IMG/VR virus record: IMGVR_UViG_3300042893_000318
Span: 1 to 62,297 of that record
From: a virus
Direction: 5' to 3' (one strand)
Length of the DNA stretch: 62,297 bases
The notes below the pieces were generated by a model. The model saw only the letters and a program-made list of their open reading frames with translations. It ran no database searches and was not told where the DNA came from. The position numbers and the translations under genes were made by a program. Numbering within the stretch: position 1 is the first letter of the stretch; each line of letters opens with the position of its first letter. Below, piece by piece: positions 1-62,297 of the stretch.

Positions 1-1
1 C

Positions 2-229
2 TTTGCTAATCTAATAGTAAATGAACAATCATTATACACACAAGACAGATTAGTTGAGTTAATGACTCACATAATCGAGTATCAAGATACGAGATTCAAA
101 ATCGAGTGGGACTTAAATAAAACCTCACAAGGTTTAATGCTAAGTTCTCATTTGGCGGAAGTAATAGCAGTCCATAAAAACCCTATATCAGATACACAGA
201 TGAGTATCCCATTTGGATTCATTAGTTAA
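2..229 (+). CDS. 3' end of a plus-strand gene, unknown function
   Basis: An open frame enters from the left edge and runs for 75 codons to a TAA stop at 227-229 without interruption. It is the only plus-strand coding sequence supported in the window. The visible C-terminal part is mixed hydrophobic and polar, has no cysteine cluster or membrane segment, and ends PFGFIS. I do not recognise the family. The gene converges on the minus-strand genes to its right, so the left edge is a transcription boundary. The start lies outside the window. Confidence 0.6.
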   Translation, partial: FANLIVNEQSLYTQDRLVELMTHIIEYQDTRFKIEWDLNKTSQGLMLSSHLAEVIAVHKNPISDTQMSIPFGFIS

Positions 230-294
230 TTAAATATATATCAGACCGAACAGATCAAATAGATCTAAGTATCACTCTAGATATATAGCCCTAG

Positions 295-326
295 ATATCC
301 ACAGGTTATCCACAGCCTGTGGATAT
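295..326. promoter_or_regulatory. Inverted repeat with DnaA-box-like 9-mers; possible bidirectional terminator
   Basis: Perfect 11-base arms ATATCCACAGG (295-305) and CCTGTGGATAT (316-326) flank a 10-base loop. The loop begins with TTATCCACA (306-314), the exact bacterial DnaA-box consensus. Each arm carries ATATCCACA, a one-mismatch box, in opposite orientations. The right arm runs into TTTTT, so on the plus strand the element also looks like an intrinsic terminator for the gene ending at 229. Both readings are compatible with a convergent position. Confidence 0.6.
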
Positions 327-355
327 TTTTGTGTGGGCTTAAGGGCCATTTTTTC

Positions 356-565
356 TATTTACGACTGAGCTAAAAAAATCCCTGAAATTTCTATATAAAT
401 GTCGACAAATCTATATGTTTATATATAGAATGTATATTAAATCTAGCATAATATAGCCAAAATTTGTCAGAATATATAACGAATTGTTATGCAAAATCTA
501 TTGACAATATGGGCCAAATATGCCATTTACGAGAGCTATTGACAAATCCCTGAAAATATAGTAGA
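356..565 (+). repeat. Imperfect direct repeat pair around AAATCCCTGAAA
   Basis: Two copies of about 40 bases, at roughly 356-400 and 525-565, share ATTTACGA, then AGCTA, then AAATCCCTGAAA followed by an AT-rich tail. The spacing between shared blocks is conserved. They lie in the non-coding region next to the DnaA-box hairpin, so they could be iteron-like or regulator-binding sites. Confidence 0.45.
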
Positions 566-769
566 TAGGCCATATGGATTATAACATTACGTTACATTCT
601 GGGATACGCTCAATTACTCATATATGTATTTGTCGATATATCTATAGTAATTAGACCAATATCGATAGTAATATTCTTTTATGATTCTCTGTAGAATAGG
701 TCAAATAAGGCCTTCTAAAGGCCTTCTGAGACGTGTTAAATATGGGGGGGATATAATGGGTAAGAGCTT

Positions 770-955
770 TTATGACTCTAATTGTCTGCCTATTTGTGCA
801 GCTTTCTTTCGTACCTTATCTGCTGAAGCTATGGTATGTTCAATTGATTTTTGAAAGGATTTGCACATTTTGCAGAGATCGAGCATATCTGGGTATTTAG
901 CCCATGCTGCTCTATTTGTCTCTATTGAACATGTCTTGCACATTGGAGTACTCAT
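770..955 (-). CDS. Mini zinc-ribbon protein
   Basis: A 61-residue protein starting MSTPM. The ATG at 955 follows AGAGAAAG, which I prefer to a TTG eight codons upstream. Two CxxC pairs (CKTC near residue 6, CKMC near residue 28) indicate one zinc-binding ribbon, followed by a basic helical tail. Last gene of the leftward transcripts. Such mini ribbons recur throughout this genome. The function is unknown; nucleic-acid or protein binding is likely from the fold. Confidence 0.7.
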   Translation of the reverse strand: MSTPMCKTCSIETNRAAWAKYPDMLDLCKMCKSFQKSIEHTIASADKVRKKAAQIGRQLES

Positions 956-1001
956 GTTATATCTTTCTCTAGTAACCAAGGATGTTTGTCCCTATAGTAC
1001 T

Positions 1002-1030
1002 ATTGTACTCCCTTGCCTCCCCCGACTCAA
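1002..1030 (-). promoter_or_regulatory. Promoter for the zinc-ribbon gene at 770-955
   Basis: On the minus strand TTGAGT (1030-1025), a 17-base spacer and TACAAT (1007-1002) match the sigma70 pattern. Predicted start near 995, giving a leader of about 40 nt that holds the ribosome binding site. Confidence 0.5.
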
Positions 1031-1052
1031 AGATACAGGGTAGGGCTATCAC

Positions 1053-1190
1053 TCATCTTAATGAGCATTCCAGACAGACAAATGGGTCATCATTAGCTTT
1101 ATAAAATAGGATCTGACATTTACTACATGCTACCTTATATGGCTCAGTATTAGAATACTTATTATATGATGATTCTAAACCCTTATCCAT
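1053..1190 (-). CDS. Mini zinc-ribbon protein
   Basis: A 45-residue open frame starts at an ATG (1190) preceded by a G-rich run (GCGGGGGATCC) that can act as ribosome binding site. It contains CSKC and CLEC, a paired CxxC zinc-binding arrangement. Its start overlaps the end of the upstream membrane-protein gene, pointing to translational coupling. Unknown function. Confidence 0.65.
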   Translation of the reverse strand: MDKGLESSYNKYSNTEPYKVACSKCQILFYKANDDPFVCLECSLR

Positions 1191-1344
1191 GGATCCCCCG
1201 CTTTTTATTGCGTATTATTCTGGCTATGACTAATATAGATATTGTAATACCAAAGAGTAATAACCATCTATCTGAATAGTCATAATTCCAGCAATCACTG
1301 CCTGTAAAGCAATTGGGATCTCTACCTAATATCTTATCTATCAT
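1183..1344 (-). CDS. Small single-pass membrane protein
   Basis: A 53-residue frame. The N-terminal part has two cysteines and aromatic residues. Residues about 29-42 form one hydrophobic segment (LLLFGITISILVIA), followed by a basic RIIRNKKR stretch, suggesting a cytoplasmic C-terminus. The ATG overlaps the upstream stop (ATGA) and the stop overlaps the downstream start. Membrane insertion is predicted; the role is unknown. Confidence 0.65.
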   Translation of the reverse strand: MIDKILGRDPNCFTGSDCWNYDYSDRWLLLFGITISILVIARIIRNKKRGIHG

Positions 1345-1565
1345 TGTTCCCGCCTAACTCTTAGCTCTTTTGTAAGAGTTTCCTCTGCTTGTAGTCTGCT
1401 ATGACAATAGCCATATGTGATTATCTCACCATTGCTATATATGGTCCATTTAAAAGGCATAGGATCAAATCTAAAGTTTGTTTCAAGTCTCTTGGGGTTT
1501 CTACCATTATTAGGTCCCGCTTTAAATTTAGGAACATATTCCTCTATATCATAAAATAGCGTCAT
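1341..1565 (-). CDS. Conserved-looking small phage protein, unknown function
   Basis: A 74-residue soluble protein, MTLFYD at the N-terminus, rich in aromatic and charged residues and ending in a basic helix. No domain recognised. The start codon lies exactly 6 nt after a -10 box with a TTGACT -35 box 18 nt further upstream and no Shine-Dalgarno sequence, so it is probably translated from a leaderless message. It heads a small operon of three overlapping genes (1565 to 1053). Confidence 0.7.
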   Translation of the reverse strand: MTLFYDIEEYVPKFKAGPNNGRNPKRLETNFRFDPMPFKWTIYSNGEIITYGYCHSRLQAEETLTKELRVRREQ

Positions 1566-1571
1566 GTCTAT

Positions 1572-1601
1572 ATTCTACTATATTAGTATAGTTTTAGTCA
1601 A
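1572..1601 (-). promoter_or_regulatory. Leaderless promoter
   Basis: TTGACT (1601-1596), an 18-base spacer, TAGAAT (1577-1572), then 6 nt and ATG at 1565. The predicted transcription start is at or next to the A of the start codon. Confidence 0.65.
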
Positions 1602-1648
1602 CCAATTGTCTTCTACTCGGCGATTTCACTAATTGCGATCAATATGTA

Positions 1649-2317
1649 TTATGTTAGCCATTCCTGTGATCTTCTAACATCTATATCCCAGGAGCCCATA
1701 TTTAAGAAATCTTCAGACTCTTTAAGTAAATAGTACTCTCTATTTTTTCTTAGTGTCATAGAATATCTATTTTTAAGATTTTCGTCACTTTCTATGGTTT
1801 GTGCCCGTCCAGATGGAGTTATAACTTCTACAAAATTATTATTAAATGTCAGTCCTGTAGAGATATCTCTTTTAATTAAACGTTGAAATCTTTCATAATA
1901 GTCATCATCTTCATATACATAAGGGTAAAATTTTTCATCAAAAAGACCAACTTTTCTTACAACATCTTCGCCAAGAGAGAAACAGCTAAACCCTTCAGTT
2001 GAACATATTATTTTAGATTCACTACTATTGTCATAAAACTTTTTTAGTGAACCTGGAATCCAATGTGTATCCGCAGAAGAAAATAGCCAATACTTTTCAT
2101 GGGGATATAGCTTAATGGTTAAATTCCATGATCCAGACATGCCTAAGTTTGATGGCAGGTTTAATACTCTAATATTTAAATCTTTTCTTTTAGGCGTATA
2201 TGCTTCTGGGCCGTTGTTAATTATTAAGATTTCCTTAATAGGAAAGTCTATTAGCTCTAAATTTTTATCCAGCAAGTCATATCTATTTAATACTGGTATA
2301 GCAAGCAAAGGTATCAA
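1649..2317 (-). CDS. GT-A type (family 2-like) glycosyltransferase
   Basis: Protein of 222 residues beginning (TTG read as Met) IPLLAIPVLNRYDLL, the first beta strand of a GT-A fold. Further features are an LGMSGSWN stretch, an SADTHW motif in the place of the metal-binding DxD, and YVYEDDDYYERF, a typical acidic acceptor-site motif. The open frame continues to an ATG at 2398, but that extension overlaps an out-of-frame 28-residue gene with a strong ribosome binding site, and its sequence is not fold-like. I therefore prefer the TTG at 2317, 7 nt after that gene's stop. It probably transfers a nucleotide-activated sugar onto phage or host components; the acceptor is unknown. Confidence 0.75.
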   Translation of the reverse strand: MIPLLAIPVLNRYDLLDKNLELIDFPIKEILIINNGPEAYTPKRKDLNIRVLNLPSNLGMSGSWNLTIKLYPHEKYWLFSSADTHWIPGSLKKFYDNSSESKIICSTEGFSCFSLGEDVVRKVGLFDEKFYPYVYEDDDYYERFQRLIKRDISTGLTFNNNFVEVITPSGRAQTIESDENLKNRYSMTLRKNREYYLLKESEDFLNMGSWDIDVRRSQEWLT

Positions 2318-2324
2318 TTTATAT

Positions 2325-2411
2325 TTATTCTGATATTGTTGGTTCTGGCTTTGATTTGTGAGGATCAACGCATACGCATGAAGCGCAGCAATTTTCATTA
2401 TTTTCAGTCAT
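2325..2411 (-). CDS. 28-residue cysteine-rich peptide upstream of glycosyltransferase
   Basis: The ATG at 2411 is preceded by AAGAAAGGTAAAATTGACC, a good ribosome binding site. The peptide has four cysteines within residues 8-14 (CCASCVC) and ends PEPTISE. It stops just upstream of the preferred glycosyltransferase start, which suggests translational coupling. It could be a metal-binding peptide or a leader peptide controlling the next gene. Confidence 0.5.
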   Translation of the reverse strand: MTENNENCCASCVCVDPHKSKPEPTISE

Positions 2412-2454
2412 GGTCAATTTTACCTTTCTTTAACTGCATTATCTAATTACTGTT

Positions 2455-2550
2455 TTAAATATCTTTATCTTCTTTATCGATATCTTCTTGTAGATCTATG
2501 TTGTCTAGATCTAGTGATAGATAAGCTTCAAGGTTATCTAAGATACCCAT
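2455..2550 (-). CDS. 31-residue acidic peptide
   Basis: A short frame beginning MGILDNLEAYL and rich in Asp and Glu (net strongly acidic), adjoining the stop of the upstream gene at 2552. A weak GCGGGAA ribosome binding site precedes it. No family recognised; close packing with its neighbours is the main argument that it is real. Confidence 0.4.
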   Translation of the reverse strand: MGILDNLEAYLSLDLDNIDLQEDIDKEDKDI

Positions 2551-2551
2551 A

Positions 2552-2911
2552 TTACTTATTCCCGCTGAAAAATCCCCATGATGGCTTTGGCTCTTCTGGT
2601 TCACCAGTTGATTTATTTACAGGTACACAATTAGGTACTTGTCTGCCATTCTTATCTTTCATGCCTACCTGCTTGTATCCGCTCCAGCAAGCCTTTTCCA
2701 TATTGTTCCACTTATCTAAGTGCTCATCATCTGAGATATAGTTCTTAGATACGTCTTCATCTGAAAGTTCTTCAGACTTAGATACTTCCATATGCTCAGC
2801 TTTTTCTACATCGTCTTCAATTTCAATTGACTTTGTAATTGGATTAACTACATCATTAAGCATATCTTTAATCTCTGCTGCAATCTCATTTAATTCTAAA
2901 TTCTTTTTCAT
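2552..2911 (-). CDS. Acidic phage protein with a C-terminal CWxGYxQxGMKxKxGRxVPNCVP motif
   Basis: A 119-residue protein; start at the ATG (2911) behind AGGAGGAGAAAACA, one of the strongest ribosome binding sites here, 19 codons inside the longest frame. The first 80 residues are acidic and helical. The C-terminal part carries the ACWSGYKQVGMKDKNG / VPNCVPV signature seen in many phage genomes at the end of head-maturation or DNA-associated proteins. Its molecular role is not established. It may be a small virion or assembly protein. Confidence 0.75.
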   Translation of the reverse strand: MKKNLELNEIAAEIKDMLNDVVNPITKSIEIEDDVEKAEHMEVSKSEELSDEDVSKNYISDDEHLDKWNNMEKACWSGYKQVGMKDKNGRQVPNCVPVNKSTGEPEEPKPSWGFFSGNK

Positions 2912-2945
2912 TGTTTTCTCCTCCTGTTTTTCGCTCACGGAACTA

Positions 2946-3077
2946 TTATACCATTTCCGTTCTTTCATCTATATGATGAGCTATCTCATTACATTTAGTA
3001 CATAGGCTATATATATCTTTAAATGAATTAACATATAGATATAGGGTGTTAACTTCACCACATATAGTACATCTCAT
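2946..3077 (-). CDS. Mini zinc-ribbon protein
   Basis: A 43-residue frame with CTIC near the N-terminus and CTKC about 23 residues later, the pattern of a single zinc ribbon. The start shares a base with the upstream stop (TAATG), indicating coupled translation. Function unknown. Confidence 0.65.
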   Translation of the reverse strand: MRCTICGEVNTLYLYVNSFKDIYSLCTKCNEIAHHIDERTEMV

Positions 3078-3301
3078 TATGTGAGATCCAACATAGTATC
3101 TCTGGGAACATCATTAAATATGTATCTATTTAGATCTTCATCATATTCCCAGGAACGCCAGCCATCTGAATCCCGCCAAACATTATACACTGCGTCTTCT
3201 TTTAGCCTCTCAGCAATTAGATCATACATATGTACTTCATCAAATAAAGCTACTCTTAAAGTTCCCCATCCAAGTAGGAATCTAACCAGTCTATCTATCA
3301 T
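3077..3301 (-). CDS. Small phage protein, unknown function
   Basis: A 74-residue protein starting MIDRLVRFLLG behind GAAGGCGG. It is rich in Trp, Asp and Arg (NVWRDSDGWRSW) and has no membrane segment. ATGA overlap with the upstream gene and TAATG overlap with the downstream gene place it in an operon of tiny genes. Not recognised. Confidence 0.7.
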   Translation of the reverse strand: MIDRLVRFLLGWGTLRVALFDEVHMYDLIAERLKEDAVYNVWRDSDGWRSWEYDEDLNRYIFNDVPRDTMLDLT

Positions 3302-3444
3302 ATTTTACCGCCTTCATTAAGTTCCCAATATGGGATGCCGTTTTCATCGTAATCTGATCCTAATCTGCTAAGTAGTTCCTGAGTTTTAGGATCTATCTTC
3401 CATGCTTCTAACATAGTATCTAGATCAAATTCATCAGAGCTCAT
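3298..3444 (-). CDS. 48-residue acidic phage protein
   Basis: The open frame MSSDEFDLDTML... overlaps the upstream gene by 11 bases and the downstream gene by ATGA. It is acidic and probably helical. The GAGAAGAATC leader provides a ribosome binding site. No domain recognised. Confidence 0.6.
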   Translation of the reverse strand: MSSDEFDLDTMLEAWKIDPKTQELLSRLGSDYDENGIPYWELNEGGKI

Positions 3445-3679
3445 GATTCTTCTCTCCCGCCGCACTTTTCGCTTCACTAATTGTGGTCACAATTACTGGA
3501 AATTTATATTTAGTTCTATTCTTAGGTGATGCGGATACTTTTCTGCCTCCCACACGCATTACAACATTTGCTTTGATCGGCTTTCGTTTACCTTTTATTT
3601 TTTTGCCCATAGTTTTACCTACACCAAATAAGCTTGGTTCATTCCTATCATTACGAGCAGTAGCTTTTTGCTTAAGCAT
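3434..3679 (-). CDS. Strongly basic 81-residue protein
   Basis: Starts at the ATG (3679) behind GGAGAAAAG, inside a longer frame whose upstream part is only the antiframe of the membrane protein next door. The protein is Lys/Arg-rich (KKIKGKRKPIK, RVGGRKVSASPKNRTKYKF), suggesting nucleic-acid binding. It overlaps the genes on both sides. Function unknown. Confidence 0.65.
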   Translation of the reverse strand: MLKQKATARNDRNEPSLFGVGKTMGKKIKGKRKPIKANVVMRVGGRKVSASPKNRTKYKFPVIVTTISEAKSAAGEKNHEL

Positions 3680-3881
3680 CTTTTCTCCAATGTATAAATG
3701 ATTTAACATATACAATCCCATAAGCAATTGCAGCAACAATAAAGCCATATTGTTTAGTAGCAAGGGCGTAGGCAATCCATAAACATTCATTAAGACATAG
3801 TATAAGCCAGCCCCAGATAGTCTTTCTACCGACCAGGAATATGCCTGTAACACCTATTGCCGCTAGTATCCACGACCACAT
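3672..3881 (-). CDS. Small membrane protein with two or three helices
   Basis: A 69-residue, strongly hydrophobic protein with segments around residues 2-16, 22-40 and 45-60, Trp-rich at helix ends, ending SFIHWRKDA. The composition resembles short PnuC-like transporter fragments, but it is far shorter than PnuC (about 200 residues), so no transport role is claimed. AAGGATATAAC precedes the ATG. Confidence 0.65.
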   Translation of the reverse strand: MWSWILAAIGVTGIFLVGRKTIWGWLILCLNECLWIAYALATKQYGFIVAAIAYGIVYVKSFIHWRKDA

Positions 3882-3921
3882 GTTATATCCTTATCTAGTT
3901 AGTTGTATCAGTTTATATAAA

Positions 3922-4698
3922 TTATAAACTAGGGTTTATAATAGATTTCTTTCCTGCGATTAGCTCTTCAATAATAGTACAAACTACAGCATATTCTTCT
4001 TCAAAAATCTTTAAAGACCTGCCTTCGCCAACACCAACAGTTGTGTGTTGTTTTGCTGCATCTTCTTTAACGCTTTTTTCTACATCATAATTAAGAACTG
4101 TGCATTGAAACCATTTAGCAATGTAGCCATCTCTATCAATTACATACTTTTCAAAGTTCCCGCTTTGCTCTGCACCAGCAGTAGGAAGGTTTAGCCAATA
4201 TGAGTAGTAATCTTTTTCATTTATAATACTTAATTCTTTTTCTTTATCTTCCATAAAAATCATTTGTTCTGCAATTTCTTGATAAAGTTCGTGAGGATCT
4301 TTTTTAGGTTGACCCAATCCGTTTACGGAATTGTCTCCCTTATGATCGCTCATCTCATTAGCAAGATTGTTGGGATTTGATGCGACCATCTCTGAGAACG
4401 CAAAAGTAGTTCCGTAAACGTCTTTGCCATACTCTTGTGAGTCTAAACCGCAGGTGATACCTTGCGACCACTTGCCTTTAGTAACGCCAGGGCCACAGTA
4501 GTCATTGGTAGGGATAGCAACTACTTGAAAATCATCTCCACCGTACTTATCTTGAAGCCATTGGAGAACTTCCATTTGATTAGCATTGCCACAACCAACT
4601 GTTGTATTTGTTAGTAGTGTAACCTTACCTTTAAACTGATCCAAAAAGTTAGGTGATTCTTCAGCCGAGTTAAGCGATATATCATAAATAGATTTCAT
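3922..4698 (-). CDS. Glutathione-peroxidase-like thioredoxin-fold protein
   Basis: A 258-residue protein. The N-terminal half follows the glutathione peroxidase pattern: an FKGKVTLLTNTTVGCGNANQ core with Cys36 at the peroxidatic position, a YGGDDFQVVAIPTN strand, and later NFEKYVIDRDGYIAKWF matching the family's NFxKFLxDRxG strand. The usual catalytic Gln (in the CNQF region, here TNDY) and Trp (in WNF, here GNF) are absent. There is a long insertion and a C-terminal extension of about 50 residues. A role in peroxide defence or thiol redox is plausible, but classical peroxidase chemistry is uncertain. The ATG at 4698, 6 nt after TATAAT, is preferred to a GTG-proximal extension to 4746. Confidence 0.75.
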   Translation of the reverse strand: MKSIYDISLNSAEESPNFLDQFKGKVTLLTNTTVGCGNANQMEVLQWLQDKYGGDDFQVVAIPTNDYCGPGVTKGKWSQGITCGLDSQEYGKDVYGTTFAFSEMVASNPNNLANEMSDHKGDNSVNGLGQPKKDPHELYQEIAEQMIFMEDKEKELSIINEKDYYSYWLNLPTAGAEQSGNFEKYVIDRDGYIAKWFQCTVLNYDVEKSVKEDAAKQHTTVGVGEGRSLKIFEEEYAVVCTIIEELIAGKKSIINPSL

Positions 4699-4704
4699 AT
4701 GTAT

Positions 4705-4710
4705 ATTATA
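4705..4710 (-). promoter_or_regulatory. -10 box of a leaderless promoter
   Basis: TATAAT (4710-4705) lies exactly 6 nt before the ATG at 4698. No convincing -35 box is visible, so support rests on the conserved spacing seen at other genes. Confidence 0.45.
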
Positions 4711-4712
4711 CC

Positions 4713-4835
4713 TTATTCTAAACTTAAAGTATGTAATTTTTCCCATGTTAAAACATAGTTGTCGTCTTCTAATTTATATGTAGCCTGATACCCTAAAGCT
4801 TTCCAATCCATCCGCATAATCTTGGGAGTAACCAT
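4713..4835 (-). CDS. 40-residue protein, unknown
   Basis: A short frame beginning MVTPKIMRMDWKALGYQ, with a TAATG junction to the upstream gene. The YKLEDDNYVLTWEKLHT part looks like a beta hairpin. No family recognised. Confidence 0.5.
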   Translation of the reverse strand: MVTPKIMRMDWKALGYQATYKLEDDNYVLTWEKLHTLSLE

Positions 4836-5011
4836 TACCAGCCTCCTAAGCATTCATCTGAATGAGTATGCATTTGATACTGTACGTTGTATGTGCCTTT
4901 CGTGGGGGCGTAGAAGTCTTTGTAGCAGGCACCACAGTTACCACTCCACTCTTCAGCAAAGAAGTCATATGATGCTAATTTAATCCGCTTATTGGCAACA
5001 TTCGTAGTCAT
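4835..5011 (-). CDS. 58-residue protein with a CGAC motif
   Basis: An open frame with a CNCGAC-like cysteine pair (GNCGAC, residues about 24-29), His pairs in MHTHSDEC and a fourth cysteine, so a metal site is possible. It starts 6 nt after the groES stop and is followed by a TAATG junction. Not recognised. Confidence 0.6.
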   Translation of the reverse strand: MTTNVANKRIKLASYDFFAEEWSGNCGACYKDFYAPTKGTYNVQYQMHTHSDECLGGW

Positions 5012-5016
5012 TTATA

Positions 5017-5313
5017 TTATTCCTTTAAAGCTAGTATGTTTTTGCAGTTAATTAGAAGGTATTTGTTTCCTTCTTCATCTTCCATATCTGTTCCACTATG
5101 TTCTGGATAATAGACTGTATCGCCAACATTTATATTATTAATAGGAATAATTTCACCTTTATAGTTAGATTCCCCTTCACCCTTAAAAACTACTATTCCT
5201 GTTTTTGGGCCAGTATCAGAAATAACAGAAGATATAACTAAGCCAGTTTTAGTAGTCTTTTCTCCAGAATCAATCTTAGTAATTAAAAGCATATTGCCTA
5301 GCGGTTTAATCAT
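5017..5313 (-). CDS. groES: GroES-like co-chaperonin
   Basis: A 98-residue protein of normal GroES length. The family pattern is clear: IKPLGNMLLI at the N-terminus, a mobile-loop stretch EKTTKTGLVISS, GIVVFKGEGES, NVGDTVYYPEHSGTDM and a final ILALKE. GroES caps GroEL, so this protein probably replaces or modifies the host cap during folding of virion proteins. No GroEL gene occurs in the window. It sits in an operon led by the gene at 5645. Confidence 0.9.
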   Translation of the reverse strand: MIKPLGNMLLITKIDSGEKTTKTGLVISSVISDTGPKTGIVVFKGEGESNYKGEIIPINNINVGDTVYYPEHSGTDMEDEEGNKYLLINCKNILALKE

Positions 5314-5314
5314 T

Positions 5315-5518
5315 TTATTCCTCTACTTTAAATAGTTCCCAATGTGGGATGTGTGTGATAGACTTTCTAATATCATATGAACCGTCTTCAGTAAGAGCTT
5401 CTACAACAAGTACCGCATTTATTTCAAAGTCTCCCTCGGCAAAAAGTGATACCCCAGCATTTTCTTGATAGGTATCCGCTACCATATCTTTAATTGGTTT
5501 GTAATAATATTTAGTCAA
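5315..5518 (-). CDS. 67-residue phage protein, unknown; TTG start
   Basis: Starts MTKYYYKPIKD at TTG 5518; the AGGAG ribosome binding site 8 nt upstream decides this start, and no better ATG exists. Acidic, single domain, no motif recognised. It overlaps the upstream gene by 8 bases and is followed one base later by groES, so both are probably co-translated. Confidence 0.65.
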   Translation of the reverse strand: MTKYYYKPIKDMVADTYQENAGVSLFAEGDFEINAVLVVEALTEDGSYDIRKSITHIPHWELFKVEE

Positions 5519-5645
5519 CTATTGATCTCCTGCCTGATTTTTCAGCTTGCTTACGAGTTAAGCACCACCAAGATACTGAAATGGATCCATTAGTAACCTT
5601 TACTGTCCATCCAATAATATTTTTTTTATATTCAATGTTGTTCAT
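5511..5645 (-). CDS. 44-residue basic protein, first gene of the groES operon
   Basis: A short frame MNNIEYKKNIIGWTVKV... with Trp-rich centre and basic C-terminal helix. It has no ribosome binding site but sits exactly 6 nt after a TTGACA-N17-TACAAT promoter, so it is probably translated from a leaderless mRNA. Unknown function. Confidence 0.65.
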   Translation of the reverse strand: MNNIEYKKNIIGWTVKVTNGSISVSWWCLTRKQAEKSGRRSIVD

Positions 5646-5651
5646 TTATAT

Positions 5652-5680
5652 ATTGTATTATTTATATTTGTTTTTGTCAA
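5652..5680 (-). promoter_or_regulatory. Leaderless promoter of the groES operon
   Basis: TTGACA (5680-5675), 17-base spacer, TACAAT (5657-5652), 6 nt, ATG at 5645. This is the best example of the leaderless arrangement. The -35 box lies inside the 3' end of the upstream HTH gene. Confidence 0.8.
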
Positions 5681-5840
5681 TAGGCCTTCGCCAATTACGA
5701 TATATCTCAAACTTATCTAATGAAAATATAACAGATTCTCTAGTTACCTTACAATGTTCCGCTATCTCTGTAACCGATTTTTCTTTAATTACATACTGAT
5801 CGTATAACCATTCTTTATTTGTATGATTAGATAAAGGCAT
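5658..5840 (-). CDS. Small helix-turn-helix protein
   Basis: A 60-residue protein with EKSVTEIAEHCKVTRESVIFSL, a resolvase/sigma-like helix-turn-helix, preceded by KEWLYDQYV. A second copy of this module (KEWLHRRYL ... KTVTEIAKEAGTS) is encoded at 23896-24042. The fold suggests DNA binding, perhaps transcription control. It overlaps the gene upstream by 14 bases. Confidence 0.75.
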   Translation of the reverse strand: MPLSNHTNKEWLYDQYVIKEKSVTEIAEHCKVTRESVIFSLDKFEIYRNWRRPIDKNKYK

Positions 5841-5925
5841 CTAATTCCAGTATTTTATCTACAGCATCATCTATATCTTTATGGATGTCTGTTCTGAATA
5901 CATCATCTATTATTCTTTTACACAT
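5827..5925 (-). CDS. 32-residue peptide, unknown
   Basis: A frame beginning MCKRIIDDVF, with ribosome binding site AGGGG 5 nt before the ATG. Acidic and helical. It overlaps the HTH gene downstream, suggesting coupling. Little else can be said. Confidence 0.5.
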   Translation of the reverse strand: MCKRIIDDVFRTDIHKDIDDAVDKILELDAFI

Positions 5926-5947
5926 CAATGCCCCTAAAATGAAATGC

Positions 5948-5968
5948 CCCGCCAAAAGTATTAGCGGG
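5948..5968 (-). terminator. Weak hairpin between gene groups
   Basis: CCCGC (5948-5952) and GCGGG (5964-5968) pair around an 11-base loop. On the minus strand an AT-rich stretch follows but no clean U-run, so termination is likely only partial. Confidence 0.35.
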
Positions 5969-5987
5969 ACAAATCATCATTATTTAA

Positions 5988-6179
5988 TTATATTTTCTTG
6001 CGTCCAGTTTTCTTTGGTGGTTTTGGCGTTAGACTGGTTTCTCTACGAATACCATGTCTATTACGGTCTACCACTAAGCCTTGACGTGGATGCTTTTTAG
6101 TTGCTTCACGACTTGTTACAGCTCCAGATGCAGATCCTGCTGCTGGAGGTGGAGTCATACCTGTACCATCTTCGGACAT
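5988..6179 (-). CDS. Basic, Pro/Thr-rich 63-residue protein
   Basis: Low-complexity protein with a PPPAAGSASG stretch followed by a Lys/Arg-rich C-terminal half ending PKKTGRKKI. It starts at a TAATG junction behind AAGGATGGACTA. Composition suggests a small nucleic-acid-binding or virion accessory protein. The two genes upstream are similarly low-complexity and packed in the same way. Confidence 0.6.
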   Translation of the reverse strand: MSEDGTGMTPPPAAGSASGAVTSREATKKHPRQGLVVDRNRHGIRRETSLTPKPPKKTGRKKI

Positions 6180-6364
6180 TAGTCCATCCTTACTTGAGGT
6201 GCACTTGTAAGTGAAAGTTCTGTTGCAGTTCCAAGGGTATCTTGTGAATCTGTCCCAAACATTTCTGGTGAGTTTAATTGTCCTGGTCCTATATCATAAA
6301 CATTTTGGTTAGGCATTTCTGCACCCATGAATGCTTGCGAACCGCAACCACACATTTCGCACAT
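6179..6364 (-). CDS. 61-residue protein with an N-terminal Cys cluster
   Basis: Begins MCEMCGCGSQAF, three cysteines in the first seven residues, then a Gly/Thr/Asn-rich disordered tail. One base separates it from the upstream stop. The N-terminal cluster could bind metal. Function unknown. Confidence 0.6.
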   Translation of the reverse strand: MCEMCGCGSQAFMGAEMPNQNVYDIGPGQLNSPEMFGTDSQDTLGTATELSLTSAPQVRMD

Positions 6365-6365
6365 A

Positions 6366-6563
6366 TTAGTTACCTGTACCGAATGCTGATGTTTCTGCTG
6401 CAGTGTGAACCATTTTATTAGTGGTTCCCGCTGGACCTTGTGAAGACTTGTCTGCTGCAGGAAATGCTGCTGCTGGTGCTTCTGTATAAGATTCTGTACC
6501 CCAAGGTGAGGTTGGAGTAATCTTTGGATCTGTAAATCCTGTGGTGTTGATACCGTCTGTCAT
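6366..6563 (-). CDS. 65-residue Pro/Thr/Ala-rich protein
   Basis: Starts MTDGINTTGF behind AGGAGAAATAAA, a strong ribosome binding site. The whole protein is low complexity (Thr, Ala, Pro, Ser, Gly), predicted disordered. With the two downstream genes it forms a coupled trio, possibly small virion or surface-display proteins. No family recognised. Confidence 0.65.
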   Translation of the reverse strand: MTDGINTTGFTDPKITPTSPWGTESYTEAPAAAFPAADKSSQGPAGTTNKMVHTAAETSAFGTGN

Positions 6564-6638
6564 TTTATTTCTCCTATAGGTTGTTAATTTAGATGGGTCT
6601 AGAATGTCATCTATCCCTCTATTATAGCATTTAGTTGA

Positions 6639-6761
6639 TTAAGATCTATACTTTTTATGCCAGCAGTCTTCACAAATTTCTATTATTTTAGTTTCTGTTG
6701 AGGTCAATCTTTTAGCCTTATTATCACAATTAGGCATTTCACACGTGTTTTCTAAGGACAC
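6639..6761 (-). CDS. Mini zinc-ribbon protein, GTG start
   Basis: A 40-residue frame starting at GTG 6761, which shares a base with the upstream TAG, behind AAGGGACCTAAGTA. The cysteines form CEMPNC and CEDC, a C-x4-C plus C-x2-C metal site, followed by a basic tail. An internal ATG nine codons in would break the first half of the site, so GTG is preferred. Confidence 0.6.
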   Translation of the reverse strand: MSLENTCEMPNCDNKAKRLTSTETKIIEICEDCWHKKYRS

Positions 6762-6901
6762 TACTTAGGTCCCTTAGCTTTCTGGCCACGATAACCAGTT
6801 TTTTTAATATTCATTGATCCAGGCTTTTTTTGACCATTGGTGTAAGTCGCTGCCTGTCTTTGTGCTAGAGCTCTTTGCATTTTATCTAAGTGTTTTCCCA
6901 T
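6761..6901 (-). CDS. 46-residue basic protein
   Basis: Starts MGKHLDKMQRAL at a TAATG junction. Very Lys/Gln-rich with few acidic residues, ending GQKAKGPK. Likely binds nucleic acid or the virion surface; not recognised. Confidence 0.55.
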   Translation of the reverse strand: MGKHLDKMQRALAQRQAATYTNGQKKPGSMNIKKTGYRGQKAKGPK

Positions 6902-7119
6902 TATTTTATTTTCCCGCCAAATTTAGACCAAGCTCTTTCATGTAAGAAGAAGCCAACCATTTCACATGCTGTATATACAATTGCAAATGTACCAGCGTAC
7001 TCCCAATGAGCTTCACCAGTAATAGCCTTTTCAAAAAAATAGACCATTGTGCCAACAAACCCAATATGAACTGCTGGCCAAGTAATTGATTTGTATAAAC
7101 TTCTTTTATTTGATTCCAT
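6901..7119 (-). CDS. DUF2061-like membrane protein
   Basis: A 72-residue protein with two hydrophobic segments (residues about 12-30 and 40-58). The pattern KRSLYKSITWPA near the start and FFLHERAWSKFG at the end matches the DUF2061 membrane family, which begins KRSLxKxxTW and ends YxHERxW. The role of that family is unknown. The ATG lies 6 nt after TATAAT, so the message is probably leaderless. Confidence 0.7.
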   Translation of the reverse strand: MESNKRSLYKSITWPAVHIGFVGTMVYFFEKAITGEAHWEYAGTFAIVYTACEMVGFFLHERAWSKFGGKIK

Positions 7120-7125
7120 AATACT

Positions 7126-7131
7126 ATTATA
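7126..7131 (-). promoter_or_regulatory. -10 box of a leaderless promoter
   Basis: TATAAT (7131-7126) is followed by 6 nt and the ATG at 7119. A -35 box is not evident. It lies just past the terminator of the upstream secreted-protein gene, where a new promoter is expected. Confidence 0.5.
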
Positions 7132-7154
7132 CTCTTTCTGTTAGGTGAATAAAA

Positions 7155-7180
7155 TAGGGCGGGAATTTAATCCCGCCCTA
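7155..7180 (-). terminator. Intrinsic terminator of the secreted-protein gene
   Basis: Perfect 10-base stem TAGGGCGGGA / TCCCGCCCTA around ATTTAA, 8 nt past the stop codon at 7188. On the minus strand TTTTATT follows. It is GC-rich in an otherwise AT-rich region. Confidence 0.85.
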
Positions 7181-7187
7181 TTTATAA

Positions 7188-8450
7188 TTACTTCTTTAGT
7201 GCAACCTTAGCCTTTGGATTAGCCTTGTTCCACTTGGTAGCCAACTTATTATATTCATTCTTATAAGTTACCTTAGCAGCTGCTGCTGCAACATCGTATG
7301 CTGACTTTGAAAAAGCAAGAGCTAGATCGGAAGCCGCTTTAGCGTCTGCTAGAGCCTTATCTGAAGCAACCTTGGATGCTGCTAGAGCGTCTGCCAAAAC
7401 CTTATCTGCTGCAGCCTTAGCTGTTACTGCTTCTGCTTTTGCGTTAGTAAGTGCTGCATCGGCAGTAGCCTTTGCTGTATCTGCTTCAATCTTTGCCTTG
7501 GCTTCAGCATCTGCTAAAGCCTTGTCTGAGGCAACCTTAGCATCTGCTAAAGCCTTGTCTGAGGCAACCTTAGCATCTGCTAAAGCCTTGTCTGCTGCTG
7601 CTTTAGCAACCTTTGCAGCTTCTACTGCTAGTGCTGCATCTGCTAAACGTCCAGACTTTTCTAAAGCAATTGAAGCCTTTAATGCTGCAATATCAGCAGC
7701 AAGGTCAGCGATAGCAAACTTAGCAATGGCTGACTTTACTGGTGCTGCAAATCCTGCTACTGGAGCAACTAGGGTTAGGCCAGTTACGATTACTGTAACT
7801 TCTCCTGCTACACCAACTGCAAGTGAGTATGAGGTAACTTCTGGAGACAACGCTTTAACAGATGAACCATCAGCGAAAGTTGAGCCAACGATTGTTGCTG
7901 TTATTGTATCTGAAGATGCGTTACCAAAAATATCAGTTGTTGAAACTGAGATTGCTGGAACTGTTCCAACTGCTGCTGCAGAAGGAACTGTAACTGCTAA
8001 ATTGTAAGCAGGTCCTGCTACACCTTTAACATAAATAATTGTTGAATACGCACCATTTGTAACGATAACGGAACCAACTGTTGTTGATGTTGTATATGCG
8101 TAAACGGTAATTGCTGCACCTGTTGAAACGCCAGTAAGTGCTGAAACACCACTATTAACATTCTTTGGGGCATCTGCTGTGTGAAGAGCAGAAATTAATT
8201 TAACTGTTGATGATGCTGTAAATGTAACAGATGTAGTTGCATCTGCTGTTGCTGTAATTGCGACAGCGTTTGCTGCGTTAATTACATTTGTTGATGGCAC
8301 CGCAATTGATGCAGGTGCTGCAGATGTAGTAGCGTTAGCAACTGTAGCAACTGTGACCGCAAGCGGTGCAGCAGTAGCTGAAATTGCAGAAACGCTCATA
8401 ATTGCTAGGGCTGCAGCAGTAGCAATTGAGATTTTCTTTAATGAATTCAT
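7188..8450 (-). CDS. Secreted surface-type protein with Ig-like region and hendecad coiled coil
   Basis: A 420-residue protein with a classical signal peptide (MNSLKKISI, hydrophobic core, cleavage near ATA-AP at residue 28). Residues about 30-235 are Ala/Thr/Val-rich beta structure resembling Ig-like repeats of bacterial surface proteins. Residues 250-385 form a long Ala/Lys/Asp helix with 11-residue repeats (KALADAKVASD), typical of a right-handed coiled coil. A basic tail follows. Composition resembles secreted proteins of small freshwater Actinobacteria, suggesting capture from a host. It has its own strong ribosome binding site (AGGAGAAATAAAG) and terminator. A role in covering the infected-cell surface or binding other cells is speculation. 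Confidence 0.75.
   Translation of the reverse strand: MNSLKKISIATAAALAIMSVSAISATAAPLAVTVATVANATTSAAPASIAVPSTNVINAANAVAITATADATTSVTFTASSTVKLISALHTADAPKNVNSGVSALTGVSTGAAITVYAYTTSTTVGSVIVTNGAYSTIIYVKGVAGPAYNLAVTVPSAAAVGTVPAISVSTTDIFGNASSDTITATIVGSTFADGSSVKALSPEVTSYSLAVGVAGEVTVIVTGLTLVAPVAGFAAPVKSAIAKFAIADLAADIAALKASIALEKSGRLADAALAVEAAKVAKAAADKALADAKVASDKALADAKVASDKALADAEAKAKIEADTAKATADAALTNAKAEAVTAKAAADKVLADALAASKVASDKALADAKAASDLALAFSKSAYDVAAAAAKVTYKNEYNKLATKWNKANPKAKVALKK
7510..7594 (-). repeat. 33-bp tandem repeat, 2.6 copies, encoding the hendecad
   Basis: Units at 7510-7542 and 7543-7575 are identical or nearly so, with a partial third unit to 7594. Each unit encodes 11 residues, one hendecad turn of the coiled coil. 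The near-identity at nucleotide level points to recent duplication. Confidence 0.85.
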
Positions 8451-8465
8451 TCTTTATTTCTCCTT

Positions 8466-8636
8466 TTAATTTAGTTCGTTTATTTTAACATGGAAAGAAC
8501 ACGGATCTCCGCCTTCGTCCCATTCTTTTGCTTCTTCTTCTGTGAGTGGTGGACCTTCATGTGTATCGCAAAATACATCTGATATCCACCCCCTTTCGAT
8601 TCCATTTTGGAACCAAATTTCAAACTCTAAATCCAT
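8466..8636 (-). CDS. Small acidic protein with an EEKEWDEGGDPC-type ending
   Basis: A 56-residue frame, MDLEFEIWFQNGIERGW at the start and LTEEEAKEWDEGGDPC near the end. The pattern (a WxxxGxxxGW helix, then TEEExxEWDEGGDPC) is one I associate with a widespread family in actinobacteriophages and host genomes, of unknown function. It overlaps the thioredoxin gene by 10 bases. Confidence 0.7.
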   Translation of the reverse strand: MDLEFEIWFQNGIERGWISDVFCDTHEGPPLTEEEAKEWDEGGDPCSFHVKINELN

Positions 8637-8932
8637 TCTTCTAACTCCTTAAGCAGAGCATGTTTAGGCTTTGCGCCTTGAATGGTCTTTACAGGTTTAC
8701 CACCCTTAAATAATACCATAGATGGTATTGAAGATATAGAGTGTTCTAAAGTTTTTTTGGGATTTTCATCAACATTTAACTTACCAATGAGTATTGCCCC
8801 TTCATCCGATAGTTCTTGTAGTATTGGAAGCATCTTTTTGCAAGGTCCGCACCATTCGGCCCAAAAATCTATTAGGATTAAATTATTTTGAGTTACTATA
8901 GTGTCAAAAGATGCGTCAGTTACTACGATCAA
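8627..8932 (-). CDS. trxA: Thioredoxin
   Basis: A 101-residue single thioredoxin domain with the intact active site WCGPCK (Cys28, Cys31), buried Asp22 and the cis-proline loop SIPSMVLFKGG. The start is TTG at 8932, overlapping the upstream TGA, with AAAGG six nt before it. A cytoplasmic disulfide reductase. It may supply electrons to ribonucleotide reductase or serve as a polymerase or folding partner, but neither partner is encoded nearby. No signal peptide. Confidence 0.9.
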   Translation of the reverse strand: MIVVTDASFDTIVTQNNLILIDFWAEWCGPCKKMLPILQELSDEGAILIGKLNVDENPKKTLEHSISSIPSMVLFKGGKPVKTIQGAKPKHALLKELEEWI

Positions 8933-9138
8933 TTTGAATCCTTTAGTTCATCCGCCGCTTCATTAAATTTGTACATAAATGCTTGAATAACAAATATTGC
9001 TGTTTCATTAGCATTATCTGCCATTGCCTTAGATGCCTCTTCAGTTTTTTGATCCTCTGGAACAGAGTTATACCATTTCTGATATAACTCTGAACCGATT
9101 TCCTTAATGATTTCTTCAAGGACTGTCATATTAGCCAT
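8929..9138 (-). CDS. 69-residue acidic helical protein
   Basis: Starts MANMTVLEEIIKEIG, overlapping the subtilase stop by 8 bases. Acidic, all-helical, with no cysteine or membrane segment. It lies between the secreted protease and thioredoxin and is translationally coupled to both. Not recognised. Confidence 0.65.
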   Translation of the reverse strand: MANMTVLEEIIKEIGSELYQKWYNSVPEDQKTEEASKAMADNANETAIFVIQAFMYKFNEAADELKDSN

Positions 9139-10063
9139 TAATTGCTGCCCCTATATTAATCAGAATTCCAGAACTTACGTGAGCATTTTTTGTTGGAGTT
9201 CCAGTATTTTTTAATAGGTTATAAATTTCTTGGTAAGATAAAAGTGGTTTAGCAGACTTTAATGCAATCCATTGAGCTGCTGCTATTTGAGTTGATACAG
9301 ATGTTCCAGCAGCATTGCCTTCACTTCCGCTTGGCAAAAATACTCTAGCAGAACCTTTTGCGTAAAAAGAAGTTTGTTTTACATCTACATTGCTATAAGA
9401 CTCAATCTCTCCGTATTGATCAGTTGCGCCTACGGCAATTGCATACGGCTGACACGCAGGCCAGTCAACTCTTTTATAATCATATGCGTTGCCAGCTGCA
9501 AAGAAAGCAGGCACATCTATTGATTTTAAGTTCCTAATTTGTAGATCGACTGCTCCGTTAGTTGGGCAATAGCTAAATAATTTCAATAGATTATGATGTC
9601 CCTGAGACATAGATACTGCTTGAATATTATATTTACTTTTATTGTTATAAACCCACTGTAAAGCGTTAGCCACAGATTTAGGACCAGCCAACTGCCGTGC
9701 GCCATTTGCGGTATTTCCAATGATTCTAACAAATACAATTTTCATGTTTGGATTTTCTGTAATTGCAGCAGAAGCCATTTGAGTACCGTGATTAAATTTA
9801 GAGGTTGAAAGAATGCTAAGTGGTAAAACGGAAGAACCAGGACCCTCCATAAAAGAAGTTCCATTAGGGCAACTATTCCAATCTAGGATACAAACTTCAT
9901 GGGCAATCTTGCCTTGAAAAATTGGTAATGATGTATTAAGTGCTGTATCCAAAATTGCTAATGTAGGTACTGATACTAAAACTTCTGACTTCATGGCTGC
10001 TTGAGCCGTTGTGGGAATGGCAATTGCTGTGGCTACAAGGGCCACTATAAGTTTTTTATTCAT
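9131..10063 (-). CDS. Secreted subtilisin-like serine protease (S8 family)
   Basis: A 310-residue protein with a signal peptide (MNKKLIVALVATAIAIPTTAQA, cleavage near residue 22). All three S8 catalytic elements are present: Asp39 in LAILDTALN, His92 in NHGTQMAS and Ser255 in AGTSVST, with the oxyanion Asn192 in AAGNAYD. It appears to lack the long propeptide of many subtilases. It is predicted to act outside the cytoplasm, perhaps on host surface proteins, on the repeat proteins encoded nearby, or during release. The ATG sits 6 nt after a -10 box with a TTGACA -35 box, suggesting a leaderless message. Confidence 0.9.
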   Translation of the reverse strand: MNKKLIVALVATAIAIPTTAQAAMKSEVLVSVPTLAILDTALNTSLPIFQGKIAHEVCILDWNSCPNGTSFMEGPGSSVLPLSILSTSKFNHGTQMASAAITENPNMKIVFVRIIGNTANGARQLAGPKSVANALQWVYNNKSKYNIQAVSMSQGHHNLLKLFSYCPTNGAVDLQIRNLKSIDVPAFFAAGNAYDYKRVDWPACQPYAIAVGATDQYGEIESYSNVDVKQTSFYAKGSARVFLPSGSEGNAAGTSVSTQIAAAQWIALKSAKPLLSYQEIYNLLKNTGTPTKNAHVSSGILINIGAAING

Positions 10064-10069
10064 AGGTAT

Positions 10070-10097
10070 ATCTTACTAAATAAATAGGATTTGTCAA
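10070..10097 (-). promoter_or_regulatory. Leaderless promoter of the subtilase operon
   Basis: TTGACA (10097-10092), 16-base spacer, TAAGAT (10075-10070), 6 nt, ATG at 10063. Confidence 0.65.
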
Positions 10098-10101
10098 TAG
10101 A

Positions 10102-10257
10102 TTATTCTTTTTTATACCATTTGCCAGAATCGAGCTGTGGGTCTTCCATACCTTGGGACTCCATTAAATTATTTACACATACAGTAAGTAATTCAACATG
10201 CATTTCTAATCTAATAACCTGCATTTCAAGCATTCTTAATCGTTCTGATTTTCTCAT
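10102..10257 (-). CDS. 51-residue helical protein
   Basis: MRKSERLRMLEMQVIRLEMHVELL forms an amphipathic, possibly coiled-coil helix, followed by ESQGMEDPQLDSGKWYKK. It overlaps the upstream gene by ATGA, with GAAGGAAGA as ribosome binding site. The layout resembles small coiled-coil proteins common in phage accessory regions. Unknown function. Confidence 0.65.
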   Translation of the reverse strand: MRKSERLRMLEMQVIRLEMHVELLTVCVNNLMESQGMEDPQLDSGKWYKKE

Positions 10258-10598
10258 TCTTCCTTCATCTCTCTATCCATTGGTGTAGGGGCTGTTGCCA
10301 AACTTCCACATTTTGCACATTCCATATCTAAGAAATATGTGGCTATTTCAAAGTTATCAAATACTACCTTGAGATTAAATATCTCGTTACCACATACGCA
10401 TATGTGAGTTGGTGTTCCTCTTAGATCTATAGAATTACTATAGTCTATATAATTAAGATCCATTGCTTCCGCCATTTCTTGTTCTTCTTCTTTGTCTATA
10501 TAGTAAAGACCAAAGTCGTATCTTTGAAGATATCTTTTTGCCAATGGAATAGACAAGGCTAATCCAAGTACTGACAAAATTATTAAAGATATCATCAT
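10254..10598 (-). CDS. Membrane-anchored zinc-ribbon protein
   Basis: About 114 residues: an N-terminal membrane helix (MMISLIILSVLGLALSIPLA), a charged linker, then CVCG and CAKCG, a zinc ribbon split by about 25 residues. The frame opens at ATG 10607, but that codon overlaps the predicted -10 hexamer, so the paired ATGs at 10598/10595 are the likely start. Probably an inner-membrane protein with a cytoplasmic metal domain. Role unknown. Confidence 0.65.
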   Translation of the reverse strand: MMISLIILSVLGLALSIPLAKRYLQRYDFGLYYIDKEEEQEMAEAMDLNYIDYSNSIDLRGTPTHICVCGNEIFNLKVVFDNFEIATYFLDMECAKCGSLATAPTPMDREMKEE

Positions 10599-10605
10599 AA
10601 CAATC

Positions 10606-10634
10606 ATTATACTCTACACTTGAATATATGTAAA
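10606..10634 (-). promoter_or_regulatory. Promoter overlapping the end of the Ntn-hydrolase gene
   Basis: TTTACA (10634-10629), 17-base spacer, TATAAT (10611-10606). The predicted start, 7 nt downstream, falls on the ATG pair at 10598-10595, so the transcript is leaderless or nearly so. Confidence 0.65.
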
Positions 10635-11168
10635 TGGTGGGGCTACGCTCATTGAAAATTCTGCTGCTGCTTCTAATGCTAATTTTAACCTCATTTTAGG
10701 ATTCTTTTGGTTCTTAGTAGCATGTAAGGCTCCTAGCGCAAACATACCGCCTGATCCTTCCGCCATATAATTAACTATATTCTCTCCCACATGAAAGTCT
10801 TCATCTATAGTAAATATTCTTCCGCATATACCTACTATAAAAATTCCACCCTCATCTTCTTGACCAGATACCTGACTTCCGTATCCACCGCCTCTAAATG
10901 ATTCTTTAACTGAATCAATGAACTTGGTCTTCATAAACTTGTCTAATCCGCTATTAGTTTTAGTTGGCGTATATCTTGGAGGAGTCCAGGAGTACTGTAA
11001 AATTTGACCCATTCTAAAACTATCAGTAAATGCTATGCCATACTGACCAACCTTAAATACCTTGGGGTCTTTTCGACTAAGTATCCACCCAGACTTTTCA
11101 TCAGAAGCTGCGTGGTCGGCAGCCATATAGACTACATCATTCTGAGCTATTGCTACAATACAGGTCAT
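10614..11168 (-). CDS. Proteasome beta / HslV-like Ntn-hydrolase
   Basis: A 184-residue protein beginning MTCIVAIAQNDVVYMAADHA. After removal of Met it would expose Thr1, the nucleophile of proteasome beta and HslV subunits. Asp18 (mature Asp17) in AAD and a Lys in the DPKVFKVG strand sit where the catalytic Asp17 and Lys33 lie. GSGGMFALGALHAT matches the conserved GSGGxYALAAA stretch of HslV. No ATPase partner (HslU, ARC/Mpa) is seen. It may form a self-compartmentalising protease or a non-proteolytic homologue. The ATG follows TATACT by 6 nt. Confidence 0.8.
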   Translation of the reverse strand: MTCIVAIAQNDVVYMAADHAASDEKSGWILSRKDPKVFKVGQYGIAFTDSFRMGQILQYSWTPPRYTPTKTNSGLDKFMKTKFIDSVKESFRGGGYGSQVSGQEDEGGIFIVGICGRIFTIDEDFHVGENIVNYMAEGSGGMFALGALHATKNQKNPKMRLKLALEAAAEFSMSVAPPFTYIQV

Positions 11169-11174
11169 ACTCTT

Positions 11175-11180
11175 AGTATA
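11175..11180 (-). promoter_or_regulatory. -10 box of a leaderless promoter
   Basis: TATACT (11180-11175) is followed by 6 nt and the ATG at 11168. No clear -35 box. Confidence 0.45.
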
Positions 11181-11200
11181 CTAAATATAAATTCGAAGCG

Positions 11201-11503
11201 CTAGTCCTCATCATTATGTATTTGAGCATGAGTTAATCTAATTAAAGTCTCTTCTAATTCAGCACGAACTACAATTAATTCTTGTATGGCTTCATAGTAT
11301 TTATCTTTCCATTCATCTAAATCCCGCTCAATTTTGTACAATTTAATTTGAAGGTCTTTTAATTCCATTTTTAATATATCATGTTCTTTTTCAGATTTTC
11401 TAATTTTTTCTCTTTTAGACTCTCTGATTGAAGATATGATAGCAGTTCCCGCACCGCTTACTAAGGATGCCAGAATGCCAAATAAGACGGTATTTAATTC
11501 CAT
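11201..11503 (-). CDS. Membrane-anchored coiled-coil protein
   Basis: A 100-residue protein with one N-terminal membrane helix (residues about 4-24) followed by a long charged coiled coil (KREKIRKSEKEHDILKMEL onwards). This arrangement is seen in phage spanin-like, holin-associated and Rz-like proteins, but it is far from the lysis genes, so no lysis role is claimed. Confidence 0.65.
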   Translation of the reverse strand: MELNTVLFGILASLVSGAGTAIISSIRESKREKIRKSEKEHDILKMELKDLQIKLYKIERDLDEWKDKYYEAIQELIVVRAELEETLIRLTHAQIHNDED

Positions 11504-11532
11504 TATGTACTAATTATACCGTATAATGTTAA

Positions 11533-11769
11533 TTAAACTAGTAATTCAGACGCAGATATATCGTTTCCGCAGTATCTTTTCTTTAGTATAAATTCTTTTA
11601 CTGAATCAGGTCCTACCTGTCTACCTGCCAAAATAATTACCCAGCGTGGTTCAAATTTTGAAATAATGCAGGTTTCGCACATTAATAAGTTAATGGGCAA
11701 CAGAGAAGATCTTCTTACATTTAATTTGTTCTTTGGCTTATTGCAGCAATAACATAATATTTTTTCCAT
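11533..11769 (-). CDS. Zinc-ribbon protein
   Basis: A 78-residue protein with CYCC near the N-terminus and CETC about 25 residues later, a single zinc-binding ribbon, then an EPRWVIILAGRQ segment. The start forms a TAATG junction with the gene upstream, behind GGAAGAAAACTA. Function unknown. Confidence 0.7.
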   Translation of the reverse strand: MEKILCYCCNKPKNKLNVRRSSLLPINLLMCETCIISKFEPRWVIILAGRQVGPDSVKEFILKKRYCGNDISASELLV

Positions 11770-11963
11770 TAGTTTTCTTCCGTAATATGTTCAAACACAA
11801 TTTCATCAATTATGGCAAACTCATCATTTTCAATTAATTCTTCCAATTCAAGCCCGTTCTTTTTGTATTTAATAAGGGAAGCAAAAGCTCCCAGTTGTTC
11901 GGCAGTTCCAAAAGATTTCTCTTCATGTATATATACTATAATTACTCTATCGTATTCTTTCAT
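11769..11963 (-). CDS. 64-residue acidic protein
   Basis: MKEYDRVIIVYIHEEKSFG..., a small alpha/beta protein with an acidic C-terminal half (LEELIENDEFAIIDEIVFEHITEEN). It overlaps the upstream gene by 17 bases. Not recognised; it is part of the WhiB operon. Confidence 0.65.
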   Translation of the reverse strand: MKEYDRVIIVYIHEEKSFGTAEQLGAFASLIKYKKNGLELEELIENDEFAIIDEIVFEHITEEN

Positions 11964-12267
11964 CTGGAACTCCCTCTAGTTCGCATCTTACTCCATATGA
12001 TTCTATTATATTTTTTACCATTTGAACATAATTTATAACTTGTTCTTTCATTAATCCATCATAATGTTTAAAATTGCTTTCATAGAGTCTAATTGTTAAA
12101 AATTCTGGATACTTTACTATATCCATCTTAAGATCTTTAGAGGGTCTATATAATTCTCTAATCTTTAATGCCATTTCTTTACTATAAAATACTGGCTTAT
12201 TAGGTTCTCCCGTCCAAAGATTCATGCCATGCTTAAAGTGATCTTTATCTCTATCAATGAATGTCAT
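11947..12267 (-). CDS. 106-residue phage protein, unknown
   Basis: Starts MTFIDRDKDHFKHGMNLWTG behind AAGGAAAAAAA, overlapping the WhiB gene by 14 bases. Mixed alpha/beta with no known motif. Probably co-expressed with WhiB from the promoter at 12848. Confidence 0.65.
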   Translation of the reverse strand: MTFIDRDKDHFKHGMNLWTGEPNKPVFYSKEMALKIRELYRPSKDLKMDIVKYPEFLTIRLYESNFKHYDGLMKEQVINYVQMVKNIIESYGVRCELEGVPDERIR

Positions 12268-12568
12268 TTTTTTTCCTTATCTTTTTCCACACATCTTGAG
12301 TTTTATGGACATTTCTTGCTTTATCTATAGATCCAGAATTTAAATAAATTCCGCCCCATACTCCAGACTCATTGTTTTCTGTAGCAGACTTAAAGCAAAG
12401 TTTTGATACTGGGCACATAAGGCAAGCTTCGTCTATGCTTTTAGCGGTATTTACATCTGACTCATACTTTTCATAAAATAGATTAGTATCCATGCCCCTA
12501 CATATTGCTAGGTGCCACCAATCTAAATCATCTGAATCAATGCCTAAATCATTTAAAATATTTGACAT
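12254..12568 (-). CDS. whiB: WhiB-family iron-sulfur transcription regulator
   Basis: A 104-residue protein with all WhiB hallmarks: four cysteines as C23-x25-C49-x2-C52-x5-C58 for a 4Fe-4S cluster, the G-V/I-W-G-G turn (GVWGG, residues 69-73), and a basic C-terminal tail (KARNVHKTQDVWKKIRKKN) for DNA binding. WhiB proteins bind the primary sigma factor and are confined to Actinobacteria and their phages. It may redirect host transcription, as phage WhiB proteins such as TM4 WhiBTM4 do. It is the second gene of an operon behind a consensus promoter. Confidence 0.92.
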   Translation of the reverse strand: MSNILNDLGIDSDDLDWWHLAICRGMDTNLFYEKYESDVNTAKSIDEACLMCPVSKLCFKSATENNESGVWGGIYLNSGSIDKARNVHKTQDVWKKIRKKNDIH

Positions 12569-12779
12569 ATTTTTTGGGTAACTTCCAAATCCCTTTATTA
12601 TCGACGGAGATCTTTTCTGCCGTTCCCCACTCTTTTAAAAACATACCATCTTTTCTAGTATATCCGCTAGAATCTTTTTTCCAAATTATTAACTCATAGT
12701 TGTTCCAAAAAGCCTTTTGGTTCCTGGCCTTGGATCTTTCTATAAATATTTGTGCACCTAACAGATTTAAATGTAGCAT
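12549..12779 (-). CDS. 76-residue protein leading the WhiB operon
   Basis: Preferred start ATG 12779 behind AGGAAACC (MLHLNLLGAQIFIERS...). A TTG at 12812 sits 6 nt after the -10 box and would add 11 residues. Basic, with KKDSSGYTRKDG and a WKLPKKYVKYFK C-terminus. It overlaps whiB by 20 bases, so the two are translationally coupled. Family unknown. Confidence 0.65.
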   Translation of the reverse strand: MLHLNLLGAQIFIERSKARNQKAFWNNYELIIWKKDSSGYTRKDGMFLKEWGTAEKISVDNKGIWKLPKKYVKYFK

Positions 12780-12818
12780 TGGTTTCCTAAACACTAAACC
12801 GTAGCATCCCAAGTATTA

Positions 12819-12848
12819 AGTATACAGGAAGTACTACGGCTGTGTCAA
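12819..12848 (-). promoter_or_regulatory. Consensus promoter of the WhiB operon
   Basis: TTGACA (12848-12843), 18-base spacer, TATACT (12824-12819). Predicted start near 12812; the leader carries an AGGAAA ribosome binding site before ATG 12779. This is one of the strongest promoters in the window. Confidence 0.8.
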
Positions 12849-12859
12849 TCTATTTCAAG

Positions 12860-13003
12860 CTAGTTTTCTTGAATTTTAGTTATATTAACACTTTTAATTT
12901 CGTCGTCTATATTAAATATATCGCCTATATATTCTCTGGCATCTTCTTCGTTAAAGGCCTCTACTTCAACCTCTACGTTTAATTTGACCTTATAAGTGTT
13001 CAT
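12860..13003 (-). CDS. 47-residue acidic protein
   Basis: MNTYKVKLNVEVEVEAFNEEDAREYIGDIF shows an alternating beta strand then a helix, as in small ferredoxin-like or GIY-type phage peptides. The ATG follows an extended -10 box (TGATATACT) by 6 nt. Unknown function. Confidence 0.6.
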   Translation of the reverse strand: MNTYKVKLNVEVEVEAFNEEDAREYIGDIFNIDDEIKSVNITKIQEN

Positions 13004-13009
13004 AGTCTA

Positions 13010-13018
13010 AGTATATCA
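13010..13018 (-). promoter_or_regulatory. Extended -10 box of a leaderless promoter
   Basis: TGATATACT (13018-13010) overlaps the stop of the upstream gene, is followed by 6 nt and the ATG at 13003. Confidence 0.5.
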
Positions 13019-13306
13019 CTTGGCAGATTTTTTATCTACCGCTGAAAATGCTGCATTAATTTCTGATATAGTCAATTTACCATCATCTAAAAAGCCTCGT
13101 GCAAGCTTTTCGACTACAGTAGCAACCCCAAGGGTTCCAGCCAATACAACTGCTTTGTAGGTTTCAATTCCTACAATTGCTCCTGCTCCAATTACGGATA
13201 GGCCAGAAGCTGCAAATACAGCAATTATACGCATTACAATATTATTAATGTTTGCAATTGCTCCAGATCCCACCTGCTTTGGTTCTCCAATATTTGCCTT
13301 TGACAT
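13016..13306 (-). CDS. Holin-like membrane protein with acidic tail
   Basis: A 96-residue protein with two hydrophobic segments (residues about 20-44 and 48-66) and a C-terminal DDGKLTISEINAAF stretch reminiscent of an EF-hand half. It follows the second membrane protein at a TAATG junction with AGGAGG. Its position in the lysis region suggests a holin or holin partner, but this rests on topology and context only. Confidence 0.6.
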   Translation of the reverse strand: MSKANIGEPKQVGSGAIANINNIVMRIIAVFAASGLSVIGAGAIVGIETYKAVVLAGTLGVATVVEKLARGFLDDGKLTISEINAAFSAVDKKSAK

Positions 13307-13488
13307 TATTTGTCCTCCTTATTTCTAATTGGGCTTGTTAATACCCATAGGGCTGTTGTTGCCATGATTCCATATCCAACAATTGTCTTAGCACTACCGT
13401 CCAAAACTACCCAGGCTATAAACATTCCAAGGAGAGTCCATGCCTGGTCTACCATATCTTTTAGGATATTTTTTACTATTCTTACCAT
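13306..13488 (-). CDS. Small holin-like membrane protein
   Basis: A 60-residue protein with an amphipathic N-terminus (MVRIVKNILKDMVDQA) and two hydrophobic segments (residues about 16-30 and 36-51), ending SPIRNKEDK. Strong ribosome binding site AGGAGGAAG within the end of the upstream gene. The topology fits a class II holin. Inference only. Confidence 0.6.
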   Translation of the reverse strand: MVRIVKNILKDMVDQAWTLLGMFIAWVVLDGSAKTIVGYGIMATTALWVLTSPIRNKEDK

Positions 13489-16004
13489 CTTCTTCCTCCT
13501 CTTGATGCTGGTGAATTTGATCCTCCACCAGAACTTCCGCCGCCTGTGCTTCCACCTGTTGCTCCACCTGCAGCTACTGCTGCTGCGTTAATTGCCGCTC
13601 CTGCCGCTACAACTGTTGCCACAACCATATCTGTTGCTTCTTCTCTTTCTTCTTTTGACATATCAGCACCGATACTTCCAAGTGCTGCTAACGCTGCTCC
13701 AGGATCTGAGAATGCTTCTTGAAGCAATGCTGCGGGATCTTGCAATAATTCAACTTGTGCTGCTACTTCTGCAGTAATAACAACTGCGTTTCCTTGTTCA
13801 TCTGTTCTTACATCAACAGGAGTCTCTTTCGGAAGGTCTTTATACTCAATTCCAGAATCTTTAATTTGCTCAGAACTTAAAGCTTCTCCATCTGCCTGTG
13901 CAACAAGGGCATCTGCTACTAATGACTTTTCTGATTCATTTAACTTACCGCCATCTGCAGTCAATACTTCTACAAGATTAGCAACCTCAGCCTTACTAAC
14001 ATTTCCATCAGCCATTAAAGTATTAACAACTTCATTAGCTTGTGCCTGAGTAATAGTATTACCAGTAATTACTGCTGCTACTGCTTCTTTAACTTCTTCT
14101 TTAGTTGTTTCATTCTTTGCTTTTTCTGCAGCAATTCTTTCTGCTTCTAAACGTGCCTCTTCTTTAGCTTTGGCTGCTGCCTCTTGTTTGGCTTCTTCTA
14201 CTGCTTTAGCATCTGCTTCTGCTTTGGCTCTGGCTTCTTCTGCAAGCCTTGCTTTTTCCTCAGCAGCTATTCTTTCCTCTTCAGCCTTTGCAGCAGCTTC
14301 TGCTTGTCTTATTGCTTCCGCTTTTGCTTCTTCTTCTGCAGCAATTCTGTCAGCCTCTGCCTTTGCTTCTGCCTCTGCTTTTTCTTCTGCTGCTTTAACT
14401 TCTTCTGCAATACGATCTGCTTCTGCTTGGGCTTCTATCTCTGCTTGAATTCTTGCTGCTTCAATTTCTGCTTCTATGCGATCAGCCTCTGCTTTTGCTT
14501 CTGCTTCCGCTTTAACTCTTTCTTCTTCTGCTGCTGCTTCTTCCGCTGCAATTCTCTCTGCCTCTGCTTGAGCTGCTTGTTCTGCTGCGATTCTAGCAGC
14601 CTCAACCTCTTCTGCTATCCTTGCTGCCTCAGCCTCTGCTGCTATACGAGCAGCCTCAATCCCTGCTGCTATTCTTTCAGCCTCAAGTCTTTCTGCTTCT
14701 GCTAGTCTGGCAGCTTCTGCTAATCTTGCTACCTCTGCAAGCCTTGCTACCTCTACCAATCTTGCTGCTTCTGCTAACCTAGCAATCTCTGCAAGCCTTT
14801 CTACCTCTGCTAACCTAGCAACCTCTGCAAGTCTAGCAACTTCTGCGAGTCTTGCTACTTCTGCAGTAATGGCTGCTATTCTTGCAGCTTCTTGCTGTGC
14901 AGCAAACAATGCTGCAGCTTCTGCTTGAAGTCTTGCTACTTCAGCCAATCTTGCTACTTCTGCTATTCTGGCAACTTCTGCTAGTCTTGCAACCTCAGCA
15001 AGTCTTTCTACTTCTGCTAGTCTTGCTACTTCTGCTAATCTTGCCACCTCAGCTAGTCGTGCTACTTCTGCAGTTGCGGCTGCTATAGCCGCTTCAGCTG
15101 CTTGTGCTGCTGCCTGCTCTGCAGCAATTTCTTCTGCAGTCTTTCCAATTTTAAGTGTAACAACATTTGAGTTTACAGAGTATAGGGCTAATGTATCATT
15201 ATCTGATCTAATATGAAATGACCAAACAGTTCCACTTGGCCTCAAGCTTTCAAGTAGTGAGTGATCAATTGTTATTGTTGTGTTTAAAGAATTAGGTCCA
15301 CCAACATTTCCAGTTGCAATTCCCCATCCGTTACACCCAGAACAATTAAAACTTATTGCATACCTTTCTGGCTGAGTGTTGCCAGTGTCTGGTGAATCCC
15401 AGTCTAAAACTGTTGAAGTTGAACCATCAACAACAGTCAAGTTTCTTGGGGGGCCTATTGTTTTAACTACTGGTGCTGCTTGTGAAGTAAAGGCTGACGA
15501 GGGAATAATCTGCATTGAGCCAGATTGATCCCAAGCAAGGCTGACCCAGGCCCCGCCACCATTTTCATAGTACATTAACTCTATGGTCTTTGGGACTCCT
15601 GCTGTAAATGATACTGGAGAACTTATAGTTCCTCCACCACCCTTATCAACCCAATCATCTGCTATTAAAACGCCATCAATATAAATCCTAGTTCCGTCGT
15701 CTGCTTCTGCTAAAAATAATATATTTTGCGTTGTGTTGCTAAGAATAGACCCAGTAAATCTTACAATAACGTCTTCCGAAGGACCACCCAAAACACTGCC
15801 ACTACCCCACTGAAAGTCAATGTTAGGTACATTTGTTGTTACTGTTGCAGTATCCCCTTGTGGTATGTAAGGAGAGCCATTCTGACCGAGTACGTTATGT
15901 ACTTGAGCAGTTAAACCTTCTGCTGCATGAGCTTCGTTTGGAACAGCAAAAAGCCAACCTACGGATAGCAGGAAGGCTGTAAATACTCTTAACTTTCTAG
16001 TCAA
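13482..16004 (-). CDS. Secreted PA14/FN3 protein with giant Ala/Glu coiled coil
   Basis: An 840-residue protein starting at TTG 16004, fixed by AGGAG ten nt upstream. Signal peptide residues 1-28 (cut after NEAHA). Residues about 30-175 resemble a PA14 carbohydrate-binding domain (FLAEADDGTRIYIDGVLI, ELMYYENGGGAWVSLAWD). Residues 185-285 resemble an FN3 domain. Residues about 300-430 are 6-residue repeats of AEVARL, then an Ala/Glu/Arg helix to about 620, a helical EF-hand-like region, and a Gly/Ser-rich tail ending RGGRRW. It lies between stress genes and the holin-like genes. It may decorate the host surface or bind glycans; it is not a typical endolysin. Confidence 0.75.
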   Translation of the reverse strand: MTRKLRVFTAFLLSVGWLFAVPNEAHAAEGLTAQVHNVLGQNGSPYIPQGDTATVTTNVPNIDFQWGSGSVLGGPSEDVIVRFTGSILSNTTQNILFLAEADDGTRIYIDGVLIADDWVDKGGGGTISSPVSFTAGVPKTIELMYYENGGGAWVSLAWDQSGSMQIIPSSAFTSQAAPVVKTIGPPRNLTVVDGSTSTVLDWDSPDTGNTQPERYAISFNCSGCNGWGIATGNVGGPNSLNTTITIDHSLLESLRPSGTVWSFHIRSDNDTLALYSVNSNVVTLKIGKTAEEIAAEQAAAQAAEAAIAAATAEVARLAEVARLAEVARLAEVERLAEVARLAEVARIAEVARLAEVARLQAEAAALFAAQQEAARIAAITAEVARLAEVARLAEVARLAEVERLAEIARLAEAARLVEVARLAEVARLAEAARLAEAERLEAERIAAGIEAARIAAEAEAARIAEEVEAARIAAEQAAQAEAERIAAEEAAAEEERVKAEAEAKAEADRIEAEIEAARIQAEIEAQAEADRIAEEVKAAEEKAEAEAKAEADRIAAEEEAKAEAIRQAEAAAKAEEERIAAEEKARLAEEARAKAEADAKAVEEAKQEAAAKAKEEARLEAERIAAEKAKNETTKEEVKEAVAAVITGNTITQAQANEVVNTLMADGNVSKAEVANLVEVLTADGGKLNESEKSLVADALVAQADGEALSSEQIKDSGIEYKDLPKETPVDVRTDEQGNAVVITAEVAAQVELLQDPAALLQEAFSDPGAALAALGSIGADMSKEEREEATDMVVATVVAAGAAINAAAVAAGGATGGSTGGGSSGGGSNSPASRGGRRW
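14690..15065 (-). repeat. 18-bp degenerate tandem repeats encoding AEVARL
   Basis: The region consists of runs of an 18-base unit (about CTTGCTACTTCTGCTAGT on the plus strand) encoding the hexapeptide AEVARL with variants AEVERL, AEAARL and AEIARL. About twenty units occur in two blocks, interrupted by a QAEAAALFAAQQEAARIAAI segment near 14880-14940. Confidence 0.85.
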
Positions 16005-16021
16005 TTAGGGGTTCTCCTAGG

Positions 16022-16055
16022 AATACAAATTTTGTATTACATAAGAATTATATCA
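16022..16055 (-). promoter_or_regulatory. Extended -10 promoter and operator-like dyad upstream of the PA14 protein
   Basis: TGATATAAT (16055-16047) is an extended -10 box. Just downstream, AATACAAA and TTTGTATT (16022-16038) form a near-perfect palindrome within the predicted 5' leader, a likely operator or RNA hairpin. The ribosome binding site AGGAG follows. Confidence 0.55.
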
Positions 16056-16070
16056 TGATTGACTATTTAA

Positions 16071-16259
16071 TTACTTAGGGTTATCCGTTTTGTAAAAGCC
16101 ATTACCTTTAAACTGTATGCCAAATGGTGTAAAGTGTCTTATCATTTCCGACTCACATTCAACGCAACTATAACCTGGATCATTTTCTGTTATTGATCTA
16201 TGAACTGACATTGTTGCATGTGCATCATCATATGAGCACTTGTATTCGTATACTGGCAT
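16071..16259 (-). CDS. FmdB-family zinc-ribbon protein
   Basis: A 62-residue protein starting MPVYEYKCSYDD, the signature of the FmdB/putative regulatory zinc-ribbon family (MPxYEYxC), with a second pair CVEC and then GIQFKGNGFYKTDN, also family-typical. The single first cysteine is followed by DD rather than CxxC, so the ribbon is slightly divergent. Function in bacteria is poorly defined; here it may be a small regulator. Confidence 0.8.
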   Translation of the reverse strand: MPVYEYKCSYDDAHATMSVHRSITENDPGYSCVECESEMIRHFTPFGIQFKGNGFYKTDNPK

Positions 16260-16261
16260 TC

Positions 16262-16370
16262 TTTATCCCTTAATTATAATGAGCAGTTTGGGGACATACT
16301 CAGGTCCATCCTGCGGGTAGCGGCCCGATATCTGCGACTCCCCGATGAGGGGGTGCAGATTTCTATTATA
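16262..16370. ncRNA. Structured non-coding element, candidate RNA; strand unresolved
   Basis: A GC-rich 100-base island lies between the HSP20 and FmdB genes. Three consecutive stems are visible: GGAC/GTCC (16292-16307), CGGG/CCCG (16314-16327) and ATCTGC/GCAGAT (16330-16360), the last with inner C-run/G-run pairing. On the minus strand AAGACA-N18-TATAAT (16394-16365) places a start at the edge of the large stem. On the plus strand a TATAAT-like box near 16275 precedes the element, and the large stem is followed by TTTCT, like a terminator. No tRNA, tmRNA or known riboswitch was recognised. Confidence 0.5.
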
Positions 16371-16394
16371 CTATTTCTTTGCTCTTTTTGTCTT
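16365..16394 (-). promoter_or_regulatory. Promoter upstream of the structured element and fmdB
   Basis: AAGACA (16394-16389), 18-base spacer, TATAAT (16370-16365), directly after the HSP20 stop codon. Confidence 0.55.
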
Positions 16395-16856
16395 TACTTC
16401 AGTATCTCTAAGATCTTCAAATCCTTCTATTTCATCAAAGTCATGAATATCAAACTTGACTGGTCTTTCGCTTTCTGGAATAAACTTAGTTAGTCCTACC
16501 ATCAAGATTCCGTTTGAAATAACTACGGAATTAACCTTTACATACTCTGCGAGAGAAAATGTTTTAACAAATGAACGTGCCCCAATTCCCTTATAAAGAT
16601 ATTCTTTAAGAGGGTCTTCGTGTGCAGCACCTTTAATTGTTAGTACATTCTTGTCTTGTTCTACTTCAATATCTTCTTTGTTAAATCCAGCCAAGGCCAG
16701 CTCAATAACATACATCTCATCTGGTCCTTTAACCTTAGAGATATTATGAGGTGGATAGTTTGAAGTGTTTCTATTTATATTTTGTAGATCTTTAATTTGG
16801 CGATCAAAACCAATAAAAAATGGATCATTAAAAAAATCCAGTGTTGTCGTTACCAT
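16371..16856 (-). CDS. hsp20: Small heat shock protein (HSP20 / alpha-crystallin family)
   Basis: A 161-residue protein with the alpha-crystallin domain at about residues 40-140: MYVIELALAGFNKEDIEVE, VLTIKGAAHE, RSFVKTFSLAEYVKVNSVVISNGILMVGL, matching the family's beta strands. The C-terminal I-x-I motif is replaced by a basic tail (VKTKRAKK). Strong AAAGGGG ribosome binding site. It holds unfolded proteins in an ATP-independent way; with GroES it forms a phage chaperone set. Its promoter overlaps an inverted repeat (16883-16919). Confidence 0.88.
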   Translation of the reverse strand: MVTTTLDFFNDPFFIGFDRQIKDLQNINRNTSNYPPHNISKVKGPDEMYVIELALAGFNKEDIEVEQDKNVLTIKGAAHEDPLKEYLYKGIGARSFVKTFSLAEYVKVNSVVISNGILMVGLTKFIPESERPVKFDIHDFDEIEGFEDLRDTEVKTKRAKK

Positions 16857-16882
16857 GTTATTCCCCTTTCAAGCGAATAAAT

Positions 16883-16919
16883 TAATATATGGACCCTCTA
16901 ATGAGCGATCCATATATTA
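16883..16919 (-). promoter_or_regulatory. Inverted repeat at the hsp20 transcription start
   Basis: TAATATATGGA (16883-16893) and TCCATATATTA (16909-16919) are perfect 11-base arms around 15 bases. The dyad overlaps the predicted start (about 16912) and adjoins the -10 box, so it may be an operator. As RNA it could also form a leader hairpin, for example a temperature-sensitive stem, or terminate the upstream nuclease message. Confidence 0.6.
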
Positions 16920-16947
16920 TTATAGCAAAAGATTTATATCTTGTCTA
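16919..16947 (-). promoter_or_regulatory. hsp20 promoter
   Basis: TAGACA (16947-16942), 17-base spacer, TATAAT (16924-16919) with an upstream TGC, an extended -10. The -35 box covers the nuclease stop codon. Confidence 0.7.
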
Positions 16948-17349
16948 CTTCTTTTTGGCCCTTACTTTAGCAAGTGCTTCAAAGTCCTTTACCTTAGTAT
17001 CCCCTAGGTATCCCCAGGCATGTCCATCTGCAATCATCTGTTCATTTATAGATAATTTTTGATCGTCAACAAATAACCATCCAAGTATTCTTCCATACTT
17101 TTCTGAAGAATCCATCTTTTCTGTTTTGATCTTTACATCTTTTGCATCTTTTAATTTTAATTTAAGATACTCTTTTGCCTCTAGGCCTAGCTTTTTTTCT
17201 GCCAGATCTTTTGTTCTAGACTCTGGAGTATCAATTCCAGCAAGCCTTACTCTTGATGCAAACAAAATATCAAAACCAAGGTCGATGAGGACATCAATTG
17301 TGTCCCCATCAACTACGGCTTCTACTTTTTTAACATAATATTCGTACAT
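16945..17349 (-). CDS. nuc: Thermonuclease (staphylococcal-nuclease-like)
   Basis: A 134-residue OB-fold nuclease. Motifs: VVDGDTIDV, then VRLAGIDTPES with Arg35, Asp40 and Glu43, and KYGRILGWL with Arg87, matching the catalytic Arg35/Glu43/Arg87 set of staphylococcal nuclease in both sequence and numbering. No signal peptide is present, so it probably acts inside the cell, or outside only after lysis. It may degrade host DNA or RNA. It abuts the endolysin gene and is probably co-transcribed with it. Confidence 0.9.
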   Translation of the reverse strand: MYEYYVKKVEAVVDGDTIDVLIDLGFDILFASRVRLAGIDTPESRTKDLAEKKLGLEAKEYLKLKLKDAKDVKIKTEKMDSSEKYGRILGWLFVDDQKLSINEQMIADGHAWGYLGDTKVKDFEALAKVRAKKK

Positions 17350-17960
17350 TACTTAATCTTCTTAACTGCAGCTTTCTTTACAGGAGCCGCCTTCTTAACT
17401 GGGGCTACCTTTTTTACAGGTGCTGACACCTTTTTAACTGGTGCTCCAAACAATGGGCGCCCAAAACCAACAATTGCTACGGTCTGGCTTCTACGAAGTT
17501 TTGATCCGTTCTTCTTTTTATAAGCACGATTCTTGAGGCAGCATTCTCCACCGTTTCTTTGATCTCCCTTTTTATCTGAAGATGTATTTCCTTCTACAAC
17601 ATCTACTGTGCCATCTGTATTTACTGCAACAACAATTCCTACGTGAGAAATTCTATCAACACCGTCTGACGGAAAATCAAAATAGGCAATATCTCCAACT
17701 GCTGGCTCTGCTGTTTCTACTGGTTGCCACGTACCTGCTTTAATAAATGCTTGTGCTCCCGTTGGTGTATACACGGTATTAGGAATCTTTACGCCACTTT
17801 CGTTTCCGCACCAATTAACAAAACTTCCGCACCATGGTTGAAAGTTAGCTTTTGTAAGCTTACCATACTTTGTTTCATTATCCTTTGGACCTTCAATAGT
17901 TCCAACTTCTGCTAACGCTACTTCTACTAGTCTTGCTGCTGATCCTTGTTCTGCTGACAT
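17349..17960 (-). CDS. CHAP-domain endolysin with histone-like basic tail
   Basis: A 203-residue protein. Residues about 10-165 form a CHAP amidase/peptidase: Cys44 in PWCGSFVNWC, His106 in SHVGIVV and VVEGN (Glu123) as third residue. CHAP domains cut peptidoglycan stem peptides or amide bonds. Residues 170-203 are repeats of PVKKxA (histone H1-like), likely an electrostatic anchor to the anionic wall or DNA. No signal peptide, so holin-dependent release is expected. It has a promoter, an AT-rich dyad in the leader and an AGGAG ribosome binding site. Confidence 0.88.
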   Translation of the reverse strand: MSAEQGSAARLVEVALAEVGTIEGPKDNETKYGKLTKANFQPWCGSFVNWCGNESGVKIPNTVYTPTGAQAFIKAGTWQPVETAEPAVGDIAYFDFPSDGVDRISHVGIVVAVNTDGTVDVVEGNTSSDKKGDQRNGGECCLKNRAYKKKNGSKLRRSQTVAIVGFGRPLFGAPVKKVSAPVKKVAPVKKAAPVKKAAVKKIK

Positions 17961-17988
17961 TTTATTCTCCTTTTATTTTAGTTGTTGT

Positions 17989-18006
17989 TTATTATTTTAA
18001 TAATAA
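17989..18006 (-). promoter_or_regulatory. AT-rich dyad in the endolysin leader
   Basis: TTATTATT and AATAATAA form a perfect 8-base dyad around TT, 12-29 nt past the predicted start. Candidate operator or weak leader hairpin. Confidence 0.4.
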
Positions 18007-18017
18007 TTCTGTTTTTT

Positions 18018-18047
18018 ATTATACCATTTTATCTGTATTTTTATCAA
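18018..18047 (-). promoter_or_regulatory. Endolysin/nuclease operon promoter
   Basis: TTGATA (18047-18042), 18-base spacer, TATAAT (18023-18018) with TGG upstream (extended -10). It starts five bases past the 3' end of tRNA-Arg. Confidence 0.75.
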
Positions 18048-18051
18048 CCAG

Positions 18052-18124
18052 TGCCTTCGGCAGGGATCGAACCTGCGGCCAGTCGGGTAGAAACCGAATG
18101 CTCTGTCCTCTGAGCTACGAAGGC
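18052..18124 (-). tRNA. tRNA-Arg(UCU)
   Basis: A 73-base cloverleaf: acceptor GCCTTCG/CGAAGGC, D-arm GCTC/GAGC, anticodon loop TTTCTAC (anticodon TCT), T-arm GCAGG/CCTGC with TTCGATC loop, discriminator A, no encoded CCA. There is one mismatch at the top of the anticodon stem. It reads AGA, a codon favoured by this AT-rich phage. Its promoter's predicted start coincides with its first base. Confidence 0.95.
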
Positions 18125-18130
18125 AATTTA

Positions 18131-18160
18131 ATTATATATTAAACTCTTCGTTTATATCAA
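18131..18160 (-). promoter_or_regulatory. tRNA-Arg promoter
   Basis: TTGATA (18160-18155), 18-base spacer, TATAAT (18136-18131), then 6 nt to the first tRNA base at 18124. It lies inside the end of the upstream gene. Confidence 0.75.
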
Positions 18161-18431
18161 TAAGTCCTGATGCTTTAATGATATCCATTCCTTCTGGAGT
18201 AATTTCAATTATAGCTTCTAAAGATTCATCATATGAAACATTAATTAATCCCTTTTCATATAATTCTATCAGGGTTGAGTTGACATGATCTTCGTGGGCT
18301 TCCCACAATTCTGGGGCCAGCTCTTTAGCAGCATCGGTTATTTTAAAGATAAATTCTCCATCATCTTCTATGCCCATTACTTCAATGGCGCCGATCTCTA
18401 AATAAAAAGCTAACTTCTCGTCTTCGTCCAT
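18132..18431 (-). CDS. 99-residue acidic winged-helix-like protein
   Basis: MDEDEKLAFYLEIGAIEVMGIEDDGEF... is very acidic. The pattern of helices plus a beta hairpin (ELYEKGLINVSYDESLEAIIEITPEG) resembles a winged helix. It may be an anti-sigma-like or protein-binding phage factor, but no family is recognised. The ATG is 6 nt after TATAAT, so the message is probably leaderless. Confidence 0.65.
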   Translation of the reverse strand: MDEDEKLAFYLEIGAIEVMGIEDDGEFIFKITDAAKELAPELWEAHEDHVNSTLIELYEKGLINVSYDESLEAIIEITPEGMDIIKASGLIDINEEFNI

Positions 18432-18437
18432 ATATTA

Positions 18438-18443
18438 ATTATA
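18438..18443 (-). promoter_or_regulatory. -10 box of a leaderless promoter
   Basis: TATAAT (18443-18438), 6 nt, ATG at 18431, with no clear -35 box; read-through from the tRNA promoter is also possible. Confidence 0.45.
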
Positions 18444-18453
18444 TACCTTTCCG

Positions 18454-18527
18454 TGCAACAGCTCGGACTTGAACCGAGGATTACCGAATTATGAGTTCGG
18501 GGCTTTAACCAACTAAGCTACTGTTGC
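18454..18527 (-). tRNA. tRNA with CAU anticodon (Met, or Ile2 after modification)
   Basis: A 74-base cloverleaf: acceptor GCAACAG/CTGTTGC, D-stem GCTT with AGC, anticodon stem CCGAA/TTCGG with loop CTCATAA (anticodon CAT), T-stem CTCGG/CCGAG with TTCAAGT loop, discriminator A, no encoded CCA. Elongator Met is the simplest call; an Ile2 identity cannot be excluded from sequence alone. Confidence 0.93.
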
Positions 18528-18537
18528 TTAGGTGTAT

Positions 18538-18567
18538 ATTATAACGTTCCGTCTTCATTTTTGTCAA
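18538..18567 (-). promoter_or_regulatory. Perfect consensus promoter of the CAU tRNA
   Basis: TTGACA (18567-18562), 18-base spacer, TATAAT (18543-18538). Both boxes are exact sigma70 consensus. It overlaps the end of the gene at 18539-18787. Confidence 0.85.
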
Positions 18568-18787
18568 TGGTGCTCTCAACAAGTTGCTGTACATATTCTG
18601 AGAAATGCTTCCTAATGTTTCCGCTTGGCCTAGTGCCCAATACTTTCCATAGTCTTTTATATTCAATTACATTAGAGAAAGTAGTAGGACAAAGCATGAC
18701 TTCGTTATATTCTTTTAATATAGTTGGAAGGGGTACATGTTTTCCACAGCACTTGCATTCTTTAGCTTTTTCTTGATATATACTCAT
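18539..18787 (-). CDS. Zinc-ribbon protein downstream of terminase
   Basis: An 82-residue protein with CKCCGKHVPLP near the N-terminus and a CP residue 20 positions later, a treble-clef or zinc-ribbon type site. It ends in a charged helix. It overlaps the terminase stop by ATGA and is co-transcribed with it. Unknown role, possibly in packaging. Confidence 0.7.
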   Translation of the reverse strand: MSIYQEKAKECKCCGKHVPLPTILKEYNEVMLCPTTFSNVIEYKRLWKVLGTRPSGNIRKHFSEYVQQLVESTIDKNEDGTL

Positions 18788-20589
18788 AATATCTGCATCC
18801 TATCCATTGCTTCTTGTAAGTTTTCAGGCATTCTTGGTGCCCTAATTAAATTATATGATTCATCTTTTTCTTCTCGTGGATTAAAATCATTGTCAAAGCT
18901 CATAGACTCGTATGTATGTATCTTTATTTCATTATCCATATTTGGTCTAGTTCTACTAATAGAATTGTATACTGCTCCACATACAGCATCTGCTAAGTCT
19001 TTAGAACCTTTTCTAGGGTGATCCACCCTGTCCCGCATAATTTTAAGTTGTAGCAATTCATCAATAAGTAGTTTAATTGCTGGACCAGATAATCTTTCTT
19101 CCATGACAACCATTGCCATATCATCATAATGTTTTTTAGCAACAGACAATAATTCTGTATTAATTCCATAGGACTTTAATTGCTGCATCATGTCATGTGA
19201 GTTCCAGCGGTCAAATGTGCAAGCACGAATGTTAAAGCCACGAGTCTTTAGAGATAAAATATAATCTTTTACTTCAGTAAAATCTACTGACTTATCTGGA
19301 GTAGGGGTCCAATATCTAACAGCATCTACGCTAACAATTGGAGCTGGTTGAGAGTATTCATTTGTTACTTTAACATTAACCCACCTATCAACATGCGCTA
19401 AAGCTACAGCACAATGGTCATGCTTCTGAGCTAAGTCAACATGAATAAAATAATCTTTATCATTTTCTGGTTTAAACCATTCTTCTATTCTACCAAAATT
19501 ATCCACTGCTAAATTCATTTTATTAAATGCCTTTTCAATCTTTTCACGAGACTTAAAGAACGCATCAACCATTTCTGGTGGCATACAAGCAAAGCGTCCT
19601 AGGGCATCTAGACTATTTTTATAAAATGCTGTCTTAAAATCATCAATACTTCTAGTTGGATTTACTTCCCAAGTAGGTCTTTTTAATGCGTAGACTTTTG
19701 GAATCAAATATGATTTAATATGATCTTCTTCCCATTGAACTTCAAACTCATTGCCTTCCGTTCCGTCTGGAAGGTCTTCGTCCATCTTGAAATGATGTGT
19801 ACGGATAATAGTTTCTTTTTCAGCAATCACGGAATCATAAAACTTTTGAATAGGATCATTTTTAAATCGTGGAAATGAAAGAAGAATTACTTTACCAAAG
19901 TCTGGGAAACGAGAATCAACTGAGGCACGATACATGTCGTATATAGCATTAGCAGTTTTAGCTTGATCGTGACCAGTTGTATTGTCTGTAGCAAAACCAG
20001 ATATCTCGTCTAGGATAACTACAAGTACGTTATATCCTTCCCACGCCTCACGCTCTGAGTGGCCCGAGTGAACTGTAACTGATTTATCAAACTTCATTTC
20101 AGAAGCCTTGTCTGTATACTTTCCAACAAACCAAGGTGATCTTTCAATACGTGTTTTAAATCCTTTAAAGAAAACATTATTTGCCTGTTGAGCATTTATA
20201 GCAATATTTAAAATATCAATTGCATCTCCTGGAGGTTTGCCATAATATGTGGCTGGATCTTTCAAGCATAGCAATAGGTATACTATATATGAAACTGCGA
20301 TGGTTGATGAATAATCTTTACCAGAGCCTTTACCTAATTGAGCAATAACTTCTGTAGCCGTCTGCTTGTACATTCTTGCACCCTCTTCGTCTCCGAAAAG
20401 TTTTTTAAGTGTAGCTTCTTTATAAATCTGAGAACTTTTTTCAATTAAAGTGTATTGTGCTTCTGAAAGTGGCGGAAGCGCAAGAAATTGTGGATCTGTT
20501 ACAAACGTGCGAAGATCAACTGGGCGTTCGTCAAACTCTTCGCCGTCCAGCATATCAATAAGATCATTAAAATTAAAGTCCACTGACAT
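18784..20589 (-). CDS. terL: Terminase large subunit
   Basis: A 601-residue packaging motor. The N-terminal ATPase has a Walker A-type loop QLGKGSGKD (residues about 84-92) and a Walker B strand VLVVILDEISG. The C-terminal RNase H-like nuclease shows acidic residues in HVDLAQKHD, TFDRWNS and SKDLADAVCGA. It cuts concatemers and pumps DNA into the prohead. TerS overlaps it by 17 bases upstream. The size is normal for the family. Confidence 0.92.
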   Translation of the reverse strand: MSVDFNFNDLIDMLDGEEFDERPVDLRTFVTDPQFLALPPLSEAQYTLIEKSSQIYKEATLKKLFGDEEGARMYKQTATEVIAQLGKGSGKDYSSTIAVSYIVYLLLCLKDPATYYGKPPGDAIDILNIAINAQQANNVFFKGFKTRIERSPWFVGKYTDKASEMKFDKSVTVHSGHSEREAWEGYNVLVVILDEISGFATDNTTGHDQAKTANAIYDMYRASVDSRFPDFGKVILLSFPRFKNDPIQKFYDSVIAEKETIIRTHHFKMDEDLPDGTEGNEFEVQWEEDHIKSYLIPKVYALKRPTWEVNPTRSIDDFKTAFYKNSLDALGRFACMPPEMVDAFFKSREKIEKAFNKMNLAVDNFGRIEEWFKPENDKDYFIHVDLAQKHDHCAVALAHVDRWVNVKVTNEYSQPAPIVSVDAVRYWTPTPDKSVDFTEVKDYILSLKTRGFNIRACTFDRWNSHDMMQQLKSYGINTELLSVAKKHYDDMAMVVMEERLSGPAIKLLIDELLQLKIMRDRVDHPRKGSKDLADAVCGAVYNSISRTRPNMDNEIKIHTYESMSFDNDFNPREEKDESYNLIRAPRMPENLQEAMDRMQIL

Positions 20590-21109
20590 CCTCTACTATA
20601 ATTGACTCAACTATTCCTGTAATTTGAGATAGTCTTCTAGCAACATCCATTTTACATTTAGGGCAACTTGAGGTTACTTCTTTTAAAATTCTAACTAAAA
20701 TTTCTTGTTTGCGTTCTGTCTCGGCAATTATATCTGCCATCTCAGCATTGTCTAATAGACCTACTTGTTGAAGCATTGCTATTCGTTTTGTTTCAATGTC
20801 GGCAATTAATTTTAGGGCACCAGATTTAATGCCAAGCTGTCCAGATTGATCTGCATCTTCTACAGTTTTCCATGCCTCTTTAATTAACATAGCATAGTGT
20901 TGATCGGCACCAGATATTGCTTCTTTAGCACGATCTTTAGCATTCTGATCATTGTGGACTACGGATTTCCATTCACCAATTAATTCAACAACATCTTTGC
21001 GGGGAAACCCAGTAATAGTAGCAATAGCAGTAGCATTATTACCCTTAAGTAATTCTTCCACCACTTTGTTCATTCGGTCAAAATGACTCGATAATTCTAT
21101 CTCTGACAT
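20573..21109 (-). CDS. terS: Terminase small subunit
   Basis: A 178-residue protein with an N-terminal helix-turn-helix (ATAIATITGFPRKDVVELIGEW) for DNA recognition, a central coiled helix, and a C-terminal CPKC pair. Its place directly before terL and its length fit TerS. The ATG follows an extended -10 box by 6 nt, with a TTGATT -35 box, so its message is probably leaderless. Confidence 0.8.
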   Translation of the reverse strand: MSEIELSSHFDRMNKVVEELLKGNNATAIATITGFPRKDVVELIGEWKSVVHNDQNAKDRAKEAISGADQHYAMLIKEAWKTVEDADQSGQLGIKSGALKLIADIETKRIAMLQQVGLLDNAEMADIIAETERKQEILVRILKEVTSSCPKCKMDVARRLSQITGIVESIIVEDVSGL

Positions 21110-21115
21110 TTAATT

Positions 21116-21144
21116 AGTATACCATCTTAGTCGACTAAAATCAA
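21116..21144 (-). promoter_or_regulatory. Leaderless promoter of the terminase operon
   Basis: TTGATT (21144-21139), 17-base spacer, TATACT (21121-21116) with TGG upstream, 6 nt, ATG at 21109. Confidence 0.7.
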
Positions 21145-21455
21145 TCACATAATTTATATAAAACTAAATAACCAATCATATCTTCTATATCATTATCTCC
21201 TGGGAATGACTCAGCATTTTTAATTCTGCTTAATTTATCATCAAGTCTAACCATAATTTGTTCTTTTGGATCCGCCTTGCTAAATACTCTAACTGGGTTT
21301 AAAGCAGAGTTTCCATAAGATATATTCTTTTTAATTAACATCTCCGCAATTTCTAAACACTCTCTTAAAATTTCATGTCCAGATGGAGCATCAATTGCTG
21401 AAAGCTGGAGATCTGTAATCCAAGTTTGATAACCTTTATCCTTTTGAATATTCAT
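21141..21455 (-). CDS. Nucleotide-modification-associated (DUF1599-like) protein
   Basis: A 104-residue helical protein. The stretch YGNSALNPVRVFSKADP...IMVRLDDKLSRI followed by IEDMIGYLVLYKL matches a phage family linked with modified-nucleotide metabolism and MazG-like folds (SYGNSAxNP, RxDDKLxRI, DxxGYLxL). Function is not proven. It is translationally coupled to the IMPDH/GMP-reductase gene, which supports a role in purine nucleotide handling. Confidence 0.65.
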   Translation of the reverse strand: MNIQKDKGYQTWITDLQLSAIDAPSGHEILRECLEIAEMLIKKNISYGNSALNPVRVFSKADPKEQIMVRLDDKLSRIKNAESFPGDNDIEDMIGYLVLYKLCD

Positions 21456-22477
21456 TAATTTGCTCCTTTAGCATGGGGAATAGATTCTGCTTTACTTAAT
21501 GGCGAAACTTTAACATAGTTTGATTCATAAGCTAAATCTCCTAATGCATGTACTCCAGAATAAGAACATCCACTACCTAGACCGCCTTTAATTTCTTCAA
21601 TAACATTTGACACCAATCCCTTATAAGGTATCATAGTAGACACGCCTTCTGGCACAGAAGACTCTCCACGCCATTGCAATTGAGCTTCCTTACTTGCCAT
21701 ACCCCTAAATCGTTTAAACCCGTTATCTAGGTCTCCAGGGGCTTCATCCGTACCTGCTAGCATAGAGCCAAGCATAACCATGTCTGCGCCTGCAGCAAAA
21801 GCTTTTACCATGTCTCCTGTATTTCTAATTCCACCATCTGCAATAATTAAAGCCTCTATATTATTTTCTTTTTTAAATTCATAACAATCAATAATAGATT
21901 GAAGAGTTGGCATTCCATGACCAGAAACAATTCTAGTAGTACATGTGGCTCCGCCACCAATTCCTACCCTAATTGCATCGGCACCCATTCTAGACAATCT
22001 TCCGTATCCATACTTTGTAGAAACATTGCCTGCCATAACTTTTAATTTTGGGAAATTAGATTTTAATACTCTAACTGCTCTAGCACATGATTCTCCATGA
22101 CCATTAGCAGTATCAACACATATCCATTTAACTTTAACAAAAATTAAATCCTCAATGAATTGAGTATCTAAAGCTTCAATTGCTGATATAGCAATACCAA
22201 TATTATCTGGATTTTCTGTAGCCCTTATTGCTTTACGACATTCCAATATTCTATCATTAGAACTCATGTATCTATGTATAATTCCAATTCCGCCAGCATT
22301 AGCAATATGTGCTGCCATTTCCCAACCAGTTACTGTGTCCATAGGACTTGAAACAATAGGTAAATCATACCCATTCATCTTTAAGTTAACTTCTTTTCGG
22401 CTTGCTACATCTGATTGTTGTGGAACTAAAAGAATATCATCAAAGCAAAGTGCCTCACTATTACCAATATTAAGCAT
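21455..22477 (-). CDS. IMP dehydrogenase / GMP reductase family enzyme
   Basis: A 340-residue TIM-barrel enzyme. It has [11 protein letters not shown] and SSPMDTVTG at the start, the catalytic-cysteine loop [19 protein letters not shown], the phosphate-binding [30 protein letters not shown], and the flap-region [15 protein letters not shown] domains are absent, so either a CBS-less IMPDH or a GMP reductase is possible; the sequence does not settle the direction. It acts on IMP/GMP interconversion and could shift purine pools. Start chosen at ATG 22477 behind AGAGAG. Confidence 0.82.
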
Positions 22478-23141
22478 TATCAATCTCTCTGTATAGTTGT
22501 TTAAGTCCCCTTAAAGTTCCTATATCCATATATTTCCCGCCTGGCCTTGTTGCCATAATATTCATACCATCATCAATCCAGTCTTGGATCTGCTTTCCTG
22601 GATGGTCTTTTTCTGGATCTAGGTATCTTATCATATTTTTTCTGAATAGCATAGTACCCCACATATCTTTATATTCACAATCATCAACTTTATCTTGCGA
22701 AGCAATTACCTTGCTATTTGAATCTATAAGGACTTGACCAACACGGCCCTTTAAATCATCTTGACAAGGCCACACTCCTAGAACTAAATCAGCGTTGTCA
22801 TGCTTCATCATCTCTTTATAAATATTTACTGGAGAATTTAGTATAAAGGTGTCTGGCATTCCAACCAATACGGTATCATTATAATTGCCCACCATAAAAT
22901 TTATTGCATCAGACATAGTAGATGGCTCACGAACAATTAATTTAACATTCATATCCATATTTTGAATAATTGGAACCCATTCGGCTCTTGTAGATATTCT
23001 AACTTCATCACAAACTTCTAGCATTTGATCTACATGCCATTGAATCAAAGATGTATGATCAGAAATTGGTAAACAAAATTTAGGTATACCCCCAATTCTG
23101 GAAGCCTTTCCCGATGCTGGTAAAACTCCTATTGTAGACAT
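22470..23141 (-). CDS. Sugar-1-phosphate nucleotidyltransferase-like protein
   Basis: About 223 residues. PASGKASRIGGIPKF at the N-terminus is the nucleotide-binding loop of the NTP_transferase family, and LVGMPDTFI supplies the metal-binding Asp; DIGTLRGLKQL near the end also matches the family. It probably makes a nucleotide-activated sugar from NTP and sugar phosphate. It overlaps the IMPDH gene and joins the glycosyltransferase upstream at a TAATG junction, which supports a glycan pathway. ATG 23141 is preferred over GTG 23153. Confidence 0.78.
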   Translation of the reverse strand: MSTIGVLPASGKASRIGGIPKFCLPISDHTSLIQWHVDQMLEVCDEVRISTRAEWVPIIQNMDMNVKLIVREPSTMSDAINFMVGNYNDTVLVGMPDTFILNSPVNIYKEMMKHDNADLVLGVWPCQDDLKGRVGQVLIDSNSKVIASQDKVDDCEYKDMWGTMLFRKNMIRYLDPEKDHPGKQIQDWIDDGMNIMATRPGGKYMDIGTLRGLKQLYREIDNA

Positions 23142-23899
23142 TATTTTTCCCACTCGTGAGGATTAAATCCATTTGGATATGATTCATTTACCATTGGATC
23201 TTTTTTCCATGCTATCCAGCCAGCTTCTCTATCGTCACCCCAATATAGGTGAACAACATCTTTATCTAGAAGACGCCTTGCTTCTTCTCCATTTAATATT
23301 TTTACATTATTATTTTTTAGCCAATCCATTTCCATGAGCTCTAACGCCCAGTCATTTAAATGTTTGTGATAAGGCTCTACGCCTAATTGCTTGTATATAG
23401 CGTCTGTAAACATTTGCACATCAGTATAATAATGTACCATGTGATTATGCTTAATAATACCGTCTGAACATCTTTCAACGCATAGATCTATTGCTGCTTT
23501 CATTATTGGGCTTCCCGCTTTTGCCGCAATTACTTGAGTTGCAAGCCACGGGGTATCCCTCTCAATGTCCATAAGGGCATCGTTATCATCGCTTAGCCAA
23601 TCTGAAATTGGTGCTTTACAATGAGTATCCATATCTGCGTAAACACCACCATGAATATAAAGAATTGCAAATCTCCACAGGCCAGCTTTCATAACTCCAA
23701 GCGGTAGGTTTACGTATGTATTGTATACCTCCTCTGAAAAGTTTTCTTCAAAAAAGTTTTCTCTATCTGGACCAGACATATAGCCGTGATTCCAGTCTTG
23801 ATTCATATGCTTCCAAGTTCCTATACTTTCTTTAGCATATTGCGGTAGATCATCATAAGATGTTTCATAGGTCTGCCAAATATTTTTTTCAATACTCAT
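23141..23899 (-). CDS. GT32-type glycosyltransferase
   Basis: A 252-residue protein with the GT32/OCH1-like pattern: IPKxIWQTY-like start (KNIWQTYETSYDDLP), then AGLWRFAILYIHGGVYADMDTHC, which contains the DxD sugar-nucleotide motif, and a C-terminal HLYWGDD stretch. It would transfer a hexose from a nucleotide sugar. Paired with a nucleotidyltransferase, it may glycosylate virion proteins, DNA or host glycans. No membrane segment. Confidence 0.85.
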   Translation of the reverse strand: MSIEKNIWQTYETSYDDLPQYAKESIGTWKHMNQDWNHGYMSGPDRENFFEENFSEEVYNTYVNLPLGVMKAGLWRFAILYIHGGVYADMDTHCKAPISDWLSDDNDALMDIERDTPWLATQVIAAKAGSPIMKAAIDLCVERCSDGIIKHNHMVHYYTDVQMFTDAIYKQLGVEPYHKHLNDWALELMEMDWLKNNNVKILNGEEARRLLDKDVVHLYWGDDREAGWIAWKKDPMVNESYPNGFNPHEWEK

Positions 23900-24042
23900 C
23901 TTTTTTTAATTAATCCAAACTGTACTAAATACCTCTGAATAGTCATTGCAGAAGTTCCTGCTTCTTTTGCTATTTCTGTAACTGTCTTTTTTTGTACAAG
24001 ATAGCGCCTGTGAAGCCATTCTTTGCTTTGATACAACTTCAT
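23896..24042 (-). CDS. Small helix-turn-helix protein, paralogue of 5658-5840
   Basis: A 48-residue frame: KEWLHRRYLVQKKTVTEIAKEAGTS, a helix-turn-helix matching the protein at 5658-5840 in order and spacing. ATGA overlap with the GT32 gene and with the resolvase gene. It may regulate this operon or be a remnant of an HNH-endonuclease-associated HTH domain. No nuclease domain is present. Confidence 0.7.
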   Translation of the reverse strand: MKLYQSKEWLHRRYLVQKKTVTEIAKEAGTSAMTIQRYLVQFGLIKKR

Positions 24043-24605
24043 CTTTTAGTCAACTCCTCATTAGAATAATGGGCAATACCAAAAGCATCTGCCACATCAA
24101 AATCGTCTAAACTTAATCCATATTTATTATTAAAATAATCTACCGTTCTCTGTTTACGCATATTTCTTATTTGATTCTTATACCAAGAATCAGCGTACCC
24201 TGGATGTTTTAATCTTATAGCCGCCTTCTCATCTTTGGTAGGATTTTTGTTTCCAATGTAAGCCTGCCAAGCTGTAGGAGAAATAGTAATGACCTTAGCT
24301 CCAGTAGACATAAGCTCAGCAATAACAACACCATAAACATAAGATAATTTTATCACAGCATCAGGGGATCTGACAAGGATAGCGCCTTCTACAGCAATAT
24401 AATCAGACTTTAATTCATCTAACATAACAGACATCTTTACCTTAGCGTCATATATCTTTTCATAAATATCTGATCCAGACAACTCTATCTTGCCCCACTT
24501 TAATGGTTTATTATTTTCCATTAAGCAAAACGCAATTGAATTTGTAGAGGCATCTATACCTAAAACTCTACCAGCTTTTGTTTTTACTAAGTCAGCTAAT
24601 TTCAT
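24039..24605 (-). CDS. RuvC-like Holliday junction resolvase
   Basis: A 188-residue RNase H-fold nuclease. Catalytic acids are visible in order: GIDAST (Asp18), YIAVEGAI (Glu73), and the C-terminal DVADAFGIA pair. SPTAWQAYIGNKNPTKDEKAA is typical of RuvC-type phage resolvases. It would resolve branched DNA before packaging. It overlaps neighbouring replication genes. Confidence 0.85.
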   Translation of the reverse strand: MKLADLVKTKAGRVLGIDASTNSIAFCLMENNKPLKWGKIELSGSDIYEKIYDAKVKMSVMLDELKSDYIAVEGAILVRSPDAVIKLSYVYGVVIAELMSTGAKVITISPTAWQAYIGNKNPTKDEKAAIRLKHPGYADSWYKNQIRNMRKQRTVDYFNNKYGLSLDDFDVADAFGIAHYSNEELTKR

Positions 24606-24870
24606 CTAGCATTCCTAATAATGTATTTTTATTCTTTAAATTTATATTTTTTTCACAACTTGAGCATATTTCATTTTGATTATATCTACTTAATCTAATA
24701 GAACATTTTTTACATTTTCTTAATGCTCCATTTTTAATGGCCTTTTTTTCGTAATACTTTTCCATAATTCTTTTATTGGTTGCAACTCTGCAGCACTCAT
24801 CAGAACAATATTTTTGATTATGAGTTTTAGCATCAAAGTCTTTAGCGCATTCCTTATTGCTACAAATCAT
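24592..24870 (-). CDS. Double zinc-ribbon protein
   Basis: A 92-residue protein with CSNKEC ... CSDECC in the N-terminal half and CKKC ... CSSC in the C-terminal half, giving two metal sites. Very Lys-rich. It lies between the Cas4-like nuclease and the RuvC-like resolvase, suggesting a DNA-binding accessory role in recombination. Confidence 0.75.
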   Translation of the reverse strand: MICSNKECAKDFDAKTHNQKYCSDECCRVATNKRIMEKYYEKKAIKNGALRKCKKCSIRLSRYNQNEICSSCEKNINLKNKNTLLGMLDEIS

Positions 24871-25658
24871 ATCTTAGGAACCTCATACAACTCAATCTGT
24901 ACTGTACCAGTAGGAGTATCTTTACTGTAGCATTCTTTTTTAACTGGGCAATAAGTACAGGGCATCTTAGACTTAGTTACTCCAGCTGGCTTCATTGGAA
25001 TATCTCCGTCTTTAAAATTATCCCAAACTTCACACATCCAAGTAAAAGTATCTTCAATTATCTTAGTATTCTTTTCATTCATAGAGATAGGGATTATAAG
25101 TATCTCTTGAGTGTTTTTATTCTCATAAAGAAAAAAGCCTTCTTTAGCATTCTTTAGTTTCATATAGGTAAGCAGTTGTAGCATATGATTGGCTGAAGAT
25201 TTCATCTCAGACTGTCTAGTATCCCAGACTTCTTGCTTAGCCGTTTTAATTTCACCAATTACAGTTTGTCCATCATACTCCATAATCAAGTCAATGAAGC
25301 CACGAATAGGAGGGTATTCATTAATGATTTCCTCTTCTTCCGCTTTCCATTGTGGCATAGTCGCAATAAGTTTTTGAAGCCTTTCGTGAGCTTGAGTTCC
25401 CTGAGCCATATTAGCTACGGCAACAGCATCGTTATCATCAATAAACATTGCACCGCTAAAAGCCATGTACCAGTATCTAGGACATGTTCCATGGCCGTAT
25501 CCTAAAGAGCTTGGGCTAAATGATTTCTTTGTCATTTCTCCATCAGCACGTTTAGTATTCCTATATGATTCATCTAATAGTTGTGCAAATAGTTCTGGGT
25601 CAAAGTGCTTTCCAGTATGCTTCTTGAACTTAAGATTCTTTACTATGTCTCTACCCAT
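24867..25658 (-). CDS. Cas4-like PD-(D/E)XK exonuclease with iron-sulfur cysteines
   Basis: A 263-residue RecB/Cas4-type nuclease. The core PD-(D/E)XK motif is RGFIDLIMEY then GEIKTAKQ. One cysteine near residue 57 (GTCPRYW) and a C-terminal cluster CTYCPVKKEC (C-x2-C-x5-C) match the 4Fe-4S ligands of Cas4. No cas1 or CRISPR array is nearby, so a role in recombination and replication, as in other phages, is most likely. Confidence 0.85.
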   Translation of the reverse strand: MGRDIVKNLKFKKHTGKHFDPELFAQLLDESYRNTKRADGEMTKKSFSPSSLGYGHGTCPRYWYMAFSGAMFIDDNDAVAVANMAQGTQAHERLQKLIATMPQWKAEEEEIINEYPPIRGFIDLIMEYDGQTVIGEIKTAKQEVWDTRQSEMKSSANHMLQLLTYMKLKNAKEGFFLYENKNTQEILIIPISMNEKNTKIIEDTFTWMCEVWDNFKDGDIPMKPAGVTKSKMPCTYCPVKKECYSKDTPTGTVQIELYEVPKI

Positions 25659-25900
25659 TAATCATCATCCCCATCTTCATCATCTTTATCCTTAGCAGGC
25701 ATTTGTATTGGATCTATAGGGGTTTGTATAATCTCAATTGCAGGTGAAGGAACCGTATCTGCTGTTTTAAAAGGAAATAAAAATATAAATCCAGATACTG
25801 CAATAACAATAGCAAGCAAAACAATAAAAGGAAGTTTGTTGCCTACATAAGGATCATCGTGATCATTATCAATTAACTCAAACCATTCTGGTTTTCTCAT
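25658..25900 (-). CDS. Small membrane protein with acidic tail
   Basis: An 80-residue protein with one membrane segment (residues about 24-42, FIVLLAIVIAVSGFIFLF) and a C-terminal acidic tail KDKDDEDGDDD. The tail could be disordered or bind cations. Overlaps its neighbours; not recognised. Confidence 0.65.
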   Translation of the reverse strand: MRKPEWFELIDNDHDDPYVGNKLPFIVLLAIVIAVSGFIFLFPFKTADTVPSPAIEIIQTPIDPIQMPAKDKDDEDGDDD

Positions 25901-26247
25901 GAATTGTACCTAACAACATACTTGAGTGCATCTACAAGTTTGTCTATAGACTCCTTTACTGAATAATAAATATTCTTTTTGTTATTGTTTTCTGTACCCG
26001 CTTTATCTTTTGCAATCGTAGAATATACTGATGCGAGAACCGCAAACTTAGTTGACATTGCCTGCAACTCCATAATTAAAAGTGGAGCTTTTGCCGAAGG
26101 AACATCTGGGTTCATTAATAATTTTACCACAATGCCAAGGGCTTTATCCAAATGTTCATCCCGCATAAACTCATGAAGATCATTAAACTCAGTGATATCA
26201 CTAATGATCTCTAAGGTATTTTTAGACTCAACTTTATTTTCCGACAT
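25897..26247 (-). CDS. 116-residue helical protein, unknown
   Basis: Start ATG 26247 behind AGAGGTTGAAAAAC, 15 codons inside the longest frame. The protein is mostly helical (FNDLHEFMRDEHLDKALGIVVKLL...) with a Lys/Asn-rich linker. It overlaps the small membrane-protein gene upstream. Family not recognised. Confidence 0.65.
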   Translation of the reverse strand: MSENKVESKNTLEIISDITEFNDLHEFMRDEHLDKALGIVVKLLMNPDVPSAKAPLLIMELQAMSTKFAVLASVYSTIAKDKAGTENNNKKNIYYSVKESIDKLVDALKYVVRYNS

Positions 26248-26344
26248 GTTTTTCAACCTCTTTCTTTGTATATGAAATAGCCCAACTGCCAAATATATTA
26301 CCGACTATAAATCCAACTAAGAACGCAAGTGAAAGGTTATCCAT
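26234..26344 (-). CDS. 36-residue membrane peptide
   Basis: MDNLSLAFLVGFIVGNIFGSWAISY is one membrane helix followed by a charged tail TKKEVEKHVGK. Overlaps the genes on both sides, so probably translated by coupling. Confidence 0.6.
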   Translation of the reverse strand: MDNLSLAFLVGFIVGNIFGSWAISYTKKEVEKHVGK

Positions 26345-26642
26345 GATTCTTTTCCCAAAATGTAATCAGTTCTTCTAAAACTGCCCATTCAATTAAACCT
26401 AGTCTAACCTTTGAATCTGTTCCTAAAATAATTTTAAGAGCTGGGTACATATCTCTATTAACTTTAAAGGTATCTGTGCAAATTTTTGCCCAGACTTCTT
26501 TGTTAAGCGCAAACGATCTTGAAGCTTCTTTATAATCTACTAAAAATTGTTTCCATTGAGCGTCACCCTTTTGGTAATCTCCACGACCACTATTCTTTTG
26601 AGCCTTGGCTCCATCACGCTTAACCTCTGATCTTTCAGACAT
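26337..26642 (-). CDS. Conserved phage protein of the replication region
   Basis: A 101-residue basic protein. The pattern SGRGDYQKGDAQWKQFLVDYKEASRSFAL...EVWAKI is one I have seen in several phages near recA and primase genes. A GDA ... VDYK pairing could be a diverged nuclease core, but this is tentative. It is flanked by a zinc ribbon and RecA in one operon, so a DNA-recombination role is possible. Confidence 0.65.
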   Translation of the reverse strand: MSERSEVKRDGAKAQKNSGRGDYQKGDAQWKQFLVDYKEASRSFALNKEVWAKICTDTFKVNRDMYPALKIILGTDSKVRLGLIEWAVLEELITFWEKNHG

Positions 26643-26839
26643 TAGTTAACCTTAAAAGAATTTTCATGACCATTACTGCATTTCCAATACATGGTCAAAT
26701 CAATAGCATCCCATAATGCGCCAACTACATCTTCGGAGCAATGTGAACATGGACGAATTCCATTTAGCTGCTCTAGATCCCTATCATTTAATTTTAAATC
26801 TACTTTCTTTTTATTAAGAAACTGATTAAGATCTGGCAT
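26642..26839 (-). CDS. Zinc-ribbon protein next to recA
   Basis: A 65-residue protein with CSHC then, about 20 residues on, CSNGHENS, giving a three-Cys/one-His metal site. The N-terminal half is a charged helix. It overlaps recA by 14 bases. Unknown function. Confidence 0.7.
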   Translation of the reverse strand: MPDLNQFLNKKKVDLKLNDRDLEQLNGIRPCSHCSEDVVGALWDAIDLTMYWKCSNGHENSFKVN

Positions 26840-27830
26840 CTATTTCTCCAATTAAATTGTCTACAACATCTGGATTTTCTCTTAAATATGCCACAGCCTT
26901 TGCACGTCCTTGAAAACGCTCTCCATTTACTGTATACCATGCTCCACCCTTTTCTACTATTCCGCACATTTCTGCTACGTCTAAAGTTTCACCAACACGA
27001 TCTACGCCAAGGTGTGAGCCTTGATAATAGAAGTCGTACTGTCCAGATAAGTTTGGGGGTCCGAGTTTGTTATAGTCAATGATCCAGTTAACTGGTCTGC
27101 CGACCCTTTGTTCAATGATTTTATCACCGACTTGTATACCAGACTTAATAGCATTAGCTTCAGCTTCGGAAGACCAAAGCTTGACAACTGTTGAGGAAAA
27201 GAACTTAACTGCCATTCCTCCTGTTGGGATATGGGAAGCATGCATACTTCCAAACTGATTTCTTTGCTGTGATATAAGTATAAGTAATGTGTTTTTGTTT
27301 GCGTAGTTAAGCATTTTAACTGCATGTGTCATGTCCTTTGCTTCCGCACCAATTTGTTTAGTGTCTTGTAAATCTTTCATCTCATTGCCATCTTTTTCAA
27401 AATAAATGGCTGGCAGTAGTGCTGATATGGAATCAACAACAATTATATCTACTCCCGCATCCATTAACTTAGTGGCAACATCAACCATATCATTTACAGT
27501 TTTTGCGGGGGAATAAATAAGAGAAGATGAATCTACCCCCAAGGACTCCGCCCATGCTTGATCATATGATGCTTCTGCATCAATCCATGCACAGGTTTTA
27601 CCCTCTTTCTGTGCTAAAGCAATTGTTTGTAAGCAAAAAGAAGATTTGCCTGCGGACTTATTGCCCCAAACTAAAACCTGTCTTCCATATCCAAGGCCAC
27701 CCCTAAGAGCCATATTTAATCCAGCACTTGGAGTTTTTTGTTTTTCAACAACTATATTCTGTGCGGATTGAACTCTTGCTCTTGTTTTAGGGTCAAGCTT
27801 TGATAGTATATCATCTATCAATATTGTCAT
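26826..27830 (-). CDS. recA: RecA recombinase
   Basis: A 334-residue RecA-fold ATPase: Walker A GNKSAGKSS (residues 56-64), WIDAEASYDQAW, Walker B DIIVVDSIS, and an LISQQRNQFG strand followed by an L2-like HIPTGGMAVKFFSS. The C-terminal domain is shorter than bacterial RecA. It drives strand exchange during phage replication. Start ATG 27830 is preferred to upstream in-frame starts because the predicted transcript begins near 27846. Confidence 0.92.
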   Translation of the reverse strand: MTILIDDILSKLDPKTRARVQSAQNIVVEKQKTPSAGLNMALRGGLGYGRQVLVWGNKSAGKSSFCLQTIALAQKEGKTCAWIDAEASYDQAWAESLGVDSSSLIYSPAKTVNDMVDVATKLMDAGVDIIVVDSISALLPAIYFEKDGNEMKDLQDTKQIGAEAKDMTHAVKMLNYANKNTLLILISQQRNQFGSMHASHIPTGGMAVKFFSSTVVKLWSSEAEANAIKSGIQVGDKIIEQRVGRPVNWIIDYNKLGPPNLSGQYDFYYQGSHLGVDRVGETLDVAEMCGIVEKGGAWYTVNGERFQGRAKAVAYLRENPDVVDNLIGEIDARS

Positions 27831-27852
27831 TTTTAACTCTTTCTTTTTCATT

Positions 27853-27881
27853 ATTATAGCATTAAAAACGGTTGCCGTGAA
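27853..27881 (-). promoter_or_regulatory. recA promoter (extended -10)
   Basis: TTCACG (27881-27876), 17-base spacer, TATAAT (27858-27853) with TGC upstream. It lies inside the end of the MazG-like gene. Confidence 0.6.
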
Positions 27882-28251
27882 GCTTTGGTCGTGCCTTATT
27901 CTTTTCCATTTTATTAAATAAAACTTCATCTAAACTATGTGTAAGATCTCCTGTGTTTCTCATAGCAGCATAGACATCTAACGTACGAATAATAATATCT
28001 GCTATTTCTTCTACAACTTCTTCAGACCCTTTATTCTTACGAATAGCTTCCAGTACTTCAGTAACTTCTGAATGTACAAGAGCAAGCTTATTACCGATCT
28101 TGTCATATCCAATTTCTCCATCCCAGAAACCTTTTTCAATTGCAGTTTCATGAAGAATAGCTGCTAACGCATCCATTCCATAATCTGTTACTAAATTAAT
28201 CTCTCTGTGATTTGGATTATTTAAAGACTTAGTTGTTATCTGGTTGTTCAT
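27862..28251 (-). CDS. MazG-like nucleotide pyrophosphohydrolase
   Basis: A 129-residue all-helical protein with the MazG/dUTPase-like metal motif: LVHSEVTEVLEAIR (ExxE type) and EEVVEEIADIIIRTLDVYA (ExxD type). Such enzymes hydrolyse (d)NTPs to monophosphates; in phages they may clean nucleotide pools or alter ppGpp signalling. Overlaps the small gene upstream by 23 bases. Confidence 0.82.
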   Translation of the reverse strand: MNNQITTKSLNNPNHREINLVTDYGMDALAAILHETAIEKGFWDGEIGYDKIGNKLALVHSEVTEVLEAIRKNKGSEEVVEEIADIIIRTLDVYAAMRNTGDLTHSLDEVLFNKMEKNKARPKLHGNRF

Positions 28252-28444
28252 GGTTCTCCTTTAATTTAAATGTAAATGATTCGATTTCCGAATCATAATC
28301 AATCTGTAATTGCTTATCTTCTTTAGCAGCATCTAAAAATGTTAGGGCGGGGATATCAATTGTTCCTAAAGTTTCTAGCATAGCAACTAAAATTTTACTA
28401 AGACTCATTTCTTTAAATAAATCCTGTGGATCTATTTCTGTCAT
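28229..28444 (-). CDS. 71-residue acidic protein
   Basis: MTEIDPQDLFKEMSLSKILVAMLETLG..., helical then a beta hairpin, acidic. Overlaps dnaE by ATGA and the MazG-like gene by 23 bases. It may be a replication accessory factor by context only. Not recognised. Confidence 0.65.
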   Translation of the reverse strand: MTEIDPQDLFKEMSLSKILVAMLETLGTIDIPALTFLDAAKEDKQLQIDYDSEIESFTFKLKENHEQPDNN

Positions 28445-31400
28445 TTTATTTCCTTTACGTTAAGTGTGCCATCATCTAATTTAGATAATACCAATTTACA
28501 TTTCATGCCTTCTCGCATTTTAGCAAGTGATATCTTGTATAGGGTAGGGAATACAATAACTCTAGTTAATTGTTTATCAGCATTAGATAAAACTATGTGA
28601 CTCATCATCTTGCCAGCCTTAGTTTTATATGGAGTAAAGCTTACTACAATATATTCATCCTCTTCTAAATCATATTCTTTTCTATATAAGTAATCTACAA
28701 ATAAATCTGATCCGCTAGGATCTATTTCGCTTACCTTTATATATCTAGATATTCTATTATCTCCTACTAAAATAAAGTACATTTGGTTTGGCTCTATCTG
28801 AGTATCTTCATGATGGAATAATCCAATAGTTCCAGTTTCATCTACCAACTCTACTCTTGCCCAACCAGTTCCACGCTTGATACTTTTGACCATTCCAAAC
28901 ATAACAAAAGATCCTAGATCATCAAAGTCATCAATTGGTCTAGCTTGCGCCTTAATGCGTGGAGGAATGCCAGCCAAGTTAAAAGTAGGTATTCCTAAAT
29001 ATTCGTAATAGTTATCTTTTTCATTACCAATTCTTGGATTATCTTCAAACGCTGCACCACCAATTGCATTTAGTGCTTCAATTGCTCGGCTATTAATGCC
29101 GCTACCTTTTTTAGAAGCCTTATCAATTAGTTCTGCGTAGTCTTTAAATGGGCGCTTCTCCATAATTTTATTAGCAATATTGTCGGATATAAACTTTACT
29201 TCGGCAAGTCCAAATCTAATTCCGCCATCCTGTAATGAAAAGTATATGTCAGATTCATTGACATGAGGAAGCATGATACGTAACCCAAGTCGCTTTGCTT
29301 CAATTAAATATTCGGTTCTCGCATCTTTATCATTTTCATTTTTAAGAATTGAAAACATAAATTCCAAAGGATAATAAGTTTTAAGCCAAGCTGTATAATA
29401 AGAAAGCATGGAATAAGCAACAGCATGAGAACGGTTAAACGAATAACCAGCATGAGCTTCAAAGTCATGCCATAACTGCTCCGCTTTCTTTTTCGAGATA
29501 TGCCCAGAAGCGCCCTCAATAAACTTATCTTTGAACTGGTCGAATTCTTTTGCATCTTTCTTTTTGCCAATGATCTTACGAACTTTATCCGCTTCTGACC
29601 AAGACATTCCTCCTAGGTAAACACATGCTTGCATAACTTGCTCTTGATATATAATAACACCATATGTGTTTTCGGTGAACTCTTTCATTAATACATGGCT
29701 GTAATCTACTGCTTCTCTTCCGTTTTTACGGTCAATGTAGGCAGCACCAACAGTATTCATGGCGCCTGGACGGACTAAGGCATTAGATGCAACTAAGTCT
29801 TCAAACTTATCTACACCCATCTTCATAAGCAGATTTGTGTAGGGTGTCGCTTCAGCTTGAAATACTCCCTTAGTGTATCCTTCACTTAACATCTTATAAA
29901 CTTTAGGATCATCCAGTGTCAATTCTGAAAGGTTTATTTCTTTCTTATGTCTCTCTTTAATTGAAGATAGAGTGTCAGATATAACAGAAAGAGTTTTTAA
30001 TCCTAAAGCATCTAACTTAATTAATCCAATGTCTGCCACAGTGTCCATATCATATGCGACAACTGGAATACGACCAGAAACTTTATCTTGAGCATCTTCT
30101 CTAGATTCAACTGGAGCATACTTTCTTAAATCATCTTTAGCAACTACAACACCTGCGGCATGGACTCCAACAGAACGAATTCGGCCACGCAATCTTTCGG
30201 CAAGCCAAACAACTTCTGGGTATCTCATTCTAAATTCTTTAGTATTTGGTGACTCCATAAAATCTTCAAAAGTATCTACTGGTTTTAAAGCACGATTAAC
30301 TTCTTGAAGTGGAACCATAAATACACGAGCAGCATCACGGACTACACCCTTATCTTTAAAATAAGTATATGTAGAAATTGAAGCTACATGCTTAAACCTC
30401 TTCTTTAAATACTCTTTAACTTCTTTACGACGACGGTCTTCAAAGTCTGTATCAATATCTGGAAAGTCATTACGCTCTGGATTAATAAATCGGAAAAACA
30501 ACAGGTCATATTTAATTGGATCAACATCTGTAATTCCTAGGGCATAGCAGACTAAAGATCCTGCTGCCGAACCACGTCCTGGACCAACTCGGATTCCTGT
30601 ATCCTTAGCCCAATTAATCATATCTCCCACTACCAAGAAATAGGAGGCAAAGTTTTTAGAGGCAATTACTGCCAATTCTTCTTCCATGCGAGCCACATAG
30701 ACCTCATCAGAAGCCTTCCCAAGGCTCTCTAAGCCCTTTTCAGCCAGATCCCGTAGTCTTTCATCGGCATCGGTCTTTGGGACGGGCAGAAGGTCTAATC
30801 CTTGATTAAAGTCATATTCACCGATCTTGTCGGCAATCTCCATTGTATTCTCATAAATGTCTATTCGATTAATCCCAGCTTTATTAAAGTCAGCCTCTAA
30901 CTCAGAACGGCTTTGAATAAATAGATTATAGTCTTGGAATGAAATTCTACGATCTGGATAAAGATAGTTAAATCTATCTAACATATTCTTCATGTTTCGA
31001 GACATATCAAAGTCTGTTTCTTTATCTGCCTTTGGAGATGTTGATAGAATTAGTAATGCTTCTTCTAGGATCCTATCTTCTTCTTTAGCAAAGTGGGCAT
31101 CTCCTGTTGCCACCGCCTTAATTTTAAGTTCATCGGCTAATTCTAAAAGCTTTGAATTTATTTCTGGCGGATTGTGAGATTGAACCTCAATATAAAAATC
31201 TTCAGCGAAAGTTTGTTTAAAATCTTTGAGTACCAATTTTGCTTCAGAGAATTCTCCACGCTCAATAGCTTTGCTAATAAGACCGTTGAGGCATCCAGAC
31301 AAAACAATAATACCTTCTGCATATTCTTTTAATACCTCTCTATCAATTCGTGGCTTATGGTAAAAGCCTTCGTTCCAAGCAAGTTCTTGAAGAATGTTAA

Positions 31401-31719
31401 TATTTTCTAAACCCTTTTTATTTTTAGCCAACAAAATAATATGGTTGTATGCCTGAATAGATTTATCTGTCTTTGATGATCTGTCGAATCTATCTGTTGG
31501 AGAAATATATGCTTCTACTCCTAAAATTGGCTTGATGCCTAATTCTTTAGCCGCTATTTGCATATCACGATGAGATGATAATGTTCCATGATCTGTAATT
31601 GCAATCGCAGTTTGTCCAGCATCTAAAGCAGCCTGACACAATTCTTTAGGGGAGTTTAATCCATCCATTAAAGAATAATATGAGTGCACATGTAAATGTG
31701 TAAATCTTTTGTTTTCCAT
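28441..31719 (-). CDS. dnaE: DNA polymerase III alpha subunit (DnaE-type replicase)
   Basis: About 1,092 residues, slightly shorter than bacterial DnaE. The N-terminal PHP domain is intact by motif: FTHLHVHSYYSLMDG and AITDHGTLS. The C-family polymerase palm shows GPGRGSAAGS, PDIDTDFEDRRR (two catalytic Asp) and IGLIKLDALGLKTL (third Asp). Fingers and an OB-like C-terminal region follow. A separate proofreading exonuclease is not seen, so the PHP domain may proofread. The start could be ATG 31719 or TTG 31728; neither has a strong ribosome binding site. Confidence 0.93.
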   Translation of the reverse strand: MENKRFTHLHVHSYYSLMDGLNSPKELCQAALDAGQTAIAITDHGTLSSHRDMQIAAKELGIKPILGVEAYISPTDRFDRSSKTDKSIQAYNHIILLAKNKKGLENINILQELAWNEGFYHKPRIDREVLKEYAEGIIVLSGCLNGLISKAIERGEFSEAKLVLKDFKQTFAEDFYIEVQSHNPPEINSKLLELADELKIKAVATGDAHFAKEEDRILEEALLILSTSPKADKETDFDMSRNMKNMLDRFNYLYPDRRISFQDYNLFIQSRSELEADFNKAGINRIDIYENTMEIADKIGEYDFNQGLDLLPVPKTDADERLRDLAEKGLESLGKASDEVYVARMEEELAVIASKNFASYFLVVGDMINWAKDTGIRVGPGRGSAAGSLVCYALGITDVDPIKYDLLFFRFINPERNDFPDIDTDFEDRRRKEVKEYLKKRFKHVASISTYTYFKDKGVVRDAARVFMVPLQEVNRALKPVDTFEDFMESPNTKEFRMRYPEVVWLAERLRGRIRSVGVHAAGVVVAKDDLRKYAPVESREDAQDKVSGRIPVVAYDMDTVADIGLIKLDALGLKTLSVISDTLSSIKERHKKEINLSELTLDDPKVYKMLSEGYTKGVFQAEATPYTNLLMKMGVDKFEDLVASNALVRPGAMNTVGAAYIDRKNGREAVDYSHVLMKEFTENTYGVIIYQEQVMQACVYLGGMSWSEADKVRKIIGKKKDAKEFDQFKDKFIEGASGHISKKKAEQLWHDFEAHAGYSFNRSHAVAYSMLSYYTAWLKTYYPLEFMFSILKNENDKDARTEYLIEAKRLGLRIMLPHVNESDIYFSLQDGGIRFGLAEVKFISDNIANKIMEKRPFKDYAELIDKASKKGSGINSRAIEALNAIGGAAFEDNPRIGNEKDNYYEYLGIPTFNLAGIPPRIKAQARPIDDFDDLGSFVMFGMVKSIKRGTGWARVELVDETGTIGLFHHEDTQIEPNQMYFILVGDNRISRYIKVSEIDPSGSDLFVDYLYRKEYDLEEDEYIVVSFTPYKTKAGKMMSHIVLSNADKQLTRVIVFPTLYKISLAKMREGMKCKLVLSKLDDGTLNVKEIK

Positions 31720-31744
31720 ATCCGCCAATTCTACTAAATAGAGA

Positions 31745-31768
31745 GGGGCCAGTCTAGTGACTGGCCCC
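31745..31768 (-). terminator. Intrinsic terminator after the SSB gene
   Basis: Perfect 10-base stem GGGGCCAGTC / GACTGGCCCC around a 4-base loop, followed on the minus strand by TCTCTATTTAG. It lies 12 nt past the SSB stop and before dnaE, so dnaE expression probably depends on read-through or on a weak promoter nearby. Confidence 0.8.
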
Positions 31769-31779
31769 AGTCGTTATAA

Positions 31780-32451
31780 TTACCAGTCTAGATTGCTACT
31801 TGTAGCAGAAGACTCTTCAGCATGTCCGCCTTCGCCAGCAAAGAAGGCTTCTTGTTCTGTATAAGGTAGGTCTCGTACAGCAGTTGTTTCAAGATCATAT
31901 AGTTCTAGACTTGATGCATCAAATGCTGTTTCATCCTTGGCTAGAGGAATAATTGTGTAGCTTGTGTCTGTCTTTGTACCTGTACGCTTAATGCGCCACA
32001 TGAGATTTGTAATCGATCCCATTTCACCAGCATACTCAATGAGTGTAGGTGTAATTGTTTTTCCACTTGAACCTTGTGAAAGAATTGCCACATAAGGATC
32101 TTCTTTTCCATCATCTAGAAGTACATTAATGTAAAGTCGTGAACGACCTTTCCATCCTGCCTTGTAGTCTTTTCGATGTTGTTCGCAACCATAGCACTTG
32201 CCTTGGTCATCCATAGAGCATAGAGCTTTGCGACGGTAATCTTTTGGATTTGTATGTTCAACAGCAATAAATCCCAAGCCGTGCTTTTCATTATAAGTTG
32301 GTGAATCTGGATCTAATTCTTGTAAGAAACGAATCTTAACACTTTCAGAATCTTCCAACTTTGCCCAGCGAGCTTTTGTTCCGTCTCCGCCTGTTGATTG
32401 CGGCTTATCCATAACCTTATTCAGGTCTTTTAGTCCTTTAACGATACCCAT
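31780..32451 (-). CDS. ssb: gp32-like single-stranded DNA-binding protein
   Basis: A 223-residue protein with a zinc-binding insert in an OB fold (ALCSMDDQGKCYGCEQH, a C-x6-C-x2-C-x2-H site), followed by RLYINVLL, as in T4 gp32-type proteins. It ends in a flexible, acidic tail (AEESSATSSNLDW) used by SSBs to recruit partners. Strong AAGGAGATACAA ribosome binding site and its own promoter and terminator suggest high expression. Confidence 0.85.
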   Translation of the reverse strand: MGIVKGLKDLNKVMDKPQSTGGDGTKARWAKLEDSESVKIRFLQELDPDSPTYNEKHGLGFIAVEHTNPKDYRRKALCSMDDQGKCYGCEQHRKDYKAGWKGRSRLYINVLLDDGKEDPYVAILSQGSSGKTITPTLIEYAGEMGSITNLMWRIKRTGTKTDTSYTIIPLAKDETAFDASSLELYDLETTAVRDLPYTEQEAFFAGEGGHAEESSATSSNLDW

Positions 32452-32500
32452 TTGTATCTCCTTTTCTTATAGTTGATGGTATAAATCCATCTGTATTACT

Positions 32501-32509
32501 ATTATATCA
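32501..32509 (-). promoter_or_regulatory. Extended -10 promoter of the SSB gene
   Basis: TGATATAAT (32509-32501) overlaps the primase stop codon. The leader of about 43 nt contains GATGG/CCATC (32475-32491), a short hairpin before the ribosome binding site. Confidence 0.6.
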
Positions 32510-33505
32510 TTCATTCCAAGATCTGTATTCTATATTGGATACAGCATTTTTAACACAGGTTTTAATTTCTTCATCAGTCATATCGCCTACATCTTTTGCA
32601 TCATGTGGATATATCTTACCATAAGAATACGAAGCCCACAATAGGTCTTTATTTTTTAACCTACTACATATTGTAACTCCTAATTCTCTACCCGCCAAAT
32701 CTGAGTCTGTCATTATTGTCACCTTGTTAAAATATCTATTAAGCAGACCAATATTTTCTGAAGATATATGCCCACCAAGGGTAGCCACAACATTAGGGAA
32801 TCCAGCTTGATGCACACGGATCGCATCAAAGCTAGACTCAACAATGATTACATGGTCACCAATTTTCTTGGCACGATGAATATTAAACATAGTTTTGCTG
32901 CGTGGAAGGTTTGTACTGTTTTTAAATTTCTTTTCAGATATTGATCTTCCAACTAACCCAACTGGAGTTCCGTCTGGACTATGAACTGGTACCGTAACCA
33001 TGTTTTGTTTTGGAGAATATCCTAAAGAAAAATGTGTAATAGACTGTAAGTCTATTCTTCTAGAATAAAAATACTGTTTAGCTTCTTCGCTTTTAATTAA
33101 ATCATTATGTAAATTAGTTAATGTTTCCTGCGGAAACTCTATAAAGTCTGGTTTATCTTCCATTACCCCACTTAATAATTCATCAAAATTTTCTAAAGCT
33201 TCCGACTCCTTAGATGAAATAAATCTAAGAGCCTCAAAATCATTCTTGTGAAGAACACGTTTGACTAACTCAACTAAAGTTCCTGACTCTCCGCATGAGG
33301 GGTTGAAACAAATAAAGGCACCTATTTCTCGGCTTACGCTAAAGCTTGAGGTATGCCTGTTGCTATGAAATGGACAATAACATAGGAAGTCATTAGACGT
33401 TTCTCCAACTACTTCTAAGCCAATAGTTTTTATAATTGACTTAATGTGTGCTGGCGCATAATGCGTGGAATCAATTTTCCTTGCGTAATTCCCTCTGATT
33501 GCCAT
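32507..33505 (-). CDS. dnaG: DnaG-type primase
   Basis: A 332-residue protein. The CHC2 zinc finger is present (CYCPFHSNRHTSSFSVS then CFNPSCGE). The TOPRIM region shows VESSFDAIRVHQAG (catalytic Glu) and TDSDLAGRELG (Asp pair). No helicase-binding domain is obvious, so it is a compact primase. It makes RNA primers for DnaE and works with the DnaB-type helicase nearby. Start ATG 33505 behind GAGGAAGGC. Confidence 0.88.
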   Translation of the reverse strand: MAIRGNYARKIDSTHYAPAHIKSIIKTIGLEVVGETSNDFLCYCPFHSNRHTSSFSVSREIGAFICFNPSCGESGTLVELVKRVLHKNDFEALRFISSKESEALENFDELLSGVMEDKPDFIEFPQETLTNLHNDLIKSEEAKQYFYSRRIDLQSITHFSLGYSPKQNMVTVPVHSPDGTPVGLVGRSISEKKFKNSTNLPRSKTMFNIHRAKKIGDHVIIVESSFDAIRVHQAGFPNVVATLGGHISSENIGLLNRYFNKVTIMTDSDLAGRELGVTICSRLKNKDLLWASYSYGKIYPHDAKDVGDMTDEEIKTCVKNAVSNIEYRSWNE

Positions 33506-33732
33506 GCCTTCCTCTTTCCTACGTATACTCCATACATAGTCATTAAGAATGACCATGTTTCACCTGTAAATTGTACTGAAAAGTTAGTGTCTATGTCAAG
33601 CACTTTGGCATATCCTTTACCTCTCATGTCTTGAGACAAAAGACTTTCGTACTGAGCTTTAATCCTGATCATATCAGAATCATCATGAAACTCAACATTA
33701 ATTTGAAATCTTTTTATATTTTTATGATTCAT
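33430..33732 (-). CDS. Conserved phage protein overlapping primase
   Basis: A 100-residue protein (INVEFHDDSDMIRIKAQYESLL ... FTGETWSFLMTMYGVYVGKRKAW) whose last 25 codons overlap primase in another frame by 76 bases. It overlaps the helicase gene upstream by 11 bases. No domain recognised; context suggests a replication accessory protein. The long overlap is the main doubt. Confidence 0.65.
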   Translation of the reverse strand: MNHKNIKRFQINVEFHDDSDMIRIKAQYESLLSQDMRGKGYAKVLDIDTNFSVQFTGETWSFLMTMYGVYVGKRKAWQSEGITQGKLIPRIMRQHTLSQL

Positions 33733-34960
33733 TCTTTGTTAGTGGATTCTCATAAATTTCTTTAACGATACCACGATTGATATCCCAGTCTAAATACATT
33801 CCGAACTCTTGACCATGACGGTTCTTTCTTGAAACCACTTCGATCATATTTGTTCCAGTATATCTGTGAATAGCAATGGCCATGTCAGCATCATACTCAA
33901 TAGCTTTAGACCATGCTACTTGAGATAGCATTGGTGGAGCATCTTGATCTGAAATATCATCCATAGTCGCAGCAGTAATATCAATAACTGGGATATTATT
34001 AGTCATAGCAAGCATCTTGAATTCTCTAGAGATATTCATGTTACGTTCTGTTGCTCCCATGCTCTTTTTATTATCAGAGAACAACTGATGATAATCTAGA
34101 ATAACTAAGTCTGGTTTATGTTGATCAATCTTTCCTTGAATAGTTGCTGGTGTTACTTCAGCCATTCCCTCGTTAGATACCAAAACAAAACCGTTCTTGT
34201 TATCAAACTTTTTCTTAGACCATGAACGGAAATCATCAATATTAATATCACCCTTAGACAAATCACTGGCCTTAAATAATCCAGAACCCATCATAGTATA
34301 AATACGATCACGCATATTCTCTGGAGACATTTCAAGGGAAACGATCATGGGCTTGAAGCCCTGCTCCCAAGCCTTGCAAGCTAGATAGGATGTAAACCAT
34401 GTCTTTCCTCTTCCTGGCCAGCCAATGGCCACGATAAGGTGTCCTGGAGCCATTCCAGTAGGATAGGCTAAGTCAATTGCATCGAATCCAGTTTTAATTC
34501 CTGGAGAGCCACCCATTTCAGCAGAACGAACTTTAACTGCTTCGAAATGTCGTGCCGCATTTTCTGCATCAGTAACATCTAGGTCACGAACGTTGCTAGT
34601 AAATTTACTAAGCGAAGCAAGCTGCGATTGCATTTCAGATAAAACTCTAGATGCGGCATCTTCTTTAAGCATAGATCCACTCTTAAGAATAATAGTCTTA
34701 AGTTTATTTGAAAGGAATTCATTCTTAAGTTTATCTAGATAATATCCAGTCTCAGCTTTTACTTCTACTGGCTCAAAATCTTTAAAGCGTTCCATTAGAA
34801 CGCCTACTTCTGGGACAGCCTTAAACTTATAGTAATATGACTTTAGGCCTTCCCAAATATCTTTATGGGATGTAAATATTTCATCAACATTGTCGGCAAG
34901 CAGGGTGCTAATATCTTTATTCTTACATACTGCAGAAATTAATGTTGCTTCTGTATTCAT
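33722..34960 (-). CDS. dnaB: DnaB-type replicative helicase
   Basis: A 412-residue protein with an N-terminal helical domain and a RecA-like helicase core. Walker A is GWPGRGKTWF, Walker B LVILDYHQLF; MIVSLEMSPENMRDR is the DnaB H1a/H2 region, and SRKNRHGQEFGMYLDWD the C-terminal motif H4. It unwinds the fork for DnaE and recruits primase. It overlaps the small genes on either side. Confidence 0.9.
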   Translation of the reverse strand: MNTEATLISAVCKNKDISTLLADNVDEIFTSHKDIWEGLKSYYYKFKAVPEVGVLMERFKDFEPVEVKAETGYYLDKLKNEFLSNKLKTIILKSGSMLKEDAASRVLSEMQSQLASLSKFTSNVRDLDVTDAENAARHFEAVKVRSAEMGGSPGIKTGFDAIDLAYPTGMAPGHLIVAIGWPGRGKTWFTSYLACKAWEQGFKPMIVSLEMSPENMRDRIYTMMGSGLFKASDLSKGDINIDDFRSWSKKKFDNKNGFVLVSNEGMAEVTPATIQGKIDQHKPDLVILDYHQLFSDNKKSMGATERNMNISREFKMLAMTNNIPVIDITAATMDDISDQDAPPMLSQVAWSKAIEYDADMAIAIHRYTGTNMIEVVSRKNRHGQEFGMYLDWDINRGIVKEIYENPLTKNES

Positions 34961-35280
34961 GCTATTCCGCCTTCTTCAACCATTTTTTTAGTTTCCTTCA
35001 TTAGGATTCTACGTCGCTCTTTATCTTTTTCTAATTCTACTTTATTGTTCTGAATCTTGTCAAAGTTAAAGAAAAAGAATTGAAGTGGGTGACCACTCTT
35101 ATTTAAATTAAAATAATAAATTAAAAGTTCTTTAGCACGTTCAAACCCTACACTATCAATTACATCCTGCATTGCCCACTTTTCACGAAATTTATTCATG
35201 GTGGGAGTTTTGCCATACTTATCTTTATATAAAGATTGATATAGACTAATTAGTATGTAAGGCTCTTTCTCATTTGCCAC
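34957..35280 (-). CDS. Possible helicase-loader-like protein
   Basis: A 107-residue basic protein: YKDKYGKTPTMNKFREKWAMQDVID...YYFNLNKSGHPLQFFFFNFDKI, then a charged helix. Proteins of this shape often precede dnaB-type genes in phages and are suspected loaders, but no loader motif is certain. ATGA overlap with dnaB. Confidence 0.6.
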   Translation of the reverse strand: MANEKEPYILISLYQSLYKDKYGKTPTMNKFREKWAMQDVIDSVGFERAKELLIYYFNLNKSGHPLQFFFFNFDKIQNNKVELEKDKERRRILMKETKKMVEEGGIA

Positions 35281-35476
35281 TCTTTAGTTCTTCTTCCACC
35301 TCGGTAGTTTTCTGAATAAGCTTTTCTTCAACAAATTTATAAACTCTCTCTGTGGCGGTTTCAACTGTTTCACCATGTCTAACAATATCCTCAATGCCTA
35401 TGCCAATTTTAATTGATTCATAGTTACCAAGATTTCTAGTAAACGATAGGTCTACTTTAACTACAGTTTCTGACAT
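35270..35476 (-). CDS. 68-residue acidic protein
   Basis: ATG 35476 behind GGAAGGCGG at a TAATG junction is preferred to a start 5 codons earlier. MSETVVKVDLSFTRNLGNYESIKIGIGIEDIV is a beta-rich fold followed by a charged helix. Widespread shape among phages, unknown function. Confidence 0.65.
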   Translation of the reverse strand: MSETVVKVDLSFTRNLGNYESIKIGIGIEDIVRHGETVETATERVYKFVEEKLIQKTTEVEEELKSGK

Positions 35477-35958
35477 TATTCCGCCTTCCATACTGGGACA
35501 AAGTTGCCCTCTTCTGTTCTAGTATACAATATCATGTTGTGTTTGAGAAGAGCCATCAATTCTGTTTTTGACGGAACCTCTTTTGAATGACCAGCATCCA
35601 ATATAAACTGATGTAAATCTAGTATGTCTGATTGATTAAACATATACTTAGACCATGTGCTTTCTGGATTACCAATTGGATAAACTTTAGAAGGAGCTTT
35701 AATCTTACCCTCTAAAATATAATCCTCAATAGTTACCTTATGCTTGTTTAACAAGACAGATACTTGTCTGGTGCTATAAGCATTTTCCATATACTTATTT
35801 ACCTGAGAATAAGAATATAAAACTCTTTTTTTATCAGGATAGCACCAAGCAACTAACTCATCTTTTGACCTAGATGAATTTAATACCTTATGCAGCTTAT
35901 CGTTTAGGAAGAAATAAAGAAAAGCTTTGCGTACTTTTCTTCCATTTTTTCTAGCCAT
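35476..35958 (-). CDS. MerR/HTH-like phage protein
   Basis: A 160-residue basic protein. The central YSTRQVSVLLNKHKVTIEDYILEGKIKAPSKVYPIG resembles a MerR-type or excisionase helix-turn-helix plus wing (RQVSxLLxxHxVTIxxYIxxGxI). It may regulate transcription or replication. It overlaps the zinc-ribbon gene upstream by 55 bases. Confidence 0.7.
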   Translation of the reverse strand: MARKNGRKVRKAFLYFFLNDKLHKVLNSSRSKDELVAWCYPDKKRVLYSYSQVNKYMENAYSTRQVSVLLNKHKVTIEDYILEGKIKAPSKVYPIGNPESTWSKYMFNQSDILDLHQFILDAGHSKEVPSKTELMALLKHNMILYTRTEEGNFVPVWKAE

Positions 35959-36092
35959 TTTGCCAACTTATTAGTTTCTTTATTAATCATCCACCGTTTT
36001 CCGCACATTACGCAGAACAGTTCCATATGTAATTTCTGAGAGAATACTCTGTCAATAAATACTCTACCCTTACATCTCTGACACGTCATCAT
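35904..36092 (-). CDS. Zinc-ribbon protein
   Basis: A 62-residue protein with CQRC and CVMC pairs separated by about 20 residues and a basic helical C-terminus. ATGA overlap with the phosphoesterase gene. The final third overlaps the next gene by 55 bases in another frame. Unknown function. Confidence 0.65.
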   Translation of the reverse strand: MMTCQRCKGRVFIDRVFSQKLHMELFCVMCGKRWMINKETNKLAKWLEKMEEKYAKLFFISS

Positions 36093-36889
36093 AAGCTAAA
36101 TGTTTTCCCATCCACTACGCAAGTGTAGTCTGGAGATACGTGGATCATTTGAATATGAGGATAATCATTTACAATATGTGCTATTGCAAATCCTTTTTGC
36201 CAGTCATGATGTTGACTATATTTCATGCCATCACTCTTTTCATCACACATGTGTCCAATTTCATAGCCACGAAGGGTTTCGCCTTCGCCATTATTTCTTA
36301 GTTCATATGTTACCATATGTGAAGCAATTCTGTGTGAGTGACCACGGATTAAAGATACTTGAAGATCTTCCATATCTTTTCTTACAGCACCAGTTGCTGA
36401 AACAGAAAGGCCATGATGAACATGTATATCTCCAAAGCGTCGCTTTGGCAATTCATTATAATAAATATACTCATACCCTAATGAGTCTAGACTCCAAAGA
36501 GATTCTGGAGTAACTTCACTAATATAATCTGGCAGCTTGGCATCTACATAATTAAATACTCTAATATCGTGATTACCTAAAGCTGAAAATAATTGAGCAT
36601 CAGGAAGCATCTCCCTAGTCTTTGCATAAAAATCTCTTGCACCTTTGGCCTCGTGGCGCATCATTGGTACAATTAAATCGCCACTCTCAGTCTTGTGATA
36701 ATTTAAAAATTCTGCTGATCTTCCTTCTGTATATTTACTATAGCAAGCCTGATCATCCGTATCGCCCAAATAATCTACTACATCTGGTTTAAACCATTTC
36801 ATAACCTTGAACCACAAGGCAATCATTTTGTCATCTTGATAAGGGAACTGCTGATCGGATGATAGCATCCACTTTAAATCATTACTCAT
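36089..36889 (-). CDS. Calcineurin-like metallophosphoesterase
   Basis: A 266-residue enzyme with the metallophosphoesterase motif series: SSDQQFP (DxQ replacing the usual DxH), GDTDD, SALGNHDI, VHHG and RGHSH. It would hydrolyse a phosphodiester or phosphomonoester; in phages, relatives act in DNA repair or cyclic-nucleotide defence evasion, but the substrate here is unknown. It heads the DNA-replication region, behind a promoter and hairpin. Confidence 0.85.
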   Translation of the reverse strand: MSNDLKWMLSSDQQFPYQDDKMIALWFKVMKWFKPDVVDYLGDTDDQACYSKYTEGRSAEFLNYHKTESGDLIVPMMRHEAKGARDFYAKTREMLPDAQLFSALGNHDIRVFNYVDAKLPDYISEVTPESLWSLDSLGYEYIYYNELPKRRFGDIHVHHGLSVSATGAVRKDMEDLQVSLIRGHSHRIASHMVTYELRNNGEGETLRGYEIGHMCDEKSDGMKYSQHHDWQKGFAIAHIVNDYPHIQMIHVSPDYTCVVDGKTFSL

Positions 36890-36907
36890 AATCTACCTTA
36901 ATGTAAA

Positions 36908-36929
36908 AAAGTCACGGGTACGTGACTTT
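36908..36929 (-). terminator. Intrinsic terminator or attenuator hairpin
   Basis: A perfect 9-base stem AAAGTCACG / CGTGACTTT around a 4-base loop, followed on the minus strand by TTTTACAT. It ends the tail operon, but it lies inside the predicted leader of the next promoter (start about 36935), so it could also attenuate that transcript. Confidence 0.8.
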
Positions 36930-36941
36930 GAGGTTACAGCA

Positions 36942-36969
36942 ATTGTAACATATTTTAAAAGATTGTCAA
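36942..36969 (-). promoter_or_regulatory. Promoter of the replication region
   Basis: TTGACA (36969-36964), 16-base spacer, TACAAT (36947-36942), just past the stop of the last tail gene. Confidence 0.7.
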
Positions 36970-36971
36970 TA

Positions 36972-37400
36972 TTATGCTGGTTGACCTACGGCTATCCAGT
37001 TAAATCCAAATTTTCCAATTGCAGTTTCTATACCAGAATTGCCCAATAAATAATAACGAATATTAAATGAAGTATTATTATATCCTCCACCAACGTAATA
37101 AATCATAGGCGCAACAGAATTTGCACCAATACCGTAAGGAGTTACAACTACATAAGGAGATGTTCCTGCTTTAAATCCAGACCCAAATGAGCACGTCACA
37201 GATTTTTCTTTATTGACTTCTGGAGTTAAGTCTTGTCCAGTAGATCCTCCTCTTATAATAAGAGATACTACTGTTGAGTCATTTATTGATTGTTGTTTTG
37301 TATACACGTCCAGCTTAGCTTCTAGATCTGTAAGCTGTTTATTAAAGGCGTTGAGTTTAGATATGTCTAAAGGCTCTCCCGCTGCAAAAATGTCAGTCAT
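36972..37400 (-). CDS. Tail-tip or fibre accessory protein
   Basis: A 142-residue protein: a helical N-terminus, then a beta domain ending FGFNWIAVGQPA, a typical C-terminus of tail-fibre tip domains. It is the last gene of the tail operon, overlaps the gene upstream by ATGA, and may bind the host. Inference from shape and position. Confidence 0.6.
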   Translation of the reverse strand: MTDIFAAGEPLDISKLNAFNKQLTDLEAKLDVYTKQQSINDSTVVSLIIRGGSTGQDLTPEVNKEKSVTCSFGSGFKAGTSPYVVVTPYGIGANSVAPMIYYVGGGYNNTSFNIRYYLLGNSGIETAIGKFGFNWIAVGQPA

Positions 37401-37801
37401 AAATTTTCTCCTAAGTCATGCATATTTACTTCTAAATCACTTACTTCAAGTACGTTAGATCTATCTAATCCATATTGAATAAATATATCTGGACTTACTA
37501 CATGCCGCCTTTTGTTTTGCGAGATAAGATATATCTTACCATCTGCAATGTTTTTTATCAAGGTGCCGTCTCTAAATCCTAATTTTCCTACCAGCTTTAT
37601 ATCAGATATGGCAGACTCAGTGGCATTTACAGTTGTAAATAACCAAGAGTCCGTGGCCCGATCAGATATTAGTTTATATCTTTTGCCATCTTTAATCCAA
37701 TAGGTAGCCTTGTCAGTTTTGACGGCTATTCCTGAAGGAAAATTAGTTGGCTGAGACACTAAGGCTGTCTGAGTATTCCTTTTCGGCTTTCTCTTTAGCA
37801 T
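37397..37801 (-). CDS. Surface-protein-like YLIxxxKRRHV repeat protein
   Basis: A 134-residue protein with two copies of a short beta-rich unit: KATYWIKDGKRYKLISDRA and DGTLIKNIADGKIYLISQNKRRHVVSPDIF. This unit is common in secreted bacterial surface proteins. A basic N-terminus (MLKRKPKRN) and no signal peptide suggest a virion location. It may aid adsorption. It overlaps a coiled-coil gene upstream. Confidence 0.65.
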   Translation of the reverse strand: MLKRKPKRNTQTALVSQPTNFPSGIAVKTDKATYWIKDGKRYKLISDRATDSWLFTTVNATESAISDIKLVGKLGFRDGTLIKNIADGKIYLISQNKRRHVVSPDIFIQYGLDRSNVLEVSDLEVNMHDLGENL

Positions 37802-37925
37802 TTTTTTCTTCCATAATCTGTGTAATTTCTGCTCGTAATATTGCTATTTGAGTTTCGTAATTGCTTACAATTTCCCCAATACGTTGTTGTAAGGCGGTAA
37901 TAATTAATTCCGCTTTATCTGCCAT
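37743..37925 (-). CDS. 60-residue coiled-coil protein
   Basis: MADKAELIITALQQRIGEIVSNYETQIAILRAEI forms a heptad coiled coil, followed by a charged helix. Overlaps the next gene by 59 bases. Such short coiled coils often occur beside fibre genes, perhaps as trimerisation or chaperone proteins. Confidence 0.65.
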   Translation of the reverse strand: MADKAELIITALQQRIGEIVSNYETQIAILRAEITQIMEEKNAKEKAEKEYSDSLSVSAN

Positions 37926-37933
37926 ATTAATTC

Positions 37934-38152
37934 CTAATCTACTACTGTAGCCAATTCAGCTACTAGAGCTTCCATTTTACCATTAATAGTAGAAAGTTGT
38001 CCAGCAAGTGTGTCAAGGTTCGTTTGATCTGGTGCTGGATCAGCATTTTCTTCTACCAAAGAAATCTCAACATTAAATTTAGAATACTCTAAATTTCTAA
38101 GGTGTTGATTAATAATGTTTCTTTTTTCATCATTAGTTAATTCATAAGTCAT
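37934..38152 (-). CDS. 72-residue tail-region helical protein
   Basis: MTYELTNDEKRNIINQHLRNLEYSKFNVEISLVEE, then a linker and a C-terminal coiled coil. The first half (NxxIxxHLRNLEYSxFNxEISLxEE) is a pattern I know from actinobacteriophage tail regions. Strong AAAGGAGG ribosome binding site and its own extended -10 promoter. Confidence 0.7.
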   Translation of the reverse strand: MTYELTNDEKRNIINQHLRNLEYSKFNVEISLVEENADPAPDQTNLDTLAGQLSTINGKMEALVAELATVVD

Positions 38153-38169
38153 TTTGTGCCTCCTTTCAT

Positions 38170-38198
38170 ATTATATCATTTGTTAACTTATTTGACTA
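38170..38198 (-). promoter_or_regulatory. Promoter of the small tail genes
   Basis: TAGTCA (38198-38193), 17-base spacer, TATAAT (38175-38170) with TGA upstream (extended -10). Confidence 0.6.
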
Positions 38199-38219
38199 TA
38201 CGTTAAATGTACACATATA

Positions 38220-40865
38220 TTAGCATGGCTCACCGCTTAAATAGGATTCGCAATCGCTAAAGGTGTAGCACATCCCGTAGAACGCATCGACACCGCTGCA
38301 CAGATAATTACCTGCTGGTGGAAAGTATGGGAAGAACGGTGGGAAGAATGGCGGGAAGAATGGTGGGAAGAATGGTGGGAAGAACGGGAAGAATGGTGTT
38401 GCAAAGTAAGGTGGGAAGAACGGTGCAGCTGCATCAGAGCCATTTGGAACCTTATTGCTTACTGATTGACCACTACCAGATATACCATTACCAGATGTTC
38501 CGCTGTAAGGTACAACTTGAACAAAATAAGAAGTTCCAGAAACTAGACCACTTATTGAGTATGAGGTATTTGTGGTAGATGTTGAAATTCCATTAGGTCC
38601 ACCAATAGTGACGGCGTAAGACCCTGCACCATAAACTGAATTCCAAGTTAGGCTTAAAGATCCGCTTGTGTATGATTTAACATCTAATCCAGTTAAATCT
38701 GGAAGTCCAATTGGTCCAATTTCATTTGTAATAATTGTTTGGCTTCCGTAGGCATTACTCCAAACAATAGTTACTCTCATATTATAAGATAGATCTGTGG
38801 ATCCAAGTACATAAGATGTACCATAATTTTGTGCAGTTACCCATGCTCCAGAAGATCCGCTATTTCTTTGCCATGTTATTGATGTTGACGTGACTGCTTG
38901 ACCAGCATTGGGATCTGTTTTATTTAAAGTTAATGTAGATCCAGATGCTGCTGATCCAGAAATAGATGCTGTTCCTCCAGAAGGTGCGGATGCGTTCCAT
39001 CGAGCATACATTGTAATTGAGCTTGGAGGGGTAAAAGAACCACCAGATGCAATTGGTCCATAAGTATAATCTCCAGATGGATTATTGTAGTACCCAAGAA
39101 ATGCATAGCCATCTTTAGTTCCTGGAGATGGCGCAATATGAGCTGTTCCAGCAGTTTGTGTAGTTGTCCCTCCGCCAGTGCCTCCATTTATAGAAACATT
39201 CCATGTAACGGTATACGATTTTAAAGCCCACTGTGCATATAAATCTAAATTTGCATTAGATGAATAACTTGTTCCTGGAGCATAATTAGTTCCAGTTCCA
39301 TTTGCGGCGGTGTTCCAAGTAACAAAATCATAATCTGTTTTAGTAAAACTATTGGCAGCAATTGTATACGCTGCGCCGCCTTGAGTATATGTTCCAGATG
39401 ACATTGTTCCGCCAGTGCTAGTATTTCCAAAATAATTAATAGAATAGTTAACTGGCGTTGCTGGGTATGGTATAACAGAATTTGATGCTGAAGAATACGT
39501 TCCAGTTCCCGCTGAATTTACTGCTGCAATTTGAAAAGAATAAGAGGTCCCCTGTACAAAACTACCAGTTGCCGTTAATGGGCTGCTTGTCCCAGACTGA
39601 GTGGTAATAGATATAGAAGGGCTTGATATTATATTATATGAAGTAATTGTTCCTCCGCCATTAGAAGATGGGGCGGTAAATGGAACTGAAACTACAGTAT
39701 CGCTTGTTCTAGACACTGTACCTATTGTGGGTGCACCAGGAACTGTAATTGCTGAGATAGTTATATTACTAACAGTAGATTCTGCATATAAGCTATTTCC
39801 TTTATCAGATGAGTTTTGAACTTTAAAAACAAAATTATAAGTTCCAGGAGAAAGACTATAAAACCCATTTGCTAGATCTGGAGTAAATGAGCTTGAAGAT
39901 GTACCAGTATATGATATTAATAATATTTTATTTGGATCATCGGCAGCATATTGATAATTATAGGTTACGCCAGTTGTTGTTGCAGAAACTGTAAATGATG
40001 ATATGGATGGAGTCTTATAATATACCAAAGCAGAAGATGAGTATATAAAGTCGCTTGCTTGTCCAGAACTATTGCTTCCTTTTACTCCCAGCCTTAAATA
40101 TTTACCCTTATACGTTGAAGCATCGTATGATAGATTATCAGTATTTCTTACAGTCCATCCAGTAGTTCCATTATCTGAAGTTTCCCAGCTTACTATATTT
40201 GAAGTAATAGTAACATCATTATAGTAGCTTCCGTATCCAGTTATATTGTAAGTATAGTTAGTATTTGCATCTCTAGAAATTGTTGGGGAGCCAGGAATTC
40301 CTTTGGGTCTTGGATAGTTTATTGTAACAAATCCAGTCAATACACTATTTAAAGTAAATGTACTAAATGAAGTAGTAGTTTTATTAGGGGTAACATTTGC
40401 ATTTGTTGCAGAAACAACAAATCTAAATAGAGTATTTGCTCCAGATGGAAAATCTGATTCTTGTAAAGTATATGTATACTGAGCACTAGTTGTAGGATTA
40501 ACATTAAAATTTGTTGGATTTCCTATTGGTATCCATGTAGGATTACCGCTAGTTGGAACCACCGCTCTTTCAAATTGATACGTACCAGATGAATAGTTTG
40601 TCCAGTTATAATTAGTTCCGACTAAAACTGGGGCACTGCTAGTCCAGTCTACTGTTCTATCAGTTGTTCCAGATATTGATATTGCTACTCTATTTATTCC
40701 AGGAACTGAAATTTGTGGTTGTCCTGCTCCGCCCCAAAATAACTGCCAACCAGATGCTGCGGTATTAGCAAATCCAGATATAGCTTGTTTCCATCCGCCT
40801 ACAGTATTTATCCAAATATTTACAATCTGCTTCCATCCATCGGAGGTATTTATCCAATTGGTCAT
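38220..40865 (-). CDS. Tail fibre/receptor-binding protein with FN3, Listeria-Bacteroides repeats and FFPP tail
   Basis: An 881-residue protein. The N-terminus has Trp-rich repeats (WINTSDGWKQI / WINTVGGWKQA) likely for virion attachment. FN3-like domains follow, two InlB/Listeria-Bacteroides-type repeats (DYDFVTWNTAANGTG..YAQW, DGYAFLGYYN..YARW), another FN3, and then a Phe/Pro-rich stretch (FFPP repeats, residues about 813-850) before a Cys-containing C-terminus (LCSGVDAFYGMCY). It probably binds host surface sugars or proteins. The FFPP segment has no clear precedent for me. Confidence 0.8.
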   Translation of the reverse strand: MTNWINTSDGWKQIVNIWINTVGGWKQAISGFANTAASGWQLFWGGAGQPQISVPGINRVAISISGTTDRTVDWTSSAPVLVGTNYNWTNYSSGTYQFERAVVPTSGNPTWIPIGNPTNFNVNPTTSAQYTYTLQESDFPSGANTLFRFVVSATNANVTPNKTTTSFSTFTLNSVLTGFVTINYPRPKGIPGSPTISRDANTNYTYNITGYGSYYNDVTITSNIVSWETSDNGTTGWTVRNTDNLSYDASTYKGKYLRLGVKGSNSSGQASDFIYSSSALVYYKTPSISSFTVSATTTGVTYNYQYAADDPNKILLISYTGTSSSSFTPDLANGFYSLSPGTYNFVFKVQNSSDKGNSLYAESTVSNITISAITVPGAPTIGTVSRTSDTVVSVPFTAPSSNGGGTITSYNIISSPSISITTQSGTSSPLTATGSFVQGTSYSFQIAAVNSAGTGTYSSASNSVIPYPATPVNYSINYFGNTSTGGTMSSGTYTQGGAAYTIAANSFTKTDYDFVTWNTAANGTGTNYAPGTSYSSNANLDLYAQWALKSYTVTWNVSINGGTGGGTTTQTAGTAHIAPSPGTKDGYAFLGYYNNPSGDYTYGPIASGGSFTPPSSITMYARWNASAPSGGTASISGSAASGSTLTLNKTDPNAGQAVTSTSITWQRNSGSSGAWVTAQNYGTSYVLGSTDLSYNMRVTIVWSNAYGSQTIITNEIGPIGLPDLTGLDVKSYTSGSLSLTWNSVYGAGSYAVTIGGPNGISTSTTNTSYSISGLVSGTSYFVQVVPYSGTSGNGISGSGQSVSNKVPNGSDAAAPFFPPYFATPFFPFFPPFFPPFFPPFFPPFFPYFPPAGNYLCSGVDAFYGMCYTFSDCESYLSGEPC
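38338..38385 (-). repeat. 12-bp tandem repeats encoding FFPP
   Basis: Four near-identical 12-base units (GGTGGGAAGAAT on the plus strand) at 38338-38349, 38350-38361, 38362-38373 and 38374-38385, flanked by partial units. Each codes for Phe-Phe-Pro-Pro with variants. Confidence 0.88.
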
Positions 40866-43800
40866 ACGCTATAGACCAATACTATGTCCCCTTGCTTACC
40901 GCCAGATGGCTGAGCATCTGTAGTGGTAAATCTAACTTCCTTTAAATTAGATGCATTAGAAGGACTAATTCCAATTGAAACTCCATCAGTTTCGCTAAGA
41001 GAAACAAATCCAGTTGTAGTTGTTTTATTTGGATATAAAAATAGGCCAGCTACTGATGAACCAATTCTTCCATAAGAATCTCCTCTAATTAAAAATCCAC
41101 TTTGAAAAGATGAAGATGAAGAAGTATTAATTGCAAATGTTCCTCCGCCTGGAGAATCTAATTGAAAAGAAGCACTTGTAACATTGATAGAATATCCATT
41201 TGAAGAAGTTCCTTCAAAAAACTTTATTGTATTTGATGCTGCTGAATCTATTTCTATTCTAGTGCTTCCAACCGCACCTGTTCTTAATGTTCCGCTAAAT
41301 AAAGCATTACCGTTAGAATCAATATTAAATTGAGTAGATGTTATTGCACCATTGGCAAGGGTAAGCGGTCCTATAACAGCAGATTTAGTTGTTAGCATAC
41401 CTGCTGTAAGTTTAAATAATTCTTCTCCCGTACCAACATTTGTACCGTATCCATATATTCCTGTATCATCAATATAGACTCCGCTTGCAGGTCTATCAGT
41501 TTTATTAGCAGTAGCAGATGTTTTAAATACTGATCCAACAATTTCAGCACCAGATATTTTACTTGTTGCATCTATGTTGCTTGCAGTAATTGTTCCTTTA
41601 AAAAATGCATCTCCGTCATTATTTATATAAAAATTCTTTGATGACATTGCTCCATCATCTAGGCTAATTGCCAATCCATTATTACTAAAATCACTTCCAA
41701 CTCCACCCGATAAAGGGTTTTGACCGTATAGTGTTGAAATTAATAATCCTGTTGAAACTGCTCCGCCTATAATATAAGTTGCTTCTGAGCTACCTTGTGC
41801 CGCATTTACTTTTTGAATAATTGCGGCAGCATTAAGATCTTCTGGCTGTAACGCAAGGTCGGCAGCAGCTTTTGCAGCAGCTGCTTCTAATTTAGCTAGT
41901 GCTATCTCATCAAAAGTAGATCCAGATTCAATTACCAATGCTCCAGAAATAACGGCACCAGTTGCGTATAAATTTCCTCCTGCAGTAACTCTAAAATTAG
42001 CACCAGATGCAACACTTCCACCAGTTGCAGATTGTCCTGCCCATAAAACAATATCATTCGCAGAAGAAACTTGAGGCCTTATTCCAACATAGTATGCGCT
42101 GTTATTAGCAATAATTGTTCCAGAAGAATTTAATGATATACCGTTTTTACTTATAGTTGTGCTATCAACATCCCAGCCGCCAATGTTTGCAGATACTGTT
42201 GTTAATTTTCCAGTACTTGCATTTATAACAGTTTTTTCTGTGCTATTTTGATAGAAGGAAAGTCCAGATGTATTTAATATATATCCTGTACCAGATATTT
42301 CTCCAGATACAATCGTTCCTGAGTATAAAGATCCTCCAGATGCAATAGAAACATTGCCTTTAAATGTTCCCTTTTGTGCTATAAGATTTCCATCTATCGC
42401 AAACTCTGAGCCGTTCCAATTTAAATAATTAGATGTTGATCCTCCTATATTTAGTCTTGCTGAGTTTGCAGCATTTAAATACCAGTAGTTGCTTGAATCT
42501 AAATAAAGACCTTTATCATTAGCGCCAGAAATTCCATATCCTAATTTCATATTTCCAGCAGAAATATAATTAGACATTGATGGTGTTCCAGGAATCAATC
42601 TGTCGGTAGCAGATATATAATTTGTAGAAGTGTTATTAAATTCATCATATGTTGCTACCGCTATTTTGTAAGTAGAACCTATTGCTAATCCACCAAGTCT
42701 ATAGGTGGTACCAGTACCTGGAGAATCTACATAAGAATATGTTGTTCCACCATCATTACTAAATCTAATTCTATATCCTCTAATGCCTCCGCCAGTTACA
42801 GATGGCCAAGAAACATCTATGTATCCATTAAATCCTAAATATCCAGAAGTATCAATTCCTGCAGTTGTTGTAACAGAAATAACATCTGATGGGCCTTCAG
42901 TATCCGCAGTGACTGCAGCGTATGGAGTTACATGCTGAGCAGTTCCGTATGTAGTAGCATTTCCAGTAGAGTCATAAAACTTTGCACGAACCCATCTTTT
43001 ATTTGAATTAAGTGTATTTACGTTTAAAGGATTTTGATTTCCTTGAGCCACTTGTGTATACCCAGTGCTTGGAGCAGTATTAGAACTACTCTCTACCTCT
43101 TCAATGTATATTTGATCTAATGGTTTTCCAGACTGACTATTCCAAGAAACAGAATAAGAAAGAATTCCTGGAGTCAATGTTATTACTGGAGTATCTAGCG
43201 GGGTTACATAGTCTGAAGAAGTCTCAGTAGTAACTGCAGATAAATTTCCAAAACTATCTACTGCTGTCACGGACATTGTAAATCCACCAGCAAATAAACC
43301 AAACGTTGCAATATTTAGTTCACGACTCAAATAAAAAGCTTGAGATGAAGATGTTTTATTAACTGCCAGTATAAAAGATCTTGAGCGTCCGCTGTTTGTT
43401 AATTTAACTATAAAATGATTTATATCCAAATTTGAATTAGTTGAATCTGAAAATGTTGAATCATACGTAAATGAAACTTTTAATGTATCTGTTTTAGTAG
43501 TTCCATCATCTTTAAGCCATGTGCCAGATAATGAACTTATTGCTGTGGGAGATTTAAATGATCTAGCAGACTGAATTGAACTAAATAAAGAAAGTGATCC
43601 TAATGCTGTCTGCGCCTGAAGCTTAAAAAAGTATTCTCCTATTGGAAGAGTTATTGTCTTAGTTCCAGCTTCAGTAAAAAATTGTCCAGAGTTTACAAAC
43701 TCACTTCCGTATGTCCCGCCTTTGATCCAAACATTTACCTGCTTTAGACCCACCATTGTACCGTCTAAACTATTTAATCCAGTCCAAGTTAGTTTAACAA

Positions 43801-44044
43801 ATCCATTACCGCCAACTAAGTTTCCAGAAACAAATTTAGGAGTATTTGGAGTTCCCTCTGATACTGTAAATGTAGAAAATGTTGAAGACCATTCACTTGT
43901 AGTCTTGTCTTCATACGCCCATCTAAACTGAAAATTATAATTTTCTGCAGGATTTAAATCATTTACTGTTACAAGAAAATAGTCATTAGTTTTTTTATCG
44001 CTGGTTGTATTTCTTAAATCATCAGGAATAATTTTATCTGCCAT
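40862..44044 (-). CDS. FN3-rich tail protein with fibre-like C-terminal region
   Basis: A 1,060-residue structural protein. The first 450 residues are several FN3-like domains (YNFQFRWAYEDKTTSEWS, GSTYKIAVATYDEFNN). The rest is beta-rich and Gly/Ser/Thr-rich with fibre features (GNALFSGTLRTGAVGSTRIEID), similar to tail-tip J-protein C-termini. A short helix (LAKLEAAAAKAAADLAL) lies near residue 705. It overlaps the 881-residue protein gene by 4 bases. Likely part of the tail tip or side fibre. Confidence 0.8.
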   Translation of the reverse strand: MADKIIPDDLRNTTSDKKTNDYFLVTVNDLNPAENYNFQFRWAYEDKTTSEWSSTFSTFTVSEGTPNTPKFVSGNLVGGNGFVKLTWTGLNSLDGTMVGLKQVNVWIKGGTYGSEFVNSGQFFTEAGTKTITLPIGEYFFKLQAQTALGSLSLFSSIQSARSFKSPTAISSLSGTWLKDDGTTKTDTLKVSFTYDSTFSDSTNSNLDINHFIVKLTNSGRSRSFILAVNKTSSSQAFYLSRELNIATFGLFAGGFTMSVTAVDSFGNLSAVTTETSSDYVTPLDTPVITLTPGILSYSVSWNSQSGKPLDQIYIEEVESSSNTAPSTGYTQVAQGNQNPLNVNTLNSNKRWVRAKFYDSTGNATTYGTAQHVTPYAAVTADTEGPSDVISVTTTAGIDTSGYLGFNGYIDVSWPSVTGGGIRGYRIRFSNDGGTTYSYVDSPGTGTTYRLGGLAIGSTYKIAVATYDEFNNTSTNYISATDRLIPGTPSMSNYISAGNMKLGYGISGANDKGLYLDSSNYWYLNAANSARLNIGGSTSNYLNWNGSEFAIDGNLIAQKGTFKGNVSIASGGSLYSGTIVSGEISGTGYILNTSGLSFYQNSTEKTVINASTGKLTTVSANIGGWDVDSTTISKNGISLNSSGTIIANNSAYYVGIRPQVSSANDIVLWAGQSATGGSVASGANFRVTAGGNLYATGAVISGALVIESGSTFDEIALAKLEAAAAKAAADLALQPEDLNAAAIIQKVNAAQGSSEATYIIGGAVSTGLLISTLYGQNPLSGGVGSDFSNNGLAISLDDGAMSSKNFYINNDGDAFFKGTITASNIDATSKISGAEIVGSVFKTSATANKTDRPASGVYIDDTGIYGYGTNVGTGEELFKLTAGMLTTKSAVIGPLTLANGAITSTQFNIDSNGNALFSGTLRTGAVGSTRIEIDSAASNTIKFFEGTSSNGYSINVTSASFQLDSPGGGTFAINTSSSSSFQSGFLIRGDSYGRIGSSVAGLFLYPNKTTTTGFVSLSETDGVSIGISPSNASNLKEVRFTTTDAQPSGGKQGDIVLVYSV

Positions 44045-44045
44045 A

Positions 44046-45041
44046 TTAGAATCCCAATGATAATCTATACTCTATGTCTACTTGTCTTCCCGCTATTTTT
44101 GTAAGCGGGGTAGTTAAAATTGAACGGCTAATCAAGCCATAGGCTGGATCAAAGGTGTCCTCATCATTTATTCTGAGTCCGTCTAAATAGATATATGAGT
44201 TACTTGCTGCTGAAGATCTTGTTATTTCAATACCTATATACTCAATTAAATTTTTAACAGGAGTTCCGCTAGCATTATTAAATACTGTAGCCATTGAGAT
44301 TTCTTGAATTTTATTTCCAGTTCCAGTGCTAGGAGTTATGTCTCCATAAAAATAACCTCCATTAGCACTATAAAATTTTATTCTAATTTTACTAGAATTT
44401 GTATCATATCTATTGTAGGCTATTGATAAAGTATCATTCTCGCTATATCCAGATATGTCTAAATAGTTTGTTTTAACCTTATATTCTTTAGTTAAACTTG
44501 TTGTATCTGAATTTGGAAACTTCCACTCTAAAACATTTTCTCCAATTCTAGGAGATGGGGTCGTAGCATACTTTGGATTATATCCATCTATATCTTCCCA
44601 TATTGTATTGTCTGAAAAGTCTGATAAGAATTTATCTGAGTAAGCATTTTGAGAAGATCCTCCGCCAGGATAGATTCCAACTTCATTAATTACTCCTACT
44701 AAATTTTGTGGCACAGTTGATTTATATACAACAGCATATTCAAAAGTGGGGTTATCCTCTGCGTCTAATACTGGGTCCCCATTTATATCAAATATCTGCT
44801 GAATGTCTATACTGCCAAAATTAACTGGAATCTTATACGCTTCAAATCCCAGTCTGGTATTTGATATAGATGCAGGATGCTCTATTTGTGTTGCTATTCC
44901 TAAAGACAACTGTTTGGTATTAAACAAAACATTGCCAGCTAAGTAGTTTGTTAAAAATCTTTTTCCAAATTTAGTTACAACGTTTGGGCTACGATATACT
45001 TCAATTCCATCTTGATAAAATATATAAGTTCCTTTTAGCAT
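44046..45041 (-). CDS. Minor tail/baseplate protein
   Basis: A 331-residue beta-rich protein starting at ATG 45041 behind GAGGG. LKGTYIFYQDGIEVYRSPNVVTKFGKRFLTNYLAG and VGVINEVGIYPGG resemble phage minor tail proteins with a carbohydrate-binding jelly-roll (EYKVKTNYLDISGYSENDTLSIAY). It has an inter-cistronic gap of one base to the next gene. Function: tail tip component by context. Confidence 0.7.
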   Translation of the reverse strand: MLKGTYIFYQDGIEVYRSPNVVTKFGKRFLTNYLAGNVLFNTKQLSLGIATQIEHPASISNTRLGFEAYKIPVNFGSIDIQQIFDINGDPVLDAEDNPTFEYAVVYKSTVPQNLVGVINEVGIYPGGGSSQNAYSDKFLSDFSDNTIWEDIDGYNPKYATTPSPRIGENVLEWKFPNSDTTSLTKEYKVKTNYLDISGYSENDTLSIAYNRYDTNSSKIRIKFYSANGGYFYGDITPSTGTGNKIQEISMATVFNNASGTPVKNLIEYIGIEITRSSAASNSYIYLDGLRINDEDTFDPAYGLISRSILTTPLTKIAGRQVDIEYRLSLGF

Positions 45042-45042
45042 A

Positions 45043-45435
45043 TTACGCACCCTCTTTAAAATTAATAATTTTTGTATCTACACCCAGAAGCTTTTTGCCA
45101 CTAGAATTCTTAACCTTTAAAACCAGTCTTGCTCTTGTAACACCCTTTGAATCTAAATAAGTTGTATTTGAAAATACAGATATATCAGCTAATTGAGGCT
45201 TGACGGAATTAATAACATCGTTACCAATATCTTCTGAAGTTAAATTGGGATCTGAATTTGTTAACCCTACAGAATATGTGCCACCTCCACCAAATATTCC
45301 ACCAGCGGTAGAGTTAGACACACCTACATTTAATCTATTTATTGCTCCAGAATTTAAAAATGCAGACTCAATAGATCCTTCGGCAATTGTAACTGAAGGG
45401 GTTTTGGTAATATTTAAATCACTTTGATTGGCCAT
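45043..45435 (-). CDS. Minor tail protein, 130 residues
   Basis: A small beta-rich protein with Gly-rich centre (TAGGIFGGGGTYSVGL). The ATG is 6 nt after an extended -10 box, so an internal promoter inside the tail operon is likely. No family recognised; structural by position. Confidence 0.7.
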   Translation of the reverse strand: MANQSDLNITKTPSVTIAEGSIESAFLNSGAINRLNVGVSNSTAGGIFGGGGTYSVGLTNSDPNLTSEDIGNDVINSVKPQLADISVFSNTTYLDSKGVTRARLVLKVKNSSGKKLLGVDTKIINFKEGA

Positions 45436-45441
45436 AATAAC

Positions 45442-45450
45442 ATTATATCA
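45442..45450 (-). promoter_or_regulatory. Extended -10 leaderless promoter
   Basis: TGATATAAT (45450-45442), then 6 nt and the ATG at 45435. No -35 box is needed for extended -10 promoters. Confidence 0.55.
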
Positions 45451-45458
45451 TTAGTGAA

Positions 45459-47249
45459 CTATAAAGTTCGACATCTGATCTGCGTCTCCAATCCAGATTC
45501 ATAATTATGATCTATTCCAAGAACTACAAATTTTCTGTAATTTGTATTACCTGACTGAGCGCTTAAAGATTGATATGAATGATTAATTTCAATTAAATCT
45601 CCAACTTCTAAAAATGGATTTCCAAATACAGTCATCTCCACAGTCATTTGTTTGCTTGCCCAATTTGTTTTTATCCAAGTTTCTAGGGAAGCAGCCTCCT
45701 GTTTTGACTGTATCCAATTTGAAGCAAATACTAGTGGCTCTTCTACTGTAAATTCACTAAGCTTAGTACTAGATTCCTCATATTCACCAGTCTTTGATAT
45801 GGTGCTGCCAAGGACAAAGAAGCTGTTGGTATCCCCGTCCTCCAACGGAATAAATGATGATGAATTATTTAAAACATAAATTTCTGCTCCAAAGTTAGTT
45901 AGTTTAGATCCAACTACTGCAGCTAGCTTATTAATACCAGTAGAAACGTATACTGGCTTTCCTGGTCTACTATTGTATCTAATTTTAATTTTTCTTAACT
46001 CTCTAGCAACAGTTCCAAATTCTTCTATCGATCCCACTGGAGGATCGATATTTTGGCTATTAAATATAGTCTCGCCAAAGTTAGTATTTAATATACTTTT
46101 AGAATATGCTCCACTATATGTTCCATAAGTAGAATCAGTATCTAAATAATTTTCAAGAGTTATTGAATTTGCATAAACATAGTCTAAATACATATTAGTG
46201 TTTAAATGAGCATAAGCTGCAATTGTATCTTTAGGATATAAAATAAGGTTTTTTCCAATAAGATTATCTGTTGCAGTAATTTTAAATCCATTAATATAGG
46301 CAATAATTTCAACTTGTGTTTCAGTTGATTTAACTTTAATATCTATCTTATATATTTGTCCAGAATATACTCCAACAACCTGATTTAAATCAATAGTCTG
46401 AGAATCTGATATTTTAAAATATTCTCCATTAATTAATTTAAAAAATGATACTTCTCTTGGGGTTGTTGCTGCTACTGAATCTACTGTGGTTTGAATTTGT
46501 ATAAAATATCCACTTACTTTTGCGCTATCATAAAAAAATCCAAATCCCCCACGTTGAGCAGGATTTTTTAATTTATCATCAAAAAATAGTGCTGTGCCAA
46601 ATGTATTGTATACTGGCTTTAGATCAGTTGGAAGATCTACGTTAATTGAACTCTTCCATATTCCGTTTACCATTTTACCCCATCTTTTATAGGATATTTT
46701 TTTTGTTGCAGCGTTGGCTAAATTTGCAGGGCCTGCTATAAGCAGGACTCCTCTTGGCACATTTGTTGTCAAACCGTTTTTGAGTGCTAAATCTTCTGAA
46801 GGGGTAGCTGTAGTCTGATCGGTAATTCCTTCTATTATCTCTTCCTTGCCATTAGGATTTTCTCTATCTACAATAACGGTAACATTTGTTTTGGGTGATT
46901 CAGATACTCCTGGCATTTGAATAACTTTTTCAATTGATCTTCCAAAATTTCCGCCCTGATTAATTTGACTAAATCCTACAATAAAAACTTTGTATCTGGA
47001 TGTAGGTGTTAGTCCAGTTATTACTATAGGTGAAGAATTTGAATTGATGGTTACAGTTGGAGGATTTACTGAAAATGGTTGTCCGTCTGTAACATACATT
47101 AACTTAAAACTTTTTATAATCCCGCCGTTATCAGATATAGAAATAGTAATCTTTGTTCTATCTGTAGCGTCTAAAGCAAAAGAAAAATCCAATATATCTA
47201 AGGTGGCATAAGATGGATCGTAAATTCCGCGTTCTGGTGCTATTGCCAT
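45459..47249 (-). CDS. Minor tail protein (tail tip), 596 residues
   Basis: Starts at ATG 47249 in a TAATG junction behind AGGAGCTAATTGGTA. The N-terminal region includes an FN3-like domain (TSRYKVFIVGFSQINQGG), the middle a concanavalin-like beta sandwich, and the C-terminus VFGNPFLEVGDLIEINHSYQSL, typical of tail-tip proteins that resemble the gp27-type hub. A structural role in the tail tip is likely. Confidence 0.75.
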   Translation of the reverse strand: MAIAPERGIYDPSYATLDILDFSFALDATDRTKITISISDNGGIIKSFKLMYVTDGQPFSVNPPTVTINSNSSPIVITGLTPTSRYKVFIVGFSQINQGGNFGRSIEKVIQMPGVSESPKTNVTVIVDRENPNGKEEIIEGITDQTTATPSEDLALKNGLTTNVPRGVLLIAGPANLANAATKKISYKRWGKMVNGIWKSSINVDLPTDLKPVYNTFGTALFFDDKLKNPAQRGGFGFFYDSAKVSGYFIQIQTTVDSVAATTPREVSFFKLINGEYFKISDSQTIDLNQVVGVYSGQIYKIDIKVKSTETQVEIIAYINGFKITATDNLIGKNLILYPKDTIAAYAHLNTNMYLDYVYANSITLENYLDTDSTYGTYSGAYSKSILNTNFGETIFNSQNIDPPVGSIEEFGTVARELRKIKIRYNSRPGKPVYVSTGINKLAAVVGSKLTNFGAEIYVLNNSSSFIPLEDGDTNSFFVLGSTISKTGEYEESSTKLSEFTVEEPLVFASNWIQSKQEAASLETWIKTNWASKQMTVEMTVFGNPFLEVGDLIEINHSYQSLSAQSGNTNYRKFVVLGIDHNYESGLETQIRCRTL

Positions 47250-49258
47250 TACCAATTAGCTCCTATAGATTCCCAAGTTACTACCTCATCTGTAATTGCC
47301 TCATGTGCTGCTTTTTGAGTGCCAAGAGCAGCTCTACTTTTAATTCTATATCTACCAGTTGGTCTAAATGCTTCAGAAGAAACTTTAGCTAAAGTTCTGT
47401 ACTTGTAGATGTCATTTTGAGACTCAATATTAACAAAATATTTTGCGTTTGATCCTTCAATCTCATATTGATATTCTACTGCATCGTATTCAAATATCTC
47501 TGAATCAATTAATAGATATCCTGTATAAGATAAAAGGGCTTGAGTGTTATCATAAAAAGATGTGCTGTTTGGTTTTAGTGTTAAATAATAATGATATGCA
47601 GAAGTGTCTTGATGAGACCTATCGTCAATAAGAACACCAAACTCTGATGTAGAATCAATTTTTGTACAAAGTAGAAGTGCTCCTAAGTAAGTAGTTTCAG
47701 ATTTCCATAATGGAGTCGAGTCTCCTAAATAATTGGAAGTTGTAGCTGCGCTCCATAAAACTTTTACTTTATTTGCTGCAGGTAAAGCTTCTTTAGATAG
47801 ATATATAATGTTTGGCTTATAAATTTCTATCCCACCTATTTCTATAGGCTCATTACTAAATGTCCATGAAGTAGATTTATTTTCACTGTAAAAATAATCC
47901 CTTGTGTAGAATTGCAGGATATTATTATCATCCATTACAGCAGTCATTTGTATGTCTCTGCATAATTCTTGAATAGCTTCCCATACAGTCTTTGTGTCTT
48001 CCGTCCACCAATATTTTGGGGTAACTAAACTATCTTCTACATTAATATTATTTGTATTAAACTTATAGTTAGTAAATCCAACATTATCTAAAAGAACTCT
48101 TACGATTGCCGCAACTGAGTAATCTTTTAGCAAGAGATCTGGGCACAGCGTATCCATTAAAAAGCTACAACCGTCTAGTGCATTAATTGTAATTTCTCCG
48201 AACTCGGATATAGACCAGTCTTTCATAAAAAATACTCCTTGCGGAATTTTTACATATTCTTGAGTATCTGAAGAAGCATATGCTTTTAAAAATACATTAA
48301 TTTGGCTGTCTTTATAAAAATATTTTTTATCTGCTTCAAACACCCCGTTGGTTTTATCATACAACGTGTAGGATGGATTTAAATCTCCGTATCCATTTAA
48401 ATTAATAGATAAGGAGTTTGCAGAAACATTTCCAACTGGAAGTAAGTCTCCTGTTGAAGATGATTCTTTTTTGACACTAAATGAAATTAAATCGCTAGAA
48501 ATATCTTTTACCATTTTAGGAGCAATCTCAATAACGCTTATATACTTTCCTGAAACTGCAGTAACTACTAACTTGACATCTGTTAATGTTGCGTATGCTG
48601 AAGTACTTATATCGGCCTCATTAAATGACCAATCGGAACCAGTATAATACATATTTACTTGACCCGCCTGATATTTATCAGTAAATGACTTTATATTGGA
48701 AGAGCCTCCAGATATTAAAGCTGACCCAAAGCTTCCGTTGCCATTTCTTCCAAAGACCTGAAAGGCTGCTGGAGTGCAATGAGATATCTCAAATTTAATA
48801 GTTATTTTATTTACCAGCAAAGTTTTAGGATATTTAATTGCAATATCTACTGCTTCCCCTTTCTTGCCTACCCAATATTTATAGTAAGTGTCTTCTGAAG
48901 GAATGTATGTTCTATAATCATTACTAAACAATACATTTTTAGGATCTTTTAAACTGCCAGAAGCAATATCATCATTAATATAATATTTAATTCCAGCTCC
49001 CAGTGGTCTATTTTGTCTAACAATTGCATCTACTGGAAATAGCTTTTTAAATGGATATCTTTTTCTAGCTACAGAACCAGGGTCTACACCAGGTATATCT
49101 GCAGTATATTCAGCTGAACTATTGGTAATTGCGTCTGTGGCAAAATTAACCATGCTATTTAAATTATATTCTACAGTACATCCAGCATCTACTTTAATTG
49201 AAGATTCTGTTTTAAATAAGTTTTTAATTAGTGTATCATTGCTAGGTAAAGTAATCAC
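47249..49258 (-). CDS. Minor tail protein (hub-like), 669 residues; GTG start
   Basis: GTG 49258 in a TAGTG overlap, behind GGAGCAAGTATA, is preferred to TTG 49291. The middle part carries domains typical of the tail hub/minor tail protein: INALDGCSFLMDTLCPDLLLKDYSVAAIVRVLLDNVGF and QELCRDIQMTAVMDDNNILQFYTRD, as in siphophage Dit/Tal-associated proteins. Probably the tail-tip protein threaded next to the distal tail protein. Confidence 0.75.
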   Translation of the reverse strand: MITLPSNDTLIKNLFKTESSIKVDAGCTVEYNLNSMVNFATDAITNSSAEYTADIPGVDPGSVARKRYPFKKLFPVDAIVRQNRPLGAGIKYYINDDIASGSLKDPKNVLFSNDYRTYIPSEDTYYKYWVGKKGEAVDIAIKYPKTLLVNKITIKFEISHCTPAAFQVFGRNGNGSFGSALISGGSSNIKSFTDKYQAGQVNMYYTGSDWSFNEADISTSAYATLTDVKLVVTAVSGKYISVIEIAPKMVKDISSDLISFSVKKESSSTGDLLPVGNVSANSLSINLNGYGDLNPSYTLYDKTNGVFEADKKYFYKDSQINVFLKAYASSDTQEYVKIPQGVFFMKDWSISEFGEITINALDGCSFLMDTLCPDLLLKDYSVAAIVRVLLDNVGFTNYKFNTNNINVEDSLVTPKYWWTEDTKTVWEAIQELCRDIQMTAVMDDNNILQFYTRDYFYSENKSTSWTFSNEPIEIGGIEIYKPNIIYLSKEALPAANKVKVLWSAATTSNYLGDSTPLWKSETTYLGALLLCTKIDSTSEFGVLIDDRSHQDTSAYHYYLTLKPNSTSFYDNTQALLSYTGYLLIDSEIFEYDAVEYQYEIEGSNAKYFVNIESQNDIYKYRTLAKVSSEAFRPTGRYRIKSRAALGTQKAAHEAITDEVVTWESIGANW

Positions 49259-49869
49259 TATACTTGCTCCATTGATATTGATGCTGACCAAAATTCTTGG
49301 GCTGGGTCTATTGTTTTTCCCTTAACATTTCTTTTAATTACAGAGAATGAGCAAGACGTAAAATTAACTTTATAATATTCTATTCTGTCAACTGTGCTAC
49401 TCTCTGTTATTTTTTCTCTGCCATAAAAAATTTTAATATTAAATGTATTTACTCCAACATTAGAATAGAATCTTTGTAAATCTACCGCTCCCAGACCACC
49501 ATCAACTGTTAAATCTTTAAATGATGGAAGCATGTCCCATGACGTAGAGAAATTCTTTTTATCCGCAATAAAGAATTTACGTAAAGTACCATTGCTCATT
49601 CTTTGAGATTTTTCTATTCTATTATGCTCTAATGATAAAGGTTGTCTATTATGTTCTGATAGTTTAACCCAGTCTATTTCTGAATTAGATTCCCAAAATG
49701 TTGATCCTGATGCTGGAGTTTGTCCAATAGTTGTTAGTGCACCTGTTTTTCTTTTCCAAAGAAGTCCGCTATAATAAACTTTATCTCCTGGACTATATGT
49801 AAGAGCCGCATTATATCTTGGAGTTGTATCAATATATAGGAGGGATCCTACTGGTAAATAAATTGCCAT
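49258..49869 (-). CDS. Distal-tail-type minor tail protein
   Basis: A 203-residue protein just downstream of the tape measure gene, the usual place for the distal tail protein (Dit). YSPGDKVYYSGLLWKRKT resembles a carbohydrate-binding module type 5/12. The rest is beta-rich, ending WSASISMEQV as in many tail proteins. Coupled to the next gene by TAGTG. Confidence 0.7.
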   Translation of the reverse strand: MAIYLPVGSLLYIDTTPRYNAALTYSPGDKVYYSGLLWKRKTGALTTIGQTPASGSTFWESNSEIDWVKLSEHNRQPLSLEHNRIEKSQRMSNGTLRKFFIADKKNFSTSWDMLPSFKDLTVDGGLGAVDLQRFYSNVGVNTFNIKIFYGREKITESSTVDRIEYYKVNFTSCSFSVIKRNVKGKTIDPAQEFWSASISMEQV

Positions 49870-52800
49870 TAGACTCTTCTCCCCATTCCATTCATAGATG
49901 CTCTTTGAACATCTAGTCTCTTAATTTCTGCTAATACTTTACGTGTTGTCATATCTGAATATGTATTTATATCCATGCCTTCCGCCGCATTATTAGTCAT
50001 TGATATGTTATAAACCGCTGGTGCCATTGTAGCATTATTTGCGTTAGGATTAAAGGGGTTCAGGTTAGCTGGAACAACTGCTTCATTCTTATGAATCAGT
50101 GCAAGCATATCGGCGGGAACCATATTAATTCCATCTTTAAATTGAGGAACAGACATGTTGGCAGAATAAGAAGGATTAATATATCCGCCATTTTTCATTA
50201 TAACTCCATCAGGAGGCAAATGTGGCTTACTCTTTCCAAAAGTTCCTTGACCTAGTACTCCAAAAGCTTTTCCAAATTTTGCATATTGCTCTATAAATCT
50301 CTCAAGTGTTGATGGCAGCATATCTTTATATACTGAAAAAGTTTTTCTCAACTCTTCTTGTGGCAATAAATTTATCATACGTTTAATATTTTTTTCAGGA
50401 TCTAGGGTTGTAAGCACTGAGTGCTGTGCGCCACCTTGAAGTGCTCCTCCAGCATGTGCAATTGTGTCTATAATCCATTCTGGACCATTTTTTCCAACTG
50501 TACTGAAAATTTCATTTAAATTCATAGGAACATAAGATTCTATTCTATCTCTTCCACCTCTAACATGTGCTACTCCTGGAACTCTTTCTCCAAGTAGTAG
50601 TGCTCTCGCATGTTTTCTTGTGTGACCAAGTACATTGATAAAATAATCTTCTAATGCGGCATAAGCTTTTTTATTTTGAGACCATAAAGACTTTCTTCCT
50701 CCACGCATATCCCAAACTTTAGACATACTTTTTGGAGTATTCCATATTGTTTGCCATAAGCTTCCACCAGCTTCTGCATTTTTACCTACTGCATATTCTC
50801 TTGCTAGCATCTTATCCACTGTTGTAAATAAGTCAAAGTTGAATATGCTGCCTGTTGATGCTTGTTCTCCAGGCTTTAATCTATTGTATATGTTATCTGG
50901 AAGAGATCCTCCATGAAAAGTTGGCGTATCAAATAGGTCAAGTAAAGATGGGTCAAGGTCTTTCGGTATGTCAGATTTAGATTTCTCCCATATTTTATTT
51001 TTGATTGTAAGCCCTGAATCTAAAATGTTTTTATCAGATAGTTTGCGTATTTGATTTAGTGCTGAAATACTACCAAACGGTGTATACCTATAAATCAAAT
51101 CAGATAATTTTTCTTTTGATCGGTTTTCTTTTATTTTTGTAATAAGATCTTTAAGGTTTCCATATTTATTTTTAATTGGAGAAATTATTTTAGAGGACAA
51201 CGGGCTTACAGCCTTATCTTTAATTATTTTTCCAATAAGTCCAGCTAGTTCTCCAAATGCTTCTCCTGGGTGATGAATTGGCTGAGTAGGCATCCAGTCA
51301 TCAAAGGTGCTGACTGGTCCCCCTGTTCTAGGTACTGGTCTTGGTCTATCTATTATTTCTGATTTAAAACTACGACCAGTTTTGCTAAAATTATATGCAT
51401 TTTTAAATTGTGAAATTGGATCAGTAGGTTTTGGCCAAGGTAGTATCTTTTTTAGCCCTGGAATCTTTCTTGCAACCTTATGTATTGGTTTATATGGCAT
51501 ACCTATTAAGTCTTTAATAAATGACGGAGACATTTTTAAAGCTGTTTTAAGAGATGATCCTAAATTAGAATTTCGAATTTTATTAAGTAAAAAGCCAGTC
51601 TCTTCTTCTAGCACTGTTCCCTTTGGCTTATTCAATGCAAGCCATACAGCATCATTAATATCTCCTGGGGCCTGTCCAGCACTTATTCTGTTCATAATAG
51701 ATCCAGTGGTTCCCGCTTGGTTCATTAATGAACCTAATTCTTCTCCAGCATATCGGTAATCTGGCATGCCTAAACTTACGTCTCTTGACCAATGGTTATC
51801 TTTACCCTGTAATAATTTCCACAATAGATAGTTTTGAGATTTAATATTTGGATTTCTAAAGTCAATATATTTGCCTCGAGGTATACTAGTAACCTTATTC
51901 ATGGTTCCAGCACCATCTCCCCATGTTCCAGGAGTATTGTATCCATGTTCATACAGTTGTGCTTCTGGCCTACTAGAAGTAGAGAAGAATCCCATTCCAT
52001 AATGAGGATCTCTTCCATAGCTTCCGTCTAATACACTTGTACCTGAAAATGGTGGATCCCAATTAGATTTATGAAATGATCCGTGCCATTGATCGTCTTT
52101 AACTAATTTTTTAGCTTTAAAGTAATTAGCATATTGATTAAATAAATTAACTGGCTTGTATAATACAGATTGAACTTTATCAGGTAATTTTGGTATAACG
52201 TATTTTCCAATAAACTTTCCTGTTTTATCAAGACCAGCGCCAAAGCCCATAGAAATTGCAACATTCTGAGCAATGCTTGATGGACCCATTGCATCTAATT
52301 GTTTTTTGGCATCTAATGCAGTAAGAGTTGATCTATTTTTTTGACCCCAAGATTTTGGATACTGTTTAACACCTGTTCCACCCTTTACTCCATACTGAGA
52401 ACCATCTTTTGCTAATCCAACAAGGCCCTCAACTAAACCAGCTACAGAGCCAACTACGCCACCACCACCGCCAGCAGCAGCTAAACCAGATACTCCTCCT
52501 TGAGCAGAATTAAAAGCTACCCTCCATAATGCTCTTCCCCATTTAGAAAAACCAGATGCATTTTCGTTTGCACCCCATTTAAGGCTTAAAGCTTTTTCTG
52601 CTTCTTCTCCCAATTGCCAAGCGCCTGCGGCTACGGCTGCCCTACCAGTGGTTCTTTTTTTAAATAAGTTTTTTAATGAGGCAAACCCTCCCCATTTGTA
52701 ATGGGGAATTCCAACTTGTCCACCATTTGCAAATCCAGAGTTGTACTGCTCAAGAAAATCCTTCATCTTAACTTGATCTAGTCCCTTTGCCCCATATTTC

Positions 52801-55800
52801 ATTAAATCTCTAAACATTATTGAAGCTGCGCTTAATTGATCAATGTTGAGTGGCTTAAAGTCTCCACCTGCAGATTTTAAAAGAGCAGTGTTATACATAG
52901 CTGATTCCTGTGCAAATATTTTAGCAGCATTTTTGGGATTATATGTAGGGCCATACATGGAGTTTACTGAAGAATCAGTTCTATCAAAAACTGGAAACCC
53001 TAATCTTTTAAGAGTAGAAATTCCTTTTTCTGCATCATCAGATCTATCAGTAGAAAACGTAAGACGTGGTAATCCATTCTTAAAAGTGCCGCTAGCGTTG
53101 TAAGCTTCCATTATTGTAGCTGGATACATTCCAAATGGTGTTCTTGGATCAAGAGAATATGCTTGATTTACTAAGCTATATGGGCCTTGTGCTCTAGTAT
53201 ATTCATGCTGAAGATCTACCGCCCCTTTAACGGCTCTTTCCCCGTCTTTACCTTTTGGAATATAATAGATACCACTTCTTGAAGGTGTTTCTGATGCATC
53301 AATTGTTCTTTTTACTACAACATCAGAATTAAAAAGATCTGTAATGCTTCTTTCTAATGGACTATTTGTTGTAGTCTTTGCAGTAGTTGCAAATCTTGGG
53401 ACAACTATTGGTGCTTTTGGTTTTGTAAATTTAGATACAATATTTTTAATAAGACTTTTTATTGGATTAATAACGAAGCCGCCGCGATCAAATTTAAGTA
53501 TGTTGCTAGCGTATCCACCATTTGCAAATTTTCCAGAATTTAGTGCATCGAATGTTTCTGTTCCATACTTCTTTACAGAGTCTGCTTTAATTACATACTC
53601 ACCATTTGAAAGCATAGCTGGAATAGAATCAGATGTGGCAGTTCCTGGACCACTTACATTTCCGCCTGGTCTATAGTGTTTAACTGGTCCACCCATAGCA
53701 AGCTTTGCAAATGACGGGCTTACTGTTCCAAATAAATACTTAGTGTCTCTTCCAAATAATCCTCCTGGGGAATATATATTTTCGGCAACAGTTCCTTGAC
53801 CCCACTGTCCTATTACCTTAATAGATTTTTTATCTATACCAGAAACTATGGACGCATGAGTTGGAACCCCATCTTGTTTCCCAGATTCGTCAGGAAAATC
53901 AAACCAGGCTAGATCTCCAATTTTAATATTTTTTAAATTATCTTTATTGCTTAGGTCATTAAAAACACCCTTTTTCTTATAATCTCTTGTTGCTTGAAAA
54001 GCGCTAAACATTTTATCTGATATGTCAACGCCAGAATTTTCTGCTACCCACGCAATAAATGCTCCACACCAATATAATAAATCTGAGCCTAGCTTGTAAT
54101 TTTTATTTGCCCACACGCTAAATTTATTAACAGACTGACTTTCTATACCCTTTCGGTTAGCGGTACTATGTACTAAATAATTATGCCCTGATCCGACTTG
54201 ACTTCTTGCAATATCAAGAAATCTTTGTAGGGATCCCATCGGAGATTTAATTTTGTCTATGCCGTATTCTTTAACTGGTGGAGTATAGAATCTTTCACCA
54301 TAGTTACTGTAAAAAGCTTTTGTAAATTCTTCTTCAGTTTTATAGTCTTTTCTTTCAATTTCTTTTGGCATTTGCCAAACAGAACCAGCTGGTTTTACTG
54401 GAAGGAATTTTCCACTACCAACTGAAATTTTTGATGGGTAATTCCCTGTTAAGCCTCCGTCTGCAAATTTACCAGCGTTTAATGCGTCAAACGTTCCTGT
54501 TCCATATTTCTTTACAGAGTCCGCCTTGATTACATATTCTCCATTTGAAAGCATGGCGGGAATAGAATCAGATGTTCCAGTTCCTGGTCCTCTTACATTT
54601 CCGCCTGGCTCGTAATGTTTGATTGGCCCACCTGTTGCAAGCTTCTTTAAGGTAAATCCAGTACTTACATTAAAGCTAACAATTTGATATTTTTGATTGT
54701 CAGACTCAATTATTTTACCTATGTATGTAGTTTTACCTTCATCAGGAGCAATGCCGTATCTACTTAATGTTGTAGGACTAATAAATTTTTTATTGCCATC
54801 TGTAATTAAATCTTTTGCAGCAATTTGAGTTGGCTTGCCGCTAACGGCTGCAAGTATCTTTGTTAGGATACCGCTATTGGCGAGAGCATTTTTATCTGCT
54901 GTTGTTAAAGATTTTCCATCCTCGCCAAGAACTTGATTTAGTATACTATCTATTCCAGTTTTTACATTTGGTGTACCTAAATTAGGGAAGCCGAACTTGG
55001 TCATAAGATCTGACATTTGTTTTTCTGCTGGAGTTGGGGCAACTACTCCTATTTTTAGACCAGGCACTAGTTTATCTGCTCTGGCTTGCAAAGCATTTGC
55101 ACCATCAATTTCTGCTTGGGTATCTATATTTCCAGATTTATTAATAAAAGCAACTGTATCAAGCATTAATTGTTTTAATGCTTCAAGTTTTGTGGTGGCA
55201 TCCTTTACTCCATCCAATTGCTTTTGAAGAATTTTTGAAGAATTCTCTAATTTTTCTTGAAGCTTATCAATTTTTGCTTGCTGATCTGCCGTGTCTGCTT
55301 TTTCTTTATCATCTATTGCTCTTATTGCTAAAGTTTTTTGCTGACTTCTTTGAAGCATTTGAAGATCTAGTTGAGTTTGTGCAGCAGTTGCAGAATCTCC
55401 CATAGCTAAAGCATCTTGATACTCTAATTGCTTTTTCTTTATTTGAGTAAGAATATCTTCATCTTCTGATTGTCTAGACAAAGACTTTCTTCTGGCATCC
55501 GCTTCTTCTTTAATCTTATCAATATTTTTTTGATGTAACTTAATTTCTGCGTTAATAGCATCTCTAGACTTTTCAGCATTTTTTTGAATTGCATCTGAAT
55601 TACTTGTATTTGATTTTTCTGCTTTTTGTATTGCATTATATAGTTTATCTAGATCTGTTCCAGAACTACCACCACTTAATAAAGCTGATAAATTTATTTG
55701 AGCTGTTGCTAAAGCAATTGCCATATCATTTGTCATTGACTTTAACTCTACTTTAGCACCAGTTAGGTATATCTTCCATTTTGCCAAGGCCGCAGCGGTA

Positions 55801-58800
55801 TTTTCAGATCCATTTAAAACATTCTCTAATTCTGGAGCCAACTTCAATAATGCATAATATTGAGCAACTGTTAACGATTCTGAACTTCCTTGAGCAGCAT
55901 TAACTTTTTCCATTGTAATAGCCCAGGCTTTAGATGCATCAACAATTTTACCAGTTTCATCTTCAGTTCCAATTAAAGATTTTTCCATCTCTTGAACGCC
56001 GCTAATTAAACTATAAAAAGAATCTCCAATTTGATCTACGTTTCCTTCTTTTAATAAACCATTAAAGGTTTCAACACTAGAAATAGCTGCAGTGCTTTTA
56101 TCAATTATTAAACCAAATCCTTTGTCTGCTAAAACAGTAAGCGCTGATGAAGCTTTATCAGAACTTAAAATTAACGCATATATGGTATTGCTTGCCTTTT
56201 CAGCACTCATTCCGCCTGAAATAAATTGTGATTTTAATTGAGATGCTTTTTGAACTACTTCATCTGCGCCAGCTTTGTTAAATACTTCAATAAAATCTGG
56301 AAGATCTTTTTGAACAGTTTCTTTAAGTTCTTTAAGCTCTTTAATTGTTAAGTTTAGTCCATTCACCATTGTTGATGAAGCATAAAATGAAGCTGCAGCA
56401 GCTGCGGCTAAATCTGATTGAGTTTTAAAATCTTTTAACTGTTCATTTAATGATTTATAATTAATTCCCAGCTTAGAAGCACTTTCAGCGGTTTGTCCAA
56501 ATGCTAAATTAATTACTCTTCTATGCTCATTAACTTTATCATTTACAGATTTTATTATTGCTGCTCCTGCTACGAGTGCTGCAGTCCAACCAAAAACTGG
56601 TTTAGCTTTTAAAAATGATAATGCCTTTTGAGTTAATGAAACTTTTTTAGTTACTTCTCCTGCTGCTTTTCCAATGTTTAAAATTTTATTAGCTAGTACA
56701 TTTCCTAGAAGATCTCCGCCCATACTTCCAAGCAATCCACCCATCATTGATCCGCCAGTTAATTTTGAACCTAATCCATATCCAGCCATTCCTGGAATCA
56801 TTCTCATTAGCATGGCCATTACTTCGCCACCCTGAGCAAAGTTCTGAACTTGTCCCCCATTATTAAATCCTGGAATTATTTTTCCGCTATTTTGCGGAAC
56901 AAAAAGTTCTGGTCCATTTTCTCCTACAACATATGGGAAAGCTCCAGATACTGGACCACCCATTTTTCTTTGTGGAATGTTAAGATCTCGTGCAAGCATG
57001 CCAATATTATCATCAAATTGCTGATCTCCAAAATGAGCCCATACGGTTCTATCTTTTCCTTTTCCGCTTCCTGAACCATAACTGCTAGGTCTTGCTCCTG
57101 GAACATTTATTCCAGTAGGGCTTGGGCCATGTGCTGAACTTGAGCTTTGTGTGTCTCTTCTTCCTGGAGACATTCTATCTTTTTGATAAGCTAGACTTAT
57201 TCCTGGATACTTAGACTCTAGTGCTCTTATCTTAGAAGTAATTACAGAAAATGCAATTCTTCCCAACTCAGGATCGCCATACAGTTGATCTGGAGAAATT
57301 CGTGATTGTATTTGTTTAGATATTTCTGATTGAACATAACTTATATCGGAAGGATCAACTTTTTTAAATGACAGGAATCTTTCAACATCTATTAAATTTT
57401 TGCTGTTTGCAATATGTGGTATTAATTCTGAGCCAGTAGCTCTGCCATATTTTAATCTCCTGTTTATTGAATTGGGCAGAATCATTCCCCAGTTGCCTAG
57501 TAATTTTGCAGGCTTTGAACTTCCTGATTTTACGCCGAACATTCTTAAAATTGCATTTACAACAGTTGAAGACATAAAGCCTCCAAGATTATTATTGTAT
57601 CCACCAATTCCACGACCACCATTAATTGCTTGCAAAAGTGGAAGGTTTGCTTGTGTTGCTGCTTTATTTACAACAAACTCTCCTGGGGTAAGCATTGCTG
57701 GAACAACATCTTTATTTACATTTGGGCCTGGAACTACTGATCTAGAACCATCATTATAATAAATTGGTCCGCCTTGATTACGATAAATTGGTCCGCCTTG
57801 ATTACGTCTTATTGTCGTTTCTGTACTAAAGCCACCACCCGAAGTTCTGATTCCACCTAATGCTCTAGCAACATTATCTACTAATGTCGCAGTAGGAGTT
57901 TTGTGGAACATCTCTTTCATATTTGACTTGCCAGTTTTTGGATCAACTACTGGCTGATTTGTAAATGGAACCATTGTTAGATTTGCAGTTCTACCTTGTG
58001 TAATTGCAATTTGTGTAGTTGTTTCTGCAATCATCGCTTCTACTCTAGCATTTAATGCTACAATTTTTGCTCTAGCTTGTTCTACTGTAATTGCTCCAGC
58101 TTGTGTTTGTGCAACAATTGCCGCACCTTCTTGAGCTGCCAATTTTGTTAGTCTTGTTATTTCTGGAAGAAGTGCTTGATATGAACCAGAAAGTTCATGG
58201 GTTACAGTACCAGTTGCAGCAACTTCTTTCTTTAATAGCGCAATTTCTGCTTCTGATTGCATTGCTATAGCACCAGTCATTGCATGCCATTTAGCTGCTT
58301 CTTCTGGAATTACTCCTGTTGATACTCCGCCAATTGTAGTAAGTCCAGGAATGGCTGGCAATCCATGATCGGCATACATCTGAGGATTTCTTCCAATTTT
58401 TCTATTAACTGGAATTGGTCCTGGAACCATGCCAAATATTGTTTGTGCTGCTCTTTCTGCCTCTGTCATACTTCCAACAGGATTCATATGGGCACTTGCT
58501 CTTGTTCCCATTCTGCCTACAAGAGGATTACTTGGATCTACAGATACACCTCTATATATGCCTCCTGGAGTTCCCGCTAGCGCAACAGTTCCTGCTATAG
58601 TAGCAATTGTTGGTTGAACCGATATGGCTCCAGAAGCAGCTTTTTGTTGTAGTATAGTAAATTCTGTAATTAAGTTTTTAAGAGAAGCACTTAGAATGTC
58701 TGCTGCTGCGGCATCGCTATAGAATGTTTTCTCTACTAAACTTCCAGCCTTACTTGCAGCCAATATTTCTGGAGTTAATAATCTAAAGCCTTCTCCGCCT

Positions 58801-60533
58801 CTAAATAAAGCTTTTAGGTGACCAATGCCTTTAATAACATAACCAATAAAGTTAGCAAACACACCAGTTAACATAATGATTGGGCCAGCCAAAGCAGTAA
58901 TTCCTGCTACAAGTGTGAGCATTGACTTAACTGGGCCAGGAAGCATTTCAATAAACTTAACTACCGAGCTTGTTAGATTTAAGAAGAATGTTTGAACATT
59001 TAAGAAAGACTCTCCAACTCCAGCTAAGTCTGCTTTTAATGTCTGTAGAGCTCTTTGATATTTACCAGAAGCGGATTCAGTAATCTGTGCTAATTCTCGG
59101 CCTGCTACATTTGCTAAATCTGCGCTACTTGCTTTCATCAAGTCCATAACTTGAAGAGTCTGAGATCCTTGTTTTCCAAGGTTAGCAAATAAAGCATTCA
59201 TTCTGGCAAATTGGAACTTGCCAAATAGCTGCTCGATTGCCTGTTGTTTTTGTAATGGATTTAGAGTATCTAATGCTTTTTGCAATTCTGAAATTGTATT
59301 TGTTAGATTGCCAGCATTCTTTGTTACTATTCCACTAAGGTCAATCCCCATGTCTGCAAATAATCCTTTTGCTACTTTTGTAGGATTAATTAATGATGCA
59401 AGCGCTGACTTAAGAGCGTTTGCTCCTTCTGACGCATTGATTCCGCCTTCTTTCATTGCTGTAAGATAAAGTGCTAAATCTTTTACGCTTCCGCCCATGC
59501 CTTGAATAACTGGACCAGCTTTTGGAATAGCTTCAATTAAATCTGCAAGGCTTGTTGATGTCTGGTTTTCAACTGCGTTAAGAAAGTTAATAGATTCAGA
59601 AAGTTGATCAGTGTTCTGTTTAAATGTAGTTTGAATTGCTAGAGTGGCTTTCATGGCATCTTGTCTGTCTACTTCACCAAGTACTGCTAGACGAGTTGTT
59701 TCTTTTGTTGATGCTAAAAGTTCGTTACCTTGTTTTCCTGTTGCTGCAATATCTGCCGCCAAAGCAATTGTTTCTTTAAAGGAGGATCCATACGCGGAGG
59801 CTAGTTCTCTAGCAGTTGCTGTAACATCTTTTCTGACCTTTGCTAATTCAATTGAACTAGTTGCTGCAACTCCACCATAAACCTTGGTAAGTCTTACAAG
59901 CTCTTGATCAGCTTCTCTAAATGCTTTAGATGCTGCCATGCCAAATGCTGCAATTGGAACTGTTAATCCAACTGTTAATTGACGACCTGCCCACTGAGTA
60001 TTCTTACCCCAGTTAATTAATTGAACTCCGCCGTCCTGAATAACTTTGTTATAAATTTGTAATTCTTTTTTAGCTATTGCTGTCTTATTGGCTACTGCGT
60101 CTAAGCCTTTTGGAACTTGTACATTAAACTTCATTAAGCCATCAGCTGTTCTACCTAATGGCTGTACAATAGCATTTTGAAGTGATACTTGCTGTCTAGC
60201 AAGGTCTCTGATTAATCCGCCTGAAGTTCTTGTGTGGTCTTGCCATGTTCTAAAATAATCTTTTAGCTTTAACTTTCCGCCATCTAAACTTCTGCCAAAG
60301 GCTTCTACCTGTGAACCTACTGTTACAAAATGAGAAGAAAACTGGCCAGTGCTTCTAAGCGTTTCGGAAAACGACTTTTGAATCTGGCCAGCCTGTGCTG
60401 CTAATGTCTTATTTGTTATGGATAGTTCTTGTTGTAATTTAGCTAGCGCTGCCGTGGTTCGTTGCACATCTGCAATTAACCCTGAAAAATCAGACCTAGC
60501 AACTATATTAGTTACTATCTGCTCATCAGCCAT
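49869..60533 (-). CDS. Tape measure protein with CHAP and ADP-ribosyltransferase-like regions
   Basis: A 3,554-residue protein, setting tail length, possibly around 500 nm by the usual rule. Residues 1-530 are helical with a TP901-type tape measure core; hydrophobic segments lie near 530-570. The middle is coiled coil (about 1650-1720). GGP/NGEYVIKADSVKKYG repeats follow (about 1990 and 2305). A CHAP amidase-like domain lies near 2090-2270 (YWCGAFIAWV with Cys about 2156, PTHASIVSG with His about 2227). Two regions near 2815-2930 and 3200-3300 resemble ADP-ribosyltransferase folds (YGMGFFSTSSRPEAQLY; FHGGSLPDNIYNR ... FTTVDKMLAREYA). The ATG has AAGGAG upstream. The CHAP part probably opens peptidoglycan at entry. 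Confidence 0.88.
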   Translation of the reverse strand: MADEQIVTNIVARSDFSGLIADVQRTTAALAKLQQELSITNKTLAAQAGQIQKSFSETLRSTGQFSSHFVTVGSQVEAFGRSLDGGKLKLKDYFRTWQDHTRTSGGLIRDLARQQVSLQNAIVQPLGRTADGLMKFNVQVPKGLDAVANKTAIAKKELQIYNKVIQDGGVQLINWGKNTQWAGRQLTVGLTVPIAAFGMAASKAFREADQELVRLTKVYGGVAATSSIELAKVRKDVTATARELASAYGSSFKETIALAADIAATGKQGNELLASTKETTRLAVLGEVDRQDAMKATLAIQTTFKQNTDQLSESINFLNAVENQTSTSLADLIEAIPKAGPVIQGMGGSVKDLALYLTAMKEGGINASEGANALKSALASLINPTKVAKGLFADMGIDLSGIVTKNAGNLTNTISELQKALDTLNPLQKQQAIEQLFGKFQFARMNALFANLGKQGSQTLQVMDLMKASSADLANVAGRELAQITESASGKYQRALQTLKADLAGVGESFLNVQTFFLNLTSSVVKFIEMLPGPVKSMLTLVAGITALAGPIIMLTGVFANFIGYVIKGIGHLKALFRGGEGFRLLTPEILAASKAGSLVEKTFYSDAAAADILSASLKNLITEFTILQQKAASGAISVQPTIATIAGTVALAGTPGGIYRGVSVDPSNPLVGRMGTRASAHMNPVGSMTEAERAAQTIFGMVPGPIPVNRKIGRNPQMYADHGLPAIPGLTTIGGVSTGVIPEEAAKWHAMTGAIAMQSEAEIALLKKEVAATGTVTHELSGSYQALLPEITRLTKLAAQEGAAIVAQTQAGAITVEQARAKIVALNARVEAMIAETTTQIAITQGRTANLTMVPFTNQPVVDPKTGKSNMKEMFHKTPTATLVDNVARALGGIRTSGGGFSTETTIRRNQGGPIYRNQGGPIYYNDGSRSVVPGPNVNKDVVPAMLTPGEFVVNKAATQANLPLLQAINGGRGIGGYNNNLGGFMSSTVVNAILRMFGVKSGSSKPAKLLGNWGMILPNSINRRLKYGRATGSELIPHIANSKNLIDVERFLSFKKVDPSDISYVQSEISKQIQSRISPDQLYGDPELGRIAFSVITSKIRALESKYPGISLAYQKDRMSPGRRDTQSSSSAHGPSPTGINVPGARPSSYGSGSGKGKDRTVWAHFGDQQFDDNIGMLARDLNIPQRKMGGPVSGAFPYVVGENGPELFVPQNSGKIIPGFNNGGQVQNFAQGGEVMAMLMRMIPGMAGYGLGSKLTGGSMMGGLLGSMGGDLLGNVLANKILNIGKAAGEVTKKVSLTQKALSFLKAKPVFGWTAALVAGAAIIKSVNDKVNEHRRVINLAFGQTAESASKLGINYKSLNEQLKDFKTQSDLAAAAAASFYASSTMVNGLNLTIKELKELKETVQKDLPDFIEVFNKAGADEVVQKASQLKSQFISGGMSAEKASNTIYALILSSDKASSALTVLADKGFGLIIDKSTAAISSVETFNGLLKEGNVDQIGDSFYSLISGVQEMEKSLIGTEDETGKIVDASKAWAITMEKVNAAQGSSESLTVAQYYALLKLAPELENVLNGSENTAAALAKWKIYLTGAKVELKSMTNDMAIALATAQINLSALLSGGSSGTDLDKLYNAIQKAEKSNTSNSDAIQKNAEKSRDAINAEIKLHQKNIDKIKEEADARRKSLSRQSEDEDILTQIKKKQLEYQDALAMGDSATAAQTQLDLQMLQRSQQKTLAIRAIDDKEKADTADQQAKIDKLQEKLENSSKILQKQLDGVKDATTKLEALKQLMLDTVAFINKSGNIDTQAEIDGANALQARADKLVPGLKIGVVAPTPAEKQMSDLMTKFGFPNLGTPNVKTGIDSILNQVLGEDGKSLTTADKNALANSGILTKILAAVSGKPTQIAAKDLITDGNKKFISPTTLSRYGIAPDEGKTTYIGKIIESDNQKYQIVSFNVSTGFTLKKLATGGPIKHYEPGGNVRGPGTGTSDSIPAMLSNGEYVIKADSVKKYGTGTFDALNAGKFADGGLTGNYPSKISVGSGKFLPVKPAGSVWQMPKEIERKDYKTEEEFTKAFYSNYGERFYTPPVKEYGIDKIKSPMGSLQRFLDIARSQVGSGHNYLVHSTANRKGIESQSVNKFSVWANKNYKLGSDLLYWCGAFIAWVAENSGVDISDKMFSAFQATRDYKKKGVFNDLSNKDNLKNIKIGDLAWFDFPDESGKQDGVPTHASIVSGIDKKSIKVIGQWGQGTVAENIYSPGGLFGRDTKYLFGTVSPSFAKLAMGGPVKHYRPGGNVSGPGTATSDSIPAMLSNGEYVIKADSVKKYGTETFDALNSGKFANGGYASNILKFDRGGFVINPIKSLIKNIVSKFTKPKAPIVVPRFATTAKTTTNSPLERSITDLFNSDVVVKRTIDASETPSRSGIYYIPKGKDGERAVKGAVDLQHEYTRAQGPYSLVNQAYSLDPRTPFGMYPATIMEAYNASGTFKNGLPRLTFSTDRSDDAEKGISTLKRLGFPVFDRTDSSVNSMYGPTYNPKNAAKIFAQESAMYNTALLKSAGGDFKPLNIDQLSAASIMFRDLMKYGAKGLDQVKMKDFLEQYNSGFANGGQVGIPHYKWGGFASLKNLFKKRTTGRAAVAAGAWQLGEEAEKALSLKWGANENASGFSKWGRALWRVAFNSAQGGVSGLAAAGGGGGVVGSVAGLVEGLVGLAKDGSQYGVKGGTGVKQYPKSWGQKNRSTLTALDAKKQLDAMGPSSIAQNVAISMGFGAGLDKTGKFIGKYVIPKLPDKVQSVLYKPVNLFNQYANYFKAKKLVKDDQWHGSFHKSNWDPPFSGTSVLDGSYGRDPHYGMGFFSTSSRPEAQLYEHGYNTPGTWGDGAGTMNKVTSIPRGKYIDFRNPNIKSQNYLLWKLLQGKDNHWSRDVSLGMPDYRYAGEELGSLMNQAGTTGSIMNRISAGQAPGDINDAVWLALNKPKGTVLEEETGFLLNKIRNSNLGSSLKTALKMSPSFIKDLIGMPYKPIHKVARKIPGLKKILPWPKPTDPISQFKNAYNFSKTGRSFKSEIIDRPRPVPRTGGPVSTFDDWMPTQPIHHPGEAFGELAGLIGKIIKDKAVSPLSSKIISPIKNKYGNLKDLITKIKENRSKEKLSDLIYRYTPFGSISALNQIRKLSDKNILDSGLTIKNKIWEKSKSDIPKDLDPSLLDLFDTPTFHGGSLPDNIYNRLKPGEQASTGSIFNFDLFTTVDKMLAREYAVGKNAEAGGSLWQTIWNTPKSMSKVWDMRGGRKSLWSQNKKAYAALEDYFINVLGHTRKHARALLLGERVPGVAHVRGGRDRIESYVPMNLNEIFSTVGKNGPEWIIDTIAHAGGALQGGAQHSVLTTLDPEKNIKRMINLLPQEELRKTFSVYKDMLPSTLERFIEQYAKFGKAFGVLGQGTFGKSKPHLPPDGVIMKNGGYINPSYSANMSVPQFKDGINMVPADMLALIHKNEAVVPANLNPFNPNANNATMAPAVYNISMTNNAAEGMDINTYSDMTTRKVLAEIKRLDVQRASMNGMGRRV
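53517..54640 (-). repeat. Imperfect direct repeats of about 180 bp in the tape measure gene
   Basis: Segments at about 53517-53700 and 54460-54640 are closely similar, sharing runs such as CCATTTGAAAGCAT, GGAATAGAATCAGATG and ACATTTCCGCCTGG. They encode the SNGEYVIKADSVKKYG unit on either side of the CHAP domain. The CHAP domain could therefore have been inserted by recombination between repeats. Confidence 0.8.
57759..57806 (-). repeat. 24-bp tandem repeat in the tape measure gene
   Basis: Two identical 24-base units (57759-57782 and 57783-57806) encode RNQGGPIY twice. They belong to the glycine-rich linker region of the tape measure. Confidence 0.9.
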
Positions 60534-60538
60534 CTATA

Positions 60539-60901
60539 TTACTCCTTAGAATAACCCAATCCTGCTCCGATACCAAATCCAGCTTGTGCTGCAAATGTTC
60601 CCTGTAGTGAAACTACATCGTCTCCACTTGCTTCTATTCCGAATACTCTTCTTTGGATATCTTCAAAAGTTGTGCCTTCTTCTTCTTTATTTTCATTTAA
60701 ATCAATGCCTTGTATTGAAGCTAAGAATCTACGTTTATCTTCTTCAGTTTTTTGCATTGCTTTAAAAGTTTGTACTAGTTCTGGCATTGAAAGATTATCT
60801 TCTAGTTCTTCGTAATTTTTCCAATTACCTAAAAGAAAAACTTCCCCTTCTAATGCGGCTAAATCTAGTTCTGACCAGCCAGAACCGCTGCCGCTAGAAG
60901 G
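60539..60901 (-). CDS. Frameshift extension of the tail assembly chaperone (GT product)
   Basis: An open -1 frame runs from the slippery site to the TGA/TAA at 60539. It begins PSSGSGSGWSELDLAALEGE, a flexible linker, and encodes about 120 residues after the first 99 of the upstream gene, giving a 219-residue fusion. An internal ATG at 60787 is unlikely to be the true start. Such GT-type proteins guide tail-tube subunits onto the tape measure, whose gene follows directly. Confidence 0.85.
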   Translation of the reverse strand, partial: PSSGSGSGWSELDLAALEGEVFLLGNWKNYEELEDNLSMPELVQTFKAMQKTEEDKRRFLASIQGIDLNENKEEEGTTFEDIQRRVFGIEASGDDVVSLQGTFAAQAGFGIGAGLGYSKE

Positions 60902-61197
60902 TTTGGGTCATCCATCTTAATACCTCCGCAAATTTCAAGAATGCGGTTGATTGTTGGAACATCCAAAACATCTTCAAATGCGTCTCTATCTTTAGTTAAT
61001 TCTGGTAGCTGCTTTTCTAGTGCTACTGCACAAGCATCAATTAGAATTGTTAGAGTCTCATCTTCTGTTTCTGCCGTTGCGGTTTTTTGAATTGCCGCCA
61101 TGAACTTTCTTAGCTCTTTAATTGTGAGCGGCTTTAGTTTGACTACTGCGCCATTTTGTAATGTAATTTCTTCTACATCATATACTGTGCTTGCCAT
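60865..61197 (-). CDS. Tail assembly chaperone (G-type)
   Basis: A 110-residue protein between the tail tube and tape measure genes, the standard site of tail assembly chaperones. It is helical (KLKPLTIKELRKFMAAIQ, DVPTINRILEICGG) and has a heptamer CCCAAAC at codons 97-99. Strong AGGAGGATACA ribosome binding site. Most ribosomes make this short form; a minority shift to the longer product. Confidence 0.88.
   Translation of the reverse strand: MASTVYDVEEITLQNGAVVKLKPLTIKELRKFMAAIQKTATAETEDETLTILIDACAVALEKQLPELTKDRDAFEDVLDVPTINRILEICGGIKMDDPNLLAAAVLAGQN
60901..60907 (-). promoter_or_regulatory. -1 ribosomal frameshift slippery heptamer
   Basis: C CCA AAC in the zero frame (X XXY YYZ). After the slip the next codon is CCT at 60901, in frame with the stop at 60539. 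Zero-frame termination follows 11 codons later. Confidence 0.85.
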
Positions 61198-61223
61198 TGT
61201 ATCCTCCTAGGATTGTCTTAATT

Positions 61224-61232
61224 ATTATAACA
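61224..61232 (-). promoter_or_regulatory. Extended -10 promoter of the chaperone/tape measure operon
   Basis: TGTTATAAT (61232-61224), just past the terminator of the tail tube gene. The -35 region TTGTAG is poor. The leader contains AGGAGG. Confidence 0.5.
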
Positions 61233-61260
61233 TATAGGTTTTATCACTACAAATAGAAAA

Positions 61261-61278
61261 CCCCCCATTTCTGGGGGG
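61261..61278 (-). terminator. Intrinsic terminator of the tail tube gene
   Basis: CCCCCC (61261-61266), loop ATTTCT, GGGGGG (61273-61278); on the minus strand followed by TTTTCTATTT. A six G:C stem 24 nt past the stop codon. Confidence 0.9.
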
Positions 61279-61301
61279 AATTCTTTAATTAAATAAATTA
61301 A

Positions 61302-62015
61302 TTATACTACTAGTACACGGTCAATAATTTTACCGTATTCTGATCCAGCATAGTCCGCATCTGGAAGAAGACGGAATGTTACTGGGAATGTGGTTGCTGC
61401 GTTACGAGCAAGTGAGAATTGTGACTGTTGTACAGACAAAACTCTACGTGCATAATATACACGCTCTGATGTTGTTGAGCTAGATGATGGGGCTTGTCCA
61501 ACTGCAATTAGCTGACGCTCTGTTGGAGCTTGTCCAAGAGCACCTCCAGCTATACCAAGTACCTGCTTGGTAGTAGTTGATGAACCTGATACTGCACCTA
61601 GTGTGTCTGCAGATTGTCCGAATACTGCTACAATATTTTCTAAAGTACCTTCTGACATTTCTGTTGCAATCATAACTTCCATTGCAGACTTGAACAGCTT
61701 AGCTGTATCAAGCAATTGATCAACGGTTACTGAGTCAAATGTTGGGTTGTATGTGACCTGAAGACCATTGTTGGTAAAACCAACGTTACGGTATCCAAAT
61801 AGTCCTGCTGTCTGGTTAACAGCATTAAGTGTATTTGCGTATGAAACTCCTGCTGCGAATGCTGGAACTCCTACTGTATTTGCGGCTGATCCAATACCTA
61901 CGTTAGATGGATCTGCGTTAGGGATATAATCTGCATCATTAATGTCAACAGTTGACAAAAATAATGGAGATGCTCCAACTAGAATATTTTTAGCGTTACC
62001 TACTGATTGTGCCAT
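61302..62015 (-). CDS. Major tail tube protein
   Basis: A 237-residue beta-rich protein; start ATG 62015 behind AGGAGGAAATAAC (MAQSVGNAKNILVG). Its position before the frameshifted chaperones, its own strong terminator and C-terminal FRLLPDADYAGSEYGKIIDRVL, typical of siphophage tail tube subunits, support the call. It polymerises around the tape measure. Confidence 0.88.
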   Translation of the reverse strand: MAQSVGNAKNILVGASPLFLSTVDINDADYIPNADPSNVGIGSAANTVGVPAFAAGVSYANTLNAVNQTAGLFGYRNVGFTNNGLQVTYNPTFDSVTVDQLLDTAKLFKSAMEVMIATEMSEGTLENIVAVFGQSADTLGAVSGSSTTTKQVLGIAGGALGQAPTERQLIAVGQAPSSSSTTSERVYYARRVLSVQQSQFSLARNAATTFPVTFRLLPDADYAGSEYGKIIDRVLVV

Positions 62016-62111
62016 GTTATTTCCTCCTACTTTCAAAAGTATATTTTTAAATCATTTTGGCTGGCTAGGCCCTTTCCTCTATATCAAATAATACGCTATA
62101 ATGCACCTAAA

Positions 62112-62132
62112 GGCAAATTAAAGAAATTTGCC
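62112..62132 (-). terminator. Hairpin at the end of the upstream tail gene
   Basis: GGCAAATT (62112-62119) and AATTTGCC (62125-62132) pair around 5 bases; on the minus strand TTTAGG follows. It overlaps the stop codon at 62118-62120. Termination may be partial. Confidence 0.45.
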
Positions 62133-62297
62133 GTCTAAGTCTAAATGTCTTGAATACTTTACCTCAATAATTACGTCTGTAGACAAGAATCCCTTTGACT
62201 CTTCTGATGGGCTAGTATTAGATATATCGGCCATATAAATGCTATGAAATTTAAACTTTTTTGATAAAGACGTATTGTTGTTAATATCTTTAGCCGA
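62118..62297 (-). CDS. 3' end of a gene upstream of the tail tube gene
   Basis: Sixty codons enter from the right edge and end at TAA 62118. The visible C-terminus (HSIYMADISNTSPSEESKGFLSTDVIIEVKYSRHLDLDGKFL) is beta-rich. By position it could be a tail terminator or head-tail connector, but the start and most of the protein are outside the window. Confidence 0.6.
   Translation of the reverse strand, partial: SAKDINNNTSLSKKFKFHSIYMADISNTSPSEESKGFLSTDVIIEVKYSRHLDLDGKFL

Follow-up and report, generated by a model that had tools for sequence, protein, structure and literature searches.

What does a bacteriophage gain from a proteasome-like peptidase of its own? HslV and proteasomes normally require an ATPase unfoldase, and a sequence-only reading of the viral record IMGVR_UViG_3300042893_000318 had proposed a phage-encoded proteasome/HslV-type Ntn-hydrolase that comes without an ATPase. 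We have analyzed this gene in the whole stretch of 62,297 nucleotides (referred to here as the window) and in related phage records. The features discussed below are collected in Table 1.

Table 1. Features of the window around the peptidase gene and elsewhere in the record
Feature	Position	Strand	Remarks
GroES	5017-5313
Large putatively secreted protein, Ala/Glu-rich	7188-8450
Thioredoxin	8627-8932
Subtilase (PF00082)	9131-10063		N-terminal signal-like segment; adjoins the peptidase region in 70/80 loci
117-aa membrane protein, zinc-ribbon-like CxC...CxxC region	10254..10607	minus	directly downstream of the peptidase gene, 6-nt gap, 78/80 loci
Proteasome-like threonine peptidase (most likely AAH-type)	10614..11168	minus	start codon at 11168; 184 aa
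Lys36 codon (mature Lys35; HslV/proteasome Lys33 equivalent)	11061..11063	minus	65/65 invariant, aligned with HslV Lys33
Asp18 codon (mature Asp17)	11115..11117	minus	65/65 invariant
Predicted nucleophile codon, Thr2 (mature Thr1)	11163..11165	minus	Thr in 64/65 relatives, Ser in 1/65
Extended -10-like element TAGTATACT	11175..11183	minus	conserved upstream of the peptidase gene, 80 related loci
100-aa protein, N-terminal TM and coiled coil	11201..11503	minus	directly upstream of the peptidase gene, 74/80 loci
Large putatively secreted protein, Ala/Glu-rich	13482-16004
Hsp20-type small heat-shock protein	16371-16856

The peptidase and its active site

The ORF starts with the residues MTC and has no propeptide; the mature peptidase is predicted to begin at Thr2 after removal of the methionine. 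The Met-Thr start, the Asp at mature position 17, the Lys at mature position 35 and the GSGG strand (part of GSGGMFALGA, residues 138-147), to which the sequence-only reading had pointed, are all present, and none of them is due to chance. In a 65-member alignment of diverse relatives the three catalytic positions are conserved as listed in Table 1, Arg52 and Gly138 are invariant, and the GxG motif is nearly so. The position equivalent to the oxyanion-hole Gly47 is occupied by Gly in 57 of the 65 family members and by Ala (A46) in the clade to which the window belongs, where it was found in 79 of 80 loci. This oddity counts to some extent against an active peptidase, although the hole uses a backbone NH, which Ala retains and which should suffice there.

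Profile searches against solved structures gave E-values of 1.8e-9 to HslV and 6.6e-9 to BPH, the Betaproteobacteria proteasome homologue, with the catalytic columns aligned: Thr2, Asp18 and Lys36 pair with Thr1, Asp17 and Lys33 of HslV. PHROG 1040 ('peptidase HslV family') matches residues 1-183 with an E-value of 3.3e-20 and is also matched by every member of the alignment (65/65). A search of the window record with PF00227 returned no match; the single peptidase sequence scores 19.3 bits, below the Pfam gathering score of 22.4.

An AlphaFold2 model built with the 65-member alignment (mean pLDDT 95.2, pTM 0.90) has a group I proteasome-like core, in which a beta sandwich is accompanied by the helix pairs 51-60 and 75-94, and 141-150 and 157-171. 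The last element of secondary structure is a strand at 179-183, and the model contains no added domain or insertion and no C-terminal S12/H5. When the model was compared to the PDB by Foldseek, BPH ranked first (E 8.7e-12, probability 1.00, TM 0.76-0.78), followed by HslV and then by archaeal and other 20S beta subunits. The structure prediction proposed as a check on the earlier reading thus returned an Ntn-hydrolase fold, with BPH, HslV and proteasome beta subunits as the top matches to the model. Together with the alignment of the Thr, Asp and Lys columns by profile, this bears out the claim of a phage-encoded enzyme of the proteasome/HslV type, and we consider the ORF confirmed as an Ntn-hydrolase of the proteasome superfamily.

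Class and relatives

The peptidase is no lone curiosity, as phage proteasome homologues have been described as classes, AAH (sequence cluster OC.661151 on a CLANS map) among them, since a survey in 2021 (Fuchs 2021, PMC8665760). It belongs to group I and most likely to class AAH, judged by the published description, because of its compact form, the lack of a propeptide and a distribution over alpha-proteobacteria, actinobacteria and phages. Shared with AAH are the compact fold of group I, in which both helix pairs are present, the lack of both a propeptide and the C-terminal S12/H5, and homologues on rhizobial and Streptomyces plasmids as well as in Firmicutes, Bacteroidota and many phages. 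There are also differences: the survey reported no AAH in phages specific for Actinobacteria (PMC8665760), whereas the phages of the window clade carry WhiB, and this clade stands on a separate long stem and shows the Ala at the oxyanion-hole position.

A scan of IMG/VR found at least 151 stretches with close relatives, of which 80 loci (79-100% identity) were retained; a wider scan found 366 stretches with relatives. Among named phages, at about 27-43% identity, relatives occur in Geobacillus virus E3, Moorella MTATph1, Ochrobactrum OC, Psychrobacter D'Alembert, T5-like phages and 121Q, and the family extends to phages infecting Firmicutes, Proteobacteria and others. Those of the named phages that are members of PHROG 1040 (Geobacillus E3, Moorella MTATph1, 121Q and T5-like phages) differ from the window peptidase by divergence only, with 29-43% identity for those that were aligned. 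Cellular relatives are found on symbiotic plasmids of Rhizobium, Sinorhizobium, Mesorhizobium and Paraburkholderia and on plasmids of Bacillus licheniformis and Streptomyces, with about 37-46% identity to the rhizobial, Paraburkholderia and Streptomyces plasmid proteins. When genomes were scanned with the window protein, the only two homologues came from Bacteroidota genomes.

In a maximum-likelihood tree the window clade forms one group (support 100/100) on a stem of 1.01 changes per column and lies within a set that also holds rhizobial, Streptomyces and Bacteroidota proteins; the outgroup placement of HslV and BPH, on very long branches, was not used. Relatives annotated as 'protease' or 'ATP-dependent protease subunit' in the actinophages Microbacterium Pumpernickel, Arthrobacter Hum25 and DSL-LC01 group apart from the window clade, with modest support (78/54).

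Some of the cellular loci deserve mention in their own right. AAH-type homologues lie on symbiotic plasmids of legume symbionts (loci L184, L183, L175 and L182), and the R. etli homologue is near an Hsp20 gene. On the B. licheniformis plasmid (L176:1609-6582), genes for an AAA-family ATPase, a DUF1257 protein and a DUF2997 protein lie upstream, separated from the proteasome homologue by a few genes, and this ATPase is a possible partner of the Firmicutes relatives.

BPH (PDB 5ovs, 5ovt, 5ovu) is the best structural match to the peptidase and shares with it the Thr/Asp/Lys/GSG active site and the lack of a known unfoldase. The two proteins have only ~20% identity and are separated by a long branch. 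Loop 95-109 of the phage peptidase (SGQEDEGG) is acidic, as is the long pore loop of BPH between H2 and S7, but much shorter. HslV (ClpQ) has the same fold, size and catalytic residues, but it works with HslU, and neither HslU nor any other AAA+ partner was found in the phage. An identity with HslV itself was rejected: the peptidase scores 12.2 bits against the equivalog cut-off of 157.75 for NCBIfam TIGR03692, and no AAA_2 or AAA match was found in 15 related phage records, a few of them perhaps incomplete. Identity with the 20S proteasome beta subunit (PrcB) was rejected as well, with 19.6 bits against the cut-off of 191.9 for NCBIfam TIGR03690 (20S_bact_beta) and no propeptide. PPH proteins are phage-borne members of group I like the peptidase, but they are ~140 aa long and lack helix H2 (PMC8665760), whereas the peptidase has 184 aa and H2 at 75-94; this identity was not retained either.

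The literature that we found on phage proteasome homologues consists of annotations (PMC8953757, PMC7289586) and the 2021 survey, and none of the homologues found there, nor any named member of PHROG 1040, has a tested function. The kind of protein is therefore already known from the survey, from PHROG 1040 and from other phage annotations. What is new is an AAH-like clade that is large, under strong constraint and carried by phages whose hosts are probably actinobacterial; it is absent from the survey.

Gene neighbourhood, host and expression

In ~70-80 of the 80 loci the genes follow the same order: the subtilase, the small membrane protein, the peptidase, the coiled-coil membrane protein, the zinc-ribbon-like protein and WhiB. 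The 117-aa membrane protein downstream of the peptidase gene has no Pfam or PHROG match, and its gene often has a leaderless promoter of its own. The 100-aa protein encoded upstream shows a weak Rz-spanin-like match. Genes for GroES, an Hsp20-type small heat-shock protein and thioredoxin are also present in the window, an unusual protein-quality set to accompany the peptidase. Two further proteins are large, putatively secreted and marked by long Ala/Glu-rich repeats (AEVARLAEVARLAE... and ADKALADAKVASDKAL...); their position is conserved across many loci and their sequence is variable. PADLOC returned no defence-system match.

WhiB was found in 15 of the 15 related records and, among 14 control genomes, in Corynebacterium only. 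Since all 15 records carry WhiB, the hosts of these phages are probably actinobacterial, and the kind of host considered in the earlier reading is to this extent upheld as probable.

Upstream of the peptidase gene a TATACT ends exactly 6 nt before the ATG, and there is no Shine-Dalgarno sequence, so that the mRNA is likely to be leaderless; transcription probably starts from a promoter belonging to this gene. The arrangement is not confined to this gene. In the 80 related loci TATA[AC]T occurs exactly 6 nt before an ATG at 289 coding-strand sites, compared to 9-82 sites at the other spacings between 0 and 15; the opposite strand has 10. Within the window it precedes the minus-strand starts at 7119, 11168, 13003, 18431, 21109 and 45435. 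With one representative taken per gene family (24 families), TTGAC is enriched 17 nt upstream of the -10 element. To judge by these motifs, the elements are leaderless promoters of the sigma-70 type used phage-wide, with the A of the ATG as the predicted start site.

Selection and probable mode of action

Across the clade the peptidase has a median dN/dS of 0.065 and a median amino acid identity of 84%. For seven neighbouring genes (the subtilase, both flanking small membrane proteins, the zinc-ribbon-like protein, a 106-aa protein, WhiB and thioredoxin) dN/dS is 0.10-0.32 and amino acid identity 47-68%; dS is near saturation, so these ratios are approximate. Purifying selection on the peptidase is the strongest among the eight genes compared in the window, and this lowest dN/dS, combined with an invariant active site, argues for a predicted active enzyme and not a decoy.

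An inhibitor that enters the host proteasome was one of three mechanisms that the sequence-only reading had offered; as a decoy it would insert into the host 20S proteasome and block Pup-dependent proteolysis. The shared 20S beta fold and the probably actinobacterial host would suit such a role. However, catalytic residues that a decoy does not need are conserved family-wide, there is no alpha-type N-terminal extension, the scores given above place the peptidase far from the PrcB of actinobacteria, and the family is also represented in phages that infect Firmicutes, Proteobacteria and others. We therefore regard this mechanism as very improbable.

The other two mechanisms turn on the presence of an unfoldase. 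Neither AAA_2 nor AAA domains were found in the 15 related phage records (the longest 116 kb, several near 115 kb), some of which may be incomplete. A search for AAA_5 in these records gave two matches, both below the cut-off; the match in L177 was rejected as an unfoldase, as on inspection its sequence reads as a kinase and nucleotidyltransferase. The same AAA-domain searches were positive in 14 of 14 control genomes. The absence of an accompanying ATPase that had been proposed thus holds for three AAA+ families in 15 records, and no ClpP was found. The survey also reported no co-occurring AAA+ partner for these homologues (PMC8665760). Given the lack of these AAA+ families in the records and the precedent of BPH, for which Thr-1 is the covalently modified nucleophile and no unfoldase is known (PMC5777263), a stand-alone peptidase chamber appears likeliest, and of the three proposals that of a self-contained protease fits best.

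Alternatively, a peptidase ring might dock on an AAA+ unfoldase of the host, such as ClpX/ClpC or an ARC/Mpa-type ATPase, and redirect it. A requirement for an unfoldase is normal for HslV and proteasomes, and the phage relatives encode none. Docking is conceivable on these grounds, yet no positive evidence for it, such as a docking motif, was obtained: the alpha subunits to which 20S ATPases bind are missing, the published distribution table has no HslV in Actinobacteria, and the survey saw no AAA+ partner (PMC8665760). We consider it improbable.

A role in virion maturation, as a prohead protease, might be imagined for an intracellular peptidase of a tailed phage. The relatives that include the head region have a Peptidase_S78 prohead-protease-like protein of their own in 9 of 9 cases, which makes capsid maturation an unlikely task for the peptidase, and the neighbours of the gene, in what is an accessory region, are thioredoxin, WhiB and small membrane proteins and not the capsid genes. 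There is hardly any likelihood left for this role.

The activity itself may be of a narrower sort. Some members of the superfamily have activities of another kind; connectase, for instance, is a ligase. The phage peptidase could be a processing enzyme of narrow specificity or a transpeptidase/ligase, monomeric or ringed, that cuts or joins a single phage or host protein, or a few of them, and does not serve general degradation. Its extreme conservation (dN/dS as above) would be in keeping with this, as would the existence of a separate secreted subtilase in the phage and of an S78 prohead protease in near-complete relatives. In addition, purified BPH, the closest relative with a solved structure, showed no activity towards standard peptides or casein (PMC5777263); this also weighs against the reading favoured below, as the phage peptidase may need an unknown activator. 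Against narrow specificity, no conserved substrate partner was seen, the predicted structure is a plain core without an insertion like the two-helical lid of connectase, and the genetic surroundings of cellular and phage homologues are unrelated. On balance we think such an enzyme unlikely, if still worth consideration.

We thus favour, with moderate confidence, an active N-terminal-threonine peptidase of group I, most likely AAH, that is self-compartmentalising and has no dedicated AAA+ unfoldase. In this stand-alone peptidase, methionine aminopeptidase would remove Met1 and expose Thr2, which Lys36 and Asp18 would activate as in HslV and BPH. From the fold and the precedent of BPH, a tetradecameric double ring, the peptidase probably assembles as a homo-oligomer, a closed ring or double ring that encloses the active sites. 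The chamber would act independently of ATP, and with no dedicated unfoldase its substrates in the infected cell would be polypeptides that are unfolded or only loosely structured, or else a small number of specific proteins.

More tentatively, these phages of actinobacteria may use an ATP-independent, unfoldase-free proteasome-like chamber under strong selection to rewire proteolysis in the infected cell, beside GroES and Hsp20. The hosts in question may have a Pup-proteasome and are probably without HslUV. If the host does have a Pup-proteasome, two proteasome-type systems would be present within one infected cell. The clade offers over 80 natural variants and, being strongly constrained, without an unfoldase and accompanied by a separate prohead protease, is well suited to learning the purpose of a stand-alone proteasome-like chamber.
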